This document shows positions 1 to 64,000 of a DNA stretch of 64,000 nt, one piece after another; position 1 is the first letter of the stretch; every line of letters begins with the position of its first letter. This DNA comes from Nocardioidaceae bacterium SCSIO 66511 (GTDB taxonomy: Bacteria > Actinomycetota > Actinomycetes > Propionibacteriales > Nocardioidaceae): NCBI GenBank assembly GCA_023100825.1, contig CP095846.1, forward strand, positions 620,001 to 684,000. Direction: 5' to 3'. Below the pieces are notes generated by a model. The model was not told the DNA's origin. It was given only the letters and a program-made list of their open reading frames with translations, and searched no databases. Made by a program: the position numbers and the translations under genes.

Positions 1-2
1 AA

Positions 3-578
3 CGCAAGCTGGTGCGTCGACACGGCTCCGGTACGTTCGTCGCACCCAGCCAGGTAGCCAAACCCTTGTCGGCCACGTCGTTCTCCGAAGACATGCGTGC
101 TCGGGGGCTGCGCCCCGGCAGTCGTACAGTCTCCTGGCGGCAGCTCCCGGCGAGCCTCGCGTACGCGGCGCTGCTCGAGATCTCACCGCACGCCACGATC
201 CTGAGCGTACGAAGGCTGCGCCTCGCCGACGACATCCCGATGGCGATCGAAGACCTCTACGTACCGCAAGACCTGGTACCCGGACTCACCGGTGCAGAGT
301 TGCAGAACGCGTCGTTCTACGAGTTGCTCACCGAGCGCTTCGGCGTGACGATCCGCTCCGGTCAGCAGGTCATCGAGCCCTGCCTCGTCGACCCCGAAGA
401 CGCCGAGCTGCTCGACGTACCCGCAGGTGATCCGGCGTTCTGCTTCGAACGCACCTCGCGTACCGGCGACGGACGCGTCGCGGAGTTCGTGCGCTCCATC
501 TACCGCGGCGACCGGTATCGGATCGTCGCCCCGATATTCCCCGAACCGATCATGACAACCCAAGGTGACAAAAGTTAG
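3..578 (+). CDS. GntR/HutC-family transcriptional regulator, C-terminal part (5' end outside window)
   Basis: The reading frame is open from the first bases, so the gene starts upstream. The visible part opens with the wing of a GntR winged helix (RRHGSGTFV) and continues into a UTRA effector domain of about 165 residues with the usual pattern (LRLADDIPMAIEDLYVP, then SFYELL, and near the end FVRSIYRGDRYR). HutC-type regulators of this kind sense sugars or sugar phosphates. Thirty bases separate its stop from the solute-binding-protein gene, so it is the likely local repressor of the amino-sugar operon. The effector cannot be read from sequence; GlcNAc-6-P or MurNAc-6-P are guesses from context. 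Confidence 0.9.
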   Translation, partial: RKLVRRHGSGTFVAPSQVAKPLSATSFSEDMRARGLRPGSRTVSWRQLPASLAYAALLEISPHATILSVRRLRLADDIPMAIEDLYVPQDLVPGLTGAELQNASFYELLTERFGVTIRSGQQVIEPCLVDPEDAELLDVPAGDPAFCFERTSRTGDGRVAEFVRSIYRGDRYRIVAPIFPEPIMTTQGDKS

Positions 579-589
579 ACCTCTGGTCT
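577..589. promoter_or_regulatory. Short inverted repeat between regulator and ABC operon
   Basis: AGACC-TCT-GGTCT forms a 5-bp inverted repeat that overlaps the GntR stop codon. The half-sites resemble those bound by HutC-type regulators such as DasR, but in reversed order, so operator function is only a possibility. Confidence 0.25.
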
Positions 590-608
590 GGTAAGGAAGG
601 CAAGGACG

Positions 609-1937
609 ATGAGACGTCGAACCATCAGCGGTGTGGCGTGCCTGGCGGCACTCGCGCTCACCGTCGCGGCATGCGGCGGCGACGACGACAGTAGTGCGGG
701 CGGCGAGCTCAAGGAGTCTTCCTGCGCGCCGGTCACCGACGGCAGCGCAAAGGGCGAGAAGCTGACGGTCTGGATCATGGAGGGCACCAACCCGGACGCG
801 ACGCCGTTTTTCAAGGAGGTCAGCAAGAAGTTCGAGCAGCAGACCGGCGCGGAGCTCGACGTCCAGTTCGTCGCCTGGGCCGATGCGCAGGCGAAGTTCA
901 ACAACGCCATCGGTGGCGGTACGACCCCTGATGTTGCCGAGACCGGCACCACCTGGACCCCTGGGTTCGCCGATGCGGGCGCCCTGACCGACATCGACGC
1001 ATGCGTCGACGAGGCCGGCATCCGCGACGATCTCGTCGACAGCCTGGAAGAAGCGGGTACGTACGAGGACGACCTGTACGGCATGCCGTGGTACGCGGGC
1101 GTGCGCAGCATCGTCTACCGCACCGATGTCTTCAAGAAGGCCGGCGTCGAACCGCCCAAGTCCTGGGACGAGCTGGTCGAGGTCTCCGAGAAGCTGAAGA
1201 AGGCCGAGCCCGACATGCTGCCGTTCCCGGTTGCGGGCGACAGCGAGTACGGCGTCGACCCGTTCATCTGGGGCGCCGGCGGCGAGATCGCAACCGAGGA
1301 GGACGGGCAGTGGACCTCACAGCTCGACTCCGATGAGGCCCGCGAAGGCATCGAGTTCTACACCGGGCTCGACACCGAGCACGGCTTCTCCTCGGCCGCA
1401 GCGCGTACGTGGGACGAGACCGGCCTCAGCGACGCCTTCGCTCGCGGCGAGGCCTCGATGATCATCTCGGGTAGCTGGACGCCGGGCGCTCTGGTCGAAG
1501 AGAATCCCGAGCTGAAGGGCAAGATCGGCGCGTTCCCGATCCCGGGTCCGGAGGGCGACATGAGCCCGTCGTTCGTCGGCGGCTCGCATCTGAGCATGTT
1601 CAACAACGCCGAGAACCAAGACCTGGCGTGGACGTTCGTTCAGATGATGACGACCGGTGAGTTCGCCGAGAAGTGGGGCGAGCAGTCCGGCTTCTTCCCG
1701 GGCACCGAAACCCTGCTGAACAAGGTGATCGAGGAGGACGACCCGATCGTCGCCCCGTTCGCCGAGCAGATGGTCGACGCAGGCGCGAGCGTGCCGGTGA
1801 CGCCGCTGTACGAGAAGGTGCAGGGCAAGAGCACCATCCCGGCGATGGTGCAGGAGATCATCACCGGTAAGGCATCGGTCGACGACGCAACCTCGGCGGC
1901 GGCCGAGGAGATGAACAACATCTTCCAAGGCGGGTAG
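609..1937 (+). CDS. ABC sugar transporter, extracellular solute-binding lipoprotein
   Basis: 442 residues. The N-terminus is a lipoprotein signal: two arginines, a hydrophobic stretch and a lipobox ending LTVAAC with Cys22. The mature protein is a family 1 (CUT1-type) binding protein: LTVWIMEGT, then a region rich in acidic and aromatic residues, then SMIISGSWTPG. It should be anchored outside the membrane and pass its ligand to the two permeases that follow. A purine-rich AGGAAGG precedes the ATG. Co-transcription with NagZ, MurQ and AnmK suggests the ligand is a GlcNAc/MurNAc sugar or disaccharide; that is inference from context. Confidence 0.9.
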   Translation: MRRRTISGVACLAALALTVAACGGDDDSSAGGELKESSCAPVTDGSAKGEKLTVWIMEGTNPDATPFFKEVSKKFEQQTGAELDVQFVAWADAQAKFNNAIGGGTTPDVAETGTTWTPGFADAGALTDIDACVDEAGIRDDLVDSLEEAGTYEDDLYGMPWYAGVRSIVYRTDVFKKAGVEPPKSWDELVEVSEKLKKAEPDMLPFPVAGDSEYGVDPFIWGAGGEIATEEDGQWTSQLDSDEAREGIEFYTGLDTEHGFSSAAARTWDETGLSDAFARGEASMIISGSWTPGALVEENPELKGKIGAFPIPGPEGDMSPSFVGGSHLSMFNNAENQDLAWTFVQMMTTGEFAEKWGEQSGFFPGTETLLNKVIEEDDPIVAPFAEQMVDAGASVPVTPLYEKVQGKSTIPAMVQEIITGKASVDDATSAAAEEMNNIFQGG

Positions 1938-1947
1938 GAACAGCTAA

Positions 1948-2880
1948 GTGTCCGTCCTCTCATCCGGGCGACGCAGCCGGGCGCTGCCACACCGAAGGGT
2001 GTGGCGGCCCTGGCTGCTGCTCGCCCCGTCGATCCTCACCCTCGCCGTACTCCTGCTGTATCCACTGGGGCGGGTCGTGTACCTGTCCTTCCAGGACTAC
2101 GGCCTGCGTGAGCTCAACCTCGGGTTGAGCAACCCGGTCGGTCTCGACAACTATCGCGCGATCTTCGAGGATCCGCTATTTCGAACGGCCATCACCAACA
2201 CCGTGGTGTTCGCGTTCGTCTGCGTCGTGCTCACGGTCGTCCTGGGCACGCTCGTCGCTCTGCTACTCGTACGGTTAGGCACGAAGCTGCGGGCGTTGGT
2301 GACCACGGCGATCATGGTGGCGTGGGCGATGCCCGCGGTGACCGGTACGTACGTCTGGGTCTTCATCTTCGATACGCCGAGCGGCGTCGTGATGCGCGGC
2401 CTGAACCAGCTGGGAATGGTCGATCCGGACACGACGAACTGGTTCATCGACCGGGTCAGCTTCTACTCGATCGCGACCATCAACGTCGTGCATCACGGCT
2501 TCCCCTTCGTGGCGGTGACGGTGCTCGCCGGTCTGCTCACCCTTCCGGGCGAGATGATCGAGTCGGCACGCATCGACGGCGCCAACGCATGGCAGCGGTT
2601 CTGGAATGTCACGTTCCCGACGCTGCGTCCGGTGTTCGCCGTGGTGACGATCCTGTCGACGATCTGGGACTTCAAGGTGTTCACCCAGGTGTTCCTGATG
2701 CCCGGCGGCGACGGCACGAACCGCGATGTGCTCAACCTCGGCACCTGGTCGTACGTCACCGGCATTTCGCAGAAGGAGTACGGCCTCGGCTCGGCGATCG
2801 CAGTCGTGCTGACCTTGCTGTTGCTGTTGATCACGATCGTCTACCTACGGTCGATGTTCAAGGAGGACGAGCTGCGATGA
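1948..2880 (+). CDS. ABC sugar transporter permease, MalF/DasB type
   Basis: 310 residues, GTG start. A basic N-terminus is followed by about six membrane segments, beginning with LLLAPSILTLAVLLLYPLG. The EAA loop that contacts the ATPase is visible as ESARIDGANAWQRFWNVTFP. The end overlaps the start of the second permease (ATGA), which suggests translational coupling. As in many actinobacterial CUT1 systems, no ATPase gene accompanies the permeases, so a shared MsiK-like ATPase elsewhere is likely. Confidence 0.93.
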   Translation: MSVLSSGRRSRALPHRRVWRPWLLLAPSILTLAVLLLYPLGRVVYLSFQDYGLRELNLGLSNPVGLDNYRAIFEDPLFRTAITNTVVFAFVCVVLTVVLGTLVALLLVRLGTKLRALVTTAIMVAWAMPAVTGTYVWVFIFDTPSGVVMRGLNQLGMVDPDTTNWFIDRVSFYSIATINVVHHGFPFVAVTVLAGLLTLPGEMIESARIDGANAWQRFWNVTFPTLRPVFAVVTILSTIWDFKVFTQVFLMPGGDGTNRDVLNLGTWSYVTGISQKEYGLGSAIAVVLTLLLLLITIVYLRSMFKEDELR

Positions 2881-3806
2881 GCACGCAGACCGAAGCAGAG
2901 TCGGTGCGCGATGATGCGCCGCCGCCGTCCGCGAAGCAGCCGAAGGCGCGGCGTAAGGGGGCGATGAACCACACCCTCGGGGCGCGTACGACGACCGGCA
3001 AGGTGCTCACCGTCGTTGCGATCGTCGTGCTGCTCGTCTTCACCTTGCTGCCTGCGTTCATGATGGTGTCGACGTCGTTGGACGCGCGCTCCGACGACGG
3101 CTCTCGTTCGATGATCCCGACCGAGCTCACCCTCGAGCACTTCAAGTTCGTGCTCGATGAGGGCGGCTTCGTCACCTACATGCGCAACTCGCTGCTCGTC
3201 GGTGTCGGCACCGTACTGATCTCCGGTGTGCTCGCATTGCTTGCTGCGGTCGCCGTTTCCAGGTTCCAGTTCAAGCTGCGTACGTCGGTTCTGGTGATGG
3301 TGTTGATCGTGCAGATGGTGCCGCTCGAGGCATTGGTCATCCCGATGTTCATCCAGGCCCGTCACCTCGGGCTGCTGAACCAGCTGTTCGGCCTAGTGGT
3401 CGTCTACGTCGCGTTCTCCTTGTCGTTCGCGATCTGGATGTTGCGAGGCTTCGTCGCCGCTGTGCCGGTGGAGATCGAGGAGGCTGCGTACGTCGACGGG
3501 GCCTCCTGGTGGCGGATGTTCCGGTCGGTCCTGTTGCCGCTCGTTGCGCCGGGGCTCGTGGCGACCAGCATCTTCTCGTTCATCACCGCATGGAACGAGT
3601 TCATCTTCGCCATCACCTTCATGAGCGAGCAGTCGAACTACACCGCTGCGGCCGGATTGCGCAGCTTCTTCGGACGCTTCGGTGACAATGACTGGGGTGC
3701 GGTGATGGCGGGTTCGACGCTCATCACGGTGCCCGTGATGATCTTCTTCATCTTCGTGCAACGCCGGCTCGCCGAAGGTTTGGTGTCCGGCGCAGTCAAG
3801 GGGTAG
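2877..3806 (+). CDS. ABC sugar transporter permease, MalG/DasC type
   Basis: 309 residues. The ATG is chosen because it overlaps the upstream stop in an ATGA; the same frame is open much further upstream, but that part only shadows the first permease. After a cytoplasmic N-terminus of about 40 polar residues there are six membrane segments, and an EAA loop reading EEAAYVDGASWWRMFRSVLLP. It pairs with the previous permease to form the membrane channel. It ends four bases before the NagZ gene. Confidence 0.93.
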   Translation: MSTQTEAESVRDDAPPPSAKQPKARRKGAMNHTLGARTTTGKVLTVVAIVVLLVFTLLPAFMMVSTSLDARSDDGSRSMIPTELTLEHFKFVLDEGGFVTYMRNSLLVGVGTVLISGVLALLAAVAVSRFQFKLRTSVLVMVLIVQMVPLEALVIPMFIQARHLGLLNQLFGLVVVYVAFSLSFAIWMLRGFVAAVPVEIEEAAYVDGASWWRMFRSVLLPLVAPGLVATSIFSFITAWNEFIFAITFMSEQSNYTAAAGLRSFFGRFGDNDWGAVMAGSTLITVPVMIFFIFVQRRLAEGLVSGAVKG

Positions 3807-3810
3807 ACCC

Positions 3811-5265
3811 ATGAGAAACAGCGATGCCGGCGTACGCCGGTTGGTCAATGCCGTGCTCGTACCGGGCTTCTTCGGTACGAAGGTTCCGCCGTGGCTCGTA
3901 CGCGAGCTGGAGGACGGGCTCGGCGGGGTGTGCTGGTTTGCGCAGAACGTCCCCGACCGAGACACCGCGCGAGAGCTCGCGGACGATATCCACCGACTCG
4001 GCGAGCATCCGCTCGTGTGGTGCGATGAGGAAGGCGGTGCGGTCTCGCGACTGGACGCCGACCACGGGTCACCGTGGCCGGGCCATGCCGCGCTCGGCCA
4101 CGTCGATGACGTCGACGCGACCCGGAGTGTCGGCCTCGGAATCGGCACTGCGGCGCGCGAGAGCGGTATCGACGTCGTGCTCGCTCCCGTGGTCGACGTG
4201 AACTCCGAACCGGACAATCCGGTGATCGGCGTACGCTCCTTCGGTGCCGCGCCCGATCTCGTTGCGCGACACGGTGCCGCATTCGCCTCGGGCGTGCAGG
4301 CGGCCGGGGTTGCGGCCTGCGCGAAACACTTCCCCGGGCATGGTGCGACCCGGGTCGACTCGCACCTCGAGGCGCCGGTCGTCACGGCCGAGCGTGAAGT
4401 CCTCTGGGCGCGAGAGCTGGCTCCGTTCGTGACTGCCGTCGAGGCGGGCGTGAAATGCATCCTCACCTCGCACGTCGTGTTCCCCGCGGTCGACACCGAG
4501 CTCGCGACGATGAGTGCGACGTGGATGCGCATCCTGCGCGACGAGTTCGGGTTCGACGGTGTGATCGGCACCGATGCGCTTGATATGAAGGCGATCTCGG
4601 CGGGCGTCGGCCGCGGCGAGGGTGCAGTGCGGGCGCTGATCGCCGGCGTCGATGCCTTGGGCATCGGCAACCCTGCGTTCCCTGAACCCTACGACGATGC
4701 GGAGGTGTTCGAGGAGGTACGCATGGCCGTTCTCGGTGCGATCGACGACGGCCGGTTGACCGTTGGCCGCGTCGAGGAAGCGGCGGGCAGACTGGCCGAC
4801 CTTGCGACCTGGACCCGTCGCACGAATGCGTTCCCTGAGGCCGCGCGCGAAGGGCTCGGCATTGCTCGCCGGTCGATCGTGGCCGAAGGCGACGTACACC
4901 TCGACAAGGATCCGCTTGTACTCATGCAGCAGACCGGAAGCATGGCCGCCGGCGACGTGCGATTCCCGCTCGCGCGGTTCCTCGGCATCGGACGCTCGGC
5001 ACCGGCGTATGCAGACGTACGCTCCGCTGCCGATGCGCTGGCCGCGATGAACGAGCATCCAGATCGCTCGGTCGTCATCGTGACCGACGGCCTTGCCGGG
5101 ACGAGTGTCGTCGACGCGGTACGTGCGGTCGACCCCGCCGCCGTCGTCGTGCACAACGGCCCGGCCGGCACAGCCGAAGGTGTGACCGCACCGTTGGTTC
5201 GTACGTGGGGAGGCGGCGCCGCGAGCGCCGAGGCCACCGCCGAGAAGCTACTCGGAGGAGATTGA
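3811..5265 (+). CDS. nagZ: Glycoside hydrolase family 3, NagZ-type beta-N-acetylhexosaminidase
   Basis: 484 residues with no signal peptide, so probably cytoplasmic. GH3 hallmarks are present: CDEEGG (about 71-76), KHFPGHG (172-178), the D-S-H dyad (Asp183, His185) that acts as acid/base in NagZ enzymes, and a nucleophile-like GTDALDM (Asp255). NagZ removes GlcNAc from GlcNAc-(anhydro)MurNAc products of wall turnover. The protein is longer than the single-domain E. coli enzyme and carries about 140 further residues that I do not recognise. Its place between transporter and MurNAc enzymes implies that disaccharides are imported intact and split inside. Confidence 0.9.
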   Translation: MRNSDAGVRRLVNAVLVPGFFGTKVPPWLVRELEDGLGGVCWFAQNVPDRDTARELADDIHRLGEHPLVWCDEEGGAVSRLDADHGSPWPGHAALGHVDDVDATRSVGLGIGTAARESGIDVVLAPVVDVNSEPDNPVIGVRSFGAAPDLVARHGAAFASGVQAAGVAACAKHFPGHGATRVDSHLEAPVVTAEREVLWARELAPFVTAVEAGVKCILTSHVVFPAVDTELATMSATWMRILRDEFGFDGVIGTDALDMKAISAGVGRGEGAVRALIAGVDALGIGNPAFPEPYDDAEVFEEVRMAVLGAIDDGRLTVGRVEEAAGRLADLATWTRRTNAFPEAAREGLGIARRSIVAEGDVHLDKDPLVLMQQTGSMAAGDVRFPLARFLGIGRSAPAYADVRSAADALAAMNEHPDRSVVIVTDGLAGTSVVDAVRAVDPAAVVVHNGPAGTAEGVTAPLVRTWGGGAASAEATAEKLLGGD

Positions 5266-7118
5266 TGTCGGAGCGCCGCTGCATCGTTGGAGTCGATGTC
5301 GGCAAGACGGGTTGCCGTGTCGCCGTGCTCGACGGTGAGACTCGCACTGAGTGGACCGGGCGTGGGGTGGTGCCGACACCTGACGCTACCGGCGTACGTG
5401 TCGCCGGATCCGCTATCCGTAAGGCGATCCGGCAAGCGCTGGCGGCCTCCGGCTGTGCCGATGAAGCGGTCTCGTCGATAGCGGTCGGGATGGCCGGTGT
5501 CACGACACTGCGCGGCGGTGCCGCCGGTCTCGCCTCGCTGATCGGTGAGCAGTGGCGGGGCGTCGACGTCGCCGTCGCGACCGATGCGGTCACGGTGCAC
5601 GCCGGTGCGCTCGACGGAGCGCCCGGTGTCGCGCTGGCTGTGGGCACGGGCGCGATCGCGCTCGGGCTCGCCGCAGACGGCTCCATCCACCGCAGCGACG
5701 GCTGGGGTCAGTGGCTCGGCGACGACGGTAGCGGTACCTGGATCGGTCGCGAGGCACTGCGAGCCGCAGTGCGCGCCGACGACGGCCGTGGTCCGGCGAC
5801 AGCGTTGCTCGCCGCGGTCGAGCGCGCCTTCGTCCCGCTGGCAGACCTCGCCGCTACCTTGCCGTTCACGACCGACCTGCCCACGCGTACCGCCGAGTTC
5901 GTGCCCGAGGTGGTCGCGGTCGCCGAAGCCGACGACGAAGTCGCGCGGGCGATCCTGGAGCGGGCCGTCGCGTTCTGGGCCGAGTCGACGCTTGCTGCAG
6001 CTCGAGCAGTCGGTGCCGAGGCCGCAACGTGTTCGGGCGGCCTCGCCGAGATCCCCGAGATGTACGAAGGCTGGCGACGACTCGTCGAGGACTCGCTGAA
6101 GGTCGTCCCGGCATCCGGCTCCGCGCTCGACGGGGCGCTGCTGATCGCCGAGAGCCGCGATCTGCCGCACGAGCCCCAAGTGGCCAGGCACCGCACGGCT
6201 GCCGGGAGCGGCGACCGGGGCGAGAATCTCGATGTGCTGGCAACAGAAGGCGTACGCGACGGGCTCGACGACCTCGACACCCGTGACGCCGACCAGCTGG
6301 TCGACGTACTCCTCGACGCCGAGGGCAAGTTGCCACAGGTGCTCTCCGGAGCGCGTGATGCGATCGCCCAAGCGGTGAAAGCGATCGAGTCGGCGTTCCA
6401 GCAGGGCGGGCGCCTCGTCTACACCGGTGCCGGTACGCCCGGCCGTCTCGCGGCGCTCGATGCGGCGGAGTGCCCCCCGACGTTCGGCACACCTGCCGGG
6501 CAGGTGGTCGCCGTTCTCGCCGGCGGGTCCGATGCGTCGACCTCCGCGATCGAGGGAGCCGAAGACCGCGTGGACGAAGCCGCGACCGCGCTCGCCGCCC
6601 TCGATATCGGCCCGAACGATGTCGTCGTCGGGATCTCCGCGTCCGGGCGTACGCCGTTTGTCCTTGCGTCGTTGGAGTCTGCGCGTGCTGCAGGTGCCGT
6701 GACGGTCGCGATGGTCAACAACCCGGACAGCGTGATCGCCGACTCGGCAGACATCGCAATCGAGCTCCTGACCGGTGCTGAGGTGATCGGAGGGTCGACC
6801 CGACTGACCGCCGGCACGGCCCAGAAGGTCACTCTGAACACTCTGTCGACGGCAGCGATGGTCCGCCTCGGCAAGACCTACGGTCCGCGGATGGTCGACG
6901 TCGTAGCGTCGAACCACAAGCTGCGTAGGCGCGCTGCGCGGATCGTACGTGAGGTCTGCGACGTCGACGATGCGACCGCGCTCGAGACCCTCGAGGCAGC
7001 GCAGTGGCAGACGAAGATCGCAATCGTCACCCTGCTTGCGGGCGTCGACGTCGACGACGCGCGGGTGCGGCTTGACGAAGCCGGCGGGCGGGTACGCACT
7101 GCGGTCGGCGATCGATGA
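5265..7118 (+). CDS. murQ: Fusion: BadF/BcrA-type amino-sugar kinase + MurNAc-6-phosphate etherase (MurQ)
   Basis: 617 residues. The ATG sits in a TGATG overlap with nagZ behind GGAGG. Residues 1 to about 305 form a BadF/BcrA/NagK-like ATPase: phosphate loop DVGKTGCR near the start and DGWGQWLGDDGSG in the middle. Residues from about 318 to the end are a full MurQ domain: GAGTPGRLAALDAAECPPTFG, IEGAED, GISASGRTPF, GSTRLTAGTAQK. MurQ converts MurNAc-6-P to GlcNAc-6-P and lactate. The kinase half could phosphorylate GlcNAc released by NagZ, or MurNAc. The order fits one polypeptide doing two successive steps of wall-sugar salvage. Both halves look complete. Confidence 0.9.
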   Translation: MSERRCIVGVDVGKTGCRVAVLDGETRTEWTGRGVVPTPDATGVRVAGSAIRKAIRQALAASGCADEAVSSIAVGMAGVTTLRGGAAGLASLIGEQWRGVDVAVATDAVTVHAGALDGAPGVALAVGTGAIALGLAADGSIHRSDGWGQWLGDDGSGTWIGREALRAAVRADDGRGPATALLAAVERAFVPLADLAATLPFTTDLPTRTAEFVPEVVAVAEADDEVARAILERAVAFWAESTLAAARAVGAEAATCSGGLAEIPEMYEGWRRLVEDSLKVVPASGSALDGALLIAESRDLPHEPQVARHRTAAGSGDRGENLDVLATEGVRDGLDDLDTRDADQLVDVLLDAEGKLPQVLSGARDAIAQAVKAIESAFQQGGRLVYTGAGTPGRLAALDAAECPPTFGTPAGQVVAVLAGGSDASTSAIEGAEDRVDEAATALAALDIGPNDVVVGISASGRTPFVLASLESARAAGAVTVAMVNNPDSVIADSADIAIELLTGAEVIGGSTRLTAGTAQKVTLNTLSTAAMVRLGKTYGPRMVDVVASNHKLRRRAARIVREVCDVDDATALETLEAAQWQTKIAIVTLLAGVDVDDARVRLDEAGGRVRTAVGDR

Positions 7119-8305
7119 TCGTCGTCGCTGTCGCCTCCGGTACGTCCGCGGACGGCTGCGATGTCGCCGCCGTCGAGGTCGCGTGGGACGACACCGCGAT
7201 TGAGATGCGCGTACTCGGCACGGATGAGTATGCGTTTCCCGACGGGCTGTCCGCCCGGGTGCTCGCCACCTTGCCTCCGGCCACGCCCGGTATGGCCGAG
7301 GTGTGTCGCCTCGACACCGACCTGGGCAAGGCGTTCGCTGCGGCCGCGGAGCTCGGCGTACGCGAGCTGGCCGGCGGGTCGGCGGATCTTGTGGTCTCTC
7401 CGGGGCAGACGGTCTTTCACGATGTCGTCGACGACCGCTGTCTCGGCACTCTCCAGCTCGGCCAGCCAGCTTGGATCGCCGAGCGGACCGGCTTGGCGGT
7501 GGTCTCCGACCTTCGCGCGAGCGATGTCGCCGCCGGAGGACACGGCGCACCGTTGGCCAGCACCTTCGACGCATTGTGGCTTGCGGGCTTGGCGGACGGC
7601 AGACCGGTAGCCGCGTTGAACCTCGGCGGAATCGCGAACGCCTCTGTTGTCGATCCGTCGGCCCGACTACTCGCGTCATTCGACACCGGGCCCGCAAACT
7701 GCCTGCTCGATGTCGCGGCGGCGCAGGTGAGCGGCGGCGCGTTCGCGAGTGATGTCGACGGACGTCTGGCGCTCGCCGGCAGCGTCGACGAGCGACTCCT
7801 GGAGCGGTTGCTCGCGGACACGTACTTCGACCTGGCGCCGCCGAAGTCAACCGGCCGAGAGCTATTCTCGGCCGACTTCCTGGCGTCAGCCCGTGCGGGG
7901 CTCGAGGTGAGCGACGCCGATTTGCTCGCCACTCTGACGGAGTTCACAGCTCGTACGATCGGCGATGCACTGCGTCCCTACGGCGTCGGAGAGGTCGTCG
8001 CGTCGGGTGGCGGAGTACGTAATCCCGCGCTGATGCAGGCGATCGAGCGTCAGCTGGCGCCGGCGACGCTCGCTCGCGCGGAAGACCACGGAGTCGACGG
8101 CGATGCGAAGGAAGTGCTGCTGTGGGCGCTGCTCGGCTTCCTGAGCTGGCACGGGCTACCCGGTACTGTGCATGCCGGTGAACGCGTCAGCACCGGAGCA
8201 GCCGAACCGCGCGTACTCGGCCGCATCACCCGAGGTGCCGAAGCGCTCGACCTACCGACACCGAGAACCTCGGCGCCGAGCGCGCTGCGGCTGACCCTCG
8301 GATGA
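7115..8305 (+). CDS. anmK: 1,6-anhydro-N-acetylmuramic acid kinase (AnmK)
   Basis: 396 residues; ATG overlaps the fusion gene's stop (ATGA). AnmK features: SGTSADGCD at the N-terminus, the DLRASDVAAGGHGAPL segment containing the catalytic Asp, ALNLGGIAN, FDTGPAN and SGGGVRNPALM. The enzyme opens and phosphorylates anhMurNAc to MurNAc-6-P, the substrate of the MurQ domain encoded just upstream. The usual HGQT motif reads SPGQTVFH here, so its His is replaced by Pro. AnmK implies use of anhydro-sugars made by lytic transglycosylases. A strong hairpin follows the gene. Confidence 0.92.
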   Translation: MIVVAVASGTSADGCDVAAVEVAWDDTAIEMRVLGTDEYAFPDGLSARVLATLPPATPGMAEVCRLDTDLGKAFAAAAELGVRELAGGSADLVVSPGQTVFHDVVDDRCLGTLQLGQPAWIAERTGLAVVSDLRASDVAAGGHGAPLASTFDALWLAGLADGRPVAALNLGGIANASVVDPSARLLASFDTGPANCLLDVAAAQVSGGAFASDVDGRLALAGSVDERLLERLLADTYFDLAPPKSTGRELFSADFLASARAGLEVSDADLLATLTEFTARTIGDALRPYGVGEVVASGGGVRNPALMQAIERQLAPATLARAEDHGVDGDAKEVLLWALLGFLSWHGLPGTVHAGERVSTGAAEPRVLGRITRGAEALDLPTPRTSAPSALRLTLG

Positions 8306-8335
8306 AGTCGCCGCCTCCCGTGTGTACCTGGTGAA

Positions 8336-8372
8336 GGTCCGCTTCGCACGGTGGCACCGTGCGAAGCGGACC
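8336..8372. terminator. Hairpin between convergent anmK and lysyl-oxidase genes
   Basis: A perfect 17-bp inverted repeat (GGTCCGCTTCGCACGGT and its complement) with a three-base loop. No T-run follows, which is common for high-GC terminators. It lies between two convergent genes and could stop transcription from both sides. Confidence 0.7.
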
Positions 8373-8385
8373 TCGACCGTGACTG

Positions 8386-9852
8386 CTACTTGTGGTCGAT
8401 CAGACCGACCGGCGGAACCTTGACCGTGCGGGCTCCCGGCTTGCCGCCGAGGATCACCTTTCGGTACGTGACGTTGTTACTGGTGTCGCTCTCGGTGAGG
8501 TTCTTGATCGGGTTGGCGCGTACCTCGATGTAGTACGTGCCGTTCGGGATGTTCTTCAGTACGAACGACTGCCCCGGACGGAACTGCTCGTAGGTATCGC
8601 CGTTGCCGCTGTCGAGCACCTCACGCAGACCGAGTGAGCTCTTCTCACCGCACGCCGTGTGGAGGTCTGTGTTGTCCGGCTGCCAGTTGGCACCCTCGAC
8701 GGTGTAGTCGACCGCGTCGGTGTTTGCGAGACAGAACGCCTCCTTCTTGCTCCGTACGATCCCCTTCTTGTCTGCATCCACGAGCCGGTATCGCGCGAAG
8801 TCGGTGAAGTGCCAGTGATGGTGGTCCTCTCGCGGATCCCACTCCATCGTGCCGACCTTGTCGTACCCGGTTTGGTTGCCGTCGGCGTCGAAGAAGTACT
8901 GGTAGGCGTCCATCAGATCCTTGTTCTTCCGGCGGAAGCCGTCGACGACGAGCGGTGAGTCACCGGCGTTCCAGACGGTCGCCGAGAACGCGAGGTACTT
9001 GCCTTTCCGTACCCGGATGCCCCATGCGGGCACCGAACGCAGATCGGGCACCGGACCGGACTCCGGAATGCGAGAGACTCCGGTGGGTCGCTCACCCGGC
9101 TTGGCGATGTCGCCCGCGTGATGGCTGTGGCGGTGCTCGCGGCACCCGTAGCGGTCGCAGTCCTTCGTCTTACGGACACGCATCGTGAGCGTCACGACGC
9201 CCTGGGACTTCGCAATGCCGAGCGCCTTGCGGTACTTCTTCGTGATCGCAACGGTGGTCGAGTACTTGCCAACCGGCAGCTTTGCCCGAGTGGTGTACGC
9301 CGGCGGAATCGGAATGCCGTGGCCCGCCTGCACACCCCACACGTTGCCGAGCGTGAACGGCATCCGACCGCCGCACGCCAACGGGTACGGGGAGTTCGCC
9401 GGCGCATCGGGGTCGACGCGGACGGACTCGGCGTCCGGACAGAACGACTTGGTCTTGTCGAGGACCTTCTTGCCGTCCTTGTTCTTGATGGTCAACCGGT
9501 AGAAGTCGCGCAGCCCGCGGAACGCCTTGACCGAGCCTTGCGGCAGCTTCAGGTCACCGCCTTCGCGCTTGACCACCCCCTTGATCCGCTTGGCGTATGA
9601 CGTACGGGTCGCGCGTACCTCGAACGGTTGGCTACCCGCGACGGCGTACGTACCGAGGTCGAGATCGGCCCACTTTCCGTACTTCCAGACGGTGACGGAC
9701 TTCGAGCTCGCCCGCAGCGTCAGTGGAGGTTCGTCGTCGGCAGCGCTCGCCGCCGGCGACTGGGCTGTGCTACTGATGGCCGGAACGGCCGCGGCGGCCA
9801 TGACGACCACCCCCGAGACGATGAATCGTCGAATCTTGCTCATTGTCTTCAT
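8386..9852 (-). CDS. Secreted lysyl-oxidase-family copper protein
   Basis: 488 residues from the ATG behind GAGGGG; a longer frame exists upstream but lacks a ribosome site. The N-terminus is a Sec signal with a hydrophobic core around residues 10-25. The C-terminal 200 residues match the lysyl oxidase family: the copper-binding cluster HHHWHF (about 344-349), followed by DFARYRLVD, two conserved Cys regions and GTYYIEVRANP. The first half (about residues 45-270) has no family I recognise and resembles repeated beta-sandwich segments. Bacterial members are thought to oxidise amines outside the cell; the substrate is unknown. Confidence 0.82.
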   Translation of the reverse strand: MKTMSKIRRFIVSGVVVMAAAAVPAISSTAQSPAASAADDEPPLTLRASSKSVTVWKYGKWADLDLGTYAVAGSQPFEVRATRTSYAKRIKGVVKREGGDLKLPQGSVKAFRGLRDFYRLTIKNKDGKKVLDKTKSFCPDAESVRVDPDAPANSPYPLACGGRMPFTLGNVWGVQAGHGIPIPPAYTTRAKLPVGKYSTTVAITKKYRKALGIAKSQGVVTLTMRVRKTKDCDRYGCREHRHSHHAGDIAKPGERPTGVSRIPESGPVPDLRSVPAWGIRVRKGKYLAFSATVWNAGDSPLVVDGFRRKNKDLMDAYQYFFDADGNQTGYDKVGTMEWDPREDHHHWHFTDFARYRLVDADKKGIVRSKKEAFCLANTDAVDYTVEGANWQPDNTDLHTACGEKSSLGLREVLDSGNGDTYEQFRPGQSFVLKNIPNGTYYIEVRANPIKNLTESDTSNNVTYRKVILGGKPGARTVKVPPVGLIDHK

Positions 9853-9926
9853 GACTGCCCCTCGATGGCACCCCCTGTAGGTGCCTTGACCAGGAGACGC
9901 CGCTAGAGCCCGATTGGTTGCAACGC

Positions 9927-10538
9927 TCACGCAGTGAGCAGTGATCGCATGGATCGGCGTACGTGGTCGACGGCCTCGTCATCGAGGTGGAACCCGCGGT
10001 TCGGGGAAACGCTGACTGCCAGTGCCCAGAGCATGTGGGCAACGCGGTCGGGGTCGGTTTCGGCCGGCAGGTCGCCGGCCTCGACCGCAGTTGCGGCGTC
10101 GGCGGCGAGGCGTTGATGCCAACGCTGAAGTCGTGTGGCGAGCTCGTCGTGCACCGGTCCGGGTTTGTGGTCGAACTCGAACGAAGCCGATGCCAGGAGG
10201 CAGCCGCCCGGGAAGGTGGGACCGGACTCGTAGTCCATCCAGGTGTCACAGACGCCCAGCAACCGGGGGAGCCCGGGCTCGAGCTGCTCAACGGGTGCCC
10301 ACACCTTGGCGACGAAGATCTCGGCGGCATGGTTGATCGTCGCGAGTTGGAGCTCGAGCTTGGAGCCGAAGTGGCCGATCACGCCGGCCTTACTCATCTT
10401 CAACACGCTCGCGAGCCGACCGACGGTCAACCCGTCGAGCCCGTCGACCGAGGCCATGTCTGCGGCCGTGCGAAGGATCGCGGTGCGGGTGTCGCGCGCC
10501 TGCGCGACCGATCGACGTCCTGCCACAACGACGACCAT
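9927..10538 (-). CDS. TetR-family transcriptional regulator
   Basis: 203 residues. The N-terminal HTH is clear: RTAILRTAADMASVDGL, then LTVGRLASVLKMSKAGVIGHFGSK (about residues 18-62). The C-terminal ligand domain resembles TetR_C regulators of small-molecule exporters. It is divergent from an MFS transporter, and the spacer holds a repeated operator-like motif inside a good promoter, so it most likely represses that transporter and itself. The start at ATG is provisional; an in-frame GTG lies four codons later. Confidence 0.9.
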   Translation of the reverse strand: MVVVVAGRRSVAQARDTRTAILRTAADMASVDGLDGLTVGRLASVLKMSKAGVIGHFGSKLELQLATINHAAEIFVAKVWAPVEQLEPGLPRLLGVCDTWMDYESGPTFPGGCLLASASFEFDHKPGPVHDELATRLQRWHQRLAADAATAVEAGDLPAETDPDRVAHMLWALAVSVSPNRGFHLDDEAVDHVRRSMRSLLTA

Positions 10539-10540
10539 AC

Positions 10541-10586
10541 CGTACGATCGATCGCTATTGACGTACGAACGATCGGTCGCTAAATT
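10541..10586 (+). promoter_or_regulatory. MFS promoter with TetR-type operator repeats
   Basis: A -35 TTGACG (10558-10563) and a -10 TAAATT (10581-10586) are separated by 17 bases. Two related copies of CGTACGA...TCGCTA lie at 10541-10557 and 10562-10582; the second contains the near-palindrome CGAACGATCGGTCG and fills the -35/-10 spacer. A repressor bound there would block transcription of the downstream MFS gene. Confidence 0.6.
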
Positions 10587-10614
10587 CAGGGCAGTTCAAA
10601 GGGGGACTCACACC

Positions 10615-12018
10615 ATGCTCGACACCCGGTCCAGGTATCGCCGTACGCTGCTCGTCGCCTGCGGTGGTTCGTTTCTGGCGTTTCTCGACGTGACGATCAC
10701 CAACCTCGCGATGCCCGACATCGGTCGCGACTTCGACGGAGTGCCGATCACGGACTTGTCCTGGGTCGTCACGCTTTACACCGTCGTGTTCGCCGCCCTG
10801 CTCGCGCCCGCCGGCCGGATGGCCGATGTGGTCGGTCGCCGCCGATTGCTCGGCACAGGCATGTTCGTGTTCACGGTTGGATCGCTGGTGGCTGCGGCGG
10901 CACCGACGTACGCCGTGCTGCTCGGCGCCCGTGCCGTACAGGGGATAGGTGCGGCGTTGTTGCTCCCGGCTTCGCTCGCGTACGTATTGGCGGACTCGCC
11001 GCCCGAGCGACGCCCGGCCGCGATCGGGCTGTGGAGCGCCTCGGCAGCGATGGCTGCAGCGCTCGGACCGGCGATCGGCGGCGTCTTGGTCGATGCCGCC
11101 GGGTGGCGCTGGCTGTTCTGCATCAATGTGCCCATCGGCATCTGGTTCGTGTACGACACACTGCGCCTACCGAGTGTCGAAGGGTCGCGCAGTGGGTGGC
11201 CGGACTGGTTCGGCACGACCTTGCTCGGCGGCGGAGTGCTTGCCGTCGTGCTCGGCACGACCCAGGGGGAGGCGTGGGGATGGTCCGACGTGCGCACCGT
11301 CGCGGCGATCGGCCTCGGCTTGGCTTCCTTCGCCGCTGCCGTCTGGCGTTCGACCCTGCATCCGCGCCCGGCGTTCGCGACCCATCTGTGGCGGTCCCGT
11401 ACGTACGTCGCGGCGAATGTCGTGTCGGTCTGGTTCGGTGCTTCCCTGTTCGCCTGGTTGCTCGTCGGTGTCCTGTTCCTCACCACCGTGTGGCATTACT
11501 CCGAGCTGCAGGCAGGTCTGGCGATGTCGCCAGGTGGAGCCCTCGCTGCCGTCGTCGGTATCGCGGTGAGTCGGGCGACCCGACGCCCATCGCCTCGGCT
11601 GCTGGTCGTCACGGGCAGCGTCGTTCTCACCGCCATCGGAGGGGTGGTCGCGGTATGGCTGCCGCAAGATCCGGCGTTCCTTGCGTTCTGGCTGCCGGTT
11701 GGGCTGGTGAGCGGAGCGGCCGTCGGTGCGGTCAGCGTCGGCGTTTCCAGCGCCGCGGCACTCGCAGTCGCGCCCGGAGACTTCGCGTCGGCCACGGGGC
11801 TGAACGTCGCCATGCGTCAGATCGGAGGAGCGATCGGTGTCGCGGTGATGGCCGCCGTGCTCAGTGCGGGCACCTCCGCGCTCGACCTCGATGCGTACCG
11901 GACGGTGTACCTCATGTGCGCCGCCGCGACCCTCGTCTCGGCCGTTGCAGGTGTGTTCCTGGTGTTGCCCGGTGTGCCGGCTACCAAGCAGACCGGGCAC
12001 GCCTCCGCCGCGCCGTGA
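10615..12018 (+). CDS. MFS drug-efflux transporter, DHA2 (EmrB/QacA) family
   Basis: 467 residues. ATG follows AAAGGGGG. About 14 membrane segments are predicted by eye, as in the DHA2 family. Motifs include FLDVTITNLAMPDI in segment 1, GRMADVVGRRRLLG (loop 2-3, the MFS signature) and GARAVQGIGAALLLPASLA (motif C-like antiporter region). It should export hydrophobic or toxic compounds by proton antiport. The TetR gene on the other strand is the probable regulator. Confidence 0.92.
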   Translation: MLDTRSRYRRTLLVACGGSFLAFLDVTITNLAMPDIGRDFDGVPITDLSWVVTLYTVVFAALLAPAGRMADVVGRRRLLGTGMFVFTVGSLVAAAAPTYAVLLGARAVQGIGAALLLPASLAYVLADSPPERRPAAIGLWSASAAMAAALGPAIGGVLVDAAGWRWLFCINVPIGIWFVYDTLRLPSVEGSRSGWPDWFGTTLLGGGVLAVVLGTTQGEAWGWSDVRTVAAIGLGLASFAAAVWRSTLHPRPAFATHLWRSRTYVAANVVSVWFGASLFAWLLVGVLFLTTVWHYSELQAGLAMSPGGALAAVVGIAVSRATRRPSPRLLVVTGSVVLTAIGGVVAVWLPQDPAFLAFWLPVGLVSGAAVGAVSVGVSSAAALAVAPGDFASATGLNVAMRQIGGAIGVAVMAAVLSAGTSALDLDAYRTVYLMCAAATLVSAVAGVFLVLPGVPATKQTGHASAAP

Positions 12019-12021
12019 GCG

Positions 12022-12546
12022 TCAAGCCGACAGCAGATCGAGGCTCTCCGCGATCTCGGTAGCGACTGCGTCCGGTGGGCGCAGGCTCGCGTCGACCGTC
12101 TGCCCGCGAGCAGCCAGCTCATCGCGCACCGCGGTGTAGTTGTCGATGTGCGTACGCCGCCACTCGGTTGCGTCGGGCTCCTCCTCGTCCTCGGCGATCC
12201 GAGCGTGCAGCACGGCCTCGGGCGCATCGAGGGTGAGGTGGCGGACCTCGTGACCGGCGTCGCGGAGTCGGTCGAGCATCTCGTCGAGGTAGTCGGGGCG
12301 CAGCACCGACATCGGCACGATCACGTTCGTACCCGTACGCGCCGCCGTACCCACGAGTGCCACCGTGCCGCGTCGCCAGGAGCGCAGATGCTGGAAGTCT
12401 CCGCGCTGCATCCAGCCGATGGTGTGCTGGAGTGCCCAGCCGAGATGCTCGGGGTCGATGATGCGCGAATGCGGTACCAGCAGCATCAACTCCCTGGCCG
12501 TCCTCGTCTTGCCGACCCCGAACGCTCCATTGAGCCAAACGATCAC
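12022..12546 (-). CDS. TmrB-like P-loop ATP-binding protein
   Basis: 174 residues, GTG start. MIVWLNGAFGVGKT is a Walker A loop. The remainder follows the Bacillus TmrB pattern: DPEHLGWAL, DFQHLRSWR, IVPMSVLRPDYLDEMLDRLR and HLTLDAPEAVLHARI. TmrB confers tunicamycin resistance by binding the drug at the membrane; related actinobacterial proteins are annotated only as AAA ATPases, so drug specificity should not be assumed. It converges with the MFS gene, with three bases between stops. Confidence 0.75.
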   Translation of the reverse strand: MIVWLNGAFGVGKTRTARELMLLVPHSRIIDPEHLGWALQHTIGWMQRGDFQHLRSWRRGTVALVGTAARTGTNVIVPMSVLRPDYLDEMLDRLRDAGHEVRHLTLDAPEAVLHARIAEDEEEPDATEWRRTHIDNYTAVRDELAARGQTVDASLRPPDAVATEIAESLDLLSA

Positions 12547-12576
12547 GCTGAGTAGTTACCCACTTTGGGGCACGGT

Positions 12577-13734
12577 CTAACCGAAAGCCTTGCGCAATCT
12601 TGCGACACCTTCGTCGATCACCTCGAGTCGCTTGCTGAACGCCCAGCGTACGAGGGTTCTTGCGTCGCCCGCGTCGTCGTAGAAGACCTGGTAGGGCACG
12701 GCGACGACGCCGGCGCGCTCCGGCAGGGCGAGGCAGAACTCGATGCCGTCGTCGAATCCGAGTGGCGCGATGTCGGTGGTGACGAAGTAGCCGCCCTCGG
12801 GCACGTACGTACGAAAGCCCGCGCCGGCCAGACCTTCGCACAGTCGGTCGCGTTGGGCCTGCATTCGGCGGGTGAGGTCCGAGAGGTAGTCGTCTGCACT
12901 GTCGAGGGCGAGTGCGATGGCCGGTTGCAGTGGTGCGCCCGAGGTGTACGTCATGAACTGCTTCGCCGACAACATCGCCTGCACCAGGGAAGCCGGGCCG
13001 CTCGCCCACCCGATCTTCCAGCCGGTCAGCGAGAACGTCTTACCGCCGCTGGAGATCGTGAGCGTCCGCTCGGCCATGCCGGGCAGCGTTGCCAGCGGTA
13101 CGTGGGTTCGGCCGTCGTACGTGAGGTGTTCGTACACCTCGTCGGTGATCACGACCAGATCGTGTTCGACGGCGACCTCCGCGATCGCTGCACGTTCCTG
13201 CTCGTTGAGGACCATGCCGGTCGGGTTGTGCGGCGAGTTGATGAGCATCGCGGTGGTCTTGGGCGTCACCGCCGCCCGGAGCCGGTCGATGTCGAGTCGG
13301 AAGTCGGGCGGGCGCAATGTGATCGGCTTTCGTACGGCATCGACCATGCGCATGACCGCGACGTAAGAGTCGTAGTACGGCTCGAGCACGAGCACTTCAT
13401 CGCCGGGGTCGATGAGCCCGAGGACCGCTGCAGCGATCGCCTCAGTCGCGCCGGCGCTCACTGCGACCTCGGTGTCGGGGTCGAGGTCGATGTCGTAGCA
13501 ACGCTTCTGGTGCCGTGCGATCGCGTGCCGCAGCTCGGGTGTGCCGGGGCCGGGCGCGTACTGGTTGCGACCGCTGTGCATCGCGTCGACGGCGGCTTCG
13601 ATGACGTACGCAGGGCCATCGGTGTCGGGAAACCCCTGGCCGAGGTTCACCGAGTCGGTCTCGACGGCGAGCTGCGACATGCGCGCGAAGATCGTCGTGC
13701 TCATGCCCTGAGTGCGCTGGCTGCGTTCCTTCAT
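12577..13734 (-). CDS. dapC: PLP-dependent aminotransferase, DapC-like (class I/II)
   Basis: 385 residues. Fold-type I aminotransferase: NLGQGFPDTDGP, INSPHNPTG, VITDEVYEHLTYD and the PLP-lysine motif SSGGKTFSLTGWKIGWA. Overall pattern is very close to the mycobacterial Rv0858c protein, described as N-succinyldiaminopimelate aminotransferase (lysine/peptidoglycan pathway). Side activities such as kynurenine or methionine transamination cannot be excluded for this subfamily. The ATG lies six bases after a TACCGT box, so the message may be leaderless. Confidence 0.85.
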   Translation of the reverse strand: MKERSQRTQGMSTTIFARMSQLAVETDSVNLGQGFPDTDGPAYVIEAAVDAMHSGRNQYAPGPGTPELRHAIARHQKRCYDIDLDPDTEVAVSAGATEAIAAAVLGLIDPGDEVLVLEPYYDSYVAVMRMVDAVRKPITLRPPDFRLDIDRLRAAVTPKTTAMLINSPHNPTGMVLNEQERAAIAEVAVEHDLVVITDEVYEHLTYDGRTHVPLATLPGMAERTLTISSGGKTFSLTGWKIGWASGPASLVQAMLSAKQFMTYTSGAPLQPAIALALDSADDYLSDLTRRMQAQRDRLCEGLAGAGFRTYVPEGGYFVTTDIAPLGFDDGIEFCLALPERAGVVAVPYQVFYDDAGDARTLVRWAFSKRLEVIDEGVARLRKAFG

Positions 13735-13740
13735 GGGTAG

Positions 13741-13746
13741 ACGGTA
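13741..13746 (-). promoter_or_regulatory. -10 box, leaderless start of dapC-like gene
   Basis: TACCGT on the minus strand, exactly six bases before the ATG; transcription would start at or next to the start codon. Confidence 0.45.
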
Positions 13747-13773
13747 ACGGCCTGGCTCAGGCTCGTCGTGGGC

Positions 13774-14229
13774 TCACTCGCGTTCGCGCGGCCACGGGCG
13801 TCCGTCGCGGAGCTCGATCTCGGTGTTGAACCGGCGTAAGTACTTCGCCAGCTCGACGACGTCGTCGTCCGGCCAGTCCTCCAGCACCTTGCGCAGGCCG
13901 GCGAGCTTCGACGCCCGGTCGGTGGACAGCTCGCGCAGCCCGGTATCGGTGACGGCGAACTTGCGGGCCATTCCGCCGTCGGGGTCGGGGATCCGCTCGA
14001 CGAGACCCGAGCGCAGCATCGCCGCGGTCTGCCGATTGAGCGTCGAGGAGTCGAGTCCGAATGCGTCGCTGAGCTGGCCGATCGACATCGGACCTTCGAG
14101 CTCCAGGCGGCTCAACAGGGTGTACGCGCTGCGGTCGAGGGTGCTGTCACCGGCTTGGTTCCGGTTGGGCGTCAGATACCGACCCAACAGCATCGCCTCG
14201 AATTGGATCTCCTCGAACGGGTCGCTCAA
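13774..14229 (-). CDS. MarR-family transcriptional regulator
   Basis: 151 residues, TTG start. Winged-helix core: LDRSAYTLLSRLELEGPMSIGQLSDAFGLDSSTLNRQTAAMLRSGLVERI (about residues 31-80), then the wing with DPDGGMARKFAVTDTG. Helices at both ends form the dimer interface. It diverges from an MFS exporter gene whose start is preceded by a large palindrome, the expected layout of a MarR repressor/exporter pair. The inducing ligand is unknown. Confidence 0.9.
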   Translation of the reverse strand: MSDPFEEIQFEAMLLGRYLTPNRNQAGDSTLDRSAYTLLSRLELEGPMSIGQLSDAFGLDSSTLNRQTAAMLRSGLVERIPDPDGGMARKFAVTDTGLRELSTDRASKLAGLRKVLEDWPDDDVVELAKYLRRFNTEIELRDGRPWPRERE

Positions 14230-14291
14230 CCCTGCTCAGCTCCTCTGCCGACTCTGGCCCGCAGCGTACGCGTGCCGACGACCACCGCCGA

Positions 14292-14326
14292 GTATGCATC
14301 ATGCACTCGATGTGTATGATGCACAT
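14292..14326. promoter_or_regulatory. Palindromic MarR-type operator overlapping the MFS -10 box
   Basis: Two 15-base arms (GTATGCATCATGCAC and GTGTATGATGCACAT) match as an inverted repeat at 12 of 15 positions around a five-base centre. The right arm contains TATGAT (14315-14320), a -10 box eight bases before the GTG start of the exporter. Binding of the divergent MarR protein here would block that promoter. Confidence 0.7.
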
Positions 14327-14328
14327 TC

Positions 14329-15777
14329 GTGTCGTCATCACTCGCCCAAGCGGACCGGCAACAGACCGCCGCTCACCCCAACGCCATCGTCGTCGTCCTC
14401 GCTTTCGCCGGCATCACCGCGGCGATCATGCAGACCCTGGTCGTACCGCTGATCGGCGAGCTGCCGATCATCCTCGACACCTCCGCATCAAATGCCTCCT
14501 GGGTCGTCACGGCGACCCTGTTGGCGGCGGCGGTCGCGACTCCGGTCAGCGGCCGACTCGGCGACCTGTACGGGAAACGGCGGGTCATGCTTGCCTGCGC
14601 AGCCGTTCTGATCGTCGGCTCGGGAGTGTGTGCACTGGCGTCGTCGGTGACGCCGATGGTCGTCGGCCGTTGCCTCCAGGGCGCGGGGATGGGACTCATC
14701 CCGCTCGGCATCAGCGCCATGCGCGACCTCATTCCCGCCGAACGGTTGGGTACGTCGATCGCCTTGATGAGCGCGTCCATGGGTATCGGCGGCGCGCTCG
14801 GCCTGCCCGTCTCGGCCGCGGTCGCGGAGAACGCGAGCTGGCGGATCCTGTTCTGGGGCGCCACCGCTCTCGCCGTGCTCGTCGGCCTGCTGATCGCGTT
14901 CTTGGTACCCGCGACTCCGGTCAGCGCACGCGGGAAGTTCGACCCGATCGGCGCGGTCGGTCTGGGCACCGGCCTGATCTGCCTGCTGCTCGCCGTGTCC
15001 AAAGGCGCCGACTGGGGCTGGGGAAGCGCGACGACGGTCGGGCTGTTCGTGGCCGCGGCCGCGGCACTGCTCGCGTGGGGCTGGTACGAGCTGCGTACGC
15101 CTGACCCGCTCGTCGACCTCCGGGTCACGGCTCGCCCAGTCGTGCTCCTGACCAACGCCGCCTCCCTCGTCGTCGGGTTCGCGATGTACGCCCAGTCGCT
15201 GATCATTCCGCAGTTGCTGCAGCTGCCGGAGGAGACCGGCTACGGGCTCGGGCAGAGCATGGTCGAGATGGGCTTGTGGATGCTCCCGGGTGGTTTGATG
15301 ATGATGCTCGTCTCGCCACTCGGCGCGAAGGTCTCGCATGCGTACGGACCGAAGGTCACCCTCGCGATCGGGGCGGCCATTGTGGCCGTCGGCTATCTCT
15401 CGGCCGTCGTGCTGATGGGATCGACCTGGGGTCTGACCCTGTCGGTGTGCATTTGCAGCGGCGGTGTCGGACTCGCGTACGGAGCGATGCCCGCACTCAT
15501 CATGGGCTCGGTTCCTTTGTCGGAGACGGCGTCGGCGAACAGCTTCAACACCTTGATGCGGTCGGTCGGCACCTCCGTCGCCGGTGCGGTCGTCGGTGTG
15601 GTGCTCGCCGAGATGACCATCAACCTCGGCGGGTACGTGGTGCCGAGCGAGAACGGCTTCAAGGCAGGCCTGTTGATCGGGGCCGGGGTCGCTCTCGTGG
15701 CCGCGGTGATCGCATCGGCGATTCCGACGAGAGCCAGCCAGGCGGCCGAAGACCAGATCGAGCACGCCGCGGCGTGA
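14329..15777 (+). CDS. MFS transporter, DHA2-like
   Basis: 482 residues, GTG start very close to the -10 box, so probably translated from a leaderless message. About 14 membrane segments; motif A appears as SGRLGDLYGKRRVM and motif C-like as GRCLQGAGMGLIPLGISAMRD. Expected role is proton-driven export of a small molecule. Regulated in all likelihood by the divergent MarR gene through the palindrome at its start. Substrate unknown. Confidence 0.9.
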   Translation: MSSSLAQADRQQTAAHPNAIVVVLAFAGITAAIMQTLVVPLIGELPIILDTSASNASWVVTATLLAAAVATPVSGRLGDLYGKRRVMLACAAVLIVGSGVCALASSVTPMVVGRCLQGAGMGLIPLGISAMRDLIPAERLGTSIALMSASMGIGGALGLPVSAAVAENASWRILFWGATALAVLVGLLIAFLVPATPVSARGKFDPIGAVGLGTGLICLLLAVSKGADWGWGSATTVGLFVAAAAALLAWGWYELRTPDPLVDLRVTARPVVLLTNAASLVVGFAMYAQSLIIPQLLQLPEETGYGLGQSMVEMGLWMLPGGLMMMLVSPLGAKVSHAYGPKVTLAIGAAIVAVGYLSAVVLMGSTWGLTLSVCICSGGVGLAYGAMPALIMGSVPLSETASANSFNTLMRSVGTSVAGAVVGVVLAEMTINLGGYVVPSENGFKAGLLIGAGVALVAAVIASAIPTRASQAAEDQIEHAAA

Positions 15778-15791
15778 CGGCCGCCGGCGGA

Positions 15792-15797
15792 TATGGT
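15792..15797 (+). promoter_or_regulatory. -10 box, leaderless start of pyrE
   Basis: TATGGT, six bases before the pyrE ATG, with no ribosome-binding site between. Confidence 0.5.
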
Positions 15798-15803
15798 GCT
15801 GCC

Positions 15804-16346
15804 ATGACAGACCGGGACGCCCTGATCGAGCAGATTCGCAAGAAGGCCGTCGTACACGGTCGGGTGACGTTGTCGTCAGGCAAAGAGGCCGACTACTACG
15901 TCGATCTGCGTCGCGTCACGCTCGACGCCGAGGCCGCACCGCTGATCGGTCGTACGATGCTGGAGCTGACAGCAGACCTCGACTTCGACGCCGTCGGCGG
16001 GCTGACCCTCGGCGCAGACCCGGTCGCCACCTCGATGCTGCATCAGGCGGCAGAGCAGGGTCGGCGCCTCGATGCGTTCGTCGTACGAAAGGCCGAGAAG
16101 CAGCACGGTATGCAACGCCGGATCGAAGGGCCCGACGTCAGCGGCCGGCGCGTACTCGCCGTCGAAGACACCTCGACAACAGGCGGCTCGGTGATGACCG
16201 CGGTCGAGGCGCTCGAGGAGGCGGGTGCGACGGTCGTCGGGGTCGCCGTCATCGTCGACCGGGACACCGGTTCGCGAGAGCGGATCGGCGAGGCGGGCTA
16301 TGAGTACCTGTACGCGTTCGACAAGGATGACCTGGGACTCTCGTGA
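15804..16346 (+). CDS. pyrE: Orotate phosphoribosyltransferase
   Basis: 180 residues. Transfers phosphoribose from PRPP to orotate, giving OMP in pyrimidine synthesis. The PRPP-binding motif VLAVEDTSTTGG is at about 117-128; SSGKEADYYVDLR near residue 24 and the loop lysines of VVRKAEKQHG (about 93-102) are typical. Length fits the short bacterial enzyme. The ATG is chosen because it starts this conserved protein and lies six bases after a -10 box; the stop overlaps the next gene (GTGA), indicating co-transcription with the RNA methyltransferase. Confidence 0.95.
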   Translation: MTDRDALIEQIRKKAVVHGRVTLSSGKEADYYVDLRRVTLDAEAAPLIGRTMLELTADLDFDAVGGLTLGADPVATSMLHQAAEQGRRLDAFVVRKAEKQHGMQRRIEGPDVSGRRVLAVEDTSTTGGSVMTAVEALEEAGATVVGVAVIVDRDTGSRERIGEAGYEYLYAFDKDDLGLS

Positions 16347-16960
16347 CCGACCTGCCGGGCGTCGGACCGTGGCCGGGTGAGTGGCCGGACGACCCGAGGT
16401 ACGACCCCGAGCTGCTGCGCGACGGCGACCGGCGAAACGTCGTCGATCACTACCGCTATTGGCGGATGGACGCGATCGTGGCCGATCTCGACGAGCGCCG
16501 GCATCCGTTCCACGTGGCGATCGAGAACTGGCAGCACGACTTCAACATCGGCTCGATCGTCCGTACGGCCAACGCGTTCCTGGCGGCCGAAGTTCACGTC
16601 GTAGGGCGGCGGCGCTGGAACCGCCGAGGCGCGATGGTGACCGACCGCTACCAGCATGTACGCCACCACGAGTCGGTCGAGGACTTCGCCGCCTGGGCAT
16701 CGGCCGAGTCGCTGGCGGTCGTCGGCATCGACAACGTCGACGGGTCGGTTCCGATCGAGACGGCCGCGCTCGCACGTGAGTGCGTGCTGGTGTTCGGCCA
16801 GGAGGGCCCAGGCCTGTCCGACGAAATGCGCGCCGCCTGTCGGACGACGTTGGAGATCACGCAGTTCGGGTCGACCCGCTCGATCAACGTCGGCGCCGCC
16901 GCCGCGATCGCCATGCACACCTGGATCCGCCAGCACACGTCCACTTCCCCGCGCGGCTAG
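16343..16960 (+). CDS. SPOUT-class (TrmH/SpoU) RNA 2'-O-methyltransferase
   Basis: 205 residues, GTG start overlapping pyrE. The three SpoU motifs are present: NIGSIVRTANAF (motif 1), LVFGQEGPGLS (motif 2) and ITQFGSTRSINVGAAAAIAM (motif 3), which build the knotted SAM-binding site. Targets of this subgroup include tRNA or rRNA ribose positions; the exact site cannot be told from sequence. About 70 residues precede motif 1 and carry no domain I recognise. Confidence 0.9.
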   Translation: MTDLPGVGPWPGEWPDDPRYDPELLRDGDRRNVVDHYRYWRMDAIVADLDERRHPFHVAIENWQHDFNIGSIVRTANAFLAAEVHVVGRRRWNRRGAMVTDRYQHVRHHESVEDFAAWASAESLAVVGIDNVDGSVPIETAALARECVLVFGQEGPGLSDEMRAACRTTLEITQFGSTRSINVGAAAAIAMHTWIRQHTSTSPRG

Positions 16961-16965
16961 GGCAT

Positions 16966-16971
16966 TAGGGT
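16966..16971 (+). promoter_or_regulatory. -10 box before flavoprotein gene
   Basis: TAGGGT, eight bases before the ATG; leaderless start likely. Confidence 0.4.
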
Positions 16972-16979
16972 CGGGCGGC

Positions 16980-18338
16980 ATGGGTACGAGACGCGTCATA
17001 GTGGTCGGCGGTGACGCAGCGGGTATGGCCGCAGCAGCCACCGCAAAGCGCCGAGCCGGTGACGAACTCGAGGTCGTCGCCTTCGAGCGAGGAGGTTGGA
17101 CGTCGTACTCCGCATGCGGCATTCCGTACTGGGTCGGTGGCCAGGTGCCGTCGCCGCACGATCTGGTGGCGCGTACGCCCGAGGAGCACCGTCGGCGCGG
17201 GATCGACGTGCGCTTGGGCGTCGAGGTGACCGAGCTGGACCCGGAAGCCGGCAAGATCGCGACCCGCGACGCAGATGGTGCGGTGGGCAGCCACGAGTAC
17301 GACGAGCTCGTGCTGGCGACCGGCGCCGAACCAGCGGTTCCCGATCTGCCGGGCGTCGACGCGGCCGGGATCCATGTCGTGCACACGATCGACGACGGTC
17401 AGCGCGTCCTCGACGACATCGCGGGAGCTGCTCCCCGGAACGCGGTGGTGGTCGGCGGCGGCTATGTCGGCCTCGAAGTCGCAGAGTCGTTCGTACATCG
17501 CGACATCCCGACGACGCTCATCACGCGGTCTGCCACTCCGATGTCGTCCCTCGACCCCGACATGGGCGCCAGGGTGCACGAGGCGATGCAGCGCGACGGC
17601 ATCGACGTACGCGTGTCGAGCCCTGCCCGTGGATTCGCCGTTGCCGACGGGAGAGTACGCGCCGTCGAGACCGACAGCGGACCGGTCGAGGCCGACGTCG
17701 TGGTTCTCGGGGTCGGCGTGCGTGCTCGGTCGCGGCTGGCATCCGACGCCGGGCTGACCGTGGGAGCAGGCGACGGCATCGTGGTCGACTCGCGCCAGCG
17801 CGCCGATGTCGCACGCCATGTCTGGGCGGCCGGCGACTGTTCACAGACGTACGACCGACTCACCGACCGCGGCGTGCACATCGCGCTGGGTACGCACGCC
17901 AACAAGCAGGGCCTCGTGATCGGTCGCAACCTGACCGGCGACGATGTCGAGTTTCCCGGTGTGCTCTCGACCTCGATCACAAAGGCGTGCTCGAGCGAGA
18001 TCTCCCGTACCGGCCTAGGTGAACGCGATGCGGCCGAGGCGGGGTTCGACGCCGTCGCGGTTTCGATCGATACGACGACGCGATCGGGCTACTACCCAGG
18101 TGCGGAGCCGATGACGGTCAAGCTGATCGCCGATCGCGCGAGCCGGCGCGTACTCGGTGCACAGATCGTCGGCGGTTCGGGTGCGGCGATGCGCATCGAC
18201 TCGGTCGCGATGGCCCTCTGGTCGGGTTCGAGCGTTGACGACCTGATGTTCGCCGACCTCGCCTACGCGCCTCCGTTCTCGAGTGTCTGGGATCCGGTGC
18301 AGGTCGCTGCCCGCGCGCTGGTGTCACAGTTAGGATGA
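16980..18338 (+). CDS. FAD-dependent disulfide reductase, CoA-disulfide-reductase-like
   Basis: 452 residues. FAD-binding Rossmann motif VVGGDAAGMAAA near the start, the single redox cysteine in YSACGIPYWVGG (Cys around 44), NAD(P)H-binding VVGGGYVGLEVAESF in the middle and the second FAD motif VWAAGDCSQT. The C-terminal dimerisation domain ends in FADLAYAPPFSSVWDPV. This pattern is that of CoA-disulfide reductases and related NADH oxidases or persulfide reductases. No rhodanese domain is attached. The protein is cytosolic; exact substrate uncertain. Confidence 0.85.
   Translation: MGTRRVIVVGGDAAGMAAAATAKRRAGDELEVVAFERGGWTSYSACGIPYWVGGQVPSPHDLVARTPEEHRRRGIDVRLGVEVTELDPEAGKIATRDADGAVGSHEYDELVLATGAEPAVPDLPGVDAAGIHVVHTIDDGQRVLDDIAGAAPRNAVVVGGGYVGLEVAESFVHRDIPTTLITRSATPMSSLDPDMGARVHEAMQRDGIDVRVSSPARGFAVADGRVRAVETDSGPVEADVVVLGVGVRARSRLASDAGLTVGAGDGIVVDSRQRADVARHVWAAGDCSQTYDRLTDRGVHIALGTHANKQGLVIGRNLTGDDVEFPGVLSTSITKACSSEISRTGLGERDAAEAGFDAVAVSIDTTTRSGYYPGAEPMTVKLIADRASRRVLGAQIVGGSGAAMRIDSVAMALWSGSSVDDLMFADLAYAPPFSSVWDPVQVAARALVSQLG
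18331..18336 (+). promoter_or_regulatory. Candidate -10 box for fbaA
   Basis: TAGGAT overlapping the upstream stop codon; predicted start leaves a leader of about 40 bases ending in a GAGGAG ribosome site. No clear -35 was seen. Confidence 0.35.
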
Positions 18339-18383
18339 CGGCCAAGCCCCCAGTACACCCCCGTTTCTTCGAGGAGCTTCCCG

Positions 18384-19406
18384 ATGCCCATCGCCACCCC
18401 TGAGGTCTACGCCGAGATGCTCGACAAGGCCAAGCGCGAGTCGTTCGCGTACCCGGCCATCAACGTCACCTCGTCGCAGACGCTGCACGCGGCCATGCGC
18501 GGCTTCGCCGAGGCCGAGAGCGACGGCATCGTGCAGGTATCCACCGGCGGTGCCGACTATCTGTCCGGGTCGACGGTCAAGAACATGGTGACCGGGTCGG
18601 TCGCGTTCGCCGCGTACGCGGAGGAAGTCGCCAAGGGCTATGGCGTGAACATCGCGCTGCACACCGACCACTGCCCGAAGGACAAGCTCGACGGTTTCGT
18701 ACGCCCGCTGCTCGAGCTGAGCAGGGAGCGCGTCGCCGGCGGCGGGCTCCCGTACTTCCAGTCGCATATGTGGGACGGCTCGGCGGTGCCGCTCGACGAG
18801 AACCTGCAGATCGGCCAGGAGCTACTCGAGAAGGCCGCCGCGGCCAAGATCATCCTCGAGGTCGAGATCGGCGTCGTGGGCGGCGAGGAGGACGGCATCG
18901 TCGGCGCGATCGACGACAAGCTGTACACCACCGCGGAGGACGCGATCGCCACCGCGGACGCCCTCGGCACGGGTGAAAAGGGCAGGTACCTGACGGCGTT
19001 GACGTTCGGCAACGTGCACGGCGTCTACAAACCGGGCAACGTCAAGCTGCGGCCGGAGATCCTCAAGAAGGCACAGGACGCGGTCGGCGCGAAGGTCGGC
19101 AAGGAGCGGCCGTTCGACCTGGTGTTCCACGGCGGCTCGGGTTCGCATCCCGACGAGATCTCCGCGGCCGTCGACTACGGCGTGGTCAAGATGAACGTCG
19201 ACACAGATACGCAGTACGCGTTCACCAGGGCAGTGGCCGGACACATGTTCGCCAACTACGACGGTGTACTCAAGGTCGACGGCGAGGTCGGCAACAAGAA
19301 GGCGTACGACCCGCGCGCGTACGGCAAGGCTGCGGAAGGCGCGATGGCCGAGCGTGTGGTCGAGGCCTGCCAGAATCTTCGCTCCGCCGGTACGCGCATC
19401 GGTTGA
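18384..19406 (+). CDS. fbaA: Class II fructose-1,6-bisphosphate aldolase
   Basis: 340 residues, usual for class IIA. Reversible cleavage of fructose-1,6-bisphosphate in glycolysis and gluconeogenesis, zinc-dependent. Zinc and substrate motifs: HTDHCPKDKLDGF, EVEIGVVGGEEDG, FGNVHGVYKPGN, FHGGSGSHPDEI and VKMNVDTDTQYAF. GAGGAG precedes the ATG. The order fba, DUF3151, purA downstream is a common actinobacterial arrangement, here interrupted by three extra genes. Confidence 0.97.
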   Translation: MPIATPEVYAEMLDKAKRESFAYPAINVTSSQTLHAAMRGFAEAESDGIVQVSTGGADYLSGSTVKNMVTGSVAFAAYAEEVAKGYGVNIALHTDHCPKDKLDGFVRPLLELSRERVAGGGLPYFQSHMWDGSAVPLDENLQIGQELLEKAAAAKIILEVEIGVVGGEEDGIVGAIDDKLYTTAEDAIATADALGTGEKGRYLTALTFGNVHGVYKPGNVKLRPEILKKAQDAVGAKVGKERPFDLVFHGGSGSHPDEISAAVDYGVVKMNVDTDTQYAFTRAVAGHMFANYDGVLKVDGEVGNKKAYDPRAYGKAAEGAMAERVVEACQNLRSAGTRIG

Positions 19407-19429
19407 GCCCTTCGACAGGGCCGTGAAAT

Positions 19430-19467
19430 GTCGTTCGCGGAGGTGGATCCCCACCCCCGCGAACGAC
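19430..19467. terminator. Hairpin terminator between fbaA and a convergent gene
   Basis: Eleven-bp stem (GTCGTTCGCGG with CCGCGAACGAC) and further pairing of GGTGG with CCACC in the interior. It lies 23 bases past the fbaA stop and before the stop of the gene on the other strand. Confidence 0.65.
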
Positions 19468-19492
19468 CCCGAGAGATAAGTGCAGTGGCCGG

Positions 19493-20038
19493 TCAGCCGC
19501 GTTTGAGGAACTTCGTGAACGGCGTGGTGTCCCTTACCGCGGTCTCTGCCGAATCCCGCAGTTGCGCACGCACCGTGACGGCCGCGCGCACCTTGACCGG
19601 CTTCTTGAGCGCCTGGCGCGAGAGGCACGTCCGGGGCACGACAGTTCGGACGTTGTGCTTGGACGTGGTGACCCGAATCCGCGGGCAGGGTATGCCGACC
19701 GCCGGGTCACCCGGCTTGCCCGCCATGACCATCCACTTCTCGGTGGCCTTACCCGCCCGGTTGTAGCGAACGATCGCGCGCCAGGTATGCGAGCTGTTCC
19801 GTGTCTTCATCACGACGACCGTCCGGATCAGTCGTGTTCGGTTGACTTTGGGCATCCGGGTCACGGCGACGAGGCGCTTCTTCGCGTTGTTCACATGCAG
19901 CGCGGTGATGTCGCCGTACGCCGGGTGCGAGGTGTCTCGGCCGAGGTTGAGGTGACCGGTTTCGGCCTCGGCCGCAAGTGGCGTGGAGAGCAGTGCAACG
20001 CCGGCGATGACCGCGCCGGCCCGAACGTAGGTCCGCAT
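19493..20038 (-). CDS. Secreted protein of unknown function
   Basis: 181 residues with a Sec signal peptide (MRTYVRAGAVIAGVALLSTPLAAEAE, cleavage probably after AEA). The mature part is basic and beta-rich with two cysteines (CPRIRV and CLSRQ) that could form a disulfide. I recognise no domain. It converges on fbaA and is divergent from the ECF sigma gene, which might control it; no matching promoter pair was found by eye. Confidence 0.7.
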   Translation of the reverse strand: MRTYVRAGAVIAGVALLSTPLAAEAETGHLNLGRDTSHPAYGDITALHVNNAKKRLVAVTRMPKVNRTRLIRTVVVMKTRNSSHTWRAIVRYNRAGKATEKWMVMAGKPGDPAVGIPCPRIRVTTSKHNVRTVVPRTCLSRQALKKPVKVRAAVTVRAQLRDSAETAVRDTTPFTKFLKRG

Positions 20039-20163
20039 CAGTGTCCAATCGTTGGTCGGATGGTGTGTGCGTAACCTCGATGTCTGACGGGTGCGCCCGG
20101 TTGCATCGGATTTCGAGACCGATTCGGATGCAACCGAGACGGGCGCGCGGACATCGTGTGGGT

Positions 20164-20706
20164 ATGGCGACAGTTGTAGACGGGAGCTGGATGGGAATCG
20201 TGCGTGCCGATGCCCGTTCGACGCATGATCCTCGGGCGCTGTTCGACACCCACTACGTCACGCTGGTCGGTCAATTGCATGCGATGTGCGGCGATCGGAG
20301 CGAGGCCGAAGACGCGGTGCAGGATGCCTTCGTACGTGCGTTGCGTAAGCCGGACGCGTTCGCGGCACTCGAGAATCCGGTCGGCTGGCTGCGTACGGTC
20401 GCGGTGAACCAGATCCGAAGCCGGTGGCGGCGGCGCAAGCGACACCGAGCGGTTGAACATCTGCTACTCGAGGACGGCGAGCCGTCCCCAGGCCTCTCTC
20501 CGCACTATCTGGCGATCGTCGACGCGCTACAGAAGATTCCGTTCTCGCAACGCGAGGCGATCGTGATGTACCACATCGGCGATCTGTCCGTCGGCGAGAT
20601 CGCGGCGGCGCTCGACGTCCCCGCCGGGACGGTCAAGGCTCGGCTGAGCCGCGGACGAGCGGCGCTGGCGAAACTGCTGGACGACGAGGAGGACGCTCAT
20701 GCGTGA
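20164..20706 (+). CDS. ECF-type RNA polymerase sigma factor
   Basis: 180 residues from the preferred ATG; another in-frame ATG lies nine codons later. Region 2 is LFDTHYVTLVGQLHAMCGDRSEAEDAVQDAFVRAL followed by GWLRTVAVNQIRSRWRR; region 4 is IPFSQREAIVMYHIGDLSVGEIAAALDVPAGTVKARLSRGRAALAKLL. It resembles the actinobacterial SigE-like/SACE subgroup. It overlaps the following gene by eight bases, typical of a sigma factor and its membrane partner. The targets are not known. Confidence 0.9.
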   Translation: MATVVDGSWMGIVRADARSTHDPRALFDTHYVTLVGQLHAMCGDRSEAEDAVQDAFVRALRKPDAFAALENPVGWLRTVAVNQIRSRWRRRKRHRAVEHLLLEDGEPSPGLSPHYLAIVDALQKIPFSQREAIVMYHIGDLSVGEIAAALDVPAGTVKARLSRGRAALAKLLDDEEDAHA

Positions 20707-21403
20707 CGACTGGACGGGGCTACGCCGCTCGCTGGAGTCGGGCGTGCGACCTCCGTCGTTCGACGCCTTGTCGGAGCGGGCGGCCGCGACGAAGGGGCGT
20801 GGCCGCCAGCGTACGGTGCTGCTCGCGACCTGCGCGGCCGCCGCCGCGATCGTAGTCGCGGGGGTGTCGGTGACCGCCGAACTCGGCGACGACCCGACAA
20901 AGACCGCCGCGCCATCGCCGGCCGAATCCGCCGGAAAGGGGAAGGACCGTACGGTCCCCCCAGAGCCGCAGTTCCGCATCACGGTCGGCGGTACGACGAG
21001 CGGCCGACAGGCCCGGGTCACCGTCGGGCAGTCGTTCCTGCAGTCGGCTCGCCGCCTGACGATCGAGGTGTCGGCCTCGGGGCGCGGCCGGTTCGAGACC
21101 ACGATGCAACGGGGCAGCGCGGGCAACTGGACACCTGTCGGTACGGGCGAACGCTGCACGGCGTCGTCGGCTCCGGCGGCGACGGGTGGAGTCACGCACC
21201 TCGATATCGCCGCTGACTGCATACCCGAGCAGCTGTTGACGAGCTCTGACTGGCGCCTGAGCACCGAAGACGGACCTTCGAAGGGCACCCGCGTCTACAC
21301 GGGGCGCGTGGGCGAGGACGGACGAGTCCTGAAGGGCGGCGGGTCCGTCACACAGAACCTTCCCGGCTCGAACAACGCAGATCCACCGCGCGTCTCTCGC
21401 TGA
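20699..21403 (+). CDS. Single-pass membrane protein, probable partner of the ECF sigma factor
   Basis: 234 residues: about 38 cytoplasmic residues, one membrane segment (TVLLATCAAAAAIVVAGVSVTA) and an extracellular domain of about 170 residues with two cysteines. The translational overlap with the sigma gene is the usual anti-sigma arrangement, yet the short N-terminus lacks the HxxxCxxC motif of zinc anti-sigma factors. Anti-sigma function is therefore an inference from position and topology only. The outer domain is not recognised. Confidence 0.7.
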   Translation: MRDDWTGLRRSLESGVRPPSFDALSERAAATKGRGRQRTVLLATCAAAAAIVVAGVSVTAELGDDPTKTAAPSPAESAGKGKDRTVPPEPQFRITVGGTTSGRQARVTVGQSFLQSARRLTIEVSASGRGRFETTMQRGSAGNWTPVGTGERCTASSAPAATGGVTHLDIAADCIPEQLLTSSDWRLSTEDGPSKGTRVYTGRVGEDGRVLKGGGSVTQNLPGSNNADPPRVSR

Positions 21404-21424
21404 TCACCGGCCTTTCGGACCGTC

Positions 21425-21458
21425 CCATGCTCTCAGGTACGCGTACCCGAGGGCATGG
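21425..21458. terminator. Hairpin after the sigma-factor operon
   Basis: CCATGC pairs with GCATGG, TCTC with GAGG, and the centre is the palindrome GGTACGCGTACC. It starts 22 bases after the membrane-protein stop and lies before the next promoter box; no T-run. Confidence 0.5.
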
Positions 21459-21480
21459 CCGATGCGCACGAATGAGCCAG

Positions 21481-21486
21481 TAGGGT
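21481..21486 (+). promoter_or_regulatory. -10 box, leaderless start of DUF3151 gene
   Basis: TAGGGT, six bases before the ATG. Confidence 0.5.
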
Positions 21487-21492
21487 GCAGCC

Positions 21493-21900
21493 ATGACGAA
21501 CCTCCTGGGCGAGCCACCCGAGACCCTGCTTCCCGAAGACCCGGCCGCTGCCCAGATCGATGGGGGAGTCGACTCGCGAGATGTGGCGCGTCAGCACCCC
21601 GAGTCGAGCCTGGCGTGGGCCGTGCTCGCGGAGTCGGCGCTGTCCGACGGCCGCGATATCGAGGCATACGCGTACGCCCGCACCGGCTACCACCGCGGGC
21701 TCGACGCGTTGCGTCGTAACGGCTGGAAGGGTCACGGGCCGATTCCGTGGTCGCATACGCCGAATCGTGGCTTCCTTCGTGCGCTCTATGCACTGGCGGT
21801 CGCGGCGGCCGAGATCGGCGACGGCGAGGAGGCCGCTCGATGCGGCGGGTTCCTGCGCGACTCCAGCACCGAGGCGTACGACGCCCTCGCGGCCAGCTAA
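21493..21900 (+). CDS. DUF3151 family protein
   Basis: 135 residues, helical throughout and soluble. The pattern MTNLLGEPPETLLP, AYAYARTGYHRGLDALRRNGWKGHGPIPW and RALYALAVAAAEIGDGEEAARCGGFLRDSS is that of the actinobacterial DUF3151 family, which resembles TPR helices. Members typically sit near fba and purA, as here; the function is unknown. Probably expressed from its own leaderless promoter. Confidence 0.88.
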   Translation: MTNLLGEPPETLLPEDPAAAQIDGGVDSRDVARQHPESSLAWAVLAESALSDGRDIEAYAYARTGYHRGLDALRRNGWKGHGPIPWSHTPNRGFLRALYALAVAAAEIGDGEEAARCGGFLRDSSTEAYDALAAS

Positions 21901-21913
21901 CTCCTGAGCGTCC

Positions 21914-22822
21914 TCAGCGTTTGATTGGCGGGCCGTACCCGCAATGCGCGGCGACGTACGATGTGAGCCGCCCCTCGAGCTGCGGGCTCGTACCCAGTGC
22001 GAACTGCGTCGTTTGGCCGCCGTCGAGGGTGAACACCGCGGTGAACTCGGTGCCTTGACTGTTGTCCGACAGCGCATGCGAGTCGCAGCGCGTCGGGCCG
22101 ATCTTCAGCACCGTCCGCAACGGGTCGTCCGACCCGTCGACGGAGATATCGAGATCCCACGAGTCGCCGCCGGTGCTCGGGCTGATCAAGGTCGTCGCGA
22201 GGATCTGGTCGAGAGTGAATGACCCGGATGCACCGCGCGGTTCGATGATCAACGGGAGCTCGGCGACGCTGTCACGCCCCTGTCCGTGGATGGTGATGTC
22301 GTCCGCGACCTCGATGTCGGCGATCTGCTGCACCTGATGTCCGGCGCACTCGGCTTTGACGAAGCGCGGCAGCGCGTCGTACATCATGGTCGGCTTGTAC
22401 GTACGGTGACGCAGGCGGTGGCTGCCTTGTCGGAACGCGAGGATCACCTTGTCGACCGTGGGTACGTCCGCGCACCTGGCCGGCGCCAGCTCGACAGGCA
22501 GATCAATGGTGAACCCGCCGGGAATGCGAGTGCCTTCATCCCACACGGCGGGCTTTTCGAACCGGGACGACACGTACGTCGCGCGCTCTACGCGCATCAG
22601 CCGGCCGGTGTTGTTGGCGACCTGCACCTCGAACTCGCGTCCGCCGTAGCTCTGGCGCAACTGGTACAGGCCGACCGAGATGCCGGACGCGCCCGGATCC
22701 TCGGTGACCTCCACCGTCTCCTGAGTCGGTGACGGCGCCGAGTTGCCGGCATCGTCGGAGTCGTTCGAGCAGGCGGTGGCGAGCCCGAGCAACGCGACCG
22801 CGACGATGAGAACGCGGCGCAC
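21914..22822 (-). CDS. Lipoprotein of unknown function
   Basis: 302 residues from a GTG start; the frame is open much further upstream but the lipoprotein signal RRVLIVAVALLGLATAC fixes the start. Cys18 is the lipid-modified residue. The mature part starts with a low-complexity acidic linker and continues as a beta-rich domain with three more cysteines. No known domain. It is divergent from purA, and its GTG lies six bases behind a TACACT box. Confidence 0.75.
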   Translation of the reverse strand: MRRVLIVAVALLGLATACSNDSDDAGNSAPSPTQETVEVTEDPGASGISVGLYQLRQSYGGREFEVQVANNTGRLMRVERATYVSSRFEKPAVWDEGTRIPGGFTIDLPVELAPARCADVPTVDKVILAFRQGSHRLRHRTYKPTMMYDALPRFVKAECAGHQVQQIADIEVADDITIHGQGRDSVAELPLIIEPRGASGSFTLDQILATTLISPSTGGDSWDLDISVDGSDDPLRTVLKIGPTRCDSHALSDNSQGTEFTAVFTLDGGQTTQFALGTSPQLEGRLTSYVAAHCGYGPPIKR

Positions 22823-22828
22823 GAACGC

Positions 22829-22834
22829 AGTGTA
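22829..22834 (-). promoter_or_regulatory. -10 box, leaderless start of lipoprotein gene
   Basis: TACACT on the minus strand, six bases before the GTG start. Confidence 0.45.
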
Positions 22835-22869
22835 GTCCGCGCACCGCAGGGGCGCGGAGCCGTGACCGT

Positions 22870-22875
22870 TAGACT
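22870..22875 (+). promoter_or_regulatory. Candidate -10 box for purA
   Basis: TAGACT, giving a leader of about 55 bases that ends in AGGGGG before the ATG. Confidence 0.35.
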
Positions 22876-22936
22876 GCCCCGGTAAGAGCCCGGTGCCGCC
22901 CGCACAGGGCTTCGTCTGTGTCCGAGGGGGCGCGTT

Positions 22937-24220
22937 ATGCCCGCAATCGTGATCGTCGGTGCCCAGTGGGGCGACGAAGGCAAGGGCAAGGCCACCGATC
23001 TGCTCGGCAGCCGGGTCGACTATGTCGTGAAGTTCAACGGCGGCAACAACGCCGGTCACACCGTCGTCATCGGTGAGGAGACGTACGCCCTGCATCTGCT
23101 GCCGAGCGGCATCCTCACGCCCGGGTGTACGCCCGTCATCGGCAACGGAGTCGTGGTCGATCTCGGTGTGCTGTTCGACGAGATCGATGCACTCGAGGCG
23201 CGGGGAGTCGACACCTCTTCGCTGCTGGTGAGCGCCAACGCGCACGTCATTCCCGACTACAACCGCACGCTCGACAAGGTCACCGAGCGTTTCCTCGGTT
23301 CGCGCAAGATCGGTACGACCGGCCGCGGTATCGGCCCGACGTACGCCGACAAGATGAGCCGGCTCGGCATCCGGGTGCAGGACATCTTCGACTCCGGAAT
23401 CCTCCGCCAGAAGGTCGAGGGCGCACTCGAGCTGAAGAACCAGATGCTCGCCAAGATCTACAACCGGCGCGCCGTTTCGGTCGACGAGACCGTCGACGAG
23501 CTCCTCGAGTACGCCGACCGACTCCGCCCGATGGTCGCCGACACCTCGCTGTTGCTCGGCGAGGCACTCTCACGGAGCGAGACCGTGCTGCTCGAGGCCG
23601 GCCAGGCGACGCTCCTCGACGTCGACCACGGCACGTACCCGTTCGTCACCTCGTCGTCGGCGACGTCGGGTGGCGCGTGCACGGGGTCGGGGATCGCGCC
23701 GACCCAGATCGACCGGGTCATCGGGATCGTGAAGGCGTACGCGACCCGGGTCGGTGAGGGGCCGTTCCCGACCGAGCTGCACGACGACGATGGTGAGCGG
23801 TTGCGCAAGAACGGCGGTGAGTTCGGCACCACGACCGGCCGGCCGCGGCGCTGTGGCTGGTACGACGCGCCGATCGCGCGCTATGCAGCCCGGATCAACG
23901 GCGTGACCGACTTCGTACTCACCAAGCTCGACGTACTCACCGGCTGGGACCGCATCCCCGTCTGCGTCGCGTACGACGTCGACGGCGAGCGCGTCGACGA
24001 GATGCCGATGACGCAGACCGGCTTCCATCACGCGAAGCCGATCTATGAGTTCTTCGACGGCTGGCATGAAGATCTCAGCGCGGCCCGCACGATGGACGAC
24101 CTCCCGGCGAACGCCCAGCACTACATCGAGGCGTTGGAGAAGATGTCCGGCGCGCGGATCTCCGCCGTCGGTGTCGGACCCGACCGCGAGCAGACCGTCG
24201 TTCGGCACGACCTGATCTGA
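22937..24220 (+). CDS. purA: Adenylosuccinate synthetase
   Basis: 427 residues, normal length. Converts IMP and aspartate to adenylosuccinate using GTP. GTP-binding GDEGKGK is at 12-18; [42 protein letters not shown] and [13 protein letters not shown] are all present. A strong AGGGGG ribosome site lies seven bases before the ATG. The stop is followed by a LacI-type regulator gene on the same strand with its own leader. Confidence 0.98.
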
Positions 24221-24327
24221 CGCCGAGGGCGACGAGGCACTCTGCCGACGCTTCGAACCGCCGGACAACCCGTCGCGTAGTTGCAGCGTATGTAGTGCAG
24301 GTGATGACTACGTGACGGGGAGACGAG

Positions 24328-25347
24328 ATGGCAGGAACGACAAGGGTCACGATTCGTGATGTCGCGAGTCGGGCAGGCGTTTCGGTGTCGACGGTTTCGC
24401 ATGCACTGAGCGGCAAAGGCCAGCTTCGTCCGGAGACACGTGAGCGCATCCGTTCAGTTGCGACATCGCTCGGCTACCGTCCGAGCCGCGCCGCGCAGGC
24501 GCTCCGGATGAGCCGTACCGGCACGATCGCGTTGATCGTACCGAGCGCGGGGAGCCGCGCCGAAGAACGCGAGATGATCAGCCTCGACTACTACATGTCG
24601 ATCGCTGCGGCGTGCGCACAGGATGCGTTCACCCGCGGCTACTCGTTGATCCTTCCGCCGCGGCTGACCACCGCCGACGAATGGCAGGTGCTCGCACCGG
24701 ACGGCGTCATCCTGTGCGATCCGGCGACCAATGACGAACGCATCGACCTGCTCGAGACGCTTGGCGTACCGGTCGTGTCGATCGAACGCGACTCCGGTCG
24801 GCCCGAGCGGCCGCACTTCGTCGCGGGCGACAACGTCGGCAACATGAACGAACTGTTGGCTCATCTGCACGGGGTCGGCGCTCGGCGGATCGCGTTGTTA
24901 TGGGCTGAGTCGTCGTGGTCGTGGACCCTCGACAGCCGCGAGACGTACGAGCAGTGGTGCCTCGGGCACGGCCAGCGGCCGATCGTGGCTCCGGTGTCAC
25001 TGAACCACCTCGAGTCGGAGTCGTATCGGGCGTCGGTGTCGCTGCTCGAGTCCGACCCGCGCCCCGATGCGATGATCGCTTCGGCCGAGCGATACGCAGA
25101 CGGCCTGCTGCACGCGTGCCGCGAGCGTGGTTTGCGGGTGCCGCACGACGTGTTGGTGGCCAGCGGCATCGACAACCACGTGCTCCGGCAGCATGATCCG
25201 CCGGTGACCGCGATCGATCTCGAACCCGCCGCTCAGGCGCACGCTGCGGTGGAGATGCTGCACCTGCGCCTCGAAGGGGGAGAGGTCACCGAGCCGCGCA
25301 TCGTGCCGAGCAAACTGCACGTACGCCGCAGCACCCAGCCCGGCTGA
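24328..25347 (+). CDS. LacI-family transcriptional regulator
   Basis: 339 residues. N-terminal LacI HTH with hinge: VTIRDVASRAGVSVSTVSHALSGKGQLRPETRERI. The rest is a periplasmic-binding-protein-like effector domain (IALIVPSAG; RIALLWAE; PRPDAMIASAERYADGLLHAC; DVLVASGIDNHVLRQHDPPVTAIDL). GGGGAG precedes the ATG. No sugar genes are adjacent, so the controlled genes are not evident. The upstream 107 bases contain two GTAGT-GCAG-like repeats that might be an autoregulatory site; this is weak. Confidence 0.9.
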   Translation: MAGTTRVTIRDVASRAGVSVSTVSHALSGKGQLRPETRERIRSVATSLGYRPSRAAQALRMSRTGTIALIVPSAGSRAEEREMISLDYYMSIAAACAQDAFTRGYSLILPPRLTTADEWQVLAPDGVILCDPATNDERIDLLETLGVPVVSIERDSGRPERPHFVAGDNVGNMNELLAHLHGVGARRIALLWAESSWSWTLDSRETYEQWCLGHGQRPIVAPVSLNHLESESYRASVSLLESDPRPDAMIASAERYADGLLHACRERGLRVPHDVLVASGIDNHVLRQHDPPVTAIDLEPAAQAHAAVEMLHLRLEGGEVTEPRIVPSKLHVRRSTQPG

Positions 25348-25386
25348 GACTACGCCCCGGCGACAGCGGGAACCGGCAGCCTGCGG

Positions 25387-25734
25387 TCAGTGTGCGACCT
25401 CGACCGAGTCCACCTCGAACGGCGGCCGGCCGCGACCGGCGATCCGGAAGCCGCCCCACGGGTTCTGCTCGCCGAGGCGAGCCGGCGACCACTCACCACC
25501 CGGTACGCGGGCCGCAATCTCGTTGCGAGCAACGTGTTCGGCCAACGCGCTCACCTCCGGATCCGGGTCGGTCCGACCGTGCCAGTGGAACGATCCGTCG
25601 ATGGGCTGGAAGAACCCGGACAGATGGACGCGTACCCGAACGGTCTCGACCGAACGGTTGGGAGACAGCTCGAGGTCGCCGTCGTACGTCTGGGGTGCCT
25701 CGTCGTGGTCGCCGGGATTCTGCTCTGCGCTCAA
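25387..25734 (-). CDS. Small DUF4873-like protein
   Basis: 115 residues, start TTG in a TTGA overlap with the upstream AurF-like gene. Key segment VRVRVHLSGFFQPIDGSFHWHGRTDP matches the DUF4873 pattern, followed by the basic linker and a C-terminal NPWGGFRIAGRGRPPFEVDSVEVAH. DUF4873 also occurs fused to flavin monooxygenases, so a helper role in an oxygenase reaction is plausible. The gene is easy to miss because its frame continues open far upstream through the AurF-like gene. The start codon is inferred from the stop overlap. Confidence 0.65.
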   Translation of the reverse strand: MSAEQNPGDHDEAPQTYDGDLELSPNRSVETVRVRVHLSGFFQPIDGSFHWHGRTDPDPEVSALAEHVARNEIAARVPGGEWSPARLGEQNPWGGFRIAGRGRPPFEVDSVEVAH

Positions 25735-26645
25735 CGTGCGGACCCGTCCTCGAGGAGTCCGGCGCGCCTCCACAGCCATCGGCCGGGGCCGGTGATCATG
25801 TCGATCTCCTCCAGTGACGCGCGTACCCGCCGGGCAGCCCAGCGCCGGGTCGCTTGCCACTGCGGGTTCGACGCCGCTTGGCGGCGCGCTTCGTGGGCGT
25901 CGAGGCCGGCGTTGGTGTAGACGTGCGGATGCACCAACTGAGTAGAGGCGAGGAACGCGGTAACGCCGACGATCAGCTTCGACCACTCCTTGGCGACGAC
26001 GCCCTGGCGACCGAACTCGGCGGCGGCCTCCTCGCGAGCGAAGCGCATGTGCCGCGCTTCCTCGACGACGTGTACGCGGGACACGGCGCGTACGAGTGGC
26101 TGAACCGACTCGTCGACCATCGCCTCTCGCTGCAGCTGGTCGAGGATCTCCTCGACGAACAACGCGCCCGCGAAGCACATCGGTCCGTTGGAGATCGTCT
26201 TCAACGCGCGACCCCCGCCGTGCAATGCCGAGACCGGCTTGTAGTGCGGGGCGTCGAGCTTGTCGACGAGCCGCGCGAACATCACGGAGTGCCGGCACTC
26301 GTCGCCGATCTCGGTGTAGGTGAACTGCACGTTCGTCGTACGCGGGTCTCGGTCGTACGCGCGGCGGACCAGCATCTGCATCAGGATCGTCTCGAACCAG
26401 ATGCCCATGCAGGCGATGCTCGCGAGCTCGTGGCGAGTAAGATCCATCCGTTGCTGATGCGACATGGACTCCCACATCGGCGTTCCGGACAACGTGCTGC
26501 GGTGCTCAGGCACGTACAGCAGATCGGGATCGAGCGGGGCGTCCCAGTCGATGTCGACGACCGGGTCGTACGTCATGGTGGCGGCCGATCGCAGCAGGCT
26601 CGCGCCCGAGGTCTCGCGATCGGAGTCGTTCGCAGTTGCGGTCAT
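25731..26645 (-). CDS. AurF-like diiron oxygenase
   Basis: 304 residues; the ATG behind GAGG is preferred over a GTG four codons earlier. Carboxylate and histidine ligands of a diiron site can be followed along the chain: RHELASIACMGIWFE, EIGDECRHSVMF (E-x2-H), FVEEILDQ, and HVVEEARHMRF (E-x2-H). This is the pattern of the AurF family, whose founder oxidises an aromatic amine to nitro. Bacterial relatives act on various substrates; specificity is unknown here. Probably forms an operon with the DUF4873 gene. Confidence 0.82.
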   Translation of the reverse strand: MTATANDSDRETSGASLLRSAATMTYDPVVDIDWDAPLDPDLLYVPEHRSTLSGTPMWESMSHQQRMDLTRHELASIACMGIWFETILMQMLVRRAYDRDPRTTNVQFTYTEIGDECRHSVMFARLVDKLDAPHYKPVSALHGGGRALKTISNGPMCFAGALFVEEILDQLQREAMVDESVQPLVRAVSRVHVVEEARHMRFAREEAAAEFGRQGVVAKEWSKLIVGVTAFLASTQLVHPHVYTNAGLDAHEARRQAASNPQWQATRRWAARRVRASLEEIDMITGPGRWLWRRAGLLEDGSAR

Positions 26646-26686
26646 CGTCGACCTCACAGTGACAGGCGGCTTATGTCACGGCGAAT

Positions 26687-26705
26687 GTAACACTGGTGAT
26701 GTTAC
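26687..26705. promoter_or_regulatory. Palindrome upstream of AurF-like gene
   Basis: GTAACA-n7-TGTTAC, an exact six-base inverted repeat located 41 bases upstream of the AurF-like start in the divergent spacer with purD. A repressor site is possible; no adjacent regulator gene is obvious. Confidence 0.35.
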
Positions 26706-26747
26706 GAATCCAGGGTGCGCGACGTCCGTTCTGATCGGACGGGGCAT

Positions 26748-26753
26748 TAGGCT
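26748..26753 (+). promoter_or_regulatory. -10 box, leaderless start of purD
   Basis: TAGGCT, six bases before the GTG start. Confidence 0.5.
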
Positions 26754-26759
26754 CGCGCC

Positions 26760-28001
26760 GTGAAGATTCTGGTGATCGGCTCGGGCGGGCGAGAGCATGC
26801 CCTGGCCCTGGCGTTATCGCGCGACCCGAACGTCGACGAGGTGCACGCAGCGCCCGGCAACCCTGGTATCGCGGCGATCGCAGTAGTCCACGCCGTCGAC
26901 CCGATGGACGGGGCGGCCGTCGCTTCGCTGGCAACCGACCTCGGAGTCGATCTCGTCGTCATCGGCCCGGAGGCACCGCTCGTTGCAGGCGTCGCCGACG
27001 CCGTACGCGACGCGGGAGTCGCCTGCTTCGGTCCGACCCGTGCGGCCGCCCGGCTCGAGGGCTCGAAGGCCTTTGCGAAGGACGTCATGGCCTCGGCGGA
27101 GGTTCCGACCGCGATGGCGCGGGTATGCGAGACCGACGACGAGGCCTCCGCTGCTATCGACGCCTTCGGCGCACCGTACGTCGTCAAGGATGACGGGCTC
27201 GCCGCTGGCAAGGGTGTCGTCGTGACCGCGGATCGCGCGCTCGCCACGGCACATGCCAAGGAGTGTCGACGAGTCGTCATCGAGGAGTACCTCGACGGTC
27301 CGGAGGTATCGCTCTTCGCGATCACCGATGGCAAGACGGTGTTGCCGTTGCAGCCCGCACAGGACTTCAAACGCGCGTACGACAACGACGACGGGCCCAA
27401 CACGGGCGGCATGGGCGCGTACACGCCACTGCCGTGGGCACCTGACGATCTCGTCGAGTCGGTCACCCGCCGGGTGCTCCAACCGACGGTCGACGAGCTG
27501 GCGCGACGCGGTACGCCGTTCGCCGGGCTCTTGTACGCCGGTTTGGCGCTGACCGACCGCGGCGTTCGGGTCGTGGAGTTCAACGCGCGCTTCGGCGACC
27601 CGGAGACGCAGTCACTGCTCGCATTGCTCGACTCGTCGCTCGGGACACTGTTGTACGCGGCGGCGACTGGAACCCTCGACGAGGTCGGCCTGGTGCGCTG
27701 GCGCACGGGCTCGGCCGTGACCGTTGTGGTCGCCGCCGACGGTTATCCTGCCTCGCCGCGCAAGGGCGACGTCATCGAAGGTGTCGACGACGCCGACGCG
27801 ATCGACGGCGTCGACGTGATCCATGCCGGCACCGCCGTTGCCGACGGACGGCTCGTCACCGCCGGTGGCAGGGTGCTGTCGGTGACCGCCGTCGGAAGCG
27901 ATCTCGCCGTAGCGCGTGCCCGTGCGTACCGCGCAGTTGAGCTGATCCGCATCGACGGAGCACACCACCGCACCGACATCGCCGCCGCTGCCGCGAGCTG
28001 A
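26760..28001 (+). CDS. purD: Phosphoribosylamine-glycine ligase (GAR synthetase)
   Basis: 413 residues, GTG start. Ligates glycine to phosphoribosylamine using ATP, step 2 of purine synthesis. ATP-grasp enzyme: N-terminal MKILVIGSGGREHALA, ATP-binding YVVKDDGLAAGKGVVVT, DNDDGPNTGGMGAYTPLP and VVEFNARFGDPETQ. The end of the protein is the usual small C-domain. Stands alone with its own promoter. Confidence 0.97.
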   Translation: MKILVIGSGGREHALALALSRDPNVDEVHAAPGNPGIAAIAVVHAVDPMDGAAVASLATDLGVDLVVIGPEAPLVAGVADAVRDAGVACFGPTRAAARLEGSKAFAKDVMASAEVPTAMARVCETDDEASAAIDAFGAPYVVKDDGLAAGKGVVVTADRALATAHAKECRRVVIEEYLDGPEVSLFAITDGKTVLPLQPAQDFKRAYDNDDGPNTGGMGAYTPLPWAPDDLVESVTRRVLQPTVDELARRGTPFAGLLYAGLALTDRGVRVVEFNARFGDPETQSLLALLDSSLGTLLYAAATGTLDEVGLVRWRTGSAVTVVVAADGYPASPRKGDVIEGVDDADAIDGVDVIHAGTAVADGRLVTAGGRVLSVTAVGSDLAVARARAYRAVELIRIDGAHHRTDIAAAAAS

Positions 28002-28040
28002 CCCCGGAATAGCAATGGCTGCAGGTTGTTGAGACCTGAT

Positions 28041-28478
28041 ATGGGACTACAGGGAGATTACGAACCCAGTCCGTCGACGCACGTCCGCGATCAGGTCGCG
28101 TTGTACGAGAGTTCCGGCGGCACCGAGGGCGCCACGATGCGAGGTAAGCCGGTCATCGTGCTGACGACGCGCGGGGCGAAGTCGGGCAAGATCCGCAAGA
28201 CCCCGCTGATGCGCGTCGAGCACGACGGTGAGTACGCCGTGGTCGCGTCGCAAAACGGCGCCCCGAGCCACCCGCAGTGGTACCACAATGTCGTCGCCGA
28301 CCCGCACGTGGAGCTGCAGGACGGTCCGACGAAGACCGAGATGGTCGCCAACGAGGTAACCGGCGAGCAGCGAGCGACGTGGTGGCAGCGTGCGGTCGAG
28401 GCCTGGCCCGACTTTGCCAACTATCAGACGAAGACCGACCGGGTGATTCCGGTCTTCGTACTCAGCCCGGCAGATTAG
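28041..28478 (+). CDS. Ddn-type deazaflavin (F420)-dependent nitroreductase family protein
   Basis: 145 residues. Pattern of the mycobacterial Ddn / nitroreductase-related split-barrel family: [78 protein letters not shown] and VFVLSP. Members bind cofactor F420 and reduce quinones or nitro compounds; many have unknown substrates. It lies 39 bases after purD and may be read through from it. Suggests the organism makes F420. Confidence 0.88.
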
Positions 28479-28516
28479 CCCGACCGCACGCTGTCATTCC
28501 GCGGGTGCGCGGCCTG

Positions 28517-29611
28517 TCAGCCGAGAAGCTTCAGGCCGATGAACGTCGTGTCGAGGTTGTCGAGCGCGCGGAAGTTGTTCACGCCCTTCACCAGCCTGGA
28601 GACGCGCGTGCACTTGCCGCCGATCGTGCAGCGGACACGTGCGGCCTTCTTCTGTGCGGCGGCCTCGACGACGATCGTCTTGGCGTTCTCCCAACCGGCC
28701 GAGCTGAACTCAGGCGCCCGGAACCTACGTACGACCGACCCGTCCTTGACCCGGCGCACCGTCAGGGTGGCGACCTTCGGCTGATCGTGGAACGAGACCG
28801 TCGTGAGCATGCGCTTGCCGTCGGGCGAGAATACGATGCCGTCGGGGATGCCCTTCTTCGAGCAGAATCTCCACAGCCTCTTGCGGGGCGCCTTGAACCG
28901 GCGTACGTCGTAACAGGAACCCCCGGGACCGGCGCCGAGGCCGAGCACGTTGTGCTCCACGTCGGCGAACCGTGCCCATTCGGGTACGGTGCCGATCTTG
29001 GCGGTCATGCTCTTGCCCGGGTGGTACCAAGACAAGACGCTGCGGTTCTTCTTCACCTGGTAGTTCGACAACAGGGTCCGGCCGTTCGAGTATCCGAGGA
29101 GCTCCTTACGCCCGAGGTCCTTGCGCCGGATGACCTTGTTGTCGGTTGCGTTGAACACGACCAGCTTCGAGCCGACGTCCTTGGTCTGCGCGTTGACGGC
29201 GACCCGTTGGCCGTCGGTGTTGACGTGCAGGTTCCAGATGCCCTGTGCGAATCGGCGAAGCTTGGTTGCGTTGCCGCCCTTCGGCCCAACCCGGTAATAG
29301 ATGATGCCCCAGCCCGTCTTGGGGTCGTCGACGCCGACCAGGTAACCGCGTCGCAGCTTGTACACGTTCCAGATGTCGTGCGGCACCTTCACCTTCACGG
29401 TCTTCTTACCGTCGTGCAGGGTCTTGCCGTCGACGTACGTTGCGGTGGTCTTGCCTTTGGCGAGCTTCGTCGGGTTGAACGTCGTTGTCGGTGGCTTGGC
29501 GGCGGTGTCGGACTGCGGCGCGGCATTCGAAGCGGTCGCGGGAACGGCGCCGAGCAACGCCATCGATGCGACGCCGCAGACGATTCCGTTGCGCAAGCGG
29601 GTATGACTCAT
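28517..29611 (-). CDS. Secreted protein of unknown function, beta-propeller-like
   Basis: 364 residues from the ATG behind GGGGGAAAG. Sec signal peptide MSHTRLRNGIVCGVASMALLGAVPATASNA. The mature part has repeated strand units with phrases such as LVVFNATDNKVIRRKD and GIVFSPDGKRMLTTVSFHD that recall WD40/TolB-like propellers, but no family is certain. Two cysteine pairs lie in the C-terminal half. Convergent with the Ddn-like gene and divergent from purB. Confidence 0.72.
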   Translation of the reverse strand: MSHTRLRNGIVCGVASMALLGAVPATASNAAPQSDTAAKPPTTTFNPTKLAKGKTTATYVDGKTLHDGKKTVKVKVPHDIWNVYKLRRGYLVGVDDPKTGWGIIYYRVGPKGGNATKLRRFAQGIWNLHVNTDGQRVAVNAQTKDVGSKLVVFNATDNKVIRRKDLGRKELLGYSNGRTLLSNYQVKKNRSVLSWYHPGKSMTAKIGTVPEWARFADVEHNVLGLGAGPGGSCYDVRRFKAPRKRLWRFCSKKGIPDGIVFSPDGKRMLTTVSFHDQPKVATLTVRRVKDGSVVRRFRAPEFSSAGWENAKTIVVEAAAQKKAARVRCTIGGKCTRVSRLVKGVNNFRALDNLDTTFIGLKLLG

Positions 29612-29723
29612 GGATCTTTCCCCCAAGTTGATGTGCGTTCGGCAGAACAGCACGTAAGCGGCCGAGGCCCTGTGCCGGTCGGCCGAGTGCCCAGAGTACT
29701 CACCAAGTTGAGAGACTGTCAGC

Positions 29724-31142
29724 GTGATCTCGAATGTTCTCGCTACCCGTTATGCGTCCTCGGAGCTCGTCCGCCTGTGGTCCCCGGAGCACAAAGTCGT
29801 ACTCGAACGACGGCTATGGCTCGCGGTCCTCACGGCACAGCGTGACCTCGGAGTCGACGTGCCGGATGGCGTCGTCGAGGCGTACGAGAAGGTCGTCGAG
29901 TCCGTCGACCTCGACTCGATCGCGGCACGCGAGCGGGTCACCCGCCACGATGTGAAGGCGCGCATCGAGGAGTTCAACGCACTGGCAGGTCATGAGCACA
30001 TCCACAAGGGCATGACCTCGCGCGACCTCACCGAGAACGTCGAGCAGCTGCAGATTCGGGCTTCACTGGAGCTGGTCCGCGACCGGGCGGTTGCGGCGCT
30101 CGCGTACCTCGGACGGCTCGCGGCAGAGCACAAGAGCCTCGCGATGGCCGGGCGGAGCCATAACGTCGCCGCCCAGACCACCACGCTCGGCAAGCGGTTC
30201 GCGACGATCGCCGACGAGCTGCTCGTGGCCGTGACCCGGGTCGAGGAGCTCATCGCGCGCTATCCGCTGCGCGGTATCAAGGGTCCGGTCGGCACGGCTC
30301 AGGACATGCTCGACCTGCTCGGAGGCGACCGGGATCGCCTCGACGAGCTGGAGCGCCGGATCGCCGATCATCTCGGTTTCTCCCACGTACTCCGCAGCGT
30401 CGGCCAGGTTTACCCGCGCTCGCTCGACTACGACGCGGTGTCCGCCGTTGCGCAGCTCGTTGCAGCGCCGTCGAACCTCGCCACGACGGTTCGACTGATG
30501 GCCGGCAACGAGCTGGTGACCGAGGGGTTCAAACCCGGCCAGGTCGGGTCGTCGGCGATGCCGCACAAGATGAACACCCGCTCGTGCGAGCGGGTCAACG
30601 GGCTGGCGGTCGTGGTACGCGGCAATTTGTCGATGATCGGCGAGCTTGCCGGCGATCAGTGGAACGAAGGCGACGTCTCGGACTCGGTCGTACGCCGAGT
30701 CGCACTGCCCGATGCGTTCTTCGCCGCAGACGGGTTGTTCGAGACGTTCCTGACCGTGCTCGCGGAGTTCGGTGCGTTCCCGGCGGTCGTCCAGCGCGAG
30801 CTCGACCGCTACCTGCCGTTCCTCGCGACAACGAAGGTGCTGATGGCGGCGGTACGCTCCGGCGTCGGTCGCGAGCAGGCGCACGAGGCGATCAAGGAGC
30901 ATGCGGTCGCGGTCGCCCTCGGCATGCGCGAGTCGGGTGCCGCCGAGAACGACCTGTTCGCGCGCCTCGCGGCCGATTCGCGTCTCAGCCTGGCCGAATC
31001 CGATCTGTCCGCGCTCGTCGCCGAGCCGCTCTCGTTCACCGGCGCGGCCGGCGACCAGGTCGACGCGGTCATCGCCGAGATCGAGTCGGTCGTACGCCGC
31101 CACCCGGACGCCGCCGCGTACACGCCGAGCCCGATCCTCTGA
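29724..31142 (+). CDS. purB: Adenylosuccinate lyase
   Basis: 472 residues, GTG start. Catalyses two fumarate eliminations in purine synthesis (SAICAR to AICAR, adenylosuccinate to AMP). Fumarase/aspartase superfamily signature GSSAMPHKMN at about 275-284; HEHIHKGMTSRDLTEN and RSHNVAAQTTTLGKRF supply substrate contacts. A GAGACT stretch lies six bases before the GTG and may be a weak -10 for a leaderless transcript. Confidence 0.96.
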   Translation: MISNVLATRYASSELVRLWSPEHKVVLERRLWLAVLTAQRDLGVDVPDGVVEAYEKVVESVDLDSIAARERVTRHDVKARIEEFNALAGHEHIHKGMTSRDLTENVEQLQIRASLELVRDRAVAALAYLGRLAAEHKSLAMAGRSHNVAAQTTTLGKRFATIADELLVAVTRVEELIARYPLRGIKGPVGTAQDMLDLLGGDRDRLDELERRIADHLGFSHVLRSVGQVYPRSLDYDAVSAVAQLVAAPSNLATTVRLMAGNELVTEGFKPGQVGSSAMPHKMNTRSCERVNGLAVVVRGNLSMIGELAGDQWNEGDVSDSVVRRVALPDAFFAADGLFETFLTVLAEFGAFPAVVQRELDRYLPFLATTKVLMAAVRSGVGREQAHEAIKEHAVAVALGMRESGAAENDLFARLAADSRLSLAESDLSALVAEPLSFTGAAGDQVDAVIAEIESVVRRHPDAAAYTPSPIL

Positions 31143-31157
31143 CCCAGCCGTGGGTGG

Positions 31158-31946
31158 TCAGTGATCTGCGCGCTCGAGGGTCACCTCGGCTTCGGCGCAA
31201 CGACGGTCGAGATCCGCCGGTGCGCCGGTGTCGGTGATGAGCCGCCACGGATTCGGCAGGTGTGTCCAGGCCGGAGTCTCGCCCGCTTCGAGCTTCGATG
31301 AGTCCGCGAGTACGGCGACCAGCCTGGCCACGCGTGCCACGGATTCCTTGACCATCGTCTCCTCCAAGGTCGGCTCGCCGACCCCACGCGCCGGGTCGAC
31401 GGCGTCGGCGCCGAGAAACGCTGCATCGAACCCGAGCCGCTCTATTGCGAGGTCCGTCAGCGGGCCGACGAGTCCGTGGCTCAGCTTACGTACGCGGCCG
31501 CCGAGCAGAATCAGCTCGATATCGGGCGCGTCGGCCAGGGCGACCGCGGTCTCGAGTCCGCGGGTGACGACCGTGAGGTCGGAGTGCGTCGACGACGCCG
31601 CGAGCAGCCGAGCGAGCGCCCCGCAGGTCGTACCCGCATCGATGAACACCGTGCCCGACTCGGGTACGAGCTCGAGCGCACGTCGAGCGATCGCCGACTT
31701 GGCCGGCCCGGCGTGACGTTGGCTCTCCGAGATGGGTCGCTCATGGAAAGGCGCCGTGACCATCGCCCCGCCGTACGTACGAGCCACTTGGCCATCGGCC
31801 TTGAGCCGTTCGAGATCGCGGCGAACGGTCGAGACCGAGACCCCGAGCCGGTCGGCGAGCTCGTCGACGTGGGTCGTGCCTGCGCCGAGCAGGGTCAGTA
31901 ACGTCGCGTGCCGAGAGCGCGTGCCCGCCCGGGGCGTTGAGGCCAT
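31158..31946 (-). CDS. DeoR-family transcriptional regulator of the acid-sugar operon
   Basis: 262 residues. N-terminal DeoR HTH (RHATLLTLLGAGTTHVDELADRLGVSVSTVRRDLERL) and a C-terminal sugar-phosphate-sensing domain with GTVFIDAGTTCGALARLL, VVTRGLETAVALAD, LILLGGRVRKLSHGLVGPL and GADAVDPARGVGEPTLEE. It begins one base after the stop of the PdxA2-like gene and is the last gene of that operon, so it is likely autoregulated with it. The inducer should be a phosphorylated sugar or sugar acid. Confidence 0.88.
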   Translation of the reverse strand: MASTPRAGTRSRHATLLTLLGAGTTHVDELADRLGVSVSTVRRDLERLKADGQVARTYGGAMVTAPFHERPISESQRHAGPAKSAIARRALELVPESGTVFIDAGTTCGALARLLAASSTHSDLTVVTRGLETAVALADAPDIELILLGGRVRKLSHGLVGPLTDLAIERLGFDAAFLGADAVDPARGVGEPTLEETMVKESVARVARLVAVLADSSKLEAGETPAWTHLPNPWRLITDTGAPADLDRRCAEAEVTLERADH

Positions 31947-31947
31947 G

Positions 31948-32997
31948 TCACTTACCGTACGTGGACCTGATCCGCGGGACGTACGGGCTGTACTCGACGC
32001 CGGCGAGGTACGCCGAACGCATCGTGGCGTGATCGGCGCGTCCCGTGCCGGCGATGTCGAATGCCGTGCCGTGGTCGACCGACGTACGCAGGATGGGAAG
32101 CCCGACGGTGACCGAGATCGTGCCGTCGAAGTCGTACGTCTTGGCGGCGATGTGTCCTTGGTCGTGATACTGCGAAAGCACACCGTCGTAGCGGCCGGCC
32201 AGCCCCTGGTGGAAGACCGAATCCGACGGGATCGGGCCCGAAACCGTGAGTCCCTCGGCGCGGGCGTCTTCGCACGCCGGACCGATGCCGTCGATCTCCT
32301 CGGTGCCGAAGGCGCCGTTCTCCCCGCCGTGCGGGTTGACGGCGGCGACCGCGAGCCGGGGTGAGTCGGCGCCGAACACCTCGAGCGCGGTGAGTGCGCG
32401 ACGGATCGAGCCGAGCTGGTTCTCGCGAGTCAACTGGTCGAGTGCCTTGCGGAGTGAGACGTGGCGGGTGGCGAAGAAGATGCGCAGGTGATGGGGCGTC
32501 TCGCTGATCCGGCTGCGTACGACGAACATCGTGTCTTGCTCGGTCACGCCGGTCAGCTCGCCGAGCATCTCGGTGTGCCCGAGATGCTCGCTGCCGCTCG
32601 ACCAGATCGCCTCCTTGTGGATCGGCCCGGTCACGACCCCCGAGACCTGTCCCGCCATCGCGGCTCGGGTGGCGACCTCGATGGCGGTGACCGCTGCCCT
32701 GCCGGCACGCGCATCGACGGTGCCCCAGTCGGGTACGTCTGCGCCCAGCACACCCGTGTCGTACACGTCGATCACGCCGCTACCGGCCGGATCGGTATCG
32801 AAGCCGCCGACCTCGCGTACCTCTACCTCGAGACCTGCGGCGCGTACGCCGCGACGCAATGCCTCGGCATCGCCAACGGCGACACCGTGGTGCCCGGGCT
32901 CGCCGGCGTACTCGGCGAGCGTGCGAGCGGTGATCTCGGGGCCGATGCCGACCGGGTCGCCGAGGGTCACAGCGAGCACGGGGTGTTCGACGGGCAT
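31948..32997 (-). CDS. pdxA2: PdxA2-like 4-phospho-threonate dehydrogenase
   Basis: 349 residues from the ATG behind GGAGGAG; a GTG nine codons earlier overlaps the upstream stop and is the alternative. PdxA family: LAVTLGDPVGIGPEI, GPIHKEAIW, EHLGHTEMLGELTG, SQYHDQGHIAAK with metal-binding histidines, and a C-terminal HGTAFDIAGTG. Next to a DUF1537 kinase, PdxA proteins usually belong to the PdxA2 group, which oxidatively decarboxylates 4-phospho-D-threonate to dihydroxyacetone phosphate. A role in vitamin B6 synthesis is less likely here because of the neighbours. Confidence 0.83.
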   Translation of the reverse strand: MPVEHPVLAVTLGDPVGIGPEITARTLAEYAGEPGHHGVAVGDAEALRRGVRAAGLEVEVREVGGFDTDPAGSGVIDVYDTGVLGADVPDWGTVDARAGRAAVTAIEVATRAAMAGQVSGVVTGPIHKEAIWSSGSEHLGHTEMLGELTGVTEQDTMFVVRSRISETPHHLRIFFATRHVSLRKALDQLTRENQLGSIRRALTALEVFGADSPRLAVAAVNPHGGENGAFGTEEIDGIGPACEDARAEGLTVSGPIPSDSVFHQGLAGRYDGVLSQYHDQGHIAAKTYDFDGTISVTVGLPILRTSVDHGTAFDIAGTGRADHATMRSAYLAGVEYSPYVPRIRSTYGK

Positions 32998-33020
32998 GGG
33001 GTCTCCTCCGTTGGTTCTGC

Positions 33021-34337
33021 TCACCAGGCGGTCTGCCTGGATTGTGCGGGATGTACGCGCCGGCGCCGGGTCGCGGCCTCGTGACGCAGGTGGTCGATGC
33101 AGGCGACGGTCGTGTCGGTATCGCCGACGAGTCCGCCCTTCGTCGCAACGGGTAGACCGGACCAGGGTCCGCCGACCAGTTCGCCGGCGACCGCGAGCGG
33201 CTCGATCTCACCCTCGACGTCGAGGCCTCGGGCGGCGAGTTCGGCGAACAGCGACGCTGTGACGTCGCCGCCGGTGGCGAAGATCCCGTCGACCGGGTGT
33301 GTCTCGAGCGCCCGCCGGACCGACCGGGCAAGGGCAACAGGGATCGCGGCGGCAGCGTGCGAGTCGACGGGGCGTACGTCGGCGTCGTCGAGCGCCGACG
33401 CGAGAAGTACGACCTGCTCGGGTCGGGCCGAGTCGAGCGCACACGTCAGTCGATCGGCGGTCGCGTCGACATCGGGTACTTGCCCGGGCTCGTCCGCCGC
33501 CGTACGTACGACCACGACGTCGCGCTCGCCGCGCAGGCGTGCGAGCTGTCGACGGGTCAGAGCGGTCGCAGATCCGGATACGGCGAGGATCGGTGCGCCG
33601 TCGGCCGAGCGGTGGAGCCCGAGCGCCTCCGCCATCGCGACCGTCGCCGGCCCCGGGTCTACCGTCACCCAGGTGACGTCGGTGACGGTCGCCGCAGCGC
33701 GGGTCACCCGCGCGATGTTGTCGGTCGTCAGGGCATCGACCACGATCACCTGCGCACCGTCGTCGACGACAGTCGTGAGCGCCTCGACCAGGCGGTCGTC
33801 CGGCCCGGTCACGGTCTCGAGTGAGACGGTTGCCACCTGGAGGCCGGCGAATCTGCCGGCGACGCCGGAGTGCCGGATCGGCGAGCGCGGGTCACTCGCC
33901 AGCTCGGTCTCCTCGAGGCGTACGCCACCGAGAAGCTGTACGCCACCGACGGTGTGGCGACCGGCATCCGGATGGGCGGGTACGCACAACGCGACGGTGC
34001 GCTGCCCGGACAGGGACGACACCTCCGCCACCACCGCCGCGGTGGTGGGGCCGACCTGACCGCGAAGAGTCGAGTCGATCCGGTTGGCCGCCAACCTACT
34101 CGGCCAGCCGCTGCGTACCGCCTGGCGTACGAGGCCGGCGGCGGTCTCGGGATCATCGTGGCGCGCGTTGGTGCTGATCACGACCGCGTCGAAGCGAGCG
34201 ACGAACTCGGCCACGATCTCGGGTTGGTCGCCGGTGGCGACCGTGACCGCGCGCATGCCCGCCCTGGCCAGCGCGGCGGCCGTTGCGTTGGCTCCGGTGA
34301 GGTCGTCGGCGACGACGATGACCGGTCCGTCGGTCAC
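33021..34337 (-). CDS. Four-carbon acid-sugar kinase (DUF1537 family, threonate kinase-like)
   Basis: 438 residues, GTG start inside a GTGA overlap with the permease gene. Begins VIVVADDLTGANATAAALARAG, the hallmark N-terminal motif of DUF1537 kinases; NRIDSTLRG, VCVPAHPDAGRHT and C-terminal FATGGDVTASLFAELAARG follow. These enzymes phosphorylate D-threonate, L-threonate or D-erythronate at C4. The PdxA2-like partner suggests threonate. Epimer specificity cannot be read from the sequence. Confidence 0.87.
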   Translation of the reverse strand: MTDGPVIVVADDLTGANATAAALARAGMRAVTVATGDQPEIVAEFVARFDAVVISTNARHDDPETAAGLVRQAVRSGWPSRLAANRIDSTLRGQVGPTTAAVVAEVSSLSGQRTVALCVPAHPDAGRHTVGGVQLLGGVRLEETELASDPRSPIRHSGVAGRFAGLQVATVSLETVTGPDDRLVEALTTVVDDGAQVIVVDALTTDNIARVTRAAATVTDVTWVTVDPGPATVAMAEALGLHRSADGAPILAVSGSATALTRRQLARLRGERDVVVVRTAADEPGQVPDVDATADRLTCALDSARPEQVVLLASALDDADVRPVDSHAAAAIPVALARSVRRALETHPVDGIFATGGDVTASLFAELAARGLDVEGEIEPLAVAGELVGGPWSGLPVATKGGLVGDTDTTVACIDHLRHEAATRRRRVHPAQSRQTAW

Positions 34338-35800
34338 AACACCCAACCGGCGATCAGTACCAGCGGGATCGAGCCGAGCCAGGCGGCCGTGGTGATACCG
34401 GACCAACCGCGCAGCGCAGCGACCCCGTCGAGGCCGGTGAATCTGGTGACAACCCAGAAGTACGAGTCGTTGAAGTAGCTGAACACCATCGAACCAGCAC
34501 AGCACGCGAGGGTGGCGGCGAGCGCGGACAGGCCGAGATCGGAGACCAGGGGAGCGGTCACCGACGCCGCGGTGATCATCGCGACCGTGCCCGATCCCTG
34601 CGCGATACGGACGAGGGACGCGATCAGGAATGGCACGAGTACGCCCGGCAGGCTGAGGTCAGCGATCGCCTCGGCGAGTGCGTCGCCGACACCGCTGTCG
34701 CGCAGCACTTGTCCGAGCCCGCCGCCCGCGCCGGTGATGAGCAGGATGAGGCCCGCGGATGCCGCGGCATCGGACAACCAGCCGGACACCTGGTTCTTCG
34801 TTGTCCACCGCGGGAGCAGCACGTACACGGCGAGGATGAGGCCGATCAGTAGCGCAACGACCGGGTTGCCGATGAATGCGATCGCGGAGACGAAGGTCGA
34901 GGGCTCGTACGCCTCGTCGTCGCCGAGCACGCCCTGCGAGTTCTTCTCTATTGCGGTGGCGACGGTGTTGGCGACGATCAGCAGGATCGGAATGACCAAG
35001 GGGAGCGCGCCGAGCCAGGCGCTGACGCGGTGCGGCGGCGCACCTTTGGGAGGAGCGCCGAGAGCGGCGGCCGGATCGTCTTCGGGCGGGAGCTCACCGA
35101 GCGCGACGTCGGTCGACACGCTCGACTCGCCGGAGCTTGCATGCGCATGGCCGTACACCGCCTCGCGTACCTCCGGGAGCACTTCGTCCTCGAGTTTCGG
35201 TCCGACGATCGTCGCGTACAGGATGACGATGGGAAGCAGCAGTACCGAGAAGATCAGGCCGACCAGGATCACGCCACCGAGATCGGCACCGAGGATGCCC
35301 GCGACGCCGAGCGGGCCGGGTGTCGGGGGAACGAGGTGGTGGGTGAGCGTCATTCCGCAGCCCAGCGCGAGGGCGAGCGTGACATAGCCCTGCTTCTTGC
35401 GACGGGCGATCGACCGGGCGAGCGGGTTCATGATCACGTAGCCGGAGTCGCAGAACACCGGGATCGACACCAGGGCGCCGGTGCCGCCCATCGCCCAGGG
35501 TTCGCGGCCCTTGCCCAGCGCTGCGACGAACGCGCGCGCAAGTGCGTCCGCGGCGCCGGAGACCTCGAGGATCTTGCCGACGGCGACGCCGAGACCGATC
35601 ACGATCCCGATCGAGGAGAGCGTCGCGCCGAAGCCGGCGATGATCGAGTCGACCGTGTCGATCGGCTTGCTGCCGGCGATCGATCCGGTCACGATCGCGG
35701 CGACCAGCAAGGCCACGAACGCGTCCAGCCGGGTCCACAAGACGATGCCGACGATGGTGGCGATGCCGACGATCAAAGCGGCGAGTAGTTGCAGGTCCAC
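34334..35800 (-). CDS. GntP-family gluconate/acid-sugar permease
   Basis: 488 residues from a GTG behind GGAGG. Polytopic membrane protein (about 12 segments) with GntP-family segments: VVGIVLWTRLDAFVALLVAAIVTG-like start, GLGVAVGKILEVSGAADALA, FCDSGYVIMNPLARSIARR and LTHHLVPPTPGPLGVAGILGADLG. Imports sugar acids with protons. First gene of the operon, so the substrate is probably the same four-carbon acid sugar used by the kinase. Confidence 0.9.
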   Translation of the reverse strand: MDLQLLAALIVGIATIVGIVLWTRLDAFVALLVAAIVTGSIAGSKPIDTVDSIIAGFGATLSSIGIVIGLGVAVGKILEVSGAADALARAFVAALGKGREPWAMGGTGALVSIPVFCDSGYVIMNPLARSIARRKKQGYVTLALALGCGMTLTHHLVPPTPGPLGVAGILGADLGGVILVGLIFSVLLLPIVILYATIVGPKLEDEVLPEVREAVYGHAHASSGESSVSTDVALGELPPEDDPAAALGAPPKGAPPHRVSAWLGALPLVIPILLIVANTVATAIEKNSQGVLGDDEAYEPSTFVSAIAFIGNPVVALLIGLILAVYVLLPRWTTKNQVSGWLSDAAASAGLILLITGAGGGLGQVLRDSGVGDALAEAIADLSLPGVLVPFLIASLVRIAQGSGTVAMITAASVTAPLVSDLGLSALAATLACCAGSMVFSYFNDSYFWVVTRFTGLDGVAALRGWSGITTAAWLGSIPLVLIAGWVL

Positions 35801-35850
35801 GGTGCCTCCGGTGACGGGTTGCGCAGCAGCATGGCAGCAAGTCATGCGTA

Positions 35851-35892
35851 GTGCAAGCAAAACGTTCTTCGCACTTGCTCGAAACGTGCAAC
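35851..35892. promoter_or_regulatory. Repeated AAACG motif upstream of gntP, candidate DeoR operator
   Basis: GCAAGCAAAACGTT and TGCTCGAAACGTGC share a C/G-AAACGT core, offset by 22 bases (about two helical turns), 50-90 bases upstream of the gntP start. DeoR proteins often bind such repeats; assignment is tentative. Confidence 0.35.
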
Positions 35893-35907
35893 TCAGTGGT
35901 GACCGTT

Positions 35908-35997
35908 GTTGCGATCGGTTACGCCCGGGTCGCTACCTAGTGGATCTGGGCGTAACCGCTCGCAACGGGGTGGGATCTGGGCGTAACCGATCGCAAC
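35908..35997. repeat. Three copies of a 19-bp repeat between gntP and purC
   Basis: GGGCGTAACCGATCGCAAC occurs at 35979-35997, with one change at 35948-35966, and as exact inverse complement at 35908-35926. The two direct copies extend to GGATCTGGGCGTAACCG and are spaced by 31 bases, three helical turns. The inverted copy could pair with a direct copy to make a 19-bp hairpin. It lies in the divergent promoter region, so transcription control of gntP, purC or both is possible. Confidence 0.75.
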
Positions 35998-36006
35998 CCG
36001 ACGCAT

Positions 36007-36012
36007 TACAGT
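36007..36012 (+). promoter_or_regulatory. -10 box, leaderless start of purC
   Basis: TACAGT, six bases before the GTG start and ten bases after the last 19-bp repeat. Confidence 0.5.
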
Positions 36013-36018
36013 GACCGC

Positions 36019-36894
36019 GTGACTGGTCAACCGACACCGCCGGTGATCCCCGGCGCGCGACACGTGCACTCGGGCAAGGTGCGAGATCTGTACGAGCTCG
36101 CCGACGGCAACCTGTTGATGGTCGCCTCCGACCGGATCTCCGCGTACGACTATGTGCTCGAGCCCGGCATCCCCGACAAGGGCGAGATCCTGACCCGGAT
36201 GTCGCTGTGGTGGTTCGAGCAGGTCGCCGATCTGGTGCCCAACCATGTGACCTCGACCGATGTGCCCGAGCAGGTACGCGGGCGGGCGATCGTCTGCGAG
36301 CGGCTCGAGATGTTTCCGGTCGAATGCGTCGCGCGGGGCTATCTCACCGGCTCAGGGCTCATCGACTACGAGCGCACCGGAGCCGTCTGCGGTGTCGCGC
36401 TGCCACCCGGTCTCGGCGAGGCGAGCAGGCTGGACGAACCGATCTTCACCCCCGCGACGAAGGCCGCACTCGGCGATCACGATGAGAACGTCTCGTACGA
36501 GCATATGGTGGGCGTCGTCGGCGCCGACATCGCTGACAGACTTCGCGGCCTGACCATCGCGGTCTACCAGCGAGCCGAGCGGATCGCCCGCGAACGCGGC
36601 ATCATCCTGGCCGACACCAAGTTCGAGTTCGGCGCCCGGGCCGACGGCACGATCGTCCTTGCCGACGAGGTGCTGACGCCCGACTCGTCACGGTTCTGGC
36701 CGGCCGACGACTACACACCCGGCCGTGTGCAGGACTCGTTCGACAAGCAGGTCGTACGCAACTGGCTGACGACCGAAAGCGGCTGGGACAGGCACGGCGA
36801 CGTACCCCCACCGCGGCTGTCCGATGCCGTCATCGACAAGACGCGGCAGCGCTACCTCGACGCGTACGAACGTCTCACCGGCGAAACCTTCTGA
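36019..36894 (+). CDS. purC: SAICAR synthetase
   Basis: 291 residues, GTG start. Joins aspartate to CAIR with ATP. Motifs: [49 protein letters not shown] and [17 protein letters not shown]. This is the longer actinobacterial/eukaryote-like form. Likely transcribed as a leaderless message under influence of the upstream repeats. Confidence 0.97.
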
Positions 36895-37001
36895 CCGACG
36901 AGTCAGCGAATGTTGCGGGTGGGAGACGAATCGCCTACCGCCAAGTAGAGTTCCGCGACAAGGAACCGCGCCGGCGGTGATCGAAGCCGAGGAGACGACC
37001 C

Positions 37002-38552
37002 TTGCTCAATCTGTCCGTGATGCTCGAAGACAGTGCCCGCAACTTCCCCGACCGAGACGCCGTCGTACTCGGCGACACCCGACTGACGTACGCGCAGGTC
37101 AACGGCGCCGCGAACCAGGTGGCAAACCTCCTGAGCTCGCGCGACATCGGCCGTGGCGACAAGGTCGCGCTCTCCTGTCCGAACCTCCCGTACTTCCCGA
37201 TCGTCTACTTCGGCATCCTCAAAACCGGCGCGACCGTCGTACCCCTGAACGTGCTGCTGAAGGGGCGCGAGGTCGCGTACCACCTCGACGATTCCGACGC
37301 GAAGGCGTACTTCTGTTTCGAAGGCACGCCCGAGCTGCCGATGGCACAGGAGGGCTGGGCAGGGTTCAACGACGCCGACCGCTGCGATGACTTCTTCGTC
37401 ATCACCGCAGACCCGACGGCTCCGTCGCCGATCGACGGTGCGGAGACGTTCGCAAGCGCGATCGCGAGCCAGCCGCCGGCGTACTCCACGGCGGTGACGG
37501 AGCCGACCGACACGGCGGTGATCCTCTACACCAGTGGTACGACCGGCCAGCCGAAGGGCGCCGAGCTCAGCCACACCAACATGACGATGAACGCCGCCAA
37601 CCTGCCGCGGCTGTTCGACTTCCACCCCGACGGCCACGAGACGTACCTCTGCGCGCTCCCGTTGTTCCACTCCTTCGGGCAGACCGTGATCATGAACTCC
37701 GGCTTCTCCCTCGGCGGCACTCTCGTGATGCTGCCGAGATTCGATGCGAAGGCTGCGCTCGGCCTGATGCTCAAGGAGAACATCACGTTCTTCGCCGGCG
37801 TACCGACGATGTACTGGGGTCTCCTCGGGGCGCTCGATGACTCGGTCGACGTCGACAAGATCGCCGCGAACCTTCGGCGGTCGGTCTCCGGCGGATCCTC
37901 GCTCCCGGTCGAGATCATCCGAGACTTCAAGGAGCGTTTCCATCTGCAGATCCAGGAGGGATACGGGCTGTCCGAGACGTCGCCGGTGGCGACGTTCGCG
38001 CCGCTCGGACAAGAGCCGCGGCCGGGCTCGATCGGTACGCCGCTGTGGGGCGTCGAATGCAAGCTGGTCGACGGCGACTGGAATGAAGTCGAGGGCGAGG
38101 ATGCCATCGGCGAGATCGCCATGCGGGGCTACAACATCATGAAGGGCTACTACAAGCGTCCGAAGGAGACCGAAGCGGTCATGCGCGACGGGTGGTTCCG
38201 CAGCGGCGATCTCGGTAGGCGTGACTCCGACGGTTTCTACTACATCGTCGACCGCGCGAAGGACATGATCATCCGCGGCGGCTTCAACGTGTATCCGCGC
38301 GAGATCGAAGAGGTGCTGATGACGCACCCCGACGTCTCCCTGGTCGCGGTCGTCGGGGTGCCGCACGAGTCGCATGGTGAGGAGGTCAAGGCGTTCGTGA
38401 TCCGCAACGAAGGCGCGGCTGTCACCGAAGACGCCCTCGTCGAGTGGGCGAGGGAGCAGATGGCGTCCTACAAGTACCCCCGCATCGTGGAGTTCCGCGC
38501 GGAGCTCCCCATGACGAGCACCGGCAAGATCCTCAAACGCGAGCTGACCTAG
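37002..38552 (+). CDS. AMP-forming acyl-CoA synthetase (fatty-acid-CoA ligase)
   Basis: 516 residues. The start is TTG, nine bases after GGAG; an ATG six codons later is the alternative. ANL-superfamily motifs: AMP/ATP loop ILYTSGTTGQPKGAELSH (about 169-186), YGLSETSPV, GWFRSGDLGRRDSDGFYYIVDRAKDMIIRGGFNVYPREIE and the C-terminal lysine in TGKILKREL. It activates a carboxylic acid, probably a fatty acid, to its CoA ester; chain length unknown. Its stop overlaps that of the convergent gene by four bases. Confidence 0.9.
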   Translation: MLNLSVMLEDSARNFPDRDAVVLGDTRLTYAQVNGAANQVANLLSSRDIGRGDKVALSCPNLPYFPIVYFGILKTGATVVPLNVLLKGREVAYHLDDSDAKAYFCFEGTPELPMAQEGWAGFNDADRCDDFFVITADPTAPSPIDGAETFASAIASQPPAYSTAVTEPTDTAVILYTSGTTGQPKGAELSHTNMTMNAANLPRLFDFHPDGHETYLCALPLFHSFGQTVIMNSGFSLGGTLVMLPRFDAKAALGLMLKENITFFAGVPTMYWGLLGALDDSVDVDKIAANLRRSVSGGSSLPVEIIRDFKERFHLQIQEGYGLSETSPVATFAPLGQEPRPGSIGTPLWGVECKLVDGDWNEVEGEDAIGEIAMRGYNIMKGYYKRPKETEAVMRDGWFRSGDLGRRDSDGFYYIVDRAKDMIIRGGFNVYPREIEEVLMTHPDVSLVAVVGVPHESHGEEVKAFVIRNEGAAVTEDALVEWAREQMASYKYPRIVEFRAELPMTSTGKILKRELT

Positions 38553-39478
38553 GAGCGCTCGGTCTCGTACACGTACAGCTCGGTACCGGCCGCGTCCTCG
38601 CCGTCGTCGGGCGCGGCGAACATCCGCAACCCGTCACGCGTCGTCTCGACTGCGACCGGGTTGCGAGTCATCACATGGCCGGCCGAGGAGAACTGCTGGA
38701 ACGGCACCTCGTGCAGCATTGAGCCACTACGCAGGTCGAGCAAGGCAAGACCACCGAGCTCGTACGAACCTCCGTCGGCTGTCGGCAGTCCGGTGACGCC
38801 GGTGCACAGCTGCTTGCGGAACGCCACGTACGCGCAGTCCTGGTAGTCGAGCATGTGGTCGCGATTCGGCGCCCGGTCGAGCTGGCGGCCGTGCGGTGTC
38901 CAGCTGTACATCGTTCGTGAGCCCCAGCTGACACCGTGCACACGGCCACTAACCTGATCGCGAACCACACCGCCGATGTGGTCGTTCGCCTCGAAGGCCC
39001 GATCTACGTCGAGCGTCTCAGGGTCGACGCGGTAGACGGTCGCGGCACTGTCGGGCCGGTATTCGGCGACCGGGACCCACACATCTCGACCGTCGTAGTC
39101 GATCCCGCCCGGGTGGTACGAGTCGCCGGCGCCCAGTTCGATGTCGTCCAACAGCTCACCGTCACGGTTCAGGACGAACAGGTGTCCGACGCCCTTCCCC
39201 GGGCTGCGGTCGTACCCGTCGATCGGCTCCGGGTAGCGCTGCGGAGCCTCGATGACCTCCACCGACGAGATGAAGATGCGATCGCCGACCAGCGCCATGC
39301 CCTGTGGGTGGTACGTATCGAAGTCGAGCGAGATGCGGTCGACCTGCGTCCACGTGGTGTCACGGGTCAACGAGGCCACGCGGTCGGCGAGCGGCTCACG
39401 GTCGTGGGACGGGGAGGCGGCTGCCCCGCTCGATGCCAATAGGCAGGCGGCGGCCACGGTGATGGCGAGGGTGCGCAT
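38549..39478 (-). CDS. Secreted protein of unknown function, possibly DUF6454-like
   Basis: 309 residues; ATG with AAGGAG upstream. Signal peptide MRTLAITVAAACLLASSGAAA. The mature protein has repeated blades: RISLDFDTYHPQGMALVGDRIFISSVE, HPGGIDYDGRDVWVPVAEY, VVRDQVSGRVHGVSWGSRTMY. This suggests a beta-propeller; it recalls a family found in bacteria and plants that I can only tentatively name. Function unknown. It converges with the acyl-CoA ligase. Confidence 0.7.
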   Translation of the reverse strand: MRTLAITVAAACLLASSGAAASPSHDREPLADRVASLTRDTTWTQVDRISLDFDTYHPQGMALVGDRIFISSVEVIEAPQRYPEPIDGYDRSPGKGVGHLFVLNRDGELLDDIELGAGDSYHPGGIDYDGRDVWVPVAEYRPDSAATVYRVDPETLDVDRAFEANDHIGGVVRDQVSGRVHGVSWGSRTMYSWTPHGRQLDRAPNRDHMLDYQDCAYVAFRKQLCTGVTGLPTADGGSYELGGLALLDLRSGSMLHEVPFQQFSSAGHVMTRNPVAVETTRDGLRMFAAPDDGEDAAGTELYVYETERS

Positions 39479-39566
39479 GGTGCTCCTTGGGTCGGTTGCG
39501 AGCCATCGTGGCGGATGCGGCTGGCGATCACATGAACGCCGGTCGGACAGTCGGCAAGCGACGTCA

Positions 39567-39572
39567 TAGACT
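39567..39572 (+). promoter_or_regulatory. Candidate -10 box for purSQ
   Basis: TAGACT; predicted leader of about 30 bases with GGAG eight bases before the purS GTG. Confidence 0.35.
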
Positions 39573-39610
39573 GCCGGAGTACTCATCTCGTGATCGTTTG
39601 GAGCAGTCCA

Positions 39611-39856
39611 GTGGCTCGTGTCGTCGTCGACGTCATGCTCAAGCCCGAGATCCTCGACCCGCAGGGCAAGGCCGTACACGGTGCGCTCGACCGGCTCGGG
39701 TTCGACCTGGTGACCGATGTACGCCAAGGCAAGCGGTTCGAGCTCGAGATCGAAGGCGAGGTCGATGATGCCAAGCTCGCCGAGCTCAACAAGGTCGCCG
39801 AGACCCTGCTGTCCAACCCGGTGATCGAGGACTACGCCGTGACGGTGGCGCAGTGA
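39611..39856 (+). CDS. purS: FGAM synthase subunit PurS
   Basis: 81 residues; the GTG giving [22 protein letters not shown] is chosen because PurS proteins begin this way and GGAG lies at the right distance; an upstream GTG would add seven residues. PurS bridges PurQ and PurL in the three-subunit FGAM synthase. The stop overlaps purQ (GTGA). Confidence 0.95.
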
Positions 39857-40527
39857 AGGTCGGAGTCGTCACCTTCCCCGGGTCGCTCGACGACGTCGAC
39901 GCGGCCCGCGCGGTGCGTCTTGCCGGCGCGGAGTCGGTTGCGCTCTGGCATGGCGACAAGGAGCTGTCCGGGGTCGACGCGGTCGTTCTTCCGGGCGGCT
40001 TCTCGTACGGCGATTACCTGCGCTGCGGCGCCATTGCGCGGTTCGCCCCCGTGATGGAGTCGATCGTGGCGGCCGCGAACGCCGGTATGCCGGTGCTCGG
40101 AATCTGCAACGGGTTCCAGATCCTGTGCGAGGCGCATCTGCTGCCGGGAGCGCTCGTCCGCAACGACCATCAGCGGTTCGTCTGTCGTGACCAGCTGCTG
40201 CGCATCGAGAACGCCGACACCGCCTGGACCTCCGCGTACGACGGCGACCAGGAGATCGTCGTACCGCTGAAGAACGGCGAGGGCGGGTTCGTCGTCGACG
40301 AGCAGACTCTCGACGCGCTGGAGGCCGACGGACGGGTCGTGGCCAGGTACGTCGGCCTGAACCCCAACGGTTCGATGCGTGACATCGCCGGCATCACCAA
40401 TGAGCGCGGCAACGTCGTCGGGCTGATGCCCCACCCCGAGCATGCGGTCGACGCGTTGTTCGGCTCCGGACTCGACGGGCGCGGCTTCTTCGAATCGGTC
40501 CTGGAGTCGGCCGCGCAACCTGCCTGA
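39853..40527 (+). CDS. purQ: FGAM synthase glutaminase subunit PurQ
   Basis: 224 residues, GTG start. Class I glutamine amidotransferase: [14 protein letters not shown] near residue 48, nucleophile Cys85 in GICNGFQ, and the His/Glu pair in MPHPEHA. It supplies ammonia to PurL, which lies 15 kb downstream. Together with purS it forms a two-gene operon. Confidence 0.96.
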
Positions 40528-40599
40528 GCGCCGACCACGCTCGCCACCTGCGACTCTGTCGGGTGGCATCATGGGCGTGGCCCGCAGGGAAGGAGCCGC

Positions 40600-40893
40600 A
40601 TGTCAGACGCGCAGTCGCAGAGTTCGGTCGCGGATGCGACGGAGCGCAGCCGCTTCGAGATAACCGTCGACGGAAGCGTCGCCGGCTTCGCCGAGTATCG
40701 CCTCGATGGAGACGTGATCACGTTCACCCACACCGAGGTCGCCGACGAGTACGCCGGTCAGGGCCTGGCAGGAGCGCTCGTACGCGCCGCGCTCGACGAC
40801 GTACGTACTCGCGGCCTGTCCGTACGCGCGCAGTGCCCGTACGTCGCCGCCTACATCAAGCGGCACCCCGAGTACGCCGACCTGCTGGCCTGA
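40600..40893 (+). CDS. Small GNAT-type N-acetyltransferase (NATD1-like)
   Basis: 97 residues; GGAAGGAG precedes the ATG. The short GNAT core is visible: FEITVDGSVAGFAEYRLDGDVITFTHTEVADEYAGQGLAGALVRAALDDVR, followed by AQCPYVAAYIKRHPEY. The acetyl-CoA loop is EYAGQGLAG. Single-domain proteins of this size form the NATD1/YjdJ group, with unknown acceptor. Confidence 0.87.
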   Translation: MSDAQSQSSVADATERSRFEITVDGSVAGFAEYRLDGDVITFTHTEVADEYAGQGLAGALVRAALDDVRTRGLSVRAQCPYVAAYIKRHPEYADLLA

Positions 40894-40897
40894 GCGC

Positions 40898-41470
40898 GTG
40901 TACGTCGTCCGCTCGGCGGTGCTCGCCTGCGCCCTGGTCGCGTCCGTCGGTGGATGCGGTGCGGATGACGCCTCGCCGCAGCGGGTCTCGTACACAGCAG
41001 AGATCTCGAGTCCGCCAAAGGCGGGCACGGCCAAGGATGAACGGGTGTCCTTGAGCACCGAGACCTGCCCGGATTCCGACGGCGGAACACTCGTGGGGGT
41101 CGTGCCGGATGGTTGGCAGGTCGACTCCAGCGGAGCGGACTACTGCTCCTGGTCCCGCGGCACCTCGAACCTGACCTTCGAATACGGCGCCATCGACGGT
41201 GACCCGTACAAATGGCTCCTACTGCAGAGCAACACGGCGCAGATCGATGGCTCGATCCCCGGTTATGAGCTCATCCGGCAGACCAGCGACGCCGGCGGCG
41301 GACCGCTGTGGCACTACCAGTACGCGGTCGCCCGGGTCGACGGCAGCGTCTATGTCGACTCGCTCCATCTGTTCCGAGGCGAATGGCACGTGACGTACGA
41401 GGCGGATTCCGGCGACTACAACACCTACGTGGAGCGGGAGTTGACCCAGGCGCTGGACGCAACGGACTGA
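40898..41470 (+). CDS. Lipoprotein of unknown function
   Basis: 190 residues, GTG start five bases after the GNAT gene, so perhaps co-transcribed. The signal VRSAVLACALVASVGGC has a lipobox with Cys20. The mature domain of about 165 residues has an Asp/Gly/Trp-rich beta pattern (VPDGWQVDSSGADYCSWSRG; GPLWHYQYAVARVDG). No recognised domain. Confidence 0.72.
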   Translation: MYVVRSAVLACALVASVGGCGADDASPQRVSYTAEISSPPKAGTAKDERVSLSTETCPDSDGGTLVGVVPDGWQVDSSGADYCSWSRGTSNLTFEYGAIDGDPYKWLLLQSNTAQIDGSIPGYELIRQTSDAGGGPLWHYQYAVARVDGSVYVDSLHLFRGEWHVTYEADSGDYNTYVERELTQALDATD

Positions 41471-41501
41471 AATCTCGGGCTCGCGGAAATCACTCGGCGA
41501 A

Positions 41502-41548
41502 ACACCAGATATGGGTAGTTGCATCGCTGTGGTTTCCATATATGGTGA
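41502..41548 (+). promoter_or_regulatory. nrdAB promoter with tandem NrdR boxes
   Basis: ACACCAGATATGGGTA (41502-41517) and TTTCCATATATGGTGA (41533-41548) share a CCAnATATGG centre and are 31 bases apart, three helical turns, as in known NrdR box pairs. A -35 TTGCAT (41519-41524) and -10 TATGGT (41541-41546), 16 bases apart, fit between and over the boxes. Transcription would begin near 41553, right where the riboswitch starts. NrdR represses ribonucleotide reductase genes when dATP is high. Confidence 0.7.
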
Positions 41549-41555
41549 TCAAGCA

Positions 41556-41736
41556 GCTGGTTCGACCGGTCCCCCAGATCGGTCGTCGTAAGAGGGAACC
41601 CGGTGTGAATCCGGGACTGCCCCGCAGCGGTGAACGGGAACGACCGTCGTCAAGGCACTGGGTGCGCACCCGGGAAGCGACGACCAGTAGGCGCGCTGGA
41701 CGCAGCGCTGGCCCGTGAGTCCGAAGACCTGCCAGC
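41556..41736 (+). promoter_or_regulatory. Adenosylcobalamin riboswitch
   Basis: Conserved parts are present in order: GGGAACCCGGTGTGAATCC, then ACTGCCCCGCAGCGGTGAA, CAAGGCACTGG, and the B12 box GTCCGAAGACCTGCC. GCTGG at the 5' end (41556-41560) pairs with CCAGC (41732-41736) as helix P1. A following seven-pair hairpin (41739-41761) may belong to the expression platform. Such switches in front of class I nrd genes turn them off when B12 is available and the B12-dependent class II reductase can work, as described for Streptomyces nrdABS. Confidence 0.93.
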
Positions 41737-41862
41737 GCACCGCGCGTACGACATGCGCGGTGGTCCGCGGCCGCGTGGGACGGCCAGGGGACTCGGGTCA
41801 TGCCGTGCCCTCCCGACCCCATGCGCCGCGGGTTGCGCAGATAGCGACCGAGGGGTTCGAAC

Positions 41863-44388
41863 ATGGCTACCACCGACATCACCGTCGTCAAGCGCGACGG
41901 CTCCAAAGTGCCGTACGACGGCTACGAGATCGCCGCTTCGATCGAGGAGGCGAGCACCGGCCTGGACGACGCGGTCGCCCGAGCGACGCAGATTCAGTCC
42001 GAGCTGGAGATCGTGTTGTTCGACGGCATGACCAGCGAACAGCTGGACGAGGCCGTCATCTCCGTGGCGCTGCAGAACGTCAAGGACGATCCGGCCTTCG
42101 ACACTGTTGCCGCGGGACTGCTGACGAAGCTGCTGTACAAGCGCGCGTTCGGTGAGGGCAGTACGCATCTGGAGACGCGGAGCTTCCCGGGCCCCGCGTT
42201 CGTGGCGTACGTAGGGCGCGGGGTCGAGCTCGGACTGCTCGACACCCGACTCACGCAGCTGTTCGATCTCGAACGGCTCGGCGCGGCCATCGACCCCGCG
42301 CGCGACGACCTGCTGCGCTATATCGGAGTGCAGACGATGCGCAACCGGTACATGATCACGTCGCCCGACGGTACGCCGCTCGAGGTGCCGCAATTCTTCT
42401 GGATGCGAGTCGCCATGGGGCTGTCGCTGAACGAGGAGGATCCCACTGCCATCGCCTTGGCTCTGTACGACAAGCTCTCGCGGCTGGAGTACGTCGCAGC
42501 GGGTTCGACCCTCGTCAACGCAGGCACGTCGTACGCCCAGCTGTCGAACTGCTTCGTGATGCAGATGGAAGACGACATCGAGCACATCGCGAAGTCGATG
42601 CGCGACGTCATGTGGATCACCAAGGGCACCGGCGGGATCGGCTTGTCGGTCACCAAGCTGCGCAGCGAGGGCTCGCCGATCCGCAGTAACAACACGAAGT
42701 CGACGGGTCCCATCCCGTTCATGCACACGATCGACTCGACGCTGCGGGCCGTCTCGCGCGGCGGCAAGAAGTTCGGCGCGCTCTGCTTCTACCTGGAGAA
42801 CTGGCATCTCGACTTCGACCAGTTCCTCGATCTGCGGCAGAACTCCGGAGACCCGTATCGGCGTACGCGTACGGCCAACACCGCGGTGTGGATCTCCGAC
42901 GAGTTCATGAAGCGGGTGGCCGCCGATGACGACTGGTACCTCTTCGACCCGCTCGAGGTGCCGGATCTGCCTGAGCTCTACGGAGCCGCGTTCTCCAATC
43001 GTTACGCCGAGTACGTCGCACTGGCCGAGGCGGGTGAGCTGCGGGCGTACCGCAAGGTCCGCGCACGCGAGCAGTACCGCGCGATGCTGGTGTCGTTGCA
43101 GACGACATCGCATCCGTGGCTGACCTGGAAAGACACGATCAACACGCGAGCGCTCAACGACAACACCGGCACGATCCACCTGTCCAACCTGTGCACGGAG
43201 ATCTGCCTCCCGCAGGACCGCGACAACACCGCCGTGTGCAACCTCGCATCGGTCAACCTGTCGCGGCACCTCGTCGGCGAGCGAGGGGACCTGCGCATCG
43301 ACTGGGACCGCCTCGCCGAGTCGACTCGCCTGGCAGTACGCCAGCTCGACAACCTCGTGGACATCACGCTCTCGTCGGTTCCGGAGTCGGAGCACTCGAA
43401 CGATCTCAACCGCGCGGTCGGTCTCGGTGTCATGGGTTTCACCGACATCGTCGAGCGGCTCGGGTACGGGTACGAGAGCGAGCGGGCGTACGAGCTGATC
43501 GACCGGCTGATGGAGTTCATCAGCTGGCATGCGATCGACGCGAGCGCCGATCTGGCCCGCGAGCGCGGCGCGTACGCGAACTTCGAAGGCTCGGGTTGGA
43601 GCCGAGGGATTGTCCCGGTCGACACCCTGGACCGCCTCGCGGCAGACCGCGGTGCGCCCGTCGAGGTCGACCGCAGCACCCGCCTGGACTGGGAGTCGCT
43701 GCGCCGCAAGGTACGCGGAGGAATGCGCAACGCGACCCTGATGGCGATCGCACCGACCGCGTCGATCGGTCTGGTCGCCGGGACAACGCCGGGGCTCGAT
43801 CCGCAGTTCAGCCAGATCTTCAGCCGGTCGACGTCGTCGGGGAAGTTCCTCGAGGTCAACCGCAACCTGGTCGCCGATCTGCGCGAGCGCGGGTTGTGGG
43901 AGCAGGTACGCGAGGATCTGCTGCGCGCACAGGGCGATCTGTCGAAGCTCGAGTCCGTGCCGGACGATTTACAGCGCATCTACCGGACTTCGTTCCAGCT
44001 GTCGCCGTACGCGTTCCTCGAGGTGGCGGCGCGGGCGCAGAAGTGGATCGACCAGGCGATCAGCCGCAACATCTACCTGGCCGATCGTGATGTGGACGGC
44101 ATGGTCGACCTGTACGAGGCGGCATGGAAGCGCGGCGTGAAGACGACGTACTACCTGCACATGATGCCGCGGCACACCGCCGAGCAGAGCACAGTGAAGG
44201 TCAACAAGGCCGAGCAGCTCACTCCGGCCGGTGCCGGTCAACGCCGTGGTTTCGGGTTCGCGGCGGCCGCGTCGACGCCGGACGTACCGGAAGTGGTGCC
44301 GCCCGAGACGGTCCCGGTCGCGACCGTCGATGACCACACCTGCCCGATCGATCCGCAAGAGCGCCTGCAGTGCGACTCCTGCCAGTGA
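41863..44388 (+). CDS. nrdA: Class I ribonucleoside-diphosphate reductase, large subunit
   Basis: 841 residues. N-terminal ATP-cone (ITVVKRDGSKVPYDGYEI to about residue 95) for dATP/ATP control. Active-site cysteines: Cys230 (LSNCFV), Cys444 in SNLCTE with Asn442 and Glu446, and Cys459 (AVCNLA). A C-terminal redox pair lies in LQCDSCQ. Reduces ribonucleotides to deoxyribonucleotides together with the small subunit NrdB. GAGGGG precedes the ATG. The leader holds an adenosylcobalamin riboswitch and NrdR boxes. Stop to nrdB start is about 117 bases, mostly one large hairpin. Confidence 0.95.
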   Translation: MATTDITVVKRDGSKVPYDGYEIAASIEEASTGLDDAVARATQIQSELEIVLFDGMTSEQLDEAVISVALQNVKDDPAFDTVAAGLLTKLLYKRAFGEGSTHLETRSFPGPAFVAYVGRGVELGLLDTRLTQLFDLERLGAAIDPARDDLLRYIGVQTMRNRYMITSPDGTPLEVPQFFWMRVAMGLSLNEEDPTAIALALYDKLSRLEYVAAGSTLVNAGTSYAQLSNCFVMQMEDDIEHIAKSMRDVMWITKGTGGIGLSVTKLRSEGSPIRSNNTKSTGPIPFMHTIDSTLRAVSRGGKKFGALCFYLENWHLDFDQFLDLRQNSGDPYRRTRTANTAVWISDEFMKRVAADDDWYLFDPLEVPDLPELYGAAFSNRYAEYVALAEAGELRAYRKVRAREQYRAMLVSLQTTSHPWLTWKDTINTRALNDNTGTIHLSNLCTEICLPQDRDNTAVCNLASVNLSRHLVGERGDLRIDWDRLAESTRLAVRQLDNLVDITLSSVPESEHSNDLNRAVGLGVMGFTDIVERLGYGYESERAYELIDRLMEFISWHAIDASADLARERGAYANFEGSGWSRGIVPVDTLDRLAADRGAPVEVDRSTRLDWESLRRKVRGGMRNATLMAIAPTASIGLVAGTTPGLDPQFSQIFSRSTSSGKFLEVNRNLVADLRERGLWEQVREDLLRAQGDLSKLESVPDDLQRIYRTSFQLSPYAFLEVAARAQKWIDQAISRNIYLADRDVDGMVDLYEAAWKRGVKTTYYLHMMPRHTAEQSTVKVNKAEQLTPAGAGQRRGFGFAAAASTPDVPEVVPPETVPVATVDDHTCPIDPQERLQCDSCQ

Positions 44389-44417
44389 ACTGACCAGAAC
44401 CACCCAACCCCCACCCC

Positions 44418-44478
44418 GCTGGGCCGCACGTTTCGGCCCCATTTCGGCGAAATTTGGGGCCGAAACGTGCGGGCCAGC
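44418..44478. repeat. Long hairpin between nrdA and nrdB
   Basis: Arms of 24 bases around the shared core CCGCACGTTTCGGCCCCA pair with one mismatch, and the loop has a further TTTC/GAAA pairing, giving a 61-base structure. There is no T-run. It ends 27 bases before the nrdB TTG start. It could be a processing or attenuation site that sets the nrdA:nrdB ratio, or a dispersed palindromic element. Confidence 0.8.
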
Positions 44479-44505
44479 GGGCGTGGGCGACGTGAGGAGA
44501 GAACT

Positions 44506-45492
44506 TTGAGTACGAACGGAATTCTCGGGACCGGCATCGGCGAAGGCCTGCTGCTCAAACCGGTGACGTACGAATGGGCGTACGACCTCTACAACCAGGC
44601 CGTTGCGAACACCTGGTTCCCCAACGAGGTGCAGCTGGGCGAGGACCTCGGCGACTTCGCCACCATGAACGACGAGGAACGCCATGCGCTGACCTTCCTG
44701 ATGAGCTACTTCAACCCGAACGAGCTGCTGGTCAACAAGGCGCTCGCGTTCGGCGTCTATCCGTACGTCAACTCGGCCGAATGCCACCTGTACCTCGCCA
44801 AGCAGATGTGGGAAGAAGCCAACCACTGTATGGCGTTCGAGTACGTTCTCGAGACGTTCCCCATCGACCGCGAGCAGGCGTACGAGTCGCATCTGAGCGT
44901 GCCGTCGATGGCGGCCAAGGAGGAGTTCGAGATCCGCTTCATCAAGCGGATGACCGAGCAGACGCTCGACATCACCACCACAGAGGGCAAGCGCGACTTC
45001 GTACGCAACCTCGTTGCATACAACGTGATTCTCGAAGGCATCTGGTTCTACTCGGGCTTCATGGTGGCACTGTCGTTTCGGCAGCGGAACCTCCTGCGCA
45101 ACTTCGGCTCCCTGATCGAGTGGATCGTGCGTGACGAGAGCCTGCATCTGAAGTTCGGACTCAACCTGATCCTCACCGTGCTCGAGGAGAACCCCGATCT
45201 GCAGACTCCGGAGTTCGCCGCGGAGATTCGCCAGCTCATCCTCGACGGCGTCGCGATGGAGGAGCGTTACAACCGCGATCTGCTGCCCAAGGGGATCCTC
45301 GGGCTCAACGCCGACTACATCAACACCTACGTGCGATACCTCGCCGACCGTCGTCTCGAGGAGCTCGGGTTCGAGCCGGCGTACGGCGTTGCGAACCCGG
45401 CGAAGTGGATGGCGACCGCCAACGACACGTTGCAGCTCGTCAACTTCTTCGAGTCGACCAACACCAGTTACGAGGTGAACGCTCAGGCCTGA
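44506..45492 (+). CDS. nrdB: Ribonucleotide reductase small subunit, tyrosine-less (class Ic-like)
   Basis: 328 residues, TTG start seven bases after GAGGAG. Metal ligands by alignment: Glu73 (NPNELL), Glu104 and His107 (EEANH), Glu177 (ILEGIW), Glu211 and His214 (DESLH). The position of the radical tyrosine, four after His107, is Phe111, and the first ligand is Glu rather than Asp. All spacings equal those of the Chlamydia class Ic protein (89, 120, 123, 127, 193, 227, 230), which uses a Mn/Fe centre instead of a tyrosyl radical. It pairs with NrdA. Confidence 0.92.
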   Translation: MSTNGILGTGIGEGLLLKPVTYEWAYDLYNQAVANTWFPNEVQLGEDLGDFATMNDEERHALTFLMSYFNPNELLVNKALAFGVYPYVNSAECHLYLAKQMWEEANHCMAFEYVLETFPIDREQAYESHLSVPSMAAKEEFEIRFIKRMTEQTLDITTTEGKRDFVRNLVAYNVILEGIWFYSGFMVALSFRQRNLLRNFGSLIEWIVRDESLHLKFGLNLILTVLEENPDLQTPEFAAEIRQLILDGVAMEERYNRDLLPKGILGLNADYINTYVRYLADRRLEELGFEPAYGVANPAKWMATANDTLQLVNFFESTNTSYEVNAQA

Positions 45493-45542
45493 GCTCGTCC
45501 CGCGGGTCGGGCTCGGCATTGCTCCCGGTTCGGCAACGTGTT

Positions 45543-45573
45543 AGAACGTGCGCCAACTACTGGCGCACGTTCT
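45543..45573 (+). terminator. Hairpin terminator after nrdB
   Basis: A perfect 13-bp stem (AGAACGTGCGCCA) with a five-base loop, 51 bases after the nrdB stop. Confidence 0.7.
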
Positions 45574-45631
45574 GATGCGTGCTCCCTGCGGGTACGTATG
45601 GCCCGCGGCCGCCGAGTGAAGGAGAGCCGCC

Positions 45632-47188
45632 ATGTCACCCGATCAACTGACCCGCCGCCGCCTGCTCACCACTGCCGCCGGAGCGACCGCGGCGGCGCTC
45701 GTACCTGGAGTCGCCAGTGCGTCGCGTACGTCGGATCAGGCGCCCGCAGACCTCGTACTACACGGCGGCAACGTGTGGCCGGGCATGCGCGCCGGCCGGG
45801 TGCATGGCCCCGCGCTGCCCTGGTGCGACGCCGTAGCAGTACGCGGACAGCGGATCGTTGCTGTCGGACGCGACGCCGAGGTGCTGACCTGGGCCGGTAG
45901 GCGCACCCGCGTCGTCGACCTGGCCGGGCGCTTCGTCATGCCCGGGTTCCGTGATCAGCACACGCATCTGCTCGGCATGGCCTTCGCGGGCACGTCCGCA
46001 GAGGGCTACCGCCCGGCGTTCAACTGCTACGACCCACAGGCGGCGTTCGAGGGGCGCCGTCGCACCGGGCAGGGGCACGTACATCTGCATGAGCAGGGCA
46101 AGTCGCCGATGGATCAGTTCGGCGACGGTGAGGTCACCGACGAGCTCAAACAGAATCTGCTGACGATGCAGGACGAGCTCGCCAAACAAGGCATCACCAC
46201 GGTCGTGGAGGCGGGGATGCGCGACTTCTCGTTGTGGCGCGCGCTGATGGAGCTCGCCGAGGAGGACCGCCTCAAGGTGCGGTTCCTCGTCCGGGTCGCC
46301 TTCGGCGGCATGGAGCTGGCGGCCGAGCGTGGCCTACACACCGGCGTCGGCAACGAGTGGGTCAAGATCCTCGGCGTCAAGAACTACGCCGACGGCTGGC
46401 TCGGCCCGCGTACGTCGGCGCTGCGTGAGCCGTACTCCGACGACCCGTACGGCTTTCCTCCCGAAGGGATCCTGTTCCTCGACCAGGATCGCGCCGACCG
46501 CGACATCGCCCGTGCCCGCGAGCTCGGGTTCAACGTCACCGCGCATGCCATCGGAGACCGGGGCGTCGAGACCGCGCTCACCGCGTACGAGCGCGCGGGC
46601 GTCACTCCGGCCGACCGCTGGGCGCTGGAGCACGTGCAGGTCGTCGGTGACGACCTGGTCGACCGGATGGCCGCCGATGGTGTGATCGCGAGCTATCAGC
46701 TGAGCTTCGCCACGACCGATGCCCGCTTCGCCCAGGACGCGCTCGGTAAGCCAAGGCTCCGCGAGACGGCCTATCGCTGGGCGACCATGCAGCGCAGGGG
46801 CGTACGACTGGCGGGCGGCTCCGACGTCGATGTTGAGGTCGTGGATCCGCTGTGGGGTCTGCAGCGGGCCGTGACCAGGCAGGACTTCGACGGCTTCCCG
46901 CGGGGTGGCTTCCGCCGTAGCGAGGCGCTCGGCCTGCGCGACACCCTTCGTACGCTCACCTCCGACGCGGCGTACGCGAGCCTCGAGGACCACGAGCGCG
47001 GCACCATCGAGGTGGGCAACTACGCCGACCTCGTCGTACTGCGCGAGAACCTCCTTCGCATCCCGCATGATCGGATCGCGTTCTCCACCAGGGAGATGAC
47101 GATCACGAACGGCAGGATCGCCTCGGAGGAGTCGGTTACGTACCCGCCGGACAAGGCCGCGACGTGCGACCCGTACCCGGATGAGTAG
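45632..47188 (+). CDS. Tat-exported amidohydrolase, YtcJ-like
   Basis: 518 residues. Twin-arginine signal with TRRRLLTTAAGATAAALVPGVASA. Metal-dependent TIM-barrel hydrolase: GRFVMPGFRDQHTH near residue 100 provides HxH, then KILGVKNYADGWLGP, FNVTAHAIGDRGVE, LEHVQVV and LAGGSDVDVE. The C-terminal return strand is IEVGNYADLVVL. The family cleaves C-N bonds of various substrates. It lies 60 bases upstream of the agmatine genes and may be part of that unit, but a link is not shown by sequence. Confidence 0.85.
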   Translation: MSPDQLTRRRLLTTAAGATAAALVPGVASASRTSDQAPADLVLHGGNVWPGMRAGRVHGPALPWCDAVAVRGQRIVAVGRDAEVLTWAGRRTRVVDLAGRFVMPGFRDQHTHLLGMAFAGTSAEGYRPAFNCYDPQAAFEGRRRTGQGHVHLHEQGKSPMDQFGDGEVTDELKQNLLTMQDELAKQGITTVVEAGMRDFSLWRALMELAEEDRLKVRFLVRVAFGGMELAAERGLHTGVGNEWVKILGVKNYADGWLGPRTSALREPYSDDPYGFPPEGILFLDQDRADRDIARARELGFNVTAHAIGDRGVETALTAYERAGVTPADRWALEHVQVVGDDLVDRMAADGVIASYQLSFATTDARFAQDALGKPRLRETAYRWATMQRRGVRLAGGSDVDVEVVDPLWGLQRAVTRQDFDGFPRGGFRRSEALGLRDTLRTLTSDAAYASLEDHERGTIEVGNYADLVVLRENLLRIPHDRIAFSTREMTITNGRIASEESVTYPPDKAATCDPYPDE

Positions 47189-47248
47189 TTCGGCAGGTAC
47201 GAAGTCGAGCCGCGACGTACGCTCGGCTGGACGATCAGGAGACGACCG

Positions 47249-48208
47249 ATGAAACTGCTCACCGCGACGGCACCGCGGTCGCTCGCCGGAGACGGTTCGG
47301 TGCGTACGCCGGTGCGAGTCGGCCTTGTCCAGCACCGCTGGCGCGACGACGCGAGCGCACTGGGCCGTACGCTCGCCGATGCGGTCGCGCAGGCCGCCGA
47401 CGCGGGAGCGACCGCGGTCTTTCTGCCCGAGCTGACGCTTTCGAAGTACCCCGCGGACACGCGCGCAACCGGCCGCCCGGTCGAGCGGGCCGAGCCGCTG
47501 GAGGGCGGCCCGACGTACGAGCTCGCCGCCACTGCCGCAGCTCGCAACGACGTGGTGGTCCACGCGTCGCTGTACGAGCGAGTCGACGGCGACGACGGAC
47601 GCGGCTTCAACACAGCGATCATGGTCGCACCGAACGGCGAACTGCTTGCACGTACGCGCAAGCTGCACATTCCGGTCACCGAGGGCTACTACGAAGACAC
47701 CTACTTCCGCCCCGGTCCACCGGACGACGCCTATCCCGTCTACGAGTCGCCGCAGCTGCCCGGCGCCGCGATCGGACTGCCGACGTGCTGGGACGAATGG
47801 TTTCCGGAGGTCGCGCGGTCGTACGCGCTCGGCGGGGCCAACCTGCTCGTCTACCCGACGGCGATCGGGTCCGAGCCGGGCTTCCCGGACTTCGACACGC
47901 AGCCGTTGTGGCAACAGGTGATCGTGGCGAACGGCATCACCAACGGCACGTTCATGGTCGTACCGAACCGTACGGGTGACGAGGGTGCGCTGACGTTCTA
48001 CGGTTCGTCGTTCATCTCCGACCCGTACGGACGCGTGCTCGTGCAGGCGCCGCGCGACGAGGAGGCGGTCCTCGTCGCCGACCTCGATCTCGGCCAGCGT
48101 GCCGACTGGCTCACGTTGTTCCCTTTCCTCGCCACGAGGCGCCCGGACACGTACGCCCGACTCGCCGCCCCCGTCGAAGCCGACCATCCGCAGGGCAGGC
48201 GAACGTGA
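47249..48208 (+). CDS. aguB: N-carbamoylputrescine amidase
   Basis: 319 residues. Nitrilase superfamily with the catalytic triad Glu61 (FLPELTLS), Lys138 (RKLHIP) and Cys180 (PTCWDEWFPEVAR). The CWDEWFPE sequence is characteristic of AguB rather than other amidases. Converts N-carbamoylputrescine to putrescine, CO2 and ammonia. An AGGAG precedes the ATG. Stop overlaps the aguA start in GTGA, so the two steps are translated together. Confidence 0.9.
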   Translation: MKLLTATAPRSLAGDGSVRTPVRVGLVQHRWRDDASALGRTLADAVAQAADAGATAVFLPELTLSKYPADTRATGRPVERAEPLEGGPTYELAATAAARNDVVVHASLYERVDGDDGRGFNTAIMVAPNGELLARTRKLHIPVTEGYYEDTYFRPGPPDDAYPVYESPQLPGAAIGLPTCWDEWFPEVARSYALGGANLLVYPTAIGSEPGFPDFDTQPLWQQVIVANGITNGTFMVVPNRTGDEGALTFYGSSFISDPYGRVLVQAPRDEEAVLVADLDLGQRADWLTLFPFLATRRPDTYARLAAPVEADHPQGRRT

Positions 48209-49236
48209 GTTGGCGGATGCCGAGCGAGACCGCCGAACAGGAACGGATCTGGATGGCGTTCCCGCCGGCCGGCTACACCCTCGGCGACACACCGGCCGAC
48301 GCGGACGAGGCGCGGTCGACGTGGGCTGCAGTCGCGCACGCGGTGTTGCGGTTCGCGCCGGTGTCGATGGTGATCAACCCGACCGACCGGGAGGTGGCGC
48401 GTACGTACCTCTCCGGTGAGATCGAGCTGGTCGAGGCGCCGCTCGACGACGCTTGGATGCGCGATATCGGCCCTACTTTCGTGACCGATGACGAAGGCGG
48501 GCTCGGCGCGGTCGACTGGGTGTTCAACGGCTGGGGTCAGCAGGACTGGGCCACCTGGGACAACGACGCTCGGATAGGAGCGTTCGTCGCGGAGCGTGCG
48601 GGTGCGACCCGCATCCCGTCGTCGTTGGTCAACGAGGGCGGCGGCATCCATGTCGATGGGCAGGGCACGGTGCTCGTCACCGAGACGGTGCAGCTCGACC
48701 CGTACCGCAACCCCGGCCTGTCCGAATCCGATGTCGACGCGGAGCTGCGGCGTACGCTCGGCGCGAGCAAGGTCGTCTGGCTGCCCTGCGGGCTCACTCG
48801 CGACTCGCAGCGCTACGGCACTCGCGGACACGTCGATATCGTCGCGACCATCCCGTCGCCCGGTGTGCTTCTCCTGCACACGCAGCCGGATCCCGAACAC
48901 CCAGACCATGCCGTGTGCAGGGAGCTGACCGATCTGCTCGGTGCGGCGACCGATGCCGCGGGAGATCCGTTCGACATCGTGCCGCTCGCCGCACCGGAGA
49001 CGTTGCGCGACGCTGACGGCTGGGTCGACTACAGCTACGTCAACCATCTGGTCGTCAACGGCGGTGTGGTGGCGTGCACGTTCGACGATCCGCGCGACGC
49101 TGAGGCGGCGGACGTACTCGCCGCTGCGTACCCAGGCCACGAGGTCGTGGGTGTCGATGCGAGACCGCTGTTCGCGCGCGGTGGCGGGATCCACTGCATA
49201 ACGCAGCAACAGCCACGCGTTTCTCGGCGGGCATAG
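48205..49236 (+). CDS. aguA: Agmatine deiminase
   Basis: 343 residues, GTG start. Pattern of the porphyromonas-type peptidylarginine deiminase/agmatine deiminase family: WMAFPP, DAWMRDIGPTFV, VNEGGGIHVDGQGT, TRGHVDIVA and the catalytic Cys331 in GGGIHCIT. Turns agmatine into N-carbamoylputrescine, the substrate of AguB. Together they allow use of agmatine as a nitrogen source or putrescine precursor. Confidence 0.93.
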   Translation: MSWRMPSETAEQERIWMAFPPAGYTLGDTPADADEARSTWAAVAHAVLRFAPVSMVINPTDREVARTYLSGEIELVEAPLDDAWMRDIGPTFVTDDEGGLGAVDWVFNGWGQQDWATWDNDARIGAFVAERAGATRIPSSLVNEGGGIHVDGQGTVLVTETVQLDPYRNPGLSESDVDAELRRTLGASKVVWLPCGLTRDSQRYGTRGHVDIVATIPSPGVLLLHTQPDPEHPDHAVCRELTDLLGAATDAAGDPFDIVPLAAPETLRDADGWVDYSYVNHLVVNGGVVACTFDDPRDAEAADVLAAAYPGHEVVGVDARPLFARGGGIHCITQQQPRVSRRA

Positions 49237-49251
49237 TCGCCGTAGGTGCAC

Positions 49252-49257
49252 TAGCGT
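49252..49257 (+). promoter_or_regulatory. -10 box, leaderless start of AI-2E-family gene
   Basis: TAGCGT, seven bases before the GTG start. Confidence 0.45.
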
Positions 49258-49264
49258 CTACTGC

Positions 49265-50422
49265 GTGAGCGAGCCCGATGGTCAGTCACCGCTGGGACTT
49301 CCGCGTGGTCTGCTCATCCTGTTGGGCACCGGTTCGGCGTTCCTCGTGGTCTTCGGGCTGCGCGCGGCATCGGACGTCATCGGCCCGATCTTTCTCGCGC
49401 TCGTACTCGTCGTCGCGGTGCATCCGGTACGCGGGTGGTGTGAGCGTCGGGGTCTGCCGCGGTGGGTGGCGACGTTGGCCGCGATCATCGCGGTGTACGC
49501 CATCTTGCTTGCGATGGTCCTTTCGCTGGTTGTCGCCGGCGCGCGATTCGCATCGCTGCTGACCCATTACGAACCCCAGTTCGCAGAGCTGGTCCGCGAC
49601 GTACGCGACCTGCTCGATCGCGCCGGTGTCGGCGATGACCAGATCCGTGCGATGACGAGTGAGTTCGACCTCGGCAAGGTCGCGGGCGTCGCCGCCGACA
49701 TTCTCGGCGGTCTCGCAGGGGTACTGAGCAACATCTTCTTCATCGTCGTGCTGTTGTTCTTCATGGTCTTCGACGCGACGCAGTTCCCGAGTGCACTCGG
49801 GAAGGTGCCGGAAGCGCGCCGCTCGGTCGTCGAGGCATTCCACAGCTTCGCGGTCGGAACGCGCCAGTACCTCCTGGTCGCGACTGCGTTCGGCGCGATC
49901 GTGGCGTTGTTCGATGTCGCTGCGCTGTACGCGCTCGACATCCCGGATCCCTGGCTGTGGGGGCTGTTGGCGTTCATCACGAACTACATCCCGAACATCG
50001 GGTTCGTCATCGGACTCGTACCACCCATGATCATCGCGATCGTCGACGAGGGGGTCGGCACAGCGATCGCGGTCGTGGTCGTGTACTGCCTGCTCAACGT
50101 CGTGATCCAGACGGTGATTCAGCCGCGGGTGGTGGGCAACACGGTAGGACTGTCCGGAACGCTCACCTTCCTGTCGCTGATCGTGTGGGCGTGGATCCTC
50201 GGCGCGGTCGGTGCGCTGTTCGCCGTTCCGTTGACGTTGTTCGTCAAGGCGTTGCTGATCGACGTCGACCCGCGTACCCGGTGGGTGGGGCCACTGCTCG
50301 CCGGTCCGTCGGCAGACGCGTTCGACGACAGCGCCGAGGTTGCGCCGGCCGGAGAAGCGCCACCCGAAACGGTCACGTCCGATACGCAAACCACCGATCG
50401 ACCCCGGACCGACGAGGAGTGA
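49265..50422 (+). CDS. AI-2E/PerM-family membrane transporter
   Basis: 385 residues, GTG start. About eight membrane segments: LLILLGTGSAFLVVFGLRA, ILLAMVLSLVVAGARFASLL, then IFFIVVLLFFMVF, and the conserved family region WGLLAFITNYIPNIGFVIGLVPPMIIAI, with PRVVGNTVGLSGTLTFLSLIVWAWILGAVGALFAVPLT. Family members export AI-2, lipids or ions, depending on species, so substrate is unknown. Ends in a polar cytoplasmic tail. Confidence 0.88.
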   Translation: MSEPDGQSPLGLPRGLLILLGTGSAFLVVFGLRAASDVIGPIFLALVLVVAVHPVRGWCERRGLPRWVATLAAIIAVYAILLAMVLSLVVAGARFASLLTHYEPQFAELVRDVRDLLDRAGVGDDQIRAMTSEFDLGKVAGVAADILGGLAGVLSNIFFIVVLLFFMVFDATQFPSALGKVPEARRSVVEAFHSFAVGTRQYLLVATAFGAIVALFDVAALYALDIPDPWLWGLLAFITNYIPNIGFVIGLVPPMIIAIVDEGVGTAIAVVVVYCLLNVVIQTVIQPRVVGNTVGLSGTLTFLSLIVWAWILGAVGALFAVPLTLFVKALLIDVDPRTRWVGPLLAGPSADAFDDSAEVAPAGEAPPETVTSDTQTTDRPRTDEE

Positions 50423-50428
50423 ACGGCC

Positions 50429-50893
50429 ATGTACGACAGCCAGCCGGGCTACCCAGGGCGGCGCGATACTCCGCAGGTCGACGCGGGGAGGCTGTGGGCA
50501 GGCGGGGTCGCGACGGCCTTCATCGCTGCGCTGATCGCGATCGTGGGTGACCTGATCGCTCGGGGTGTACTCGACATTCCGGTGCTGGCGCCGGAGTCGC
50601 ACGGCACCTGGCACACCGCGTCGCTCCTGCCGTACGCGATCGCCGCCGCCGGAGGTGCGCTGCTCGCGACCGGACTGATGCACGCGTTGGCGCTCACGAC
50701 CCCGCGACCGACGATGTTCTTCGGCTGGATCCTGTTCCTGGTCGGAGTCGTGGTGGCGGTTTGGCCGTTCACGACCGGCGCCGATCTCGACGCGAAAATC
50801 GCCACCGCAATACTGGACGTCATCATCGTCCTCGCGATCTGGTCGCTGGTCGACGGGACCGCGCGTCGCACCGTACGCCTGCCCGGGCGTTGA
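50429..50893 (+). CDS. Membrane protein of unknown function (DUF6069-like)
   Basis: 154 residues; a polar N-terminus of about 23 residues and four membrane segments (VATAFIAALIAIVGDLIARGV; LLPYAIAAAGGALLATGLMHALAL; FFGWILFLVGVVVAVW; IATAILDVIIVLAIWSLV). The layout is that of DUF6069. Six bases after the preceding gene, so probably translated from the same message. Confidence 0.75.
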   Translation: MYDSQPGYPGRRDTPQVDAGRLWAGGVATAFIAALIAIVGDLIARGVLDIPVLAPESHGTWHTASLLPYAIAAAGGALLATGLMHALALTTPRPTMFFGWILFLVGVVVAVWPFTTGADLDAKIATAILDVIIVLAIWSLVDGTARRTVRLPGR

Positions 50894-50903
50894 ACCGATC
50901 GCA

Positions 50904-50909
50904 CATACT
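50904..50909 (+). promoter_or_regulatory. -10 box before FGE-like gene
   Basis: CATACT; it stands six bases before the second of two adjacent GTG codons and only three before the first, favouring the second as the start. Confidence 0.35.
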
Positions 50910-50915
50910 GGTGTG

Positions 50916-51842
50916 GTGACGGAGACGACGACACGCACGCACCGCAAGGGCACCGCAGCGATGAAGCGGGTCAGCGGCGGCACACTCCTGCAGGGCAGCG
51001 AAGACTTCTATCCCGAGGAGCAACCGGTACGCGAGGTGGAGGTCGCCGCGATCTGGGTCGACGAGCATCCGGTGACGAACGCGGAGTTCCGCCGGTTCGT
51101 CAAGGACACCGGGCACGTCACGATCGCCGAGCGCGACCCCGATCCGGCCGACTTCCCCGATGCGAAGCCGGAGCAGTTGGTCGCGGGGTCGCTGGTCTTC
51201 ACTGCGACGGAGGGCCCCGTACCTCTCGACAACTGGCATCAGTGGTGGCGCTGGCAGCCCGGCGCCGACTGGCGGCACCCCGAAGGCCCGGAGTCGACTC
51301 TGCACGGCCGCGATAAGCACCCCGTCGTACACATTGCGTACGAGGACGCCAAGACGTACGCCGCCTGGGCGGGTAAGCGCCTGGCCACCGAGAGCGAATG
51401 GGAATGGGCGGCGCGTGGCGGCCTCGTCGGCAAGTCGTACGTGTGGGGCGATGAGTTCATGCCCAAGAACCGCGTCATGGCCAACACCTGGCACGGAGAG
51501 TTCCCGTGGCGCAACGACCGCGCGGGCAAGCATGCGTTGACCAGCCCGATCGGGTCGTACCCGCCGAACGGGTACGGGCTGTTCGACATGGCCGGCAACG
51601 TGTGGGAGTGGACCGACTCCCCGTGGACGTTCTCGCATGCCGACGAGCACGTGGTCGAGTCGTCCTCGTGCTGTGCACCGTCGCATCTTGCCGACGAGTC
51701 GAACCGGATGGTCTCCAAGGGCGGTTCCCACCTGTGCGCCCCTTCGTACTGTCATCGTTACCGACCGGCGGCGCGGCAGGGCCATGCGATCAAGAGCAGC
51801 ACCAGCCACCTCGGATTCCGCTGCGTGGTCAGCGCAGACTGA
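50916..51842 (+). CDS. Formylglycine-generating enzyme (FGE/SUMF1) homologue
   Basis: 308 residues from the second GTG; an ATG 15 codons later is another possibility. FGE-sulfatase domain: SGGTLLQGSEDF, DEHPVTNAEFRRFV, YAAWAGKRLATESEWEWAARGG, GYGLFDMAGNVWEWTDS and C-terminal KGGSHLCAPSYCHRYRPAAR with SSTSHLGFRC. Both copper-binding active-site cysteines of true FGEs are present (Cys274 and Cys279, spacing five as in human 336/341). FGE converts a Cys of sulfatases (CxPxR) to formylglycine. No sulfatase gene is in the window. Confidence 0.88.
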   Translation: MTETTTRTHRKGTAAMKRVSGGTLLQGSEDFYPEEQPVREVEVAAIWVDEHPVTNAEFRRFVKDTGHVTIAERDPDPADFPDAKPEQLVAGSLVFTATEGPVPLDNWHQWWRWQPGADWRHPEGPESTLHGRDKHPVVHIAYEDAKTYAAWAGKRLATESEWEWAARGGLVGKSYVWGDEFMPKNRVMANTWHGEFPWRNDRAGKHALTSPIGSYPPNGYGLFDMAGNVWEWTDSPWTFSHADEHVVESSSCCAPSHLADESNRMVSKGGSHLCAPSYCHRYRPAARQGHAIKSSTSHLGFRCVVSAD

Positions 51843-51855
51843 CGCGTAGGCCCGC

Positions 51856-52599
51856 TCAGCCCACGGAGTTAGCGCGGCCCGGCGTGTTGCCGAGGTTTCG
51901 CCGGTAGACGTCGATGAACGCGCTCGGCGTTGACCACCCACACGCGTACGCAACCTCCGTCACCGAGCTCCCCTCCGCAAGGCGGCGTACCGCATGAGCG
52001 AGCCGTGCCTGCGTACGCCATTGCGGATAGCTCATCGTCAGCTCGGTGCGGAACATTCGGCTCAGCGTCCGTGCGCTCACGCCGATCTGCGCTGCGAGCT
52101 GGTCCAGCGGCCAGGCCGTCGCCAGGTCGGCCTCGACGATCTCGCAGGCGTCGTACAGCAGCTCATCCTTCGGCCGGGGGACGTGCAGCGAACCGAGTGT
52201 CGCGTTGCGCAGCTGATCATGGGCCACTGAGCGTACGCGGTCGAGCTCCGCGTCGGTGAGCGCGCCGTCGGCGAGGGTGACGAACAGTTCGCGCAACAGG
52301 GGCGGTACGAGCAGGACGGCCGGTGCGTTCGGGTCGAGCGGTGGGTCGGTGGTTGCGAAGCCGACCGTATGCGAGCGGCTCGCGCCGTGGAAGTGGTGCG
52401 CGTGCCACTGGCCGGCGGGCACCCACACGGCTCGTTGCGGTGAGGCGATCCAAGCACCCCGCTCGGTCGTCACCTCGACCACTCCGGCACTCGCGTACAT
52501 GATCTGGTGCTCGTCGTGGAAATGCCGGTCGATCCGCTCGCCCGGTCGGTGGTCGAGGGTGCGCGTGGTTGCGCGGGTGTTGTGGCGGATTTTCGACAT
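51856..52599 (-). CDS. AraC-family transcriptional regulator
   Basis: 247 residues from the ATG giving MSKIRHNTRATTRTL. An N-terminal cupin-like sensing domain (HFHDEHQIMYASAGVVEV, RAVWVPAGQWHAHHFHG) precedes a C-terminal pair of AraC HTHs: WPLDQLAAQIGVSARTLSRMFRTELTMSYPQWRTQARLAHAVRRLAEGSSVTEVAYACGWSTPSAFIDVYRRNLGNTPG. Divergent from the truncated Fsr-type transporter, which it would normally control. The ATG lies eight bases after a TAGCCT box. Confidence 0.9.
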   Translation of the reverse strand: MSKIRHNTRATTRTLDHRPGERIDRHFHDEHQIMYASAGVVEVTTERGAWIASPQRAVWVPAGQWHAHHFHGASRSHTVGFATTDPPLDPNAPAVLLVPPLLRELFVTLADGALTDAELDRVRSVAHDQLRNATLGSLHVPRPKDELLYDACEIVEADLATAWPLDQLAAQIGVSARTLSRMFRTELTMSYPQWRTQARLAHAVRRLAEGSSVTEVAYACGWSTPSAFIDVYRRNLGNTPGRANSVG

Positions 52600-52607
52600 T
52601 TGTTGGC

Positions 52608-52613
52608 AGGCTA
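52608..52613 (-). promoter_or_regulatory. -10 box of AraC gene
   Basis: TAGCCT on the minus strand, eight bases before the ATG; leaderless start possible. Confidence 0.4.
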
Positions 52614-52674
52614 TCGGAAGCCTGGGGGAGCGGTCGATTCGTACGGTTGTTGCCGGCCGACGAACGGGGGCGAA

Positions 52675-53205
52675 ATGACGACGAAGACAGCGTCGGTATG
52701 GCAGCGGGTCCGGATCTGGGCAACGGCGCATGCGGTCGACGACTTCTACCAGGGTCTTGTGCCGGCGATGATTCCGTTCTTCATTCTCGAACGGAACTAC
52801 ACCTACGTCGCGGCGTCTGCACTCGCGATGGCGGCGACGCTCGGTAGCTCGCTTCCGCAGCCGTTCCTCGGTGTGGCGGCAGACCGCCGCAATGCCTCGT
52901 GGATGGCGCCGATCGGGTTGGCGATCGCCGGCGCCGCGGCCGGACTGTCCGGTGCAATACCTGCCTACGCCGTCGTGTGGGTGCTGCTGCTCGCGTCGGG
53001 GATCGGCGCCGCGATGTTCCACCCCGCGGCGGGTAAGGAAGTACGCGCCGAAGCCGGTGACAGCGCGACGGCGATGAGCCTGTTCGCGGCCGGCGGCAGC
53101 GTCGGCTTCTTCCTGGCGCCGGTCTTGTGCGTGGTGCCGGTCGTCGCCGTTGCGTTCGCTGCGTTCCTACCGGCCCCGGCCAGAGATCGCGCACTTGTCA
53201 GCTAG
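52675..53205 (+). pseudogene. Fsr-type MFS transporter with large internal deletion
   Basis: 176 residues instead of about 400. The first part follows the fosmidomycin-resistance (Fsr) family: AHAVDDFYQGLVPAMIPF, SSLPQPFLGVAADRR, GIGAAMFHPAAGKEVR, and SLFAAGGSVGFFLAPVL in membrane segment 5. It then jumps to CVVPVVAVAFAAFLPAP, which matches the last segment and tail of Fsr (PLLGMLTIFLPDNR in E. coli). About 220 residues, segments 6-11, are missing in frame. The product is unlikely to transport. It ends overlapping the stop of the convergent EamA gene. Confidence 0.75.
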
Positions 53206-54035
53206 CCGGCAGCGACGAGCGAGACGGCAACTGCCGCGAAGATGAGACCGATCGCCTGCACGCGATGGATCCGTTCACGTAGTACGACGGCCGCCAGCGC
53301 GACGGTCATCGCAGGGTAGAGCGTGGTGATGACGGCTACCAGGGTCAGTAGCCCGATGTGCGTCGCGTACACGAACGATCCGAGCGCGAGCATCAGCAGC
53401 GGACCCATGATCAGTCCGCGGAGCTCCGCTCGGTCGCGGGGGACCCATGCCTCGCGGAACGCGAGTGCGGTGACGACGACGGCCACAACCGATGCGAGTT
53501 GGCTCAGCGCCAGCGGGTAGAGCCCGGCGTCCTCGTCGATCTGACCGAGCATGGCGAACAGCGCGCCGAATCCGAGCCCCGCGACGATCCCGTCGAGGAG
53601 TCCCGAGTCGCGAGACGTCGTGTCCGCCGACTCGCGCACCTGTGAGATGAGGTAGATCGCGGGCATTGCCGCGACGATGCCGACCCATGCGAGCAGCGAC
53701 GGTCGCTCGCCGGTGAGGAGCCCGACGGCGACCGGGACCAGCGCCGCGCCGAGCGCGGAGATCGGCGCCACGACGCTCATGCGTCCGCGAGACAGACCCC
53801 GGTACAGGAACGCCGCCCCGATACCGTTGCCGAATCCGGCGGCCGCGCCCCAGGCCCAGTCGCCGGTTGTGACCGTGCCGCCGATGACCGCTGCCAGGCA
53901 GCCGACACAGACCGCCGCGGACGCCTGCCCGGCGACTGCGACGGGCCACGGCGACGCGCGCCGCGAGAACAGTCCGCCGAGGAAGTCCGACAGACCGTAC
54001 GCGCCGGCCGCGAACAGTGCGAGAACGACTGCCAC
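53202..54035 (-). CDS. EamA/DMT-family transporter (second copy)
   Basis: 277 residues, GTG start behind GGAGGA. Ten membrane segments in two five-segment repeats: GAYGLSDFLGGLFSRR, FLYRGLSRGRMSVVAPISALGAALVPV in the first, SFVYATHIGLLTLVAVITTLYPAMTVALAAVVLRERIHRVQAIGLIFAAVAVSLVAAG in the second. Closely related to the gene directly upstream (same start, phrases and end), so a tandem duplication. Substrate unknown, often metabolites or drugs. Confidence 0.9.
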   Translation of the reverse strand: MAVVLALFAAGAYGLSDFLGGLFSRRASPWPVAVAGQASAAVCVGCLAAVIGGTVTTGDWAWGAAAGFGNGIGAAFLYRGLSRGRMSVVAPISALGAALVPVAVGLLTGERPSLLAWVGIVAAMPAIYLISQVRESADTTSRDSGLLDGIVAGLGFGALFAMLGQIDEDAGLYPLALSQLASVVAVVVTALAFREAWVPRDRAELRGLIMGPLLMLALGSFVYATHIGLLTLVAVITTLYPAMTVALAAVVLRERIHRVQAIGLIFAAVAVSLVAAG

Positions 54036-54049
54036 GAGCTCCTCCTACG

Positions 54050-54907
54050 TCACGTCGCGGCGACGAGCGAGACCGCGACCGCTGCGAGTGCCAGCCCGAT
54101 GCCTTGTGCGCGGTGGATGTGCTCGCGGAGCAGGACGGTGGCGAGTACGACGGTGAGCGCAGGATATAGCGCGGCCACGACGGACACGATGGTGAGCATG
54201 CCGCTGTGCGTCGCGTACAAGAATGCTCCGGTCGCGGCGGCACCGAGCGGACCCATCGTCAAGGCGCGCCAGGCGTACCGGTCGCGTGGCACCCAGTCCT
54301 GGCGGAGGCAGGCTGCGACTGCGATCACGGCGAACACAGACGTCAATTGGGTGAGCGCGAGCGGATAGAGCTCGGCTGCGCTGCCGACCTGTCCCAGCAA
54401 AGCGAACATCGACCCGAATCCCAGCCCGGCGAGTACCCCGTCGGCGATGCCCAGGTCATGCGGGCTCGGACCTTCGTCGGGATCGTTCGGTGCAGCGGCC
54501 GGGCCGTCCACCCGAGAGATGAGATAGATCGCCGGCAGCGCGAAGGCGATGCCGAGCCACGCGAGTGCGGTCGGGCGTTCGCCCGTGACGAGTCCGGCCA
54601 CGATCGGCACGATCGCTGAGCCGAGCGCCGATACGGGTGCGACGACGCTCATCCGGCCCGCGGCGAATCCGCGGTAGAGGAACGCCGTGCCGACCCCGCC
54701 GCCGAGCCCGGCGGCCGCTCCCCACAGCCAGTCGGCCGGTGCGACGGTACCGCCGACCAATACCGCCAGCGCCGCCGCGCAGATCGTCGACGAGACCTGG
54801 CCGACGACGGAGATCGGCCAAGGCGAGGTCCGGCGCGAGAAGATGCCGCCCAGGAAATCCGACAGCCCGTACGCCAGAGCCGATACGAGTGCTAGTACGA
54901 CGGCCAC
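54050..54907 (-). CDS. EamA/DMT-family transporter (first copy)
   Basis: 285 residues, GTG start. Ten membrane segments; MAVVLALVSALAYGLSDFLGGIFSRRTSPWPISVVGQ matches its neighbour nearly residue by residue, as does the C-terminal FLYATHSGMLTIVSVVAALYPALTVVLATVLLREHIHRAQGIG. The loop between the repeats is longer (about 8 extra residues, GPAAAPNDPDEGPS). It precedes the other copy by 14 bases and is the promoter-proximal one. Confidence 0.9.
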   Translation of the reverse strand: MAVVLALVSALAYGLSDFLGGIFSRRTSPWPISVVGQVSSTICAAALAVLVGGTVAPADWLWGAAAGLGGGVGTAFLYRGFAAGRMSVVAPVSALGSAIVPIVAGLVTGERPTALAWLGIAFALPAIYLISRVDGPAAAPNDPDEGPSPHDLGIADGVLAGLGFGSMFALLGQVGSAAELYPLALTQLTSVFAVIAVAACLRQDWVPRDRYAWRALTMGPLGAAATGAFLYATHSGMLTIVSVVAALYPALTVVLATVLLREHIHRAQGIGLALAAVAVSLVAAT

Positions 54908-54913
54908 CAGCGG

Positions 54914-54919
54914 AGACTA
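54914..54919 (-). promoter_or_regulatory. -10 box, leaderless start of first EamA gene
   Basis: TAGTCT on the minus strand, six bases before the GTG start. Confidence 0.45.
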
Positions 54920-54973
54920 GTCGGGGCCGTTCGGTTCCAGCTACTTGGCGGTGGATCCAGTCCGCAGAGGTCG

Positions 54974-55408
54974 CTATCCGGTACCGATCAGATCGGCGAT
55001 TCCGCTGTCGTCGGGGAGTACGTGATGCAGGCCGGGGATCTGCGCGAACGCCTGATCGGCCGAGACGAGCGTCGCGTACTTCGAGTCGAGTGCGACGGCC
55101 GCGAGTACGGCGTCGAACGCACCGAGTGTCTCGTACCGCCGCCACAGCTCGAGCCCGTCGGCGAGGTGATCTTCGTCGGAGCAGCGAAGCGGAGCCAGCA
55201 ACTCGGCGAAGTCGCTGGCAACGGGCAGCACCTGCTCGCGCGGGCGACGGCGTGCGAGTACGTGGGCGAACTCCTGGATGACCTCGGGCGTCGTCGTCGC
55301 GCTCAGCGTGCCATCGCCGATCAGGTCAACGATCTTGCGACACGGTCGTCTGTACGGATGGTCGCCGCCGGCGGCATAGACGAGCGCCGACGTGTCAAGA
55401 AGGATCAT
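54974..55408 (-). CDS. vapC: VapC-type PIN-domain toxin (ribonuclease)
   Basis: 144 residues. PIN-domain acidic residues: Asp5 (LLDTSALVY), Glu about 46 (VIQEFAHVL), Asp about 98 (GAFDAVLAAVAL) and Asp about 117 (SADQAF). VapC toxins cleave RNA, often initiator tRNA or rRNA, until bound by VapB. The start overlaps the antitoxin gene by 14 bases, the normal coupling of such pairs. Target RNA unknown. Confidence 0.9.
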   Translation of the reverse strand: MILLDTSALVYAAGGDHPYRRPCRKIVDLIGDGTLSATTTPEVIQEFAHVLARRRPREQVLPVASDFAELLAPLRCSDEDHLADGLELWRRYETLGAFDAVLAAVALDSKYATLVSADQAFAQIPGLHHVLPDDSGIADLIGTG

Positions 55409-55667
55409 CGTGGCGCTCGTCGCGCAGTCGGTGGATCTCCTCGATCAGCCCGTCGCCAGGTGGGACGGGAGCGGGATCGGCCGCCAGGATCCGCGCGGCT
55501 GCGGCGCGCTTGTCGCGCCGTCGGTGCTCGAGCTTCTCGTCGATCGCGTCGCGGATCACCGTTGCGACCGAGACACGCTGCCGGTTGGCCTCTGCAGCCA
55601 CCAACTCGTACCGCTCCTGGTCGAGCAGCAGCTGGAGGCGCCGCGTCATCGTTGCGGACATACACAT
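55395..55667 (-). CDS. vapB: VapB-type ribbon-helix-helix antitoxin
   Basis: 90 residues. RRLQLLLDQERYELVAAEANRQRVSVATVIRDAIDEKL is a ribbon-helix-helix DNA-binding domain; the C-terminal part (DPAPVPPGDGLIEEIHRLRDERH) should wrap the toxin. The first ATG is used; an in-frame ATG two codons later is equally near the ribosome. An 11-bp inverted repeat covers the start codon and is the likely autoregulatory operator. Confidence 0.87.
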   Translation of the reverse strand: MCMSATMTRRLQLLLDQERYELVAAEANRQRVSVATVIRDAIDEKLEHRRRDKRAAAARILAADPAPVPPGDGLIEEIHRLRDERHDDPS

Positions 55668-55686
55668 ACATTAGCATGTGTATGTC
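55657..55686. promoter_or_regulatory. vapBC operator palindrome
   Basis: GACATACACAT and ATGTGTATGTC form a perfect 11-bp inverted repeat with an eight-base spacer; the VapB start codon lies inside one arm. Binding of the VapBC complex here would repress its own synthesis. AT-rich compared with the surroundings. Confidence 0.65.
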
Positions 55687-55725
55687 GCGTACCTATCCCA
55701 TCCGGCACCGGTGCACCCCGATGGA

Positions 55726-55731
55726 TAGCCT
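55726..55731 (+). promoter_or_regulatory. -10 box, leaderless start of purL
   Basis: TAGCCT, six bases before the GTG start. Confidence 0.5.
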
Positions 55732-55737
55732 GTCCGT

Positions 55738-58011
55738 GTGACAGACGCACCCGCGCGTACGGTCGACACCGTCGAGCGCGCCACGCAGACGCCCGATGAC
55801 GCCCAGCCGTGGTCCGAGCTCGGCCTGAAGAGGGACGAGTACGACCGCATCCACGAGATCCTGGGGCGTCGCCCCACGAGCTCCGAGTTGGCGATGTACT
55901 CCGTGATGTGGAGCGAGCACTGCTCGTACAAGTCGAGCAAGGTGCATCTGCGCAAGTTCTCCGACCTCCCCCAAGAGACACCGCGCGGCAAGACGCTCGC
56001 GGGCATCGGCGAGAACGCCGGCGTGATCGACGTCGGGCAGGGCTATGCAGTGACCTTCAAGGTCGAGTCGCACAACCATCCGAGCTATGTCGAGCCGTAC
56101 CAGGGCGCCGCCACCGGTGTCGGCGGGATCGTGCGCGACATCCTCGCGATGGGTGCACGACCGGTCGCGGTGATGGATCCGCTGCGGTTCGGCCCCTTGG
56201 ACGCCGAAGACACGCGCAGGGTGCTGCCGGGAATCGTCGCGGGCGTCGGCGGGTACGGCAACTGCCTCGGCCTGCCCAACATCGGCGGTGAGGTTGTCTT
56301 CGACGAGTCCTATGTCGGCAACCCTCTCGTCAACGCGCTGTGCGTCGGCGTACTCCGCCACGAGGACCTCCACCTCGCCCATGCCAGCGGGGTCGGCAAC
56401 AAGGTGATCCTGTACGGCGCGCGTACGGGCGGCGACGGCATCGGCGGAGTCTCGGTGCTCGCTTCGGAGACGTTTGCCGATGAAGGCCCGTCCAAGCGGC
56501 CGAGCGTGCAGGTCGGCGACCCGTTCATGGAGAAGCTGCTGATCGAGTGCACGCTCGAGCTGTTCGCGGCCGGTGTCGTCGCGGGGATCCAAGACCTCGG
56601 CGGGGCCGGGCTGTCGTGTGCGACGTCGGAGCTCGCCAGCGCCGGTGACGGTGGCATGCACGTTTCGCTAGAAACGGTGCCGCTACGCGATTCGTCGCTC
56701 TCCCCCGAGGAGATCCTGATGAGCGAATCACAGGAGCGCATGATGGCCGTCGCGACGCCCGAGAACGTCGAGCGCTTCCTGGAGATCTGCGCGAAGTGGG
56801 ATGTCGAGGCGACCGTCGTCGGTGAGGTGACCGACGGCGACCGGCTCATCGTCGACTGGCGCGGCGATACGATCGTCGACGTGCCACCGCGCACGGTTGC
56901 GCATGAAGGGCCGGTGTACGAGCGACCGTACGCACGGCCCGACTGGCAAGACGCCCTGCAGGCAGACGTACCCGACGACCTGCCCAGGCCGTCGACCGGT
57001 GCCGAGTTGCGCGAGACGATGTTGCGCGTCGTCGGCTCACCGAACCAAGCCGACAAGTCATGGGTCACCGACCAGTACGACCGGTACGTCCGTGGCAATA
57101 CCGCGCTTGCGCAGCCCGAGGACGCCGGTGTCATTCGAGTCGACGAGGACACCGACCTCGGCGTCGCGGTCGCGACCGACTGCAACGGTCGGTACGCGAA
57201 GCTCGACCCGTACGCCGGTGCGCAGTTGGCGCTCTGCGAGGCGTACCGCAATGTCGCCGTCACCGGCGCCGTGCCGCTCGCCGTGACCGACTGCCTCAAC
57301 TTCGGCTCGCCGGAGGATCCCGATGTCATGTGGCAGTTCGAGCGGGCGACACAGGGTCTGAAGGATGCCTGCGCCGAGCTCGGCATCCCCGTGACGGGTG
57401 GCAATGTCTCGTTCTACAACCAGACGGGTGACACTGCGATCCTCCCGACTCCTGTTGTCGGTGTCCTGGGCGTGATCGACGACGTGAAGCTGCGAGCCGA
57501 CCAGGGCTTCAAGCTCGCCGACCACGTGCTCTACCTGCTCGGCGAGACCCGAGACGAGCTCGGCGGATCGGCCTGGGCGGACGCCGTCCATCACCATCTG
57601 GGCGGAGTGCCGCCGAGGGTCGACCTGGCCGGCGAGCGAGCACTTGCGTCGTTCCTGGCCGAGGCCGCGAAGTCGCGTAACGTCTCGGCGACCCATGACC
57701 TCTCCGACGGTGGACTCGCAGTGGCGCTGGCCGAGGCGAGCGTACGTAACGGGGTCGGAATCCGAATCGAGCTCCCGGCCGACGCCGATCCGTTCGTGAC
57801 GTTGTTCAGTGAGTCGGCTGCCCGAGCGCTCGTCGCCGTCGCACCCGAGCGCGTCGAGGTGTTCGACGAGGTCGCCGAACGCCACGGCGTACGGGCACAG
57901 CGCATCGGCGTGGTCGGCGGAGACGCCATCGTGGTCGAGGGACAGTTCGAGCTGCCGATCCCCGAGATTCGGGCGGCCTGGTCGGAAGTCCTGCCGGACG
58001 CTCTCGGCTGA
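55738..58011 (+). CDS. purL: FGAM synthase catalytic subunit PurL (small form)
   Basis: 757 residues, GTG start. The size and content match the small PurL that works with separate PurS and PurQ. Motifs: [82 protein letters not shown], and [46 protein letters not shown]. It makes FGAM from FGAR, ATP and ammonia. Leaderless start likely. Confidence 0.97.
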
Positions 58012-58423
58012 GGCGTTCGGGTGCAGTGCTCCCGGAGACTTGAGACGCAACGGCGAGGCGCGGAGTCGGGCAGGTTCGCCGTTACGTCACAGATCCCCGG
58101 GAGTCGACGGCATCGCGTCAGGTTGCGGCGCAGTCCAAGCACGCTCGGCGTCCGAGGCCGCTCAGCCAGGTGCGTACCGGCAGCGGCCAGGCACCGCCCA
58201 ACCGTCGGACGCGTTTAGCCAGACTGCACCTGCGACATGCGTTTCCGTCGTGTCCGACCTCGTACGACCGCGCCGCGTTGGAGAGCCCGCGGCGGACTTC
58301 CTGATCGCGCTGTCGGGCGACGTCGTTCATGAGCTGTGCTGGCGTCATGGCGCTATCAGACAACCTGAACAGCGATTGAGGTCAAGTTTTCGTCGCGTAC
58401 CTGGTGAGTCGTAGGATCGCTCG
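58012..58423. other. 412-bp interval without a supported gene
   Basis: Between purL and the sterol-carrier-like gene. On the minus strand, 58118-58363, an 81-codon frame reads MTPAQLMNDVARQRDQEVRRGLSNA and has two Cys pairs (CRRC, CLDC). Its third-codon GC is only moderate and no ribosome site is evident, so it is kept as unproven. No repeat or hairpin was obvious; the -10 box of the next gene closes the interval. Confidence 0.3.
58412..58417 (+). promoter_or_regulatory. -10 box, leaderless start of sterol-carrier-like gene
   Basis: TAGGAT, six bases before the GTG start. Confidence 0.5.
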
Positions 58424-58780
58424 GTGCCCGTACGCCTGACGCCGCTGCCGGCTGAGCAGTTCGCAGCAATCCGCGAGCGGATCTCCGCCGGAGATGCCGA
58501 CCGTGCAGACCTGCGTGCAGCGACGAAGCATCTGCTCGCGCTGCTCAACGAGAAGGCTCCGGGCCACAGTGTTGAGGTACGCGTACCTCCGTACGCGGCA
58601 GTGCAGTGCATTCCGGGCGCGCGCCACACCCGCGGCACGCCACCTGCGGTCGTCGAGATGGACGCTCCGACCTGGATAGCGCTGGCTCTCGGCGAGACCG
58701 ATTGGGCAGCGGCCGTTGGCGCCGGCAAGGTTCAGGCATCGGGCGAGCGCTCCGACATCTCCGCGTACCTGCCCGTCTGA
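58424..58780 (+). CDS. Sterol-carrier-family protein (Rv0807-like)
   Basis: 118 residues. The pattern (LLALLNEKAPGHSVEVRVPPYAAVQCIPGARHTRGTPPAVVEMDAPTWIALALGETDWAAAVGAGKVQASGERSDISAYLPV) is that of actinobacterial proteins annotated as sterol carrier family, similar to MDMPI C-terminal domains. In mycobacteria a homologue stands beside purF. Its ligand and role are unknown. GTG start, leaderless; stop overlaps the AEC gene in TGATG. Confidence 0.8.
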   Translation: MPVRLTPLPAEQFAAIRERISAGDADRADLRAATKHLLALLNEKAPGHSVEVRVPPYAAVQCIPGARHTRGTPPAVVEMDAPTWIALALGETDWAAAVGAGKVQASGERSDISAYLPV

Positions 58781-59700
58781 TGGGTGGTGTGCTCGAAGGC
58801 TTCGGCGTCATCGGCGTCGTGATCGCCGTCGGTGTCCTTGTCGCGCATCTGGGAATCGTCGGCGCGGACGCTCAACTGATGTTGTCGAGGCTCGTCTTCT
58901 TCGTCGCGACCCCTGCGCTGCTGTTCGGCCTGATGTCCGATGTCGATGCGGTCGAGGTGTTGTCGACCCGGCTGCTCGTCGCAGCCGCCAGCTTCGCGGT
59001 GACGGCGGCCATCTGCATCGTGGTGGCGAAGTCGGTGTGGCGCATGCCGAGGGGTGACATCGCCATTGCGACGATGTCGGCGGCGTACGTCAACGCGGGC
59101 AACCTCGGCATCCCGATCGCGGTCTACGCACTCGGGGACGCCTCCGCCGTTGCGAGCGTGATGCTGTTCCAGCAACTCGTGGTCACACCGGTCTCGTTGA
59201 TGGTGCTCGACCTCGACAGAGATGGGCATCGGCTCACGCGGTTGCAACTCGCGACCCTTCCGCTTCGCAATCCGATGACGCTCGCCGTGATACTCGGGCT
59301 CGCGGTTGCGTTGACGGGATGGCAGCTGCCGTCGTTCGCTCGTGAACCGATCGACATGCTCGCCGGAATGGCGGTTCCGAGCATGCTGATCGCGTACGGC
59401 GTCTCGCTCCGGCTCGGACCGCGGCCGGGCAACGGCGCGCCGCGCCAGCAGGTGGCCGTCGCGACGGCGCTCAAGCTCATCGTGCAGCCCGCTTGTGCCT
59501 ACGTCGCCGGTCTACTGCTCGGACTCGAGGGCAGCGCCCTGCTTGCCGTCACGGTCGTGGCAGCGTTGCCGACTGCGCAGAACATCTTCGTGCATGCGAC
59601 CAGGTACGGACGCTCGCAGCTGTTGGCACGCGACTCGATCTTCGTAACGACGATCTTGGCCGTACCTGTCGTGCTGGGGATCGTCGCTCTGCTCGCCTGA
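58780..59700 (+). CDS. AEC-family auxin-efflux-carrier-like permease
   Basis: 306 residues, about ten membrane segments with the AEC pattern: VLEGFGVIGVVIAVGVLVAHLGI, FFVATPALLFGLMSD, NAGNLGIPIAVYALGD, LPLRNPMTLAVILGLAVAL, and the C-terminal half with MAVPSMLIAYGVSLRLG, KLIVQPACAYVAGLLLGL, VVAALPTAQNIFVHATRYG. The Asn-Ala-Gly-Asn motif is typical. Such carriers move small organic anions. Translationally coupled to the upstream gene. In some actinobacteria purF follows the sterol-carrier gene; here it does not. Confidence 0.88.
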   Translation: MGGVLEGFGVIGVVIAVGVLVAHLGIVGADAQLMLSRLVFFVATPALLFGLMSDVDAVEVLSTRLLVAAASFAVTAAICIVVAKSVWRMPRGDIAIATMSAAYVNAGNLGIPIAVYALGDASAVASVMLFQQLVVTPVSLMVLDLDRDGHRLTRLQLATLPLRNPMTLAVILGLAVALTGWQLPSFAREPIDMLAGMAVPSMLIAYGVSLRLGPRPGNGAPRQQVAVATALKLIVQPACAYVAGLLLGLEGSALLAVTVVAALPTAQNIFVHATRYGRSQLLARDSIFVTTILAVPVVLGIVALLA

Positions 59701-59746
59701 CCAGATGACTCCGACCCACGGTGGCACTGCGCAGAGCTGCGACTCG

Positions 59747-59752
59747 TAGGCT
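59747..59752 (+). promoter_or_regulatory. -10 box, leaderless start of M20 peptidase gene
   Basis: TAGGCT, seven bases before the ATG. Confidence 0.45.
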
Positions 59753-59759
59753 GCGGGAC

Positions 59760-61097
59760 ATGTCTGACTCGCTCATCGCCAATGTCGCCGATGTCCTGCC
59801 GTCCGTACGCTCCGATCTCGAGGATCTGGTTCGAATCGAGTCGGTGTGGGCCGACCCCGACCGCCACGACGAGGTGCACCGCAGCGCCGAGGCCGTCGCC
59901 CGGCTGCTTCGGGAGTCCGGGTTCGCCGAGGTCGAGATCGTCGCGGAGGGTGCGAGCGCACCGGCGGTGATCGCACACCACCCGGCGCCGGCGGGCGCGC
60001 CAACCGTTCTGTTGTACGCGCACCACGACGTACAGCCCGAAGGCGACCATGCGCTATGGGAGACTCCGCCGTTCGAGGCGACCGAGCGGGGCGACCGCCT
60101 GTATGGGCGCGGGGCCGCTGACGACAAGGCGGGCATTGCCGCGCACCTCGCGGCTTTCCGCGCACACGGTGGCAACCCGCCCGTCGGGGTGACGGTTTTC
60201 GTCGAGGGCGAGGAGGAGTCCGGATCGCCCAACCTGGTGCCGTTCCTGAACCGCTTCCGGGATCGGCTCGCCGCCGATGTCATCGTGATCGCGGACTCCG
60301 CGAACTGGGACATCGGCACGCCGGCCCTCACGACCTCACTGCGCGGGCTGGTCGACCTCGAGGTCGAGGTACGTACGCTCGGGCACGCCGTGCACTCGGG
60401 ACTCTGGGGCGGTGTGGCGCCCGATGCGCTCACCGCGCTGTGCCGACTTCTCTCAACCCTGCATGACGATGAGGGCAACGTCGCGGTCGCCGGCCTGCAC
60501 ACCGGCACCGCCGCCGATCTGGAGTATCCGGAGGGCCGGCTGCGCGCCGAGTCGGCGATGCTCGACGGCGTACGTCAGCTCGGCTCGGGGTCCGTCGTCG
60601 AACGGCTGTGGGCGAAACCGGCCATCGCCGTGATCGGCCTCGACGCGCCGCGGGCCACAGGTGCGTCGAACACGCTCCTGCCGTCTGCGCGCGCGAAGAT
60701 CAGCATGCGAATCGCGCCCGGCACCGACCCGCAGCAGGCGATGGACGCGCTCGTGAAGCATCTGCGCGACCATGCGCCGTGGGGTGCCCAGGTGCACATC
60801 GAGCCGGGTGAACAGGGCGCTGCGTACGAGATCGACGCCACCGGGCCCGCGTACGACGCGGCACGTGCGGCGTTCCGCGAGGCGTGGGACGGCACGGAGC
60901 CGGTCGACATGGGCATGGGCGGGTCGATCCCGTTCATCGCGGAGTTCGCGAAAGCGTTCCCGGACGCCGCGATCCTGGTGACCGGTGTCGAGGACCCGGA
61001 CACCCGCGCACATGGGGTCAACGAGGGCCTGCACCTGGCCGAGTTCGAGCGGGTCTGCGTTGCGGAGGCGCTGCTGCTCGCCAAACTCGCTGAGTAG
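59760..61097 (+). CDS. M20-family metallopeptidase (dipeptidase-like)
   Basis: 445 residues, no signal. Two-zinc site: LLYAHHDVQP, LYGRGAADDKAG, EGEEESGS and DSANWDIG; an M20 dimerisation domain follows (GLVDLEVEVRTLGHAVHSGLWGG) and the C-terminus has HGVNEGLHLAEFERV. The group includes carnosinase- and succinyl-diaminopimelate-desuccinylase-like enzymes, with HxD and GRGAADDKAG nearer to dipeptidases. Substrate unknown. Confidence 0.9.
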   Translation: MSDSLIANVADVLPSVRSDLEDLVRIESVWADPDRHDEVHRSAEAVARLLRESGFAEVEIVAEGASAPAVIAHHPAPAGAPTVLLYAHHDVQPEGDHALWETPPFEATERGDRLYGRGAADDKAGIAAHLAAFRAHGGNPPVGVTVFVEGEEESGSPNLVPFLNRFRDRLAADVIVIADSANWDIGTPALTTSLRGLVDLEVEVRTLGHAVHSGLWGGVAPDALTALCRLLSTLHDDEGNVAVAGLHTGTAADLEYPEGRLRAESAMLDGVRQLGSGSVVERLWAKPAIAVIGLDAPRATGASNTLLPSARAKISMRIAPGTDPQQAMDALVKHLRDHAPWGAQVHIEPGEQGAAYEIDATGPAYDAARAAFREAWDGTEPVDMGMGGSIPFIAEFAKAFPDAAILVTGVEDPDTRAHGVNEGLHLAEFERVCVAEALLLAKLAE

Positions 61098-61154
61098 TCA
61101 CTCCTGCACGGCTGAGTCGTCAGTCGTACGCGGTCTGTTTTAGGCGCCCTCCGG

Positions 61155-61213
61155 TTTTGTATCTATCACGCATAGGTCCAATAGGTTTGTACCTCTGCGT
61201 GATAGATACAAAA
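61155..61213. repeat. AT-rich 18-bp dyad between convergent genes
   Basis: TTTTGTATCTATCACGCA (61155-61172) and its exact inverse complement (61196-61213) enclose 23 bases in which AGGT also pairs with ACCT. The arms are far more AT-rich than the region. It sits between the M20 peptidase and the convergent acyl-CoA ligase: it could be a terminator for both, or a protein-binding or mobile-element scar. Confidence 0.8.
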
Positions 61214-61295
61214 TCCCGGGAACCCGCACCAAACCGTGCACCCGCGTACGCGCCAGACCCGGCTGCGCCGGAGCGTTCCAACCGAACGTCCGGGC

Positions 61296-62849
<1,554 letters not shown>

Positions 62850-62927
62850 GGTGGCTCCCTGGTGCTCACACATCGGGTGGGCCGACTGTGACACGCATCA
62901 CCTAGTCACGCAATGGGTGCGAGGTGA

Positions 62928-64000
62928 CTACTTGCGCGCGCCGTCCAGGCGCAGGAACCACCGGGTCACCGCGGCAGTGCCGGCGACGTTCGTGCCGAGG
63001 TGCCTGGAGCCGCCGTACGTGGGGCGGCCGGGGAGCCGGACCGGGATCCGGGCGCCCGTCGTACGAAACGACTTGCGACAGCTCCACGTATTGGCGGTCG
63101 CGGCTTGCTCGTCCTGTCGTGCTGCGTACAAGCGAGTCGGTGTGGCGGGGCGCCAGTTCTTGCACACGCTGTCGGCGACCCGAAGCGCCTTGCGCAGCCG
63201 GCGCGGCGGGTGCTCGAGAAGCGCGCGCCCGCGATCGGTGAGAAGCCGGTCGAGGTCGCCGGGTAGCTTCGCCAGCATCTGCGCGCCCGGAGTCGAACCG
63301 TCGAAGACTCGCTCCACTCGACCGGCATACGGGCGTTTGAAGACGTCGGTCGGATCGTCGTACAGACCGTGCAGCCGATTCCAAGCCACCAGGAAGTACG
63401 CCGCGTACGCCACGCTCATCTTGGGTTCGAGTCGCCCTTGCAGCATCGCCGGGATCTCCGCCCCTGCCAGGTCGTACGCGCCGCTGATCGGTGCGGTTGC
63501 GGCCGGCCGAAACCACCGGTGATCGGCTCGTTGCAACCGCCGCGCCGTACCGAGAGCGGCCGAAGCGCCTTGCGAGAAGCCTGTGACGTACGCCCCGCGC
63601 TTCAGCTCGCGTCCTTGCCGACGAGCAAGCATGCGTGCCGCACGAAGCAGGTCGACTGACGCCGAGGTCTCTGATGGCACGTGCATCCAGGGATGCGTGC
63701 CCGGACTCGCACCGAGCCCGAGGTAGTCGGGGAGCGCCGCGGCAAACCCGGCCGATGCGTACGTGAGCCCGGGCGAGGTGAGGAAGTCATCGGAGAATCG
63801 CGATGCTACGTCGTGCCGATAGCTCGTCGTCCCATGTGCGTACGACACGACGCGTAGTCGACGCTTGGCGCTGTCGGGAAGCGCGACGAGCCCGCTGGCG
63901 ATCGTCGGCTCACCGTCGACGGCGACGGTGCGGTAGACGACTCGGTACGTATCGACGCCATGCCGGGTGTGAGATGCGTCCCAGCCAGCCTTGTGGAGGT
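62928..64000 (-). CDS. Secreted lipase-like alpha/beta hydrolase, 5' end outside window
   Basis: At least 357 codons; the frame stays open to the window edge, and the residues just upstream of the first in-frame GTG (ending SGLVALPDSAKRRLRVVSYAHGT) continue the family pattern, so the start lies outside. Secretory lipase (LIP) family: YAHGTTSYRHDVAS, LPDYLGLGASPGTHPW and nucleophile Ser in GFSQGAS, which precedes PISGAYDLAGA. It probably hydrolyses ester substrates outside the cell; its export signal is not visible here. Confidence 0.85.
   Translation of the reverse strand, partial: LHKAGWDASHTRHGVDTYRVVYRTVAVDGEPTIASGLVALPDSAKRRLRVVSYAHGTTSYRHDVASRFSDDFLTSPGLTYASAGFAAALPDYLGLGASPGTHPWMHVPSETSASVDLLRAARMLARRQGRELKRGAYVTGFSQGASAALGTARRLQRADHRWFRPAATAPISGAYDLAGAEIPAMLQGRLEPKMSVAYAAYFLVAWNRLHGLYDDPTDVFKRPYAGRVERVFDGSTPGAQMLAKLPGDLDRLLTDRGRALLEHPPRRLRKALRVADSVCKNWRPATPTRLYAARQDEQAATANTWSCRKSFRTTGARIPVRLPGRPTYGGSRHLGTNVAGTAAVTRWFLRLDGARK

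Follow-up and report, generated by a model that had tools for sequence, protein, structure and literature searches.

A tyrosine-less class Ic-type ribonucleotide reductase R2 subunit encoded behind a B12 riboswitch in an actinobacterium with a class II partner

To our knowledge, the biochemistry of class Ic ribonucleotide reductases is known almost only from Chlamydia. Tropheryma whipplei is an actinobacterium. It has been tabulated as class Ic (PMC4009431), and PDB entry 6y2n is a solved R2 of a type that occurs in the host order considered here, so that actinobacteria were already known to include class Ic. R2 subunits are assigned from the residue at the radical site and the first metal ligand, with Phe/Glu denoting class Ic, Tyr/Asp classes Ia and Ib, and Tyr/Glu class Id (PMC8463856). 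A further residue, Tyr222, is reported to be conserved among class Ic R2 proteins (R2c) and to relay the electron of activation (PMC4118035). A subgroup of class Id has a Gly-to-Lys substitution four residues after the first ligand (Glu170/Lys174 in L. blandensis), which is described as lining an oxidant channel, proposed to be for superoxide (PMC6754362). With regard to regulation, the class Ia nrdABS of Streptomyces is described as having a B12 riboswitch and a class II partner, NrdJ (PMC4991794).

We have analysed nrdB and its neighbours in Nocardioidaceae bacterium SCSIO 66511. The window, by which we mean the whole stretch of DNA under analysis, comprises 64,000 nucleotides (positions 620,001 to 684,000 of contig CP095846.1), and the locus within it is organized as follows.

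41502-41517, no strand assigned: NrdR-box-like site 1 (ACACCAGATATGGGTA), pair score 20, spacing 31
41533-41548, no strand assigned: NrdR-box-like site 2 (TTTCCATATATGGTGA), overlapping the first bases of the Rfam riboswitch match
41541-41750, + strand: cobalamin riboswitch aptamer, RF00174, model positions 1-189 (full), 92.4 bits
41863-44388, + strand: nrdA, R1 subunit, 841 amino acids, with an ATP cone, the motifs SNCFV, NLCTE and AVCN, a Tyr-Tyr pair and a C-terminal CxxC
44420-44492, no strand assigned: palindrome in the nrdA-nrdB gap, an interspersed genome repeat with an RNA fold of -75.7 kcal/mol (z -7.4)
44506-45492, + strand: nrdB, R2 subunit, 328 amino acids from a TTG start, NCBIfam NF007186 at 397 bits (cut-off 237)

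The nrdB frame is open. Its TTG start is preceded by GAGGAG and is also the start in the relative G001, the NrdB of which is 97% identical; a GTG located 39 bases upstream, giving a protein of 341 amino acids, is also possible. A Pfam profile search scored NrdB at 242 bits against PF00268, the sole match to that profile at E <= 0.001 in the 4.6-Mb genome. The NCBIfam model PRK07209, which we take to represent the Chlamydia-type R2, gave 292.9 bits, under its cut-off of 309. The palindrome that separates nrdA from nrdB has 64 matches when both genome strands are counted (being palindromic, it matches most places twice) and is probably not part of the mechanism. The gap in G001 holds a different palindrome, and by eye only the outer part is common to the two.

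The identity of the metal-site residues was established by direct reading of the translation (Glu73, Glu104, His107, Phe111, Glu177, Glu211 and His214) and by a phmmer alignment to the Chlamydia trachomatis protein (1syy), in which they stand opposite Glu89, Glu120, His123, Phe127, Glu193, Glu227 and His230 with a constant offset of 16. The entry 2ani, titled as the F127Y mutant, provides an independent anchor, as its tyrosine faces Phe111 of NrdB. A first-pass annotation made from the letters alone had held that NrdB lacks the radical tyrosine, that its first ligand is Glu rather than Asp, and that the phenylalanine and all six ligands are spaced as in the Chlamydia class Ic protein. The alignments bear out all of this: the six ligands are present, the first of them Glu, and Phe111 occupies the radical site. 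The codons of particular interest are the following.

44722-44724, + strand: Glu73, first metal ligand (Glu instead of Asp), from alignment and relatives
44734-44739, + strand: Asn77-Lys78, pair specific to the clade, one turn of the helix past the first ligand, in 80/80 kept loci
44836-44838, + strand: Phe111 (TTC), position of the radical tyrosine, from the phmmer alignment to 1syy and conserved in relatives
45121-45123, + strand: Trp206, position of Chlamydia Tyr222, from alignment and relatives

Since NrdB has the Phe/Glu pair, it falls into class Ic by the published rule (PMC8463856). An AlphaFold model of NrdB, derived from 44 aligned sequences, has a pLDDT of 87.6 and a pTM of 0.87, with residues 306-328 uncertain. 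When compared with the PDB the model finds the Chlamydia NrdB first (4m1i; TM 0.88, r.m.s.d. 1.3 Å, 36% identity). Entry 6y2n, presumably from Saccharopolyspora erythraea, comes second by sequence and by fold, and other folds follow at much weaker E-values. The class Ic-type signature proposed in the first-pass annotation thus stands, the Phe/Glu pair being joined by the Chlamydia Mn/Fe NrdB as both the nearest solved sequence and the nearest fold, and we consider the description of NrdB as a tyrosine-less class Ic-type R2 to be well supported. NrdB has in common with the Chlamydia R2c (1syy, 4m1i and 4d8f) the six ligands, the phenylalanine, the first-ligand glutamate, the Trp/Asp/Tyr path and the predicted fold. 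It differs, at 34-36% identity, in carrying Trp206 for Tyr222 and Asn77-Lys78 for Gly-Asn at positions 93-94.

Of the 118 genomes compared, ours among them, 50 give R2 matches at E <= 0.001, including weak ones. An intact R2 with 82-100% identity is found in 13 genomes (own included), and all 13 display Phe/Glu; the 12 close relatives also keep the ligands and path residues without exception. When two seven-residue patterns were run against 84,980 species genomes, 477 relatives emerged, and the best 80 of them were kept as named loci. All of these best 80 share Trp37, Glu73, Glu104, His107, Phe111 and Glu177, together with Trp206, Asp210, Glu211, His214 and Tyr322. The conservation of Glu104 and His107 is partly selected for, because both lie inside one search pattern; Phe111, Glu73 and Trp206 lie outside both patterns. 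Comparison with actinobacterial NrdB sequences therefore agrees with the first reading of this gene, and the recurrence of Phe/Glu in 12/12 intact close relatives and in the best 80 of 477 loci indicates that no sequencing slip is involved. The 71 loci that were sorted by family include Nocardioidaceae, Microbacteriaceae, Cellulomonadaceae, Demequinaceae and Ornithinimicrobiaceae. Across 40 aligned R2s, some of them from plasmids and phages, Glu is paired with Phe or Leu in 24/24 cases and Asp with Tyr in 16/16, with no mixing. Three R2s from other actinobacterial families (L170, L171 and L174) combine a first-ligand Glu with Leu at the radical site.

The second sphere is where the clade departs from described proteins. 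Helix B reads Glu73-Leu-Leu-Val-Asn77-Lys78 in every one of the 80 kept loci (best 80 of 477). The other actinobacterial R2s sampled comprise 30 of the 43 that matched when 396 genomes were searched, plus the R2s of the host order; in these the +4 residue is Ala, Gly or Ser and the +5 residue Asn or Asp, apart from one NrdF with Gly-Thr. Distant phage and plasmid Tyr/Asp rows are variable at these positions, one with Asn-Glu and another with Asn-Thr. Tyr222, a conserved trait of R2c, is replaced throughout the clade by Trp206, which is found in 80/80 kept loci (best 80 of 477) and 13/13 close-clade R2s. In the host order, Tyr/Asp R2s have Trp at this position in six of seven cases, the seventh, from genome G112 and an NrdF by its family model, having Leu. 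The 6y2n-type R2s of the same order resemble NrdB in the Phe/Glu pair, the predicted fold and a B12 riboswitch before nrdA (12/17 regions). They differ in that position 206 is Tyr and positions 77-78 are Ala-Asn in 17/17, they are 32-36% identical and they occupy a separate branch. The class Id R2 (NrdBi) also has Glu as its first ligand and a substitution at first ligand +4, but the likeness of Asn77-Lys78 to that system is a lead only because the lysine here is at +5. Equating Lys78 with the class Id lysine was considered and dropped, as the published Glu170, Lys174 and Glu200 put that lysine four residues after the first ligand and give a ligand spacing of 30 (PMC6754362).

We found no description of the Asn-Lys/Trp variant in open-licence PubMed Central. 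There is a small but appreciable chance that this clade, which extends over Nocardioidaceae, Microbacteriaceae, Cellulomonadaceae, Demequinaceae and others, constitutes a distinct subclass of tyrosine-less R2 with a metal pair that is assembled or reduced by an undescribed route. The polar and charged turn of helix B beside metal 1 might then be suited to another metal pair or to an oxidant that is not O2, with Trp replacing the electron-feeding Tyr. In either case, a widespread actinobacterial clade that combines a class Ic first sphere with fixed second-sphere differences offers a natural test of the residues that govern metal choice and activation, and the second-sphere variant is the part of this work that merits experiment.

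Turning to the control of the operon, the first-pass annotation had coupled the tyrosine-less NrdB to a B12 riboswitch. The Rfam match (41541-41750, + strand, 92.4 bits) lies before nrdA, as that proposal requires. NrdA itself carries motifs to which we assign the customary catalytic roles by assumption. The two NrdR-box-like sites were scored with what we take to be the NrdR box consensus, and when the leader was shuffled 2000 times in two-base blocks the pair score of 20 was reached 7 times, which makes this a middling match. Tandem NrdR boxes are located about 31 bp apart in Streptomyces-type nrdAB, and this spacing is observed between the sites at 41502 and 41533. Of 60 leaders from relatives, 29 contain a pair that reaches the threshold of 21 and lies 85-127 bases upstream of the riboswitch core, compared with 0.05 expected from single-base shuffles; the 60 include a few genomes twice (L080/L124 and L048/L122). 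The pair in the window, 100 bases before the core, scores below this threshold and is not one of the 29. A search of 41300-45700 for sigma-70 promoters and intrinsic terminators gave none. Two further cobalamin riboswitches are present in the genome (G000:C1:3920261-3920464, 104.6 bits, and 4268276-4268338, 45.4 bits). In an uncultured Serinicoccus (G140; L061/L225) the nrdA barrel match is split (C2:89263-90654 and 90677-90880), and the adjoining class Ic-type nrdB is intact.

The second large subunit of the genome is a class II NrdJ, which matches NF005122 at 1597 bits with a start codon of our choice. NrdR is encoded directly upstream of nrdJ (TIGR00244, 168.6 bits, cut-off 124.65). The class II partner goes beyond the earlier annotation, which left out NrdJ. 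Each of the 13 close-clade genomes (own included) has a second barrel match with a score like that of NrdJ; the class was confirmed for our own genome and, by identity, for two others (L197 and L206). Borovok 2006 is said to be the reference for the corresponding Streptomyces arrangement of nrdABS, B12 riboswitch and NrdJ. The likeness to that arrangement consists of the B12 riboswitch before nrdAB and the class II partner; the Streptomyces R2 is called class Ia, whereas NrdB here has Phe/Glu. We regard the joining of B12 control to this R2 chemistry as real, and a Streptomyces-type logic with a class II partner as likely. A search of open-licence PubMed Central found no report of a class Ic R2 combined with a B12 riboswitch.

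The distribution of the riboswitch was examined in the host order by scanning 40 fetched regions with Rfam. A cobalamin riboswitch is present in all 13 regions of the window type (own included; 12/12 intact close relatives) and in five of six Tyr/Asp nrdAB regions, the sixth being without a leader because the contig breaks off within nrdA. It was absent, by Rfam, from the region of genome G048, where nrdB is broken, and from the class Ib region of G112. When the 6y2n-type regions are added, the same switch serves three R2 types in this order, namely Tyr/Asp, Phe/Glu with Tyr206 and Phe/Glu with Trp206, which suggests that its presence follows the class II partner rather than the type of radical chemistry.

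For the 80 kept loci, nine with less than 3.5 kb upstream were dropped, and the remaining 71 were scored with a riboswitch pattern. This was positive in 29/71, compared with 2/71 on the other strand and 1/71 downstream as controls. Rfam was run on all 42 pattern-negative loci, giving one positive (L116) and 41 negatives, and among the 29 pattern-positive loci on L087 only, which was positive. Among these 71 of the best 80, NrdJ is present in the genomes of 29 of the 30 riboswitch-bearing loci and of one of the 41 others, the exceptions being L087, a metagenome-assembled genome (MAG), and L045. Only NrdJ of the window type was counted (77-89% identical, three also scanned against NCBIfam); the class II gene of L091, another MAG, is a distant one on a 5-kb contig, and this genome was placed among those lacking NrdJ. 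In six of the 41 riboswitch-negative cases family models identify the second large subunit as class Ib NrdE. The riboswitch is found in 0/27 Microbacteriaceae, 0/9 Demequinaceae and 14/14 Nocardioidaceae.

A Fisher test of the association between riboswitch and NrdJ gives p = 1.3e-17, a value that ignores kinship in a split that follows families. On the tree there are three changes of riboswitch state and four of NrdJ state, with two supported independent pairs (three on all branches). In one of the two supported pairs NrdJ is concordant and in the other it shows no difference (sign test p = 1). Because the changes are few and only two independent pairs are supported, the Fisher value is no test of linkage, and we describe the association as a strong pattern.

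Some relatives appear to be losing class I. In G048 (L132) nrdB is in broken pieces, the region has no match to a class I large subunit and the one barrel match in the genome is NrdJ-like. G076 and G089 (L130 and L131) have an open nrdA (827 and 833 amino acids) downstream of a cobalamin riboswitch that scores 114.9 and 115.8 bits, respectively. Their NrdA has lost the C-terminal CxxC, and the genomes have an NrdJ-like match and no R2 match, which leaves an orphan class I large subunit. Class I would seem to be dispensable where NrdJ works.

We propose that nrdAB encodes a class Ic-type ribonucleotide reductase in which O2 would oxidize a dimetal site, most likely with Mn at site 1 and Fe at site 2. 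Having no radical tyrosine, the protein would store the oxidizing equivalent on the metal pair itself, probably as Mn(IV)/Fe(III). From there the equivalent would travel via Trp37/Asp210 and Tyr322 to the NrdA cysteine. Trp37, Asp210 and the C-terminal Tyr322 are present in NrdB and in all of the best 80 of 477 loci, and we assume that they play these path roles. The roles of Trp51 and Tyr222 in the Chlamydia protein are taken from PMC4118035. Trp206, in place of that tyrosine, may deliver the activation electron. NrdR would limit nrdAB transcription, and the leader riboswitch would shut nrdAB off when adenosylcobalamin is plentiful, as we propose that NrdJ, a B12-dependent class II enzyme encoded behind nrdR, then suffices. 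The Mn(IV)/Fe(III) cofactor predicted in the first-pass annotation is likely; since Trp206 and Asn77-Lys78 depart from R2c in the second sphere, we infer it by transfer from Chlamydia. Taken as a whole, a class Ic-type Mn/Fe NrdB under NrdR and B12-riboswitch control with NrdJ as partner is the explanation that we consider probable. If it is correct, dNTPs could be made via cobalt (B12) or via manganese plus iron, and the leader would choose between the two routes.

The nature of the cofactor invites other readings. NrdB might be a tyrosine-less protein with a class Id-like Mn2(IV,III) centre, assembled with superoxide or peroxide, in which Asn77 and Lys78 shape the entry of the oxidant. Class Id shares the first-ligand Glu, and its channel-lining lysine is at +4 (PMC6754362). 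The clade alters this same +4 position, from a small residue to Asn77, and adds Lys at +5 in 80/80 kept loci; the Asn-Lys pair is absent from all other R2s aligned (the actinobacterial sample, the 40-row set and the host order). Nevertheless, we think such a centre rather unlikely, as class Id is described as carrying Tyr, not Phe, and an NrdA without the ATP cone (PMC8463856) that is present here. The lysine is also displaced by one residue, so that it may point away from the site, and the ligand spacing of 30 in class Id (Glu170-Glu200) is 31 in NrdB (PMC6754362). An Fe/Fe enzyme that carries its oxidant on the metals and has no need of Mn would look identical, since Fe and Mn are indistinguishable from sequence, but it is improbable given that high activity of the Chlamydia R2c is reported to require the mixed pair (PMC4118035).

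Other readings would alter the function of NrdB more deeply. If the enzyme were class Ia-like, the radical could reside on Trp102, Trp180, Trp206 or a nearby Tyr; the three tryptophans are close to ligands in sequence, and Trp206 is common to six of seven Tyr/Asp R2s aligned from the host order. However, we know of no R2 that rests its radical on Trp, and the paired Asp/Tyr versus Glu/Phe states and the Chlamydia-like fold fit storage on the metals, which makes a radical on another residue decidedly improbable. That nrdB is decaying and tolerates loss of the tyrosine finds some encouragement in the host order, where nrdAB is being lost (the broken nrdB of G048; G076 and G089 without an R2 match). 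The frame here is open and 97% identical to that of G001, and ligands and path residues are kept in 12/12 intact close relatives, so we judge decay very improbable. Finally, the R2-like ligand-binding oxidases (R2lox) include Mn/Fe proteins without a radical tyrosine (PMC4118035), but NrdB adjoins an open nrdA, possesses the C-terminal Tyr322, a residue that R2lox proteins lack, and reaches only 76.9 against the cut-off of 194 with the best R2lox model. We find it scarcely credible that NrdB is such an oxidase and not a reductase subunit.

With NrdB taken as class Ic-type, the origin of its Phe/Glu pair can be considered. The window clade is recovered as a single group (100/100), and its nearest neighbours, at 96/99, are L160/L162, which are Phe/Glu R2s from another actinobacterial family. 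In the best 40-row tree, for which ten plasmid and phage R2s were added and ten other rows removed, the clade sits in its own lineage and the Glu/non-Tyr label needs two changes. A single group of all Glu/non-Tyr R2s is not on this tree, but the AU test does not reject it (p-AU 0.379), and long outgroup branches weaken the tree. An apparent convergence of Phe/Glu (two changes on the first tree) was rejected as an artefact of scoring three Glu/Leu rows apart; on a tree without those rows the single Phe/Glu change is trivial. The R2 of L190, a record of Acinetobacter phage MD-2021a, has Tyr/Asp and is sister to the 6y2n-type rows (100/99). The two states may therefore switch within a lineage, and L190 with the 6y2n-type R2s provides a close pair in which to compare them. 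On plasmid p_1 of Phyllobacterium sp. 628 (L188), a Phe/Glu-type nrdAB lies beside cobF and metH, a B12-related neighbourhood.
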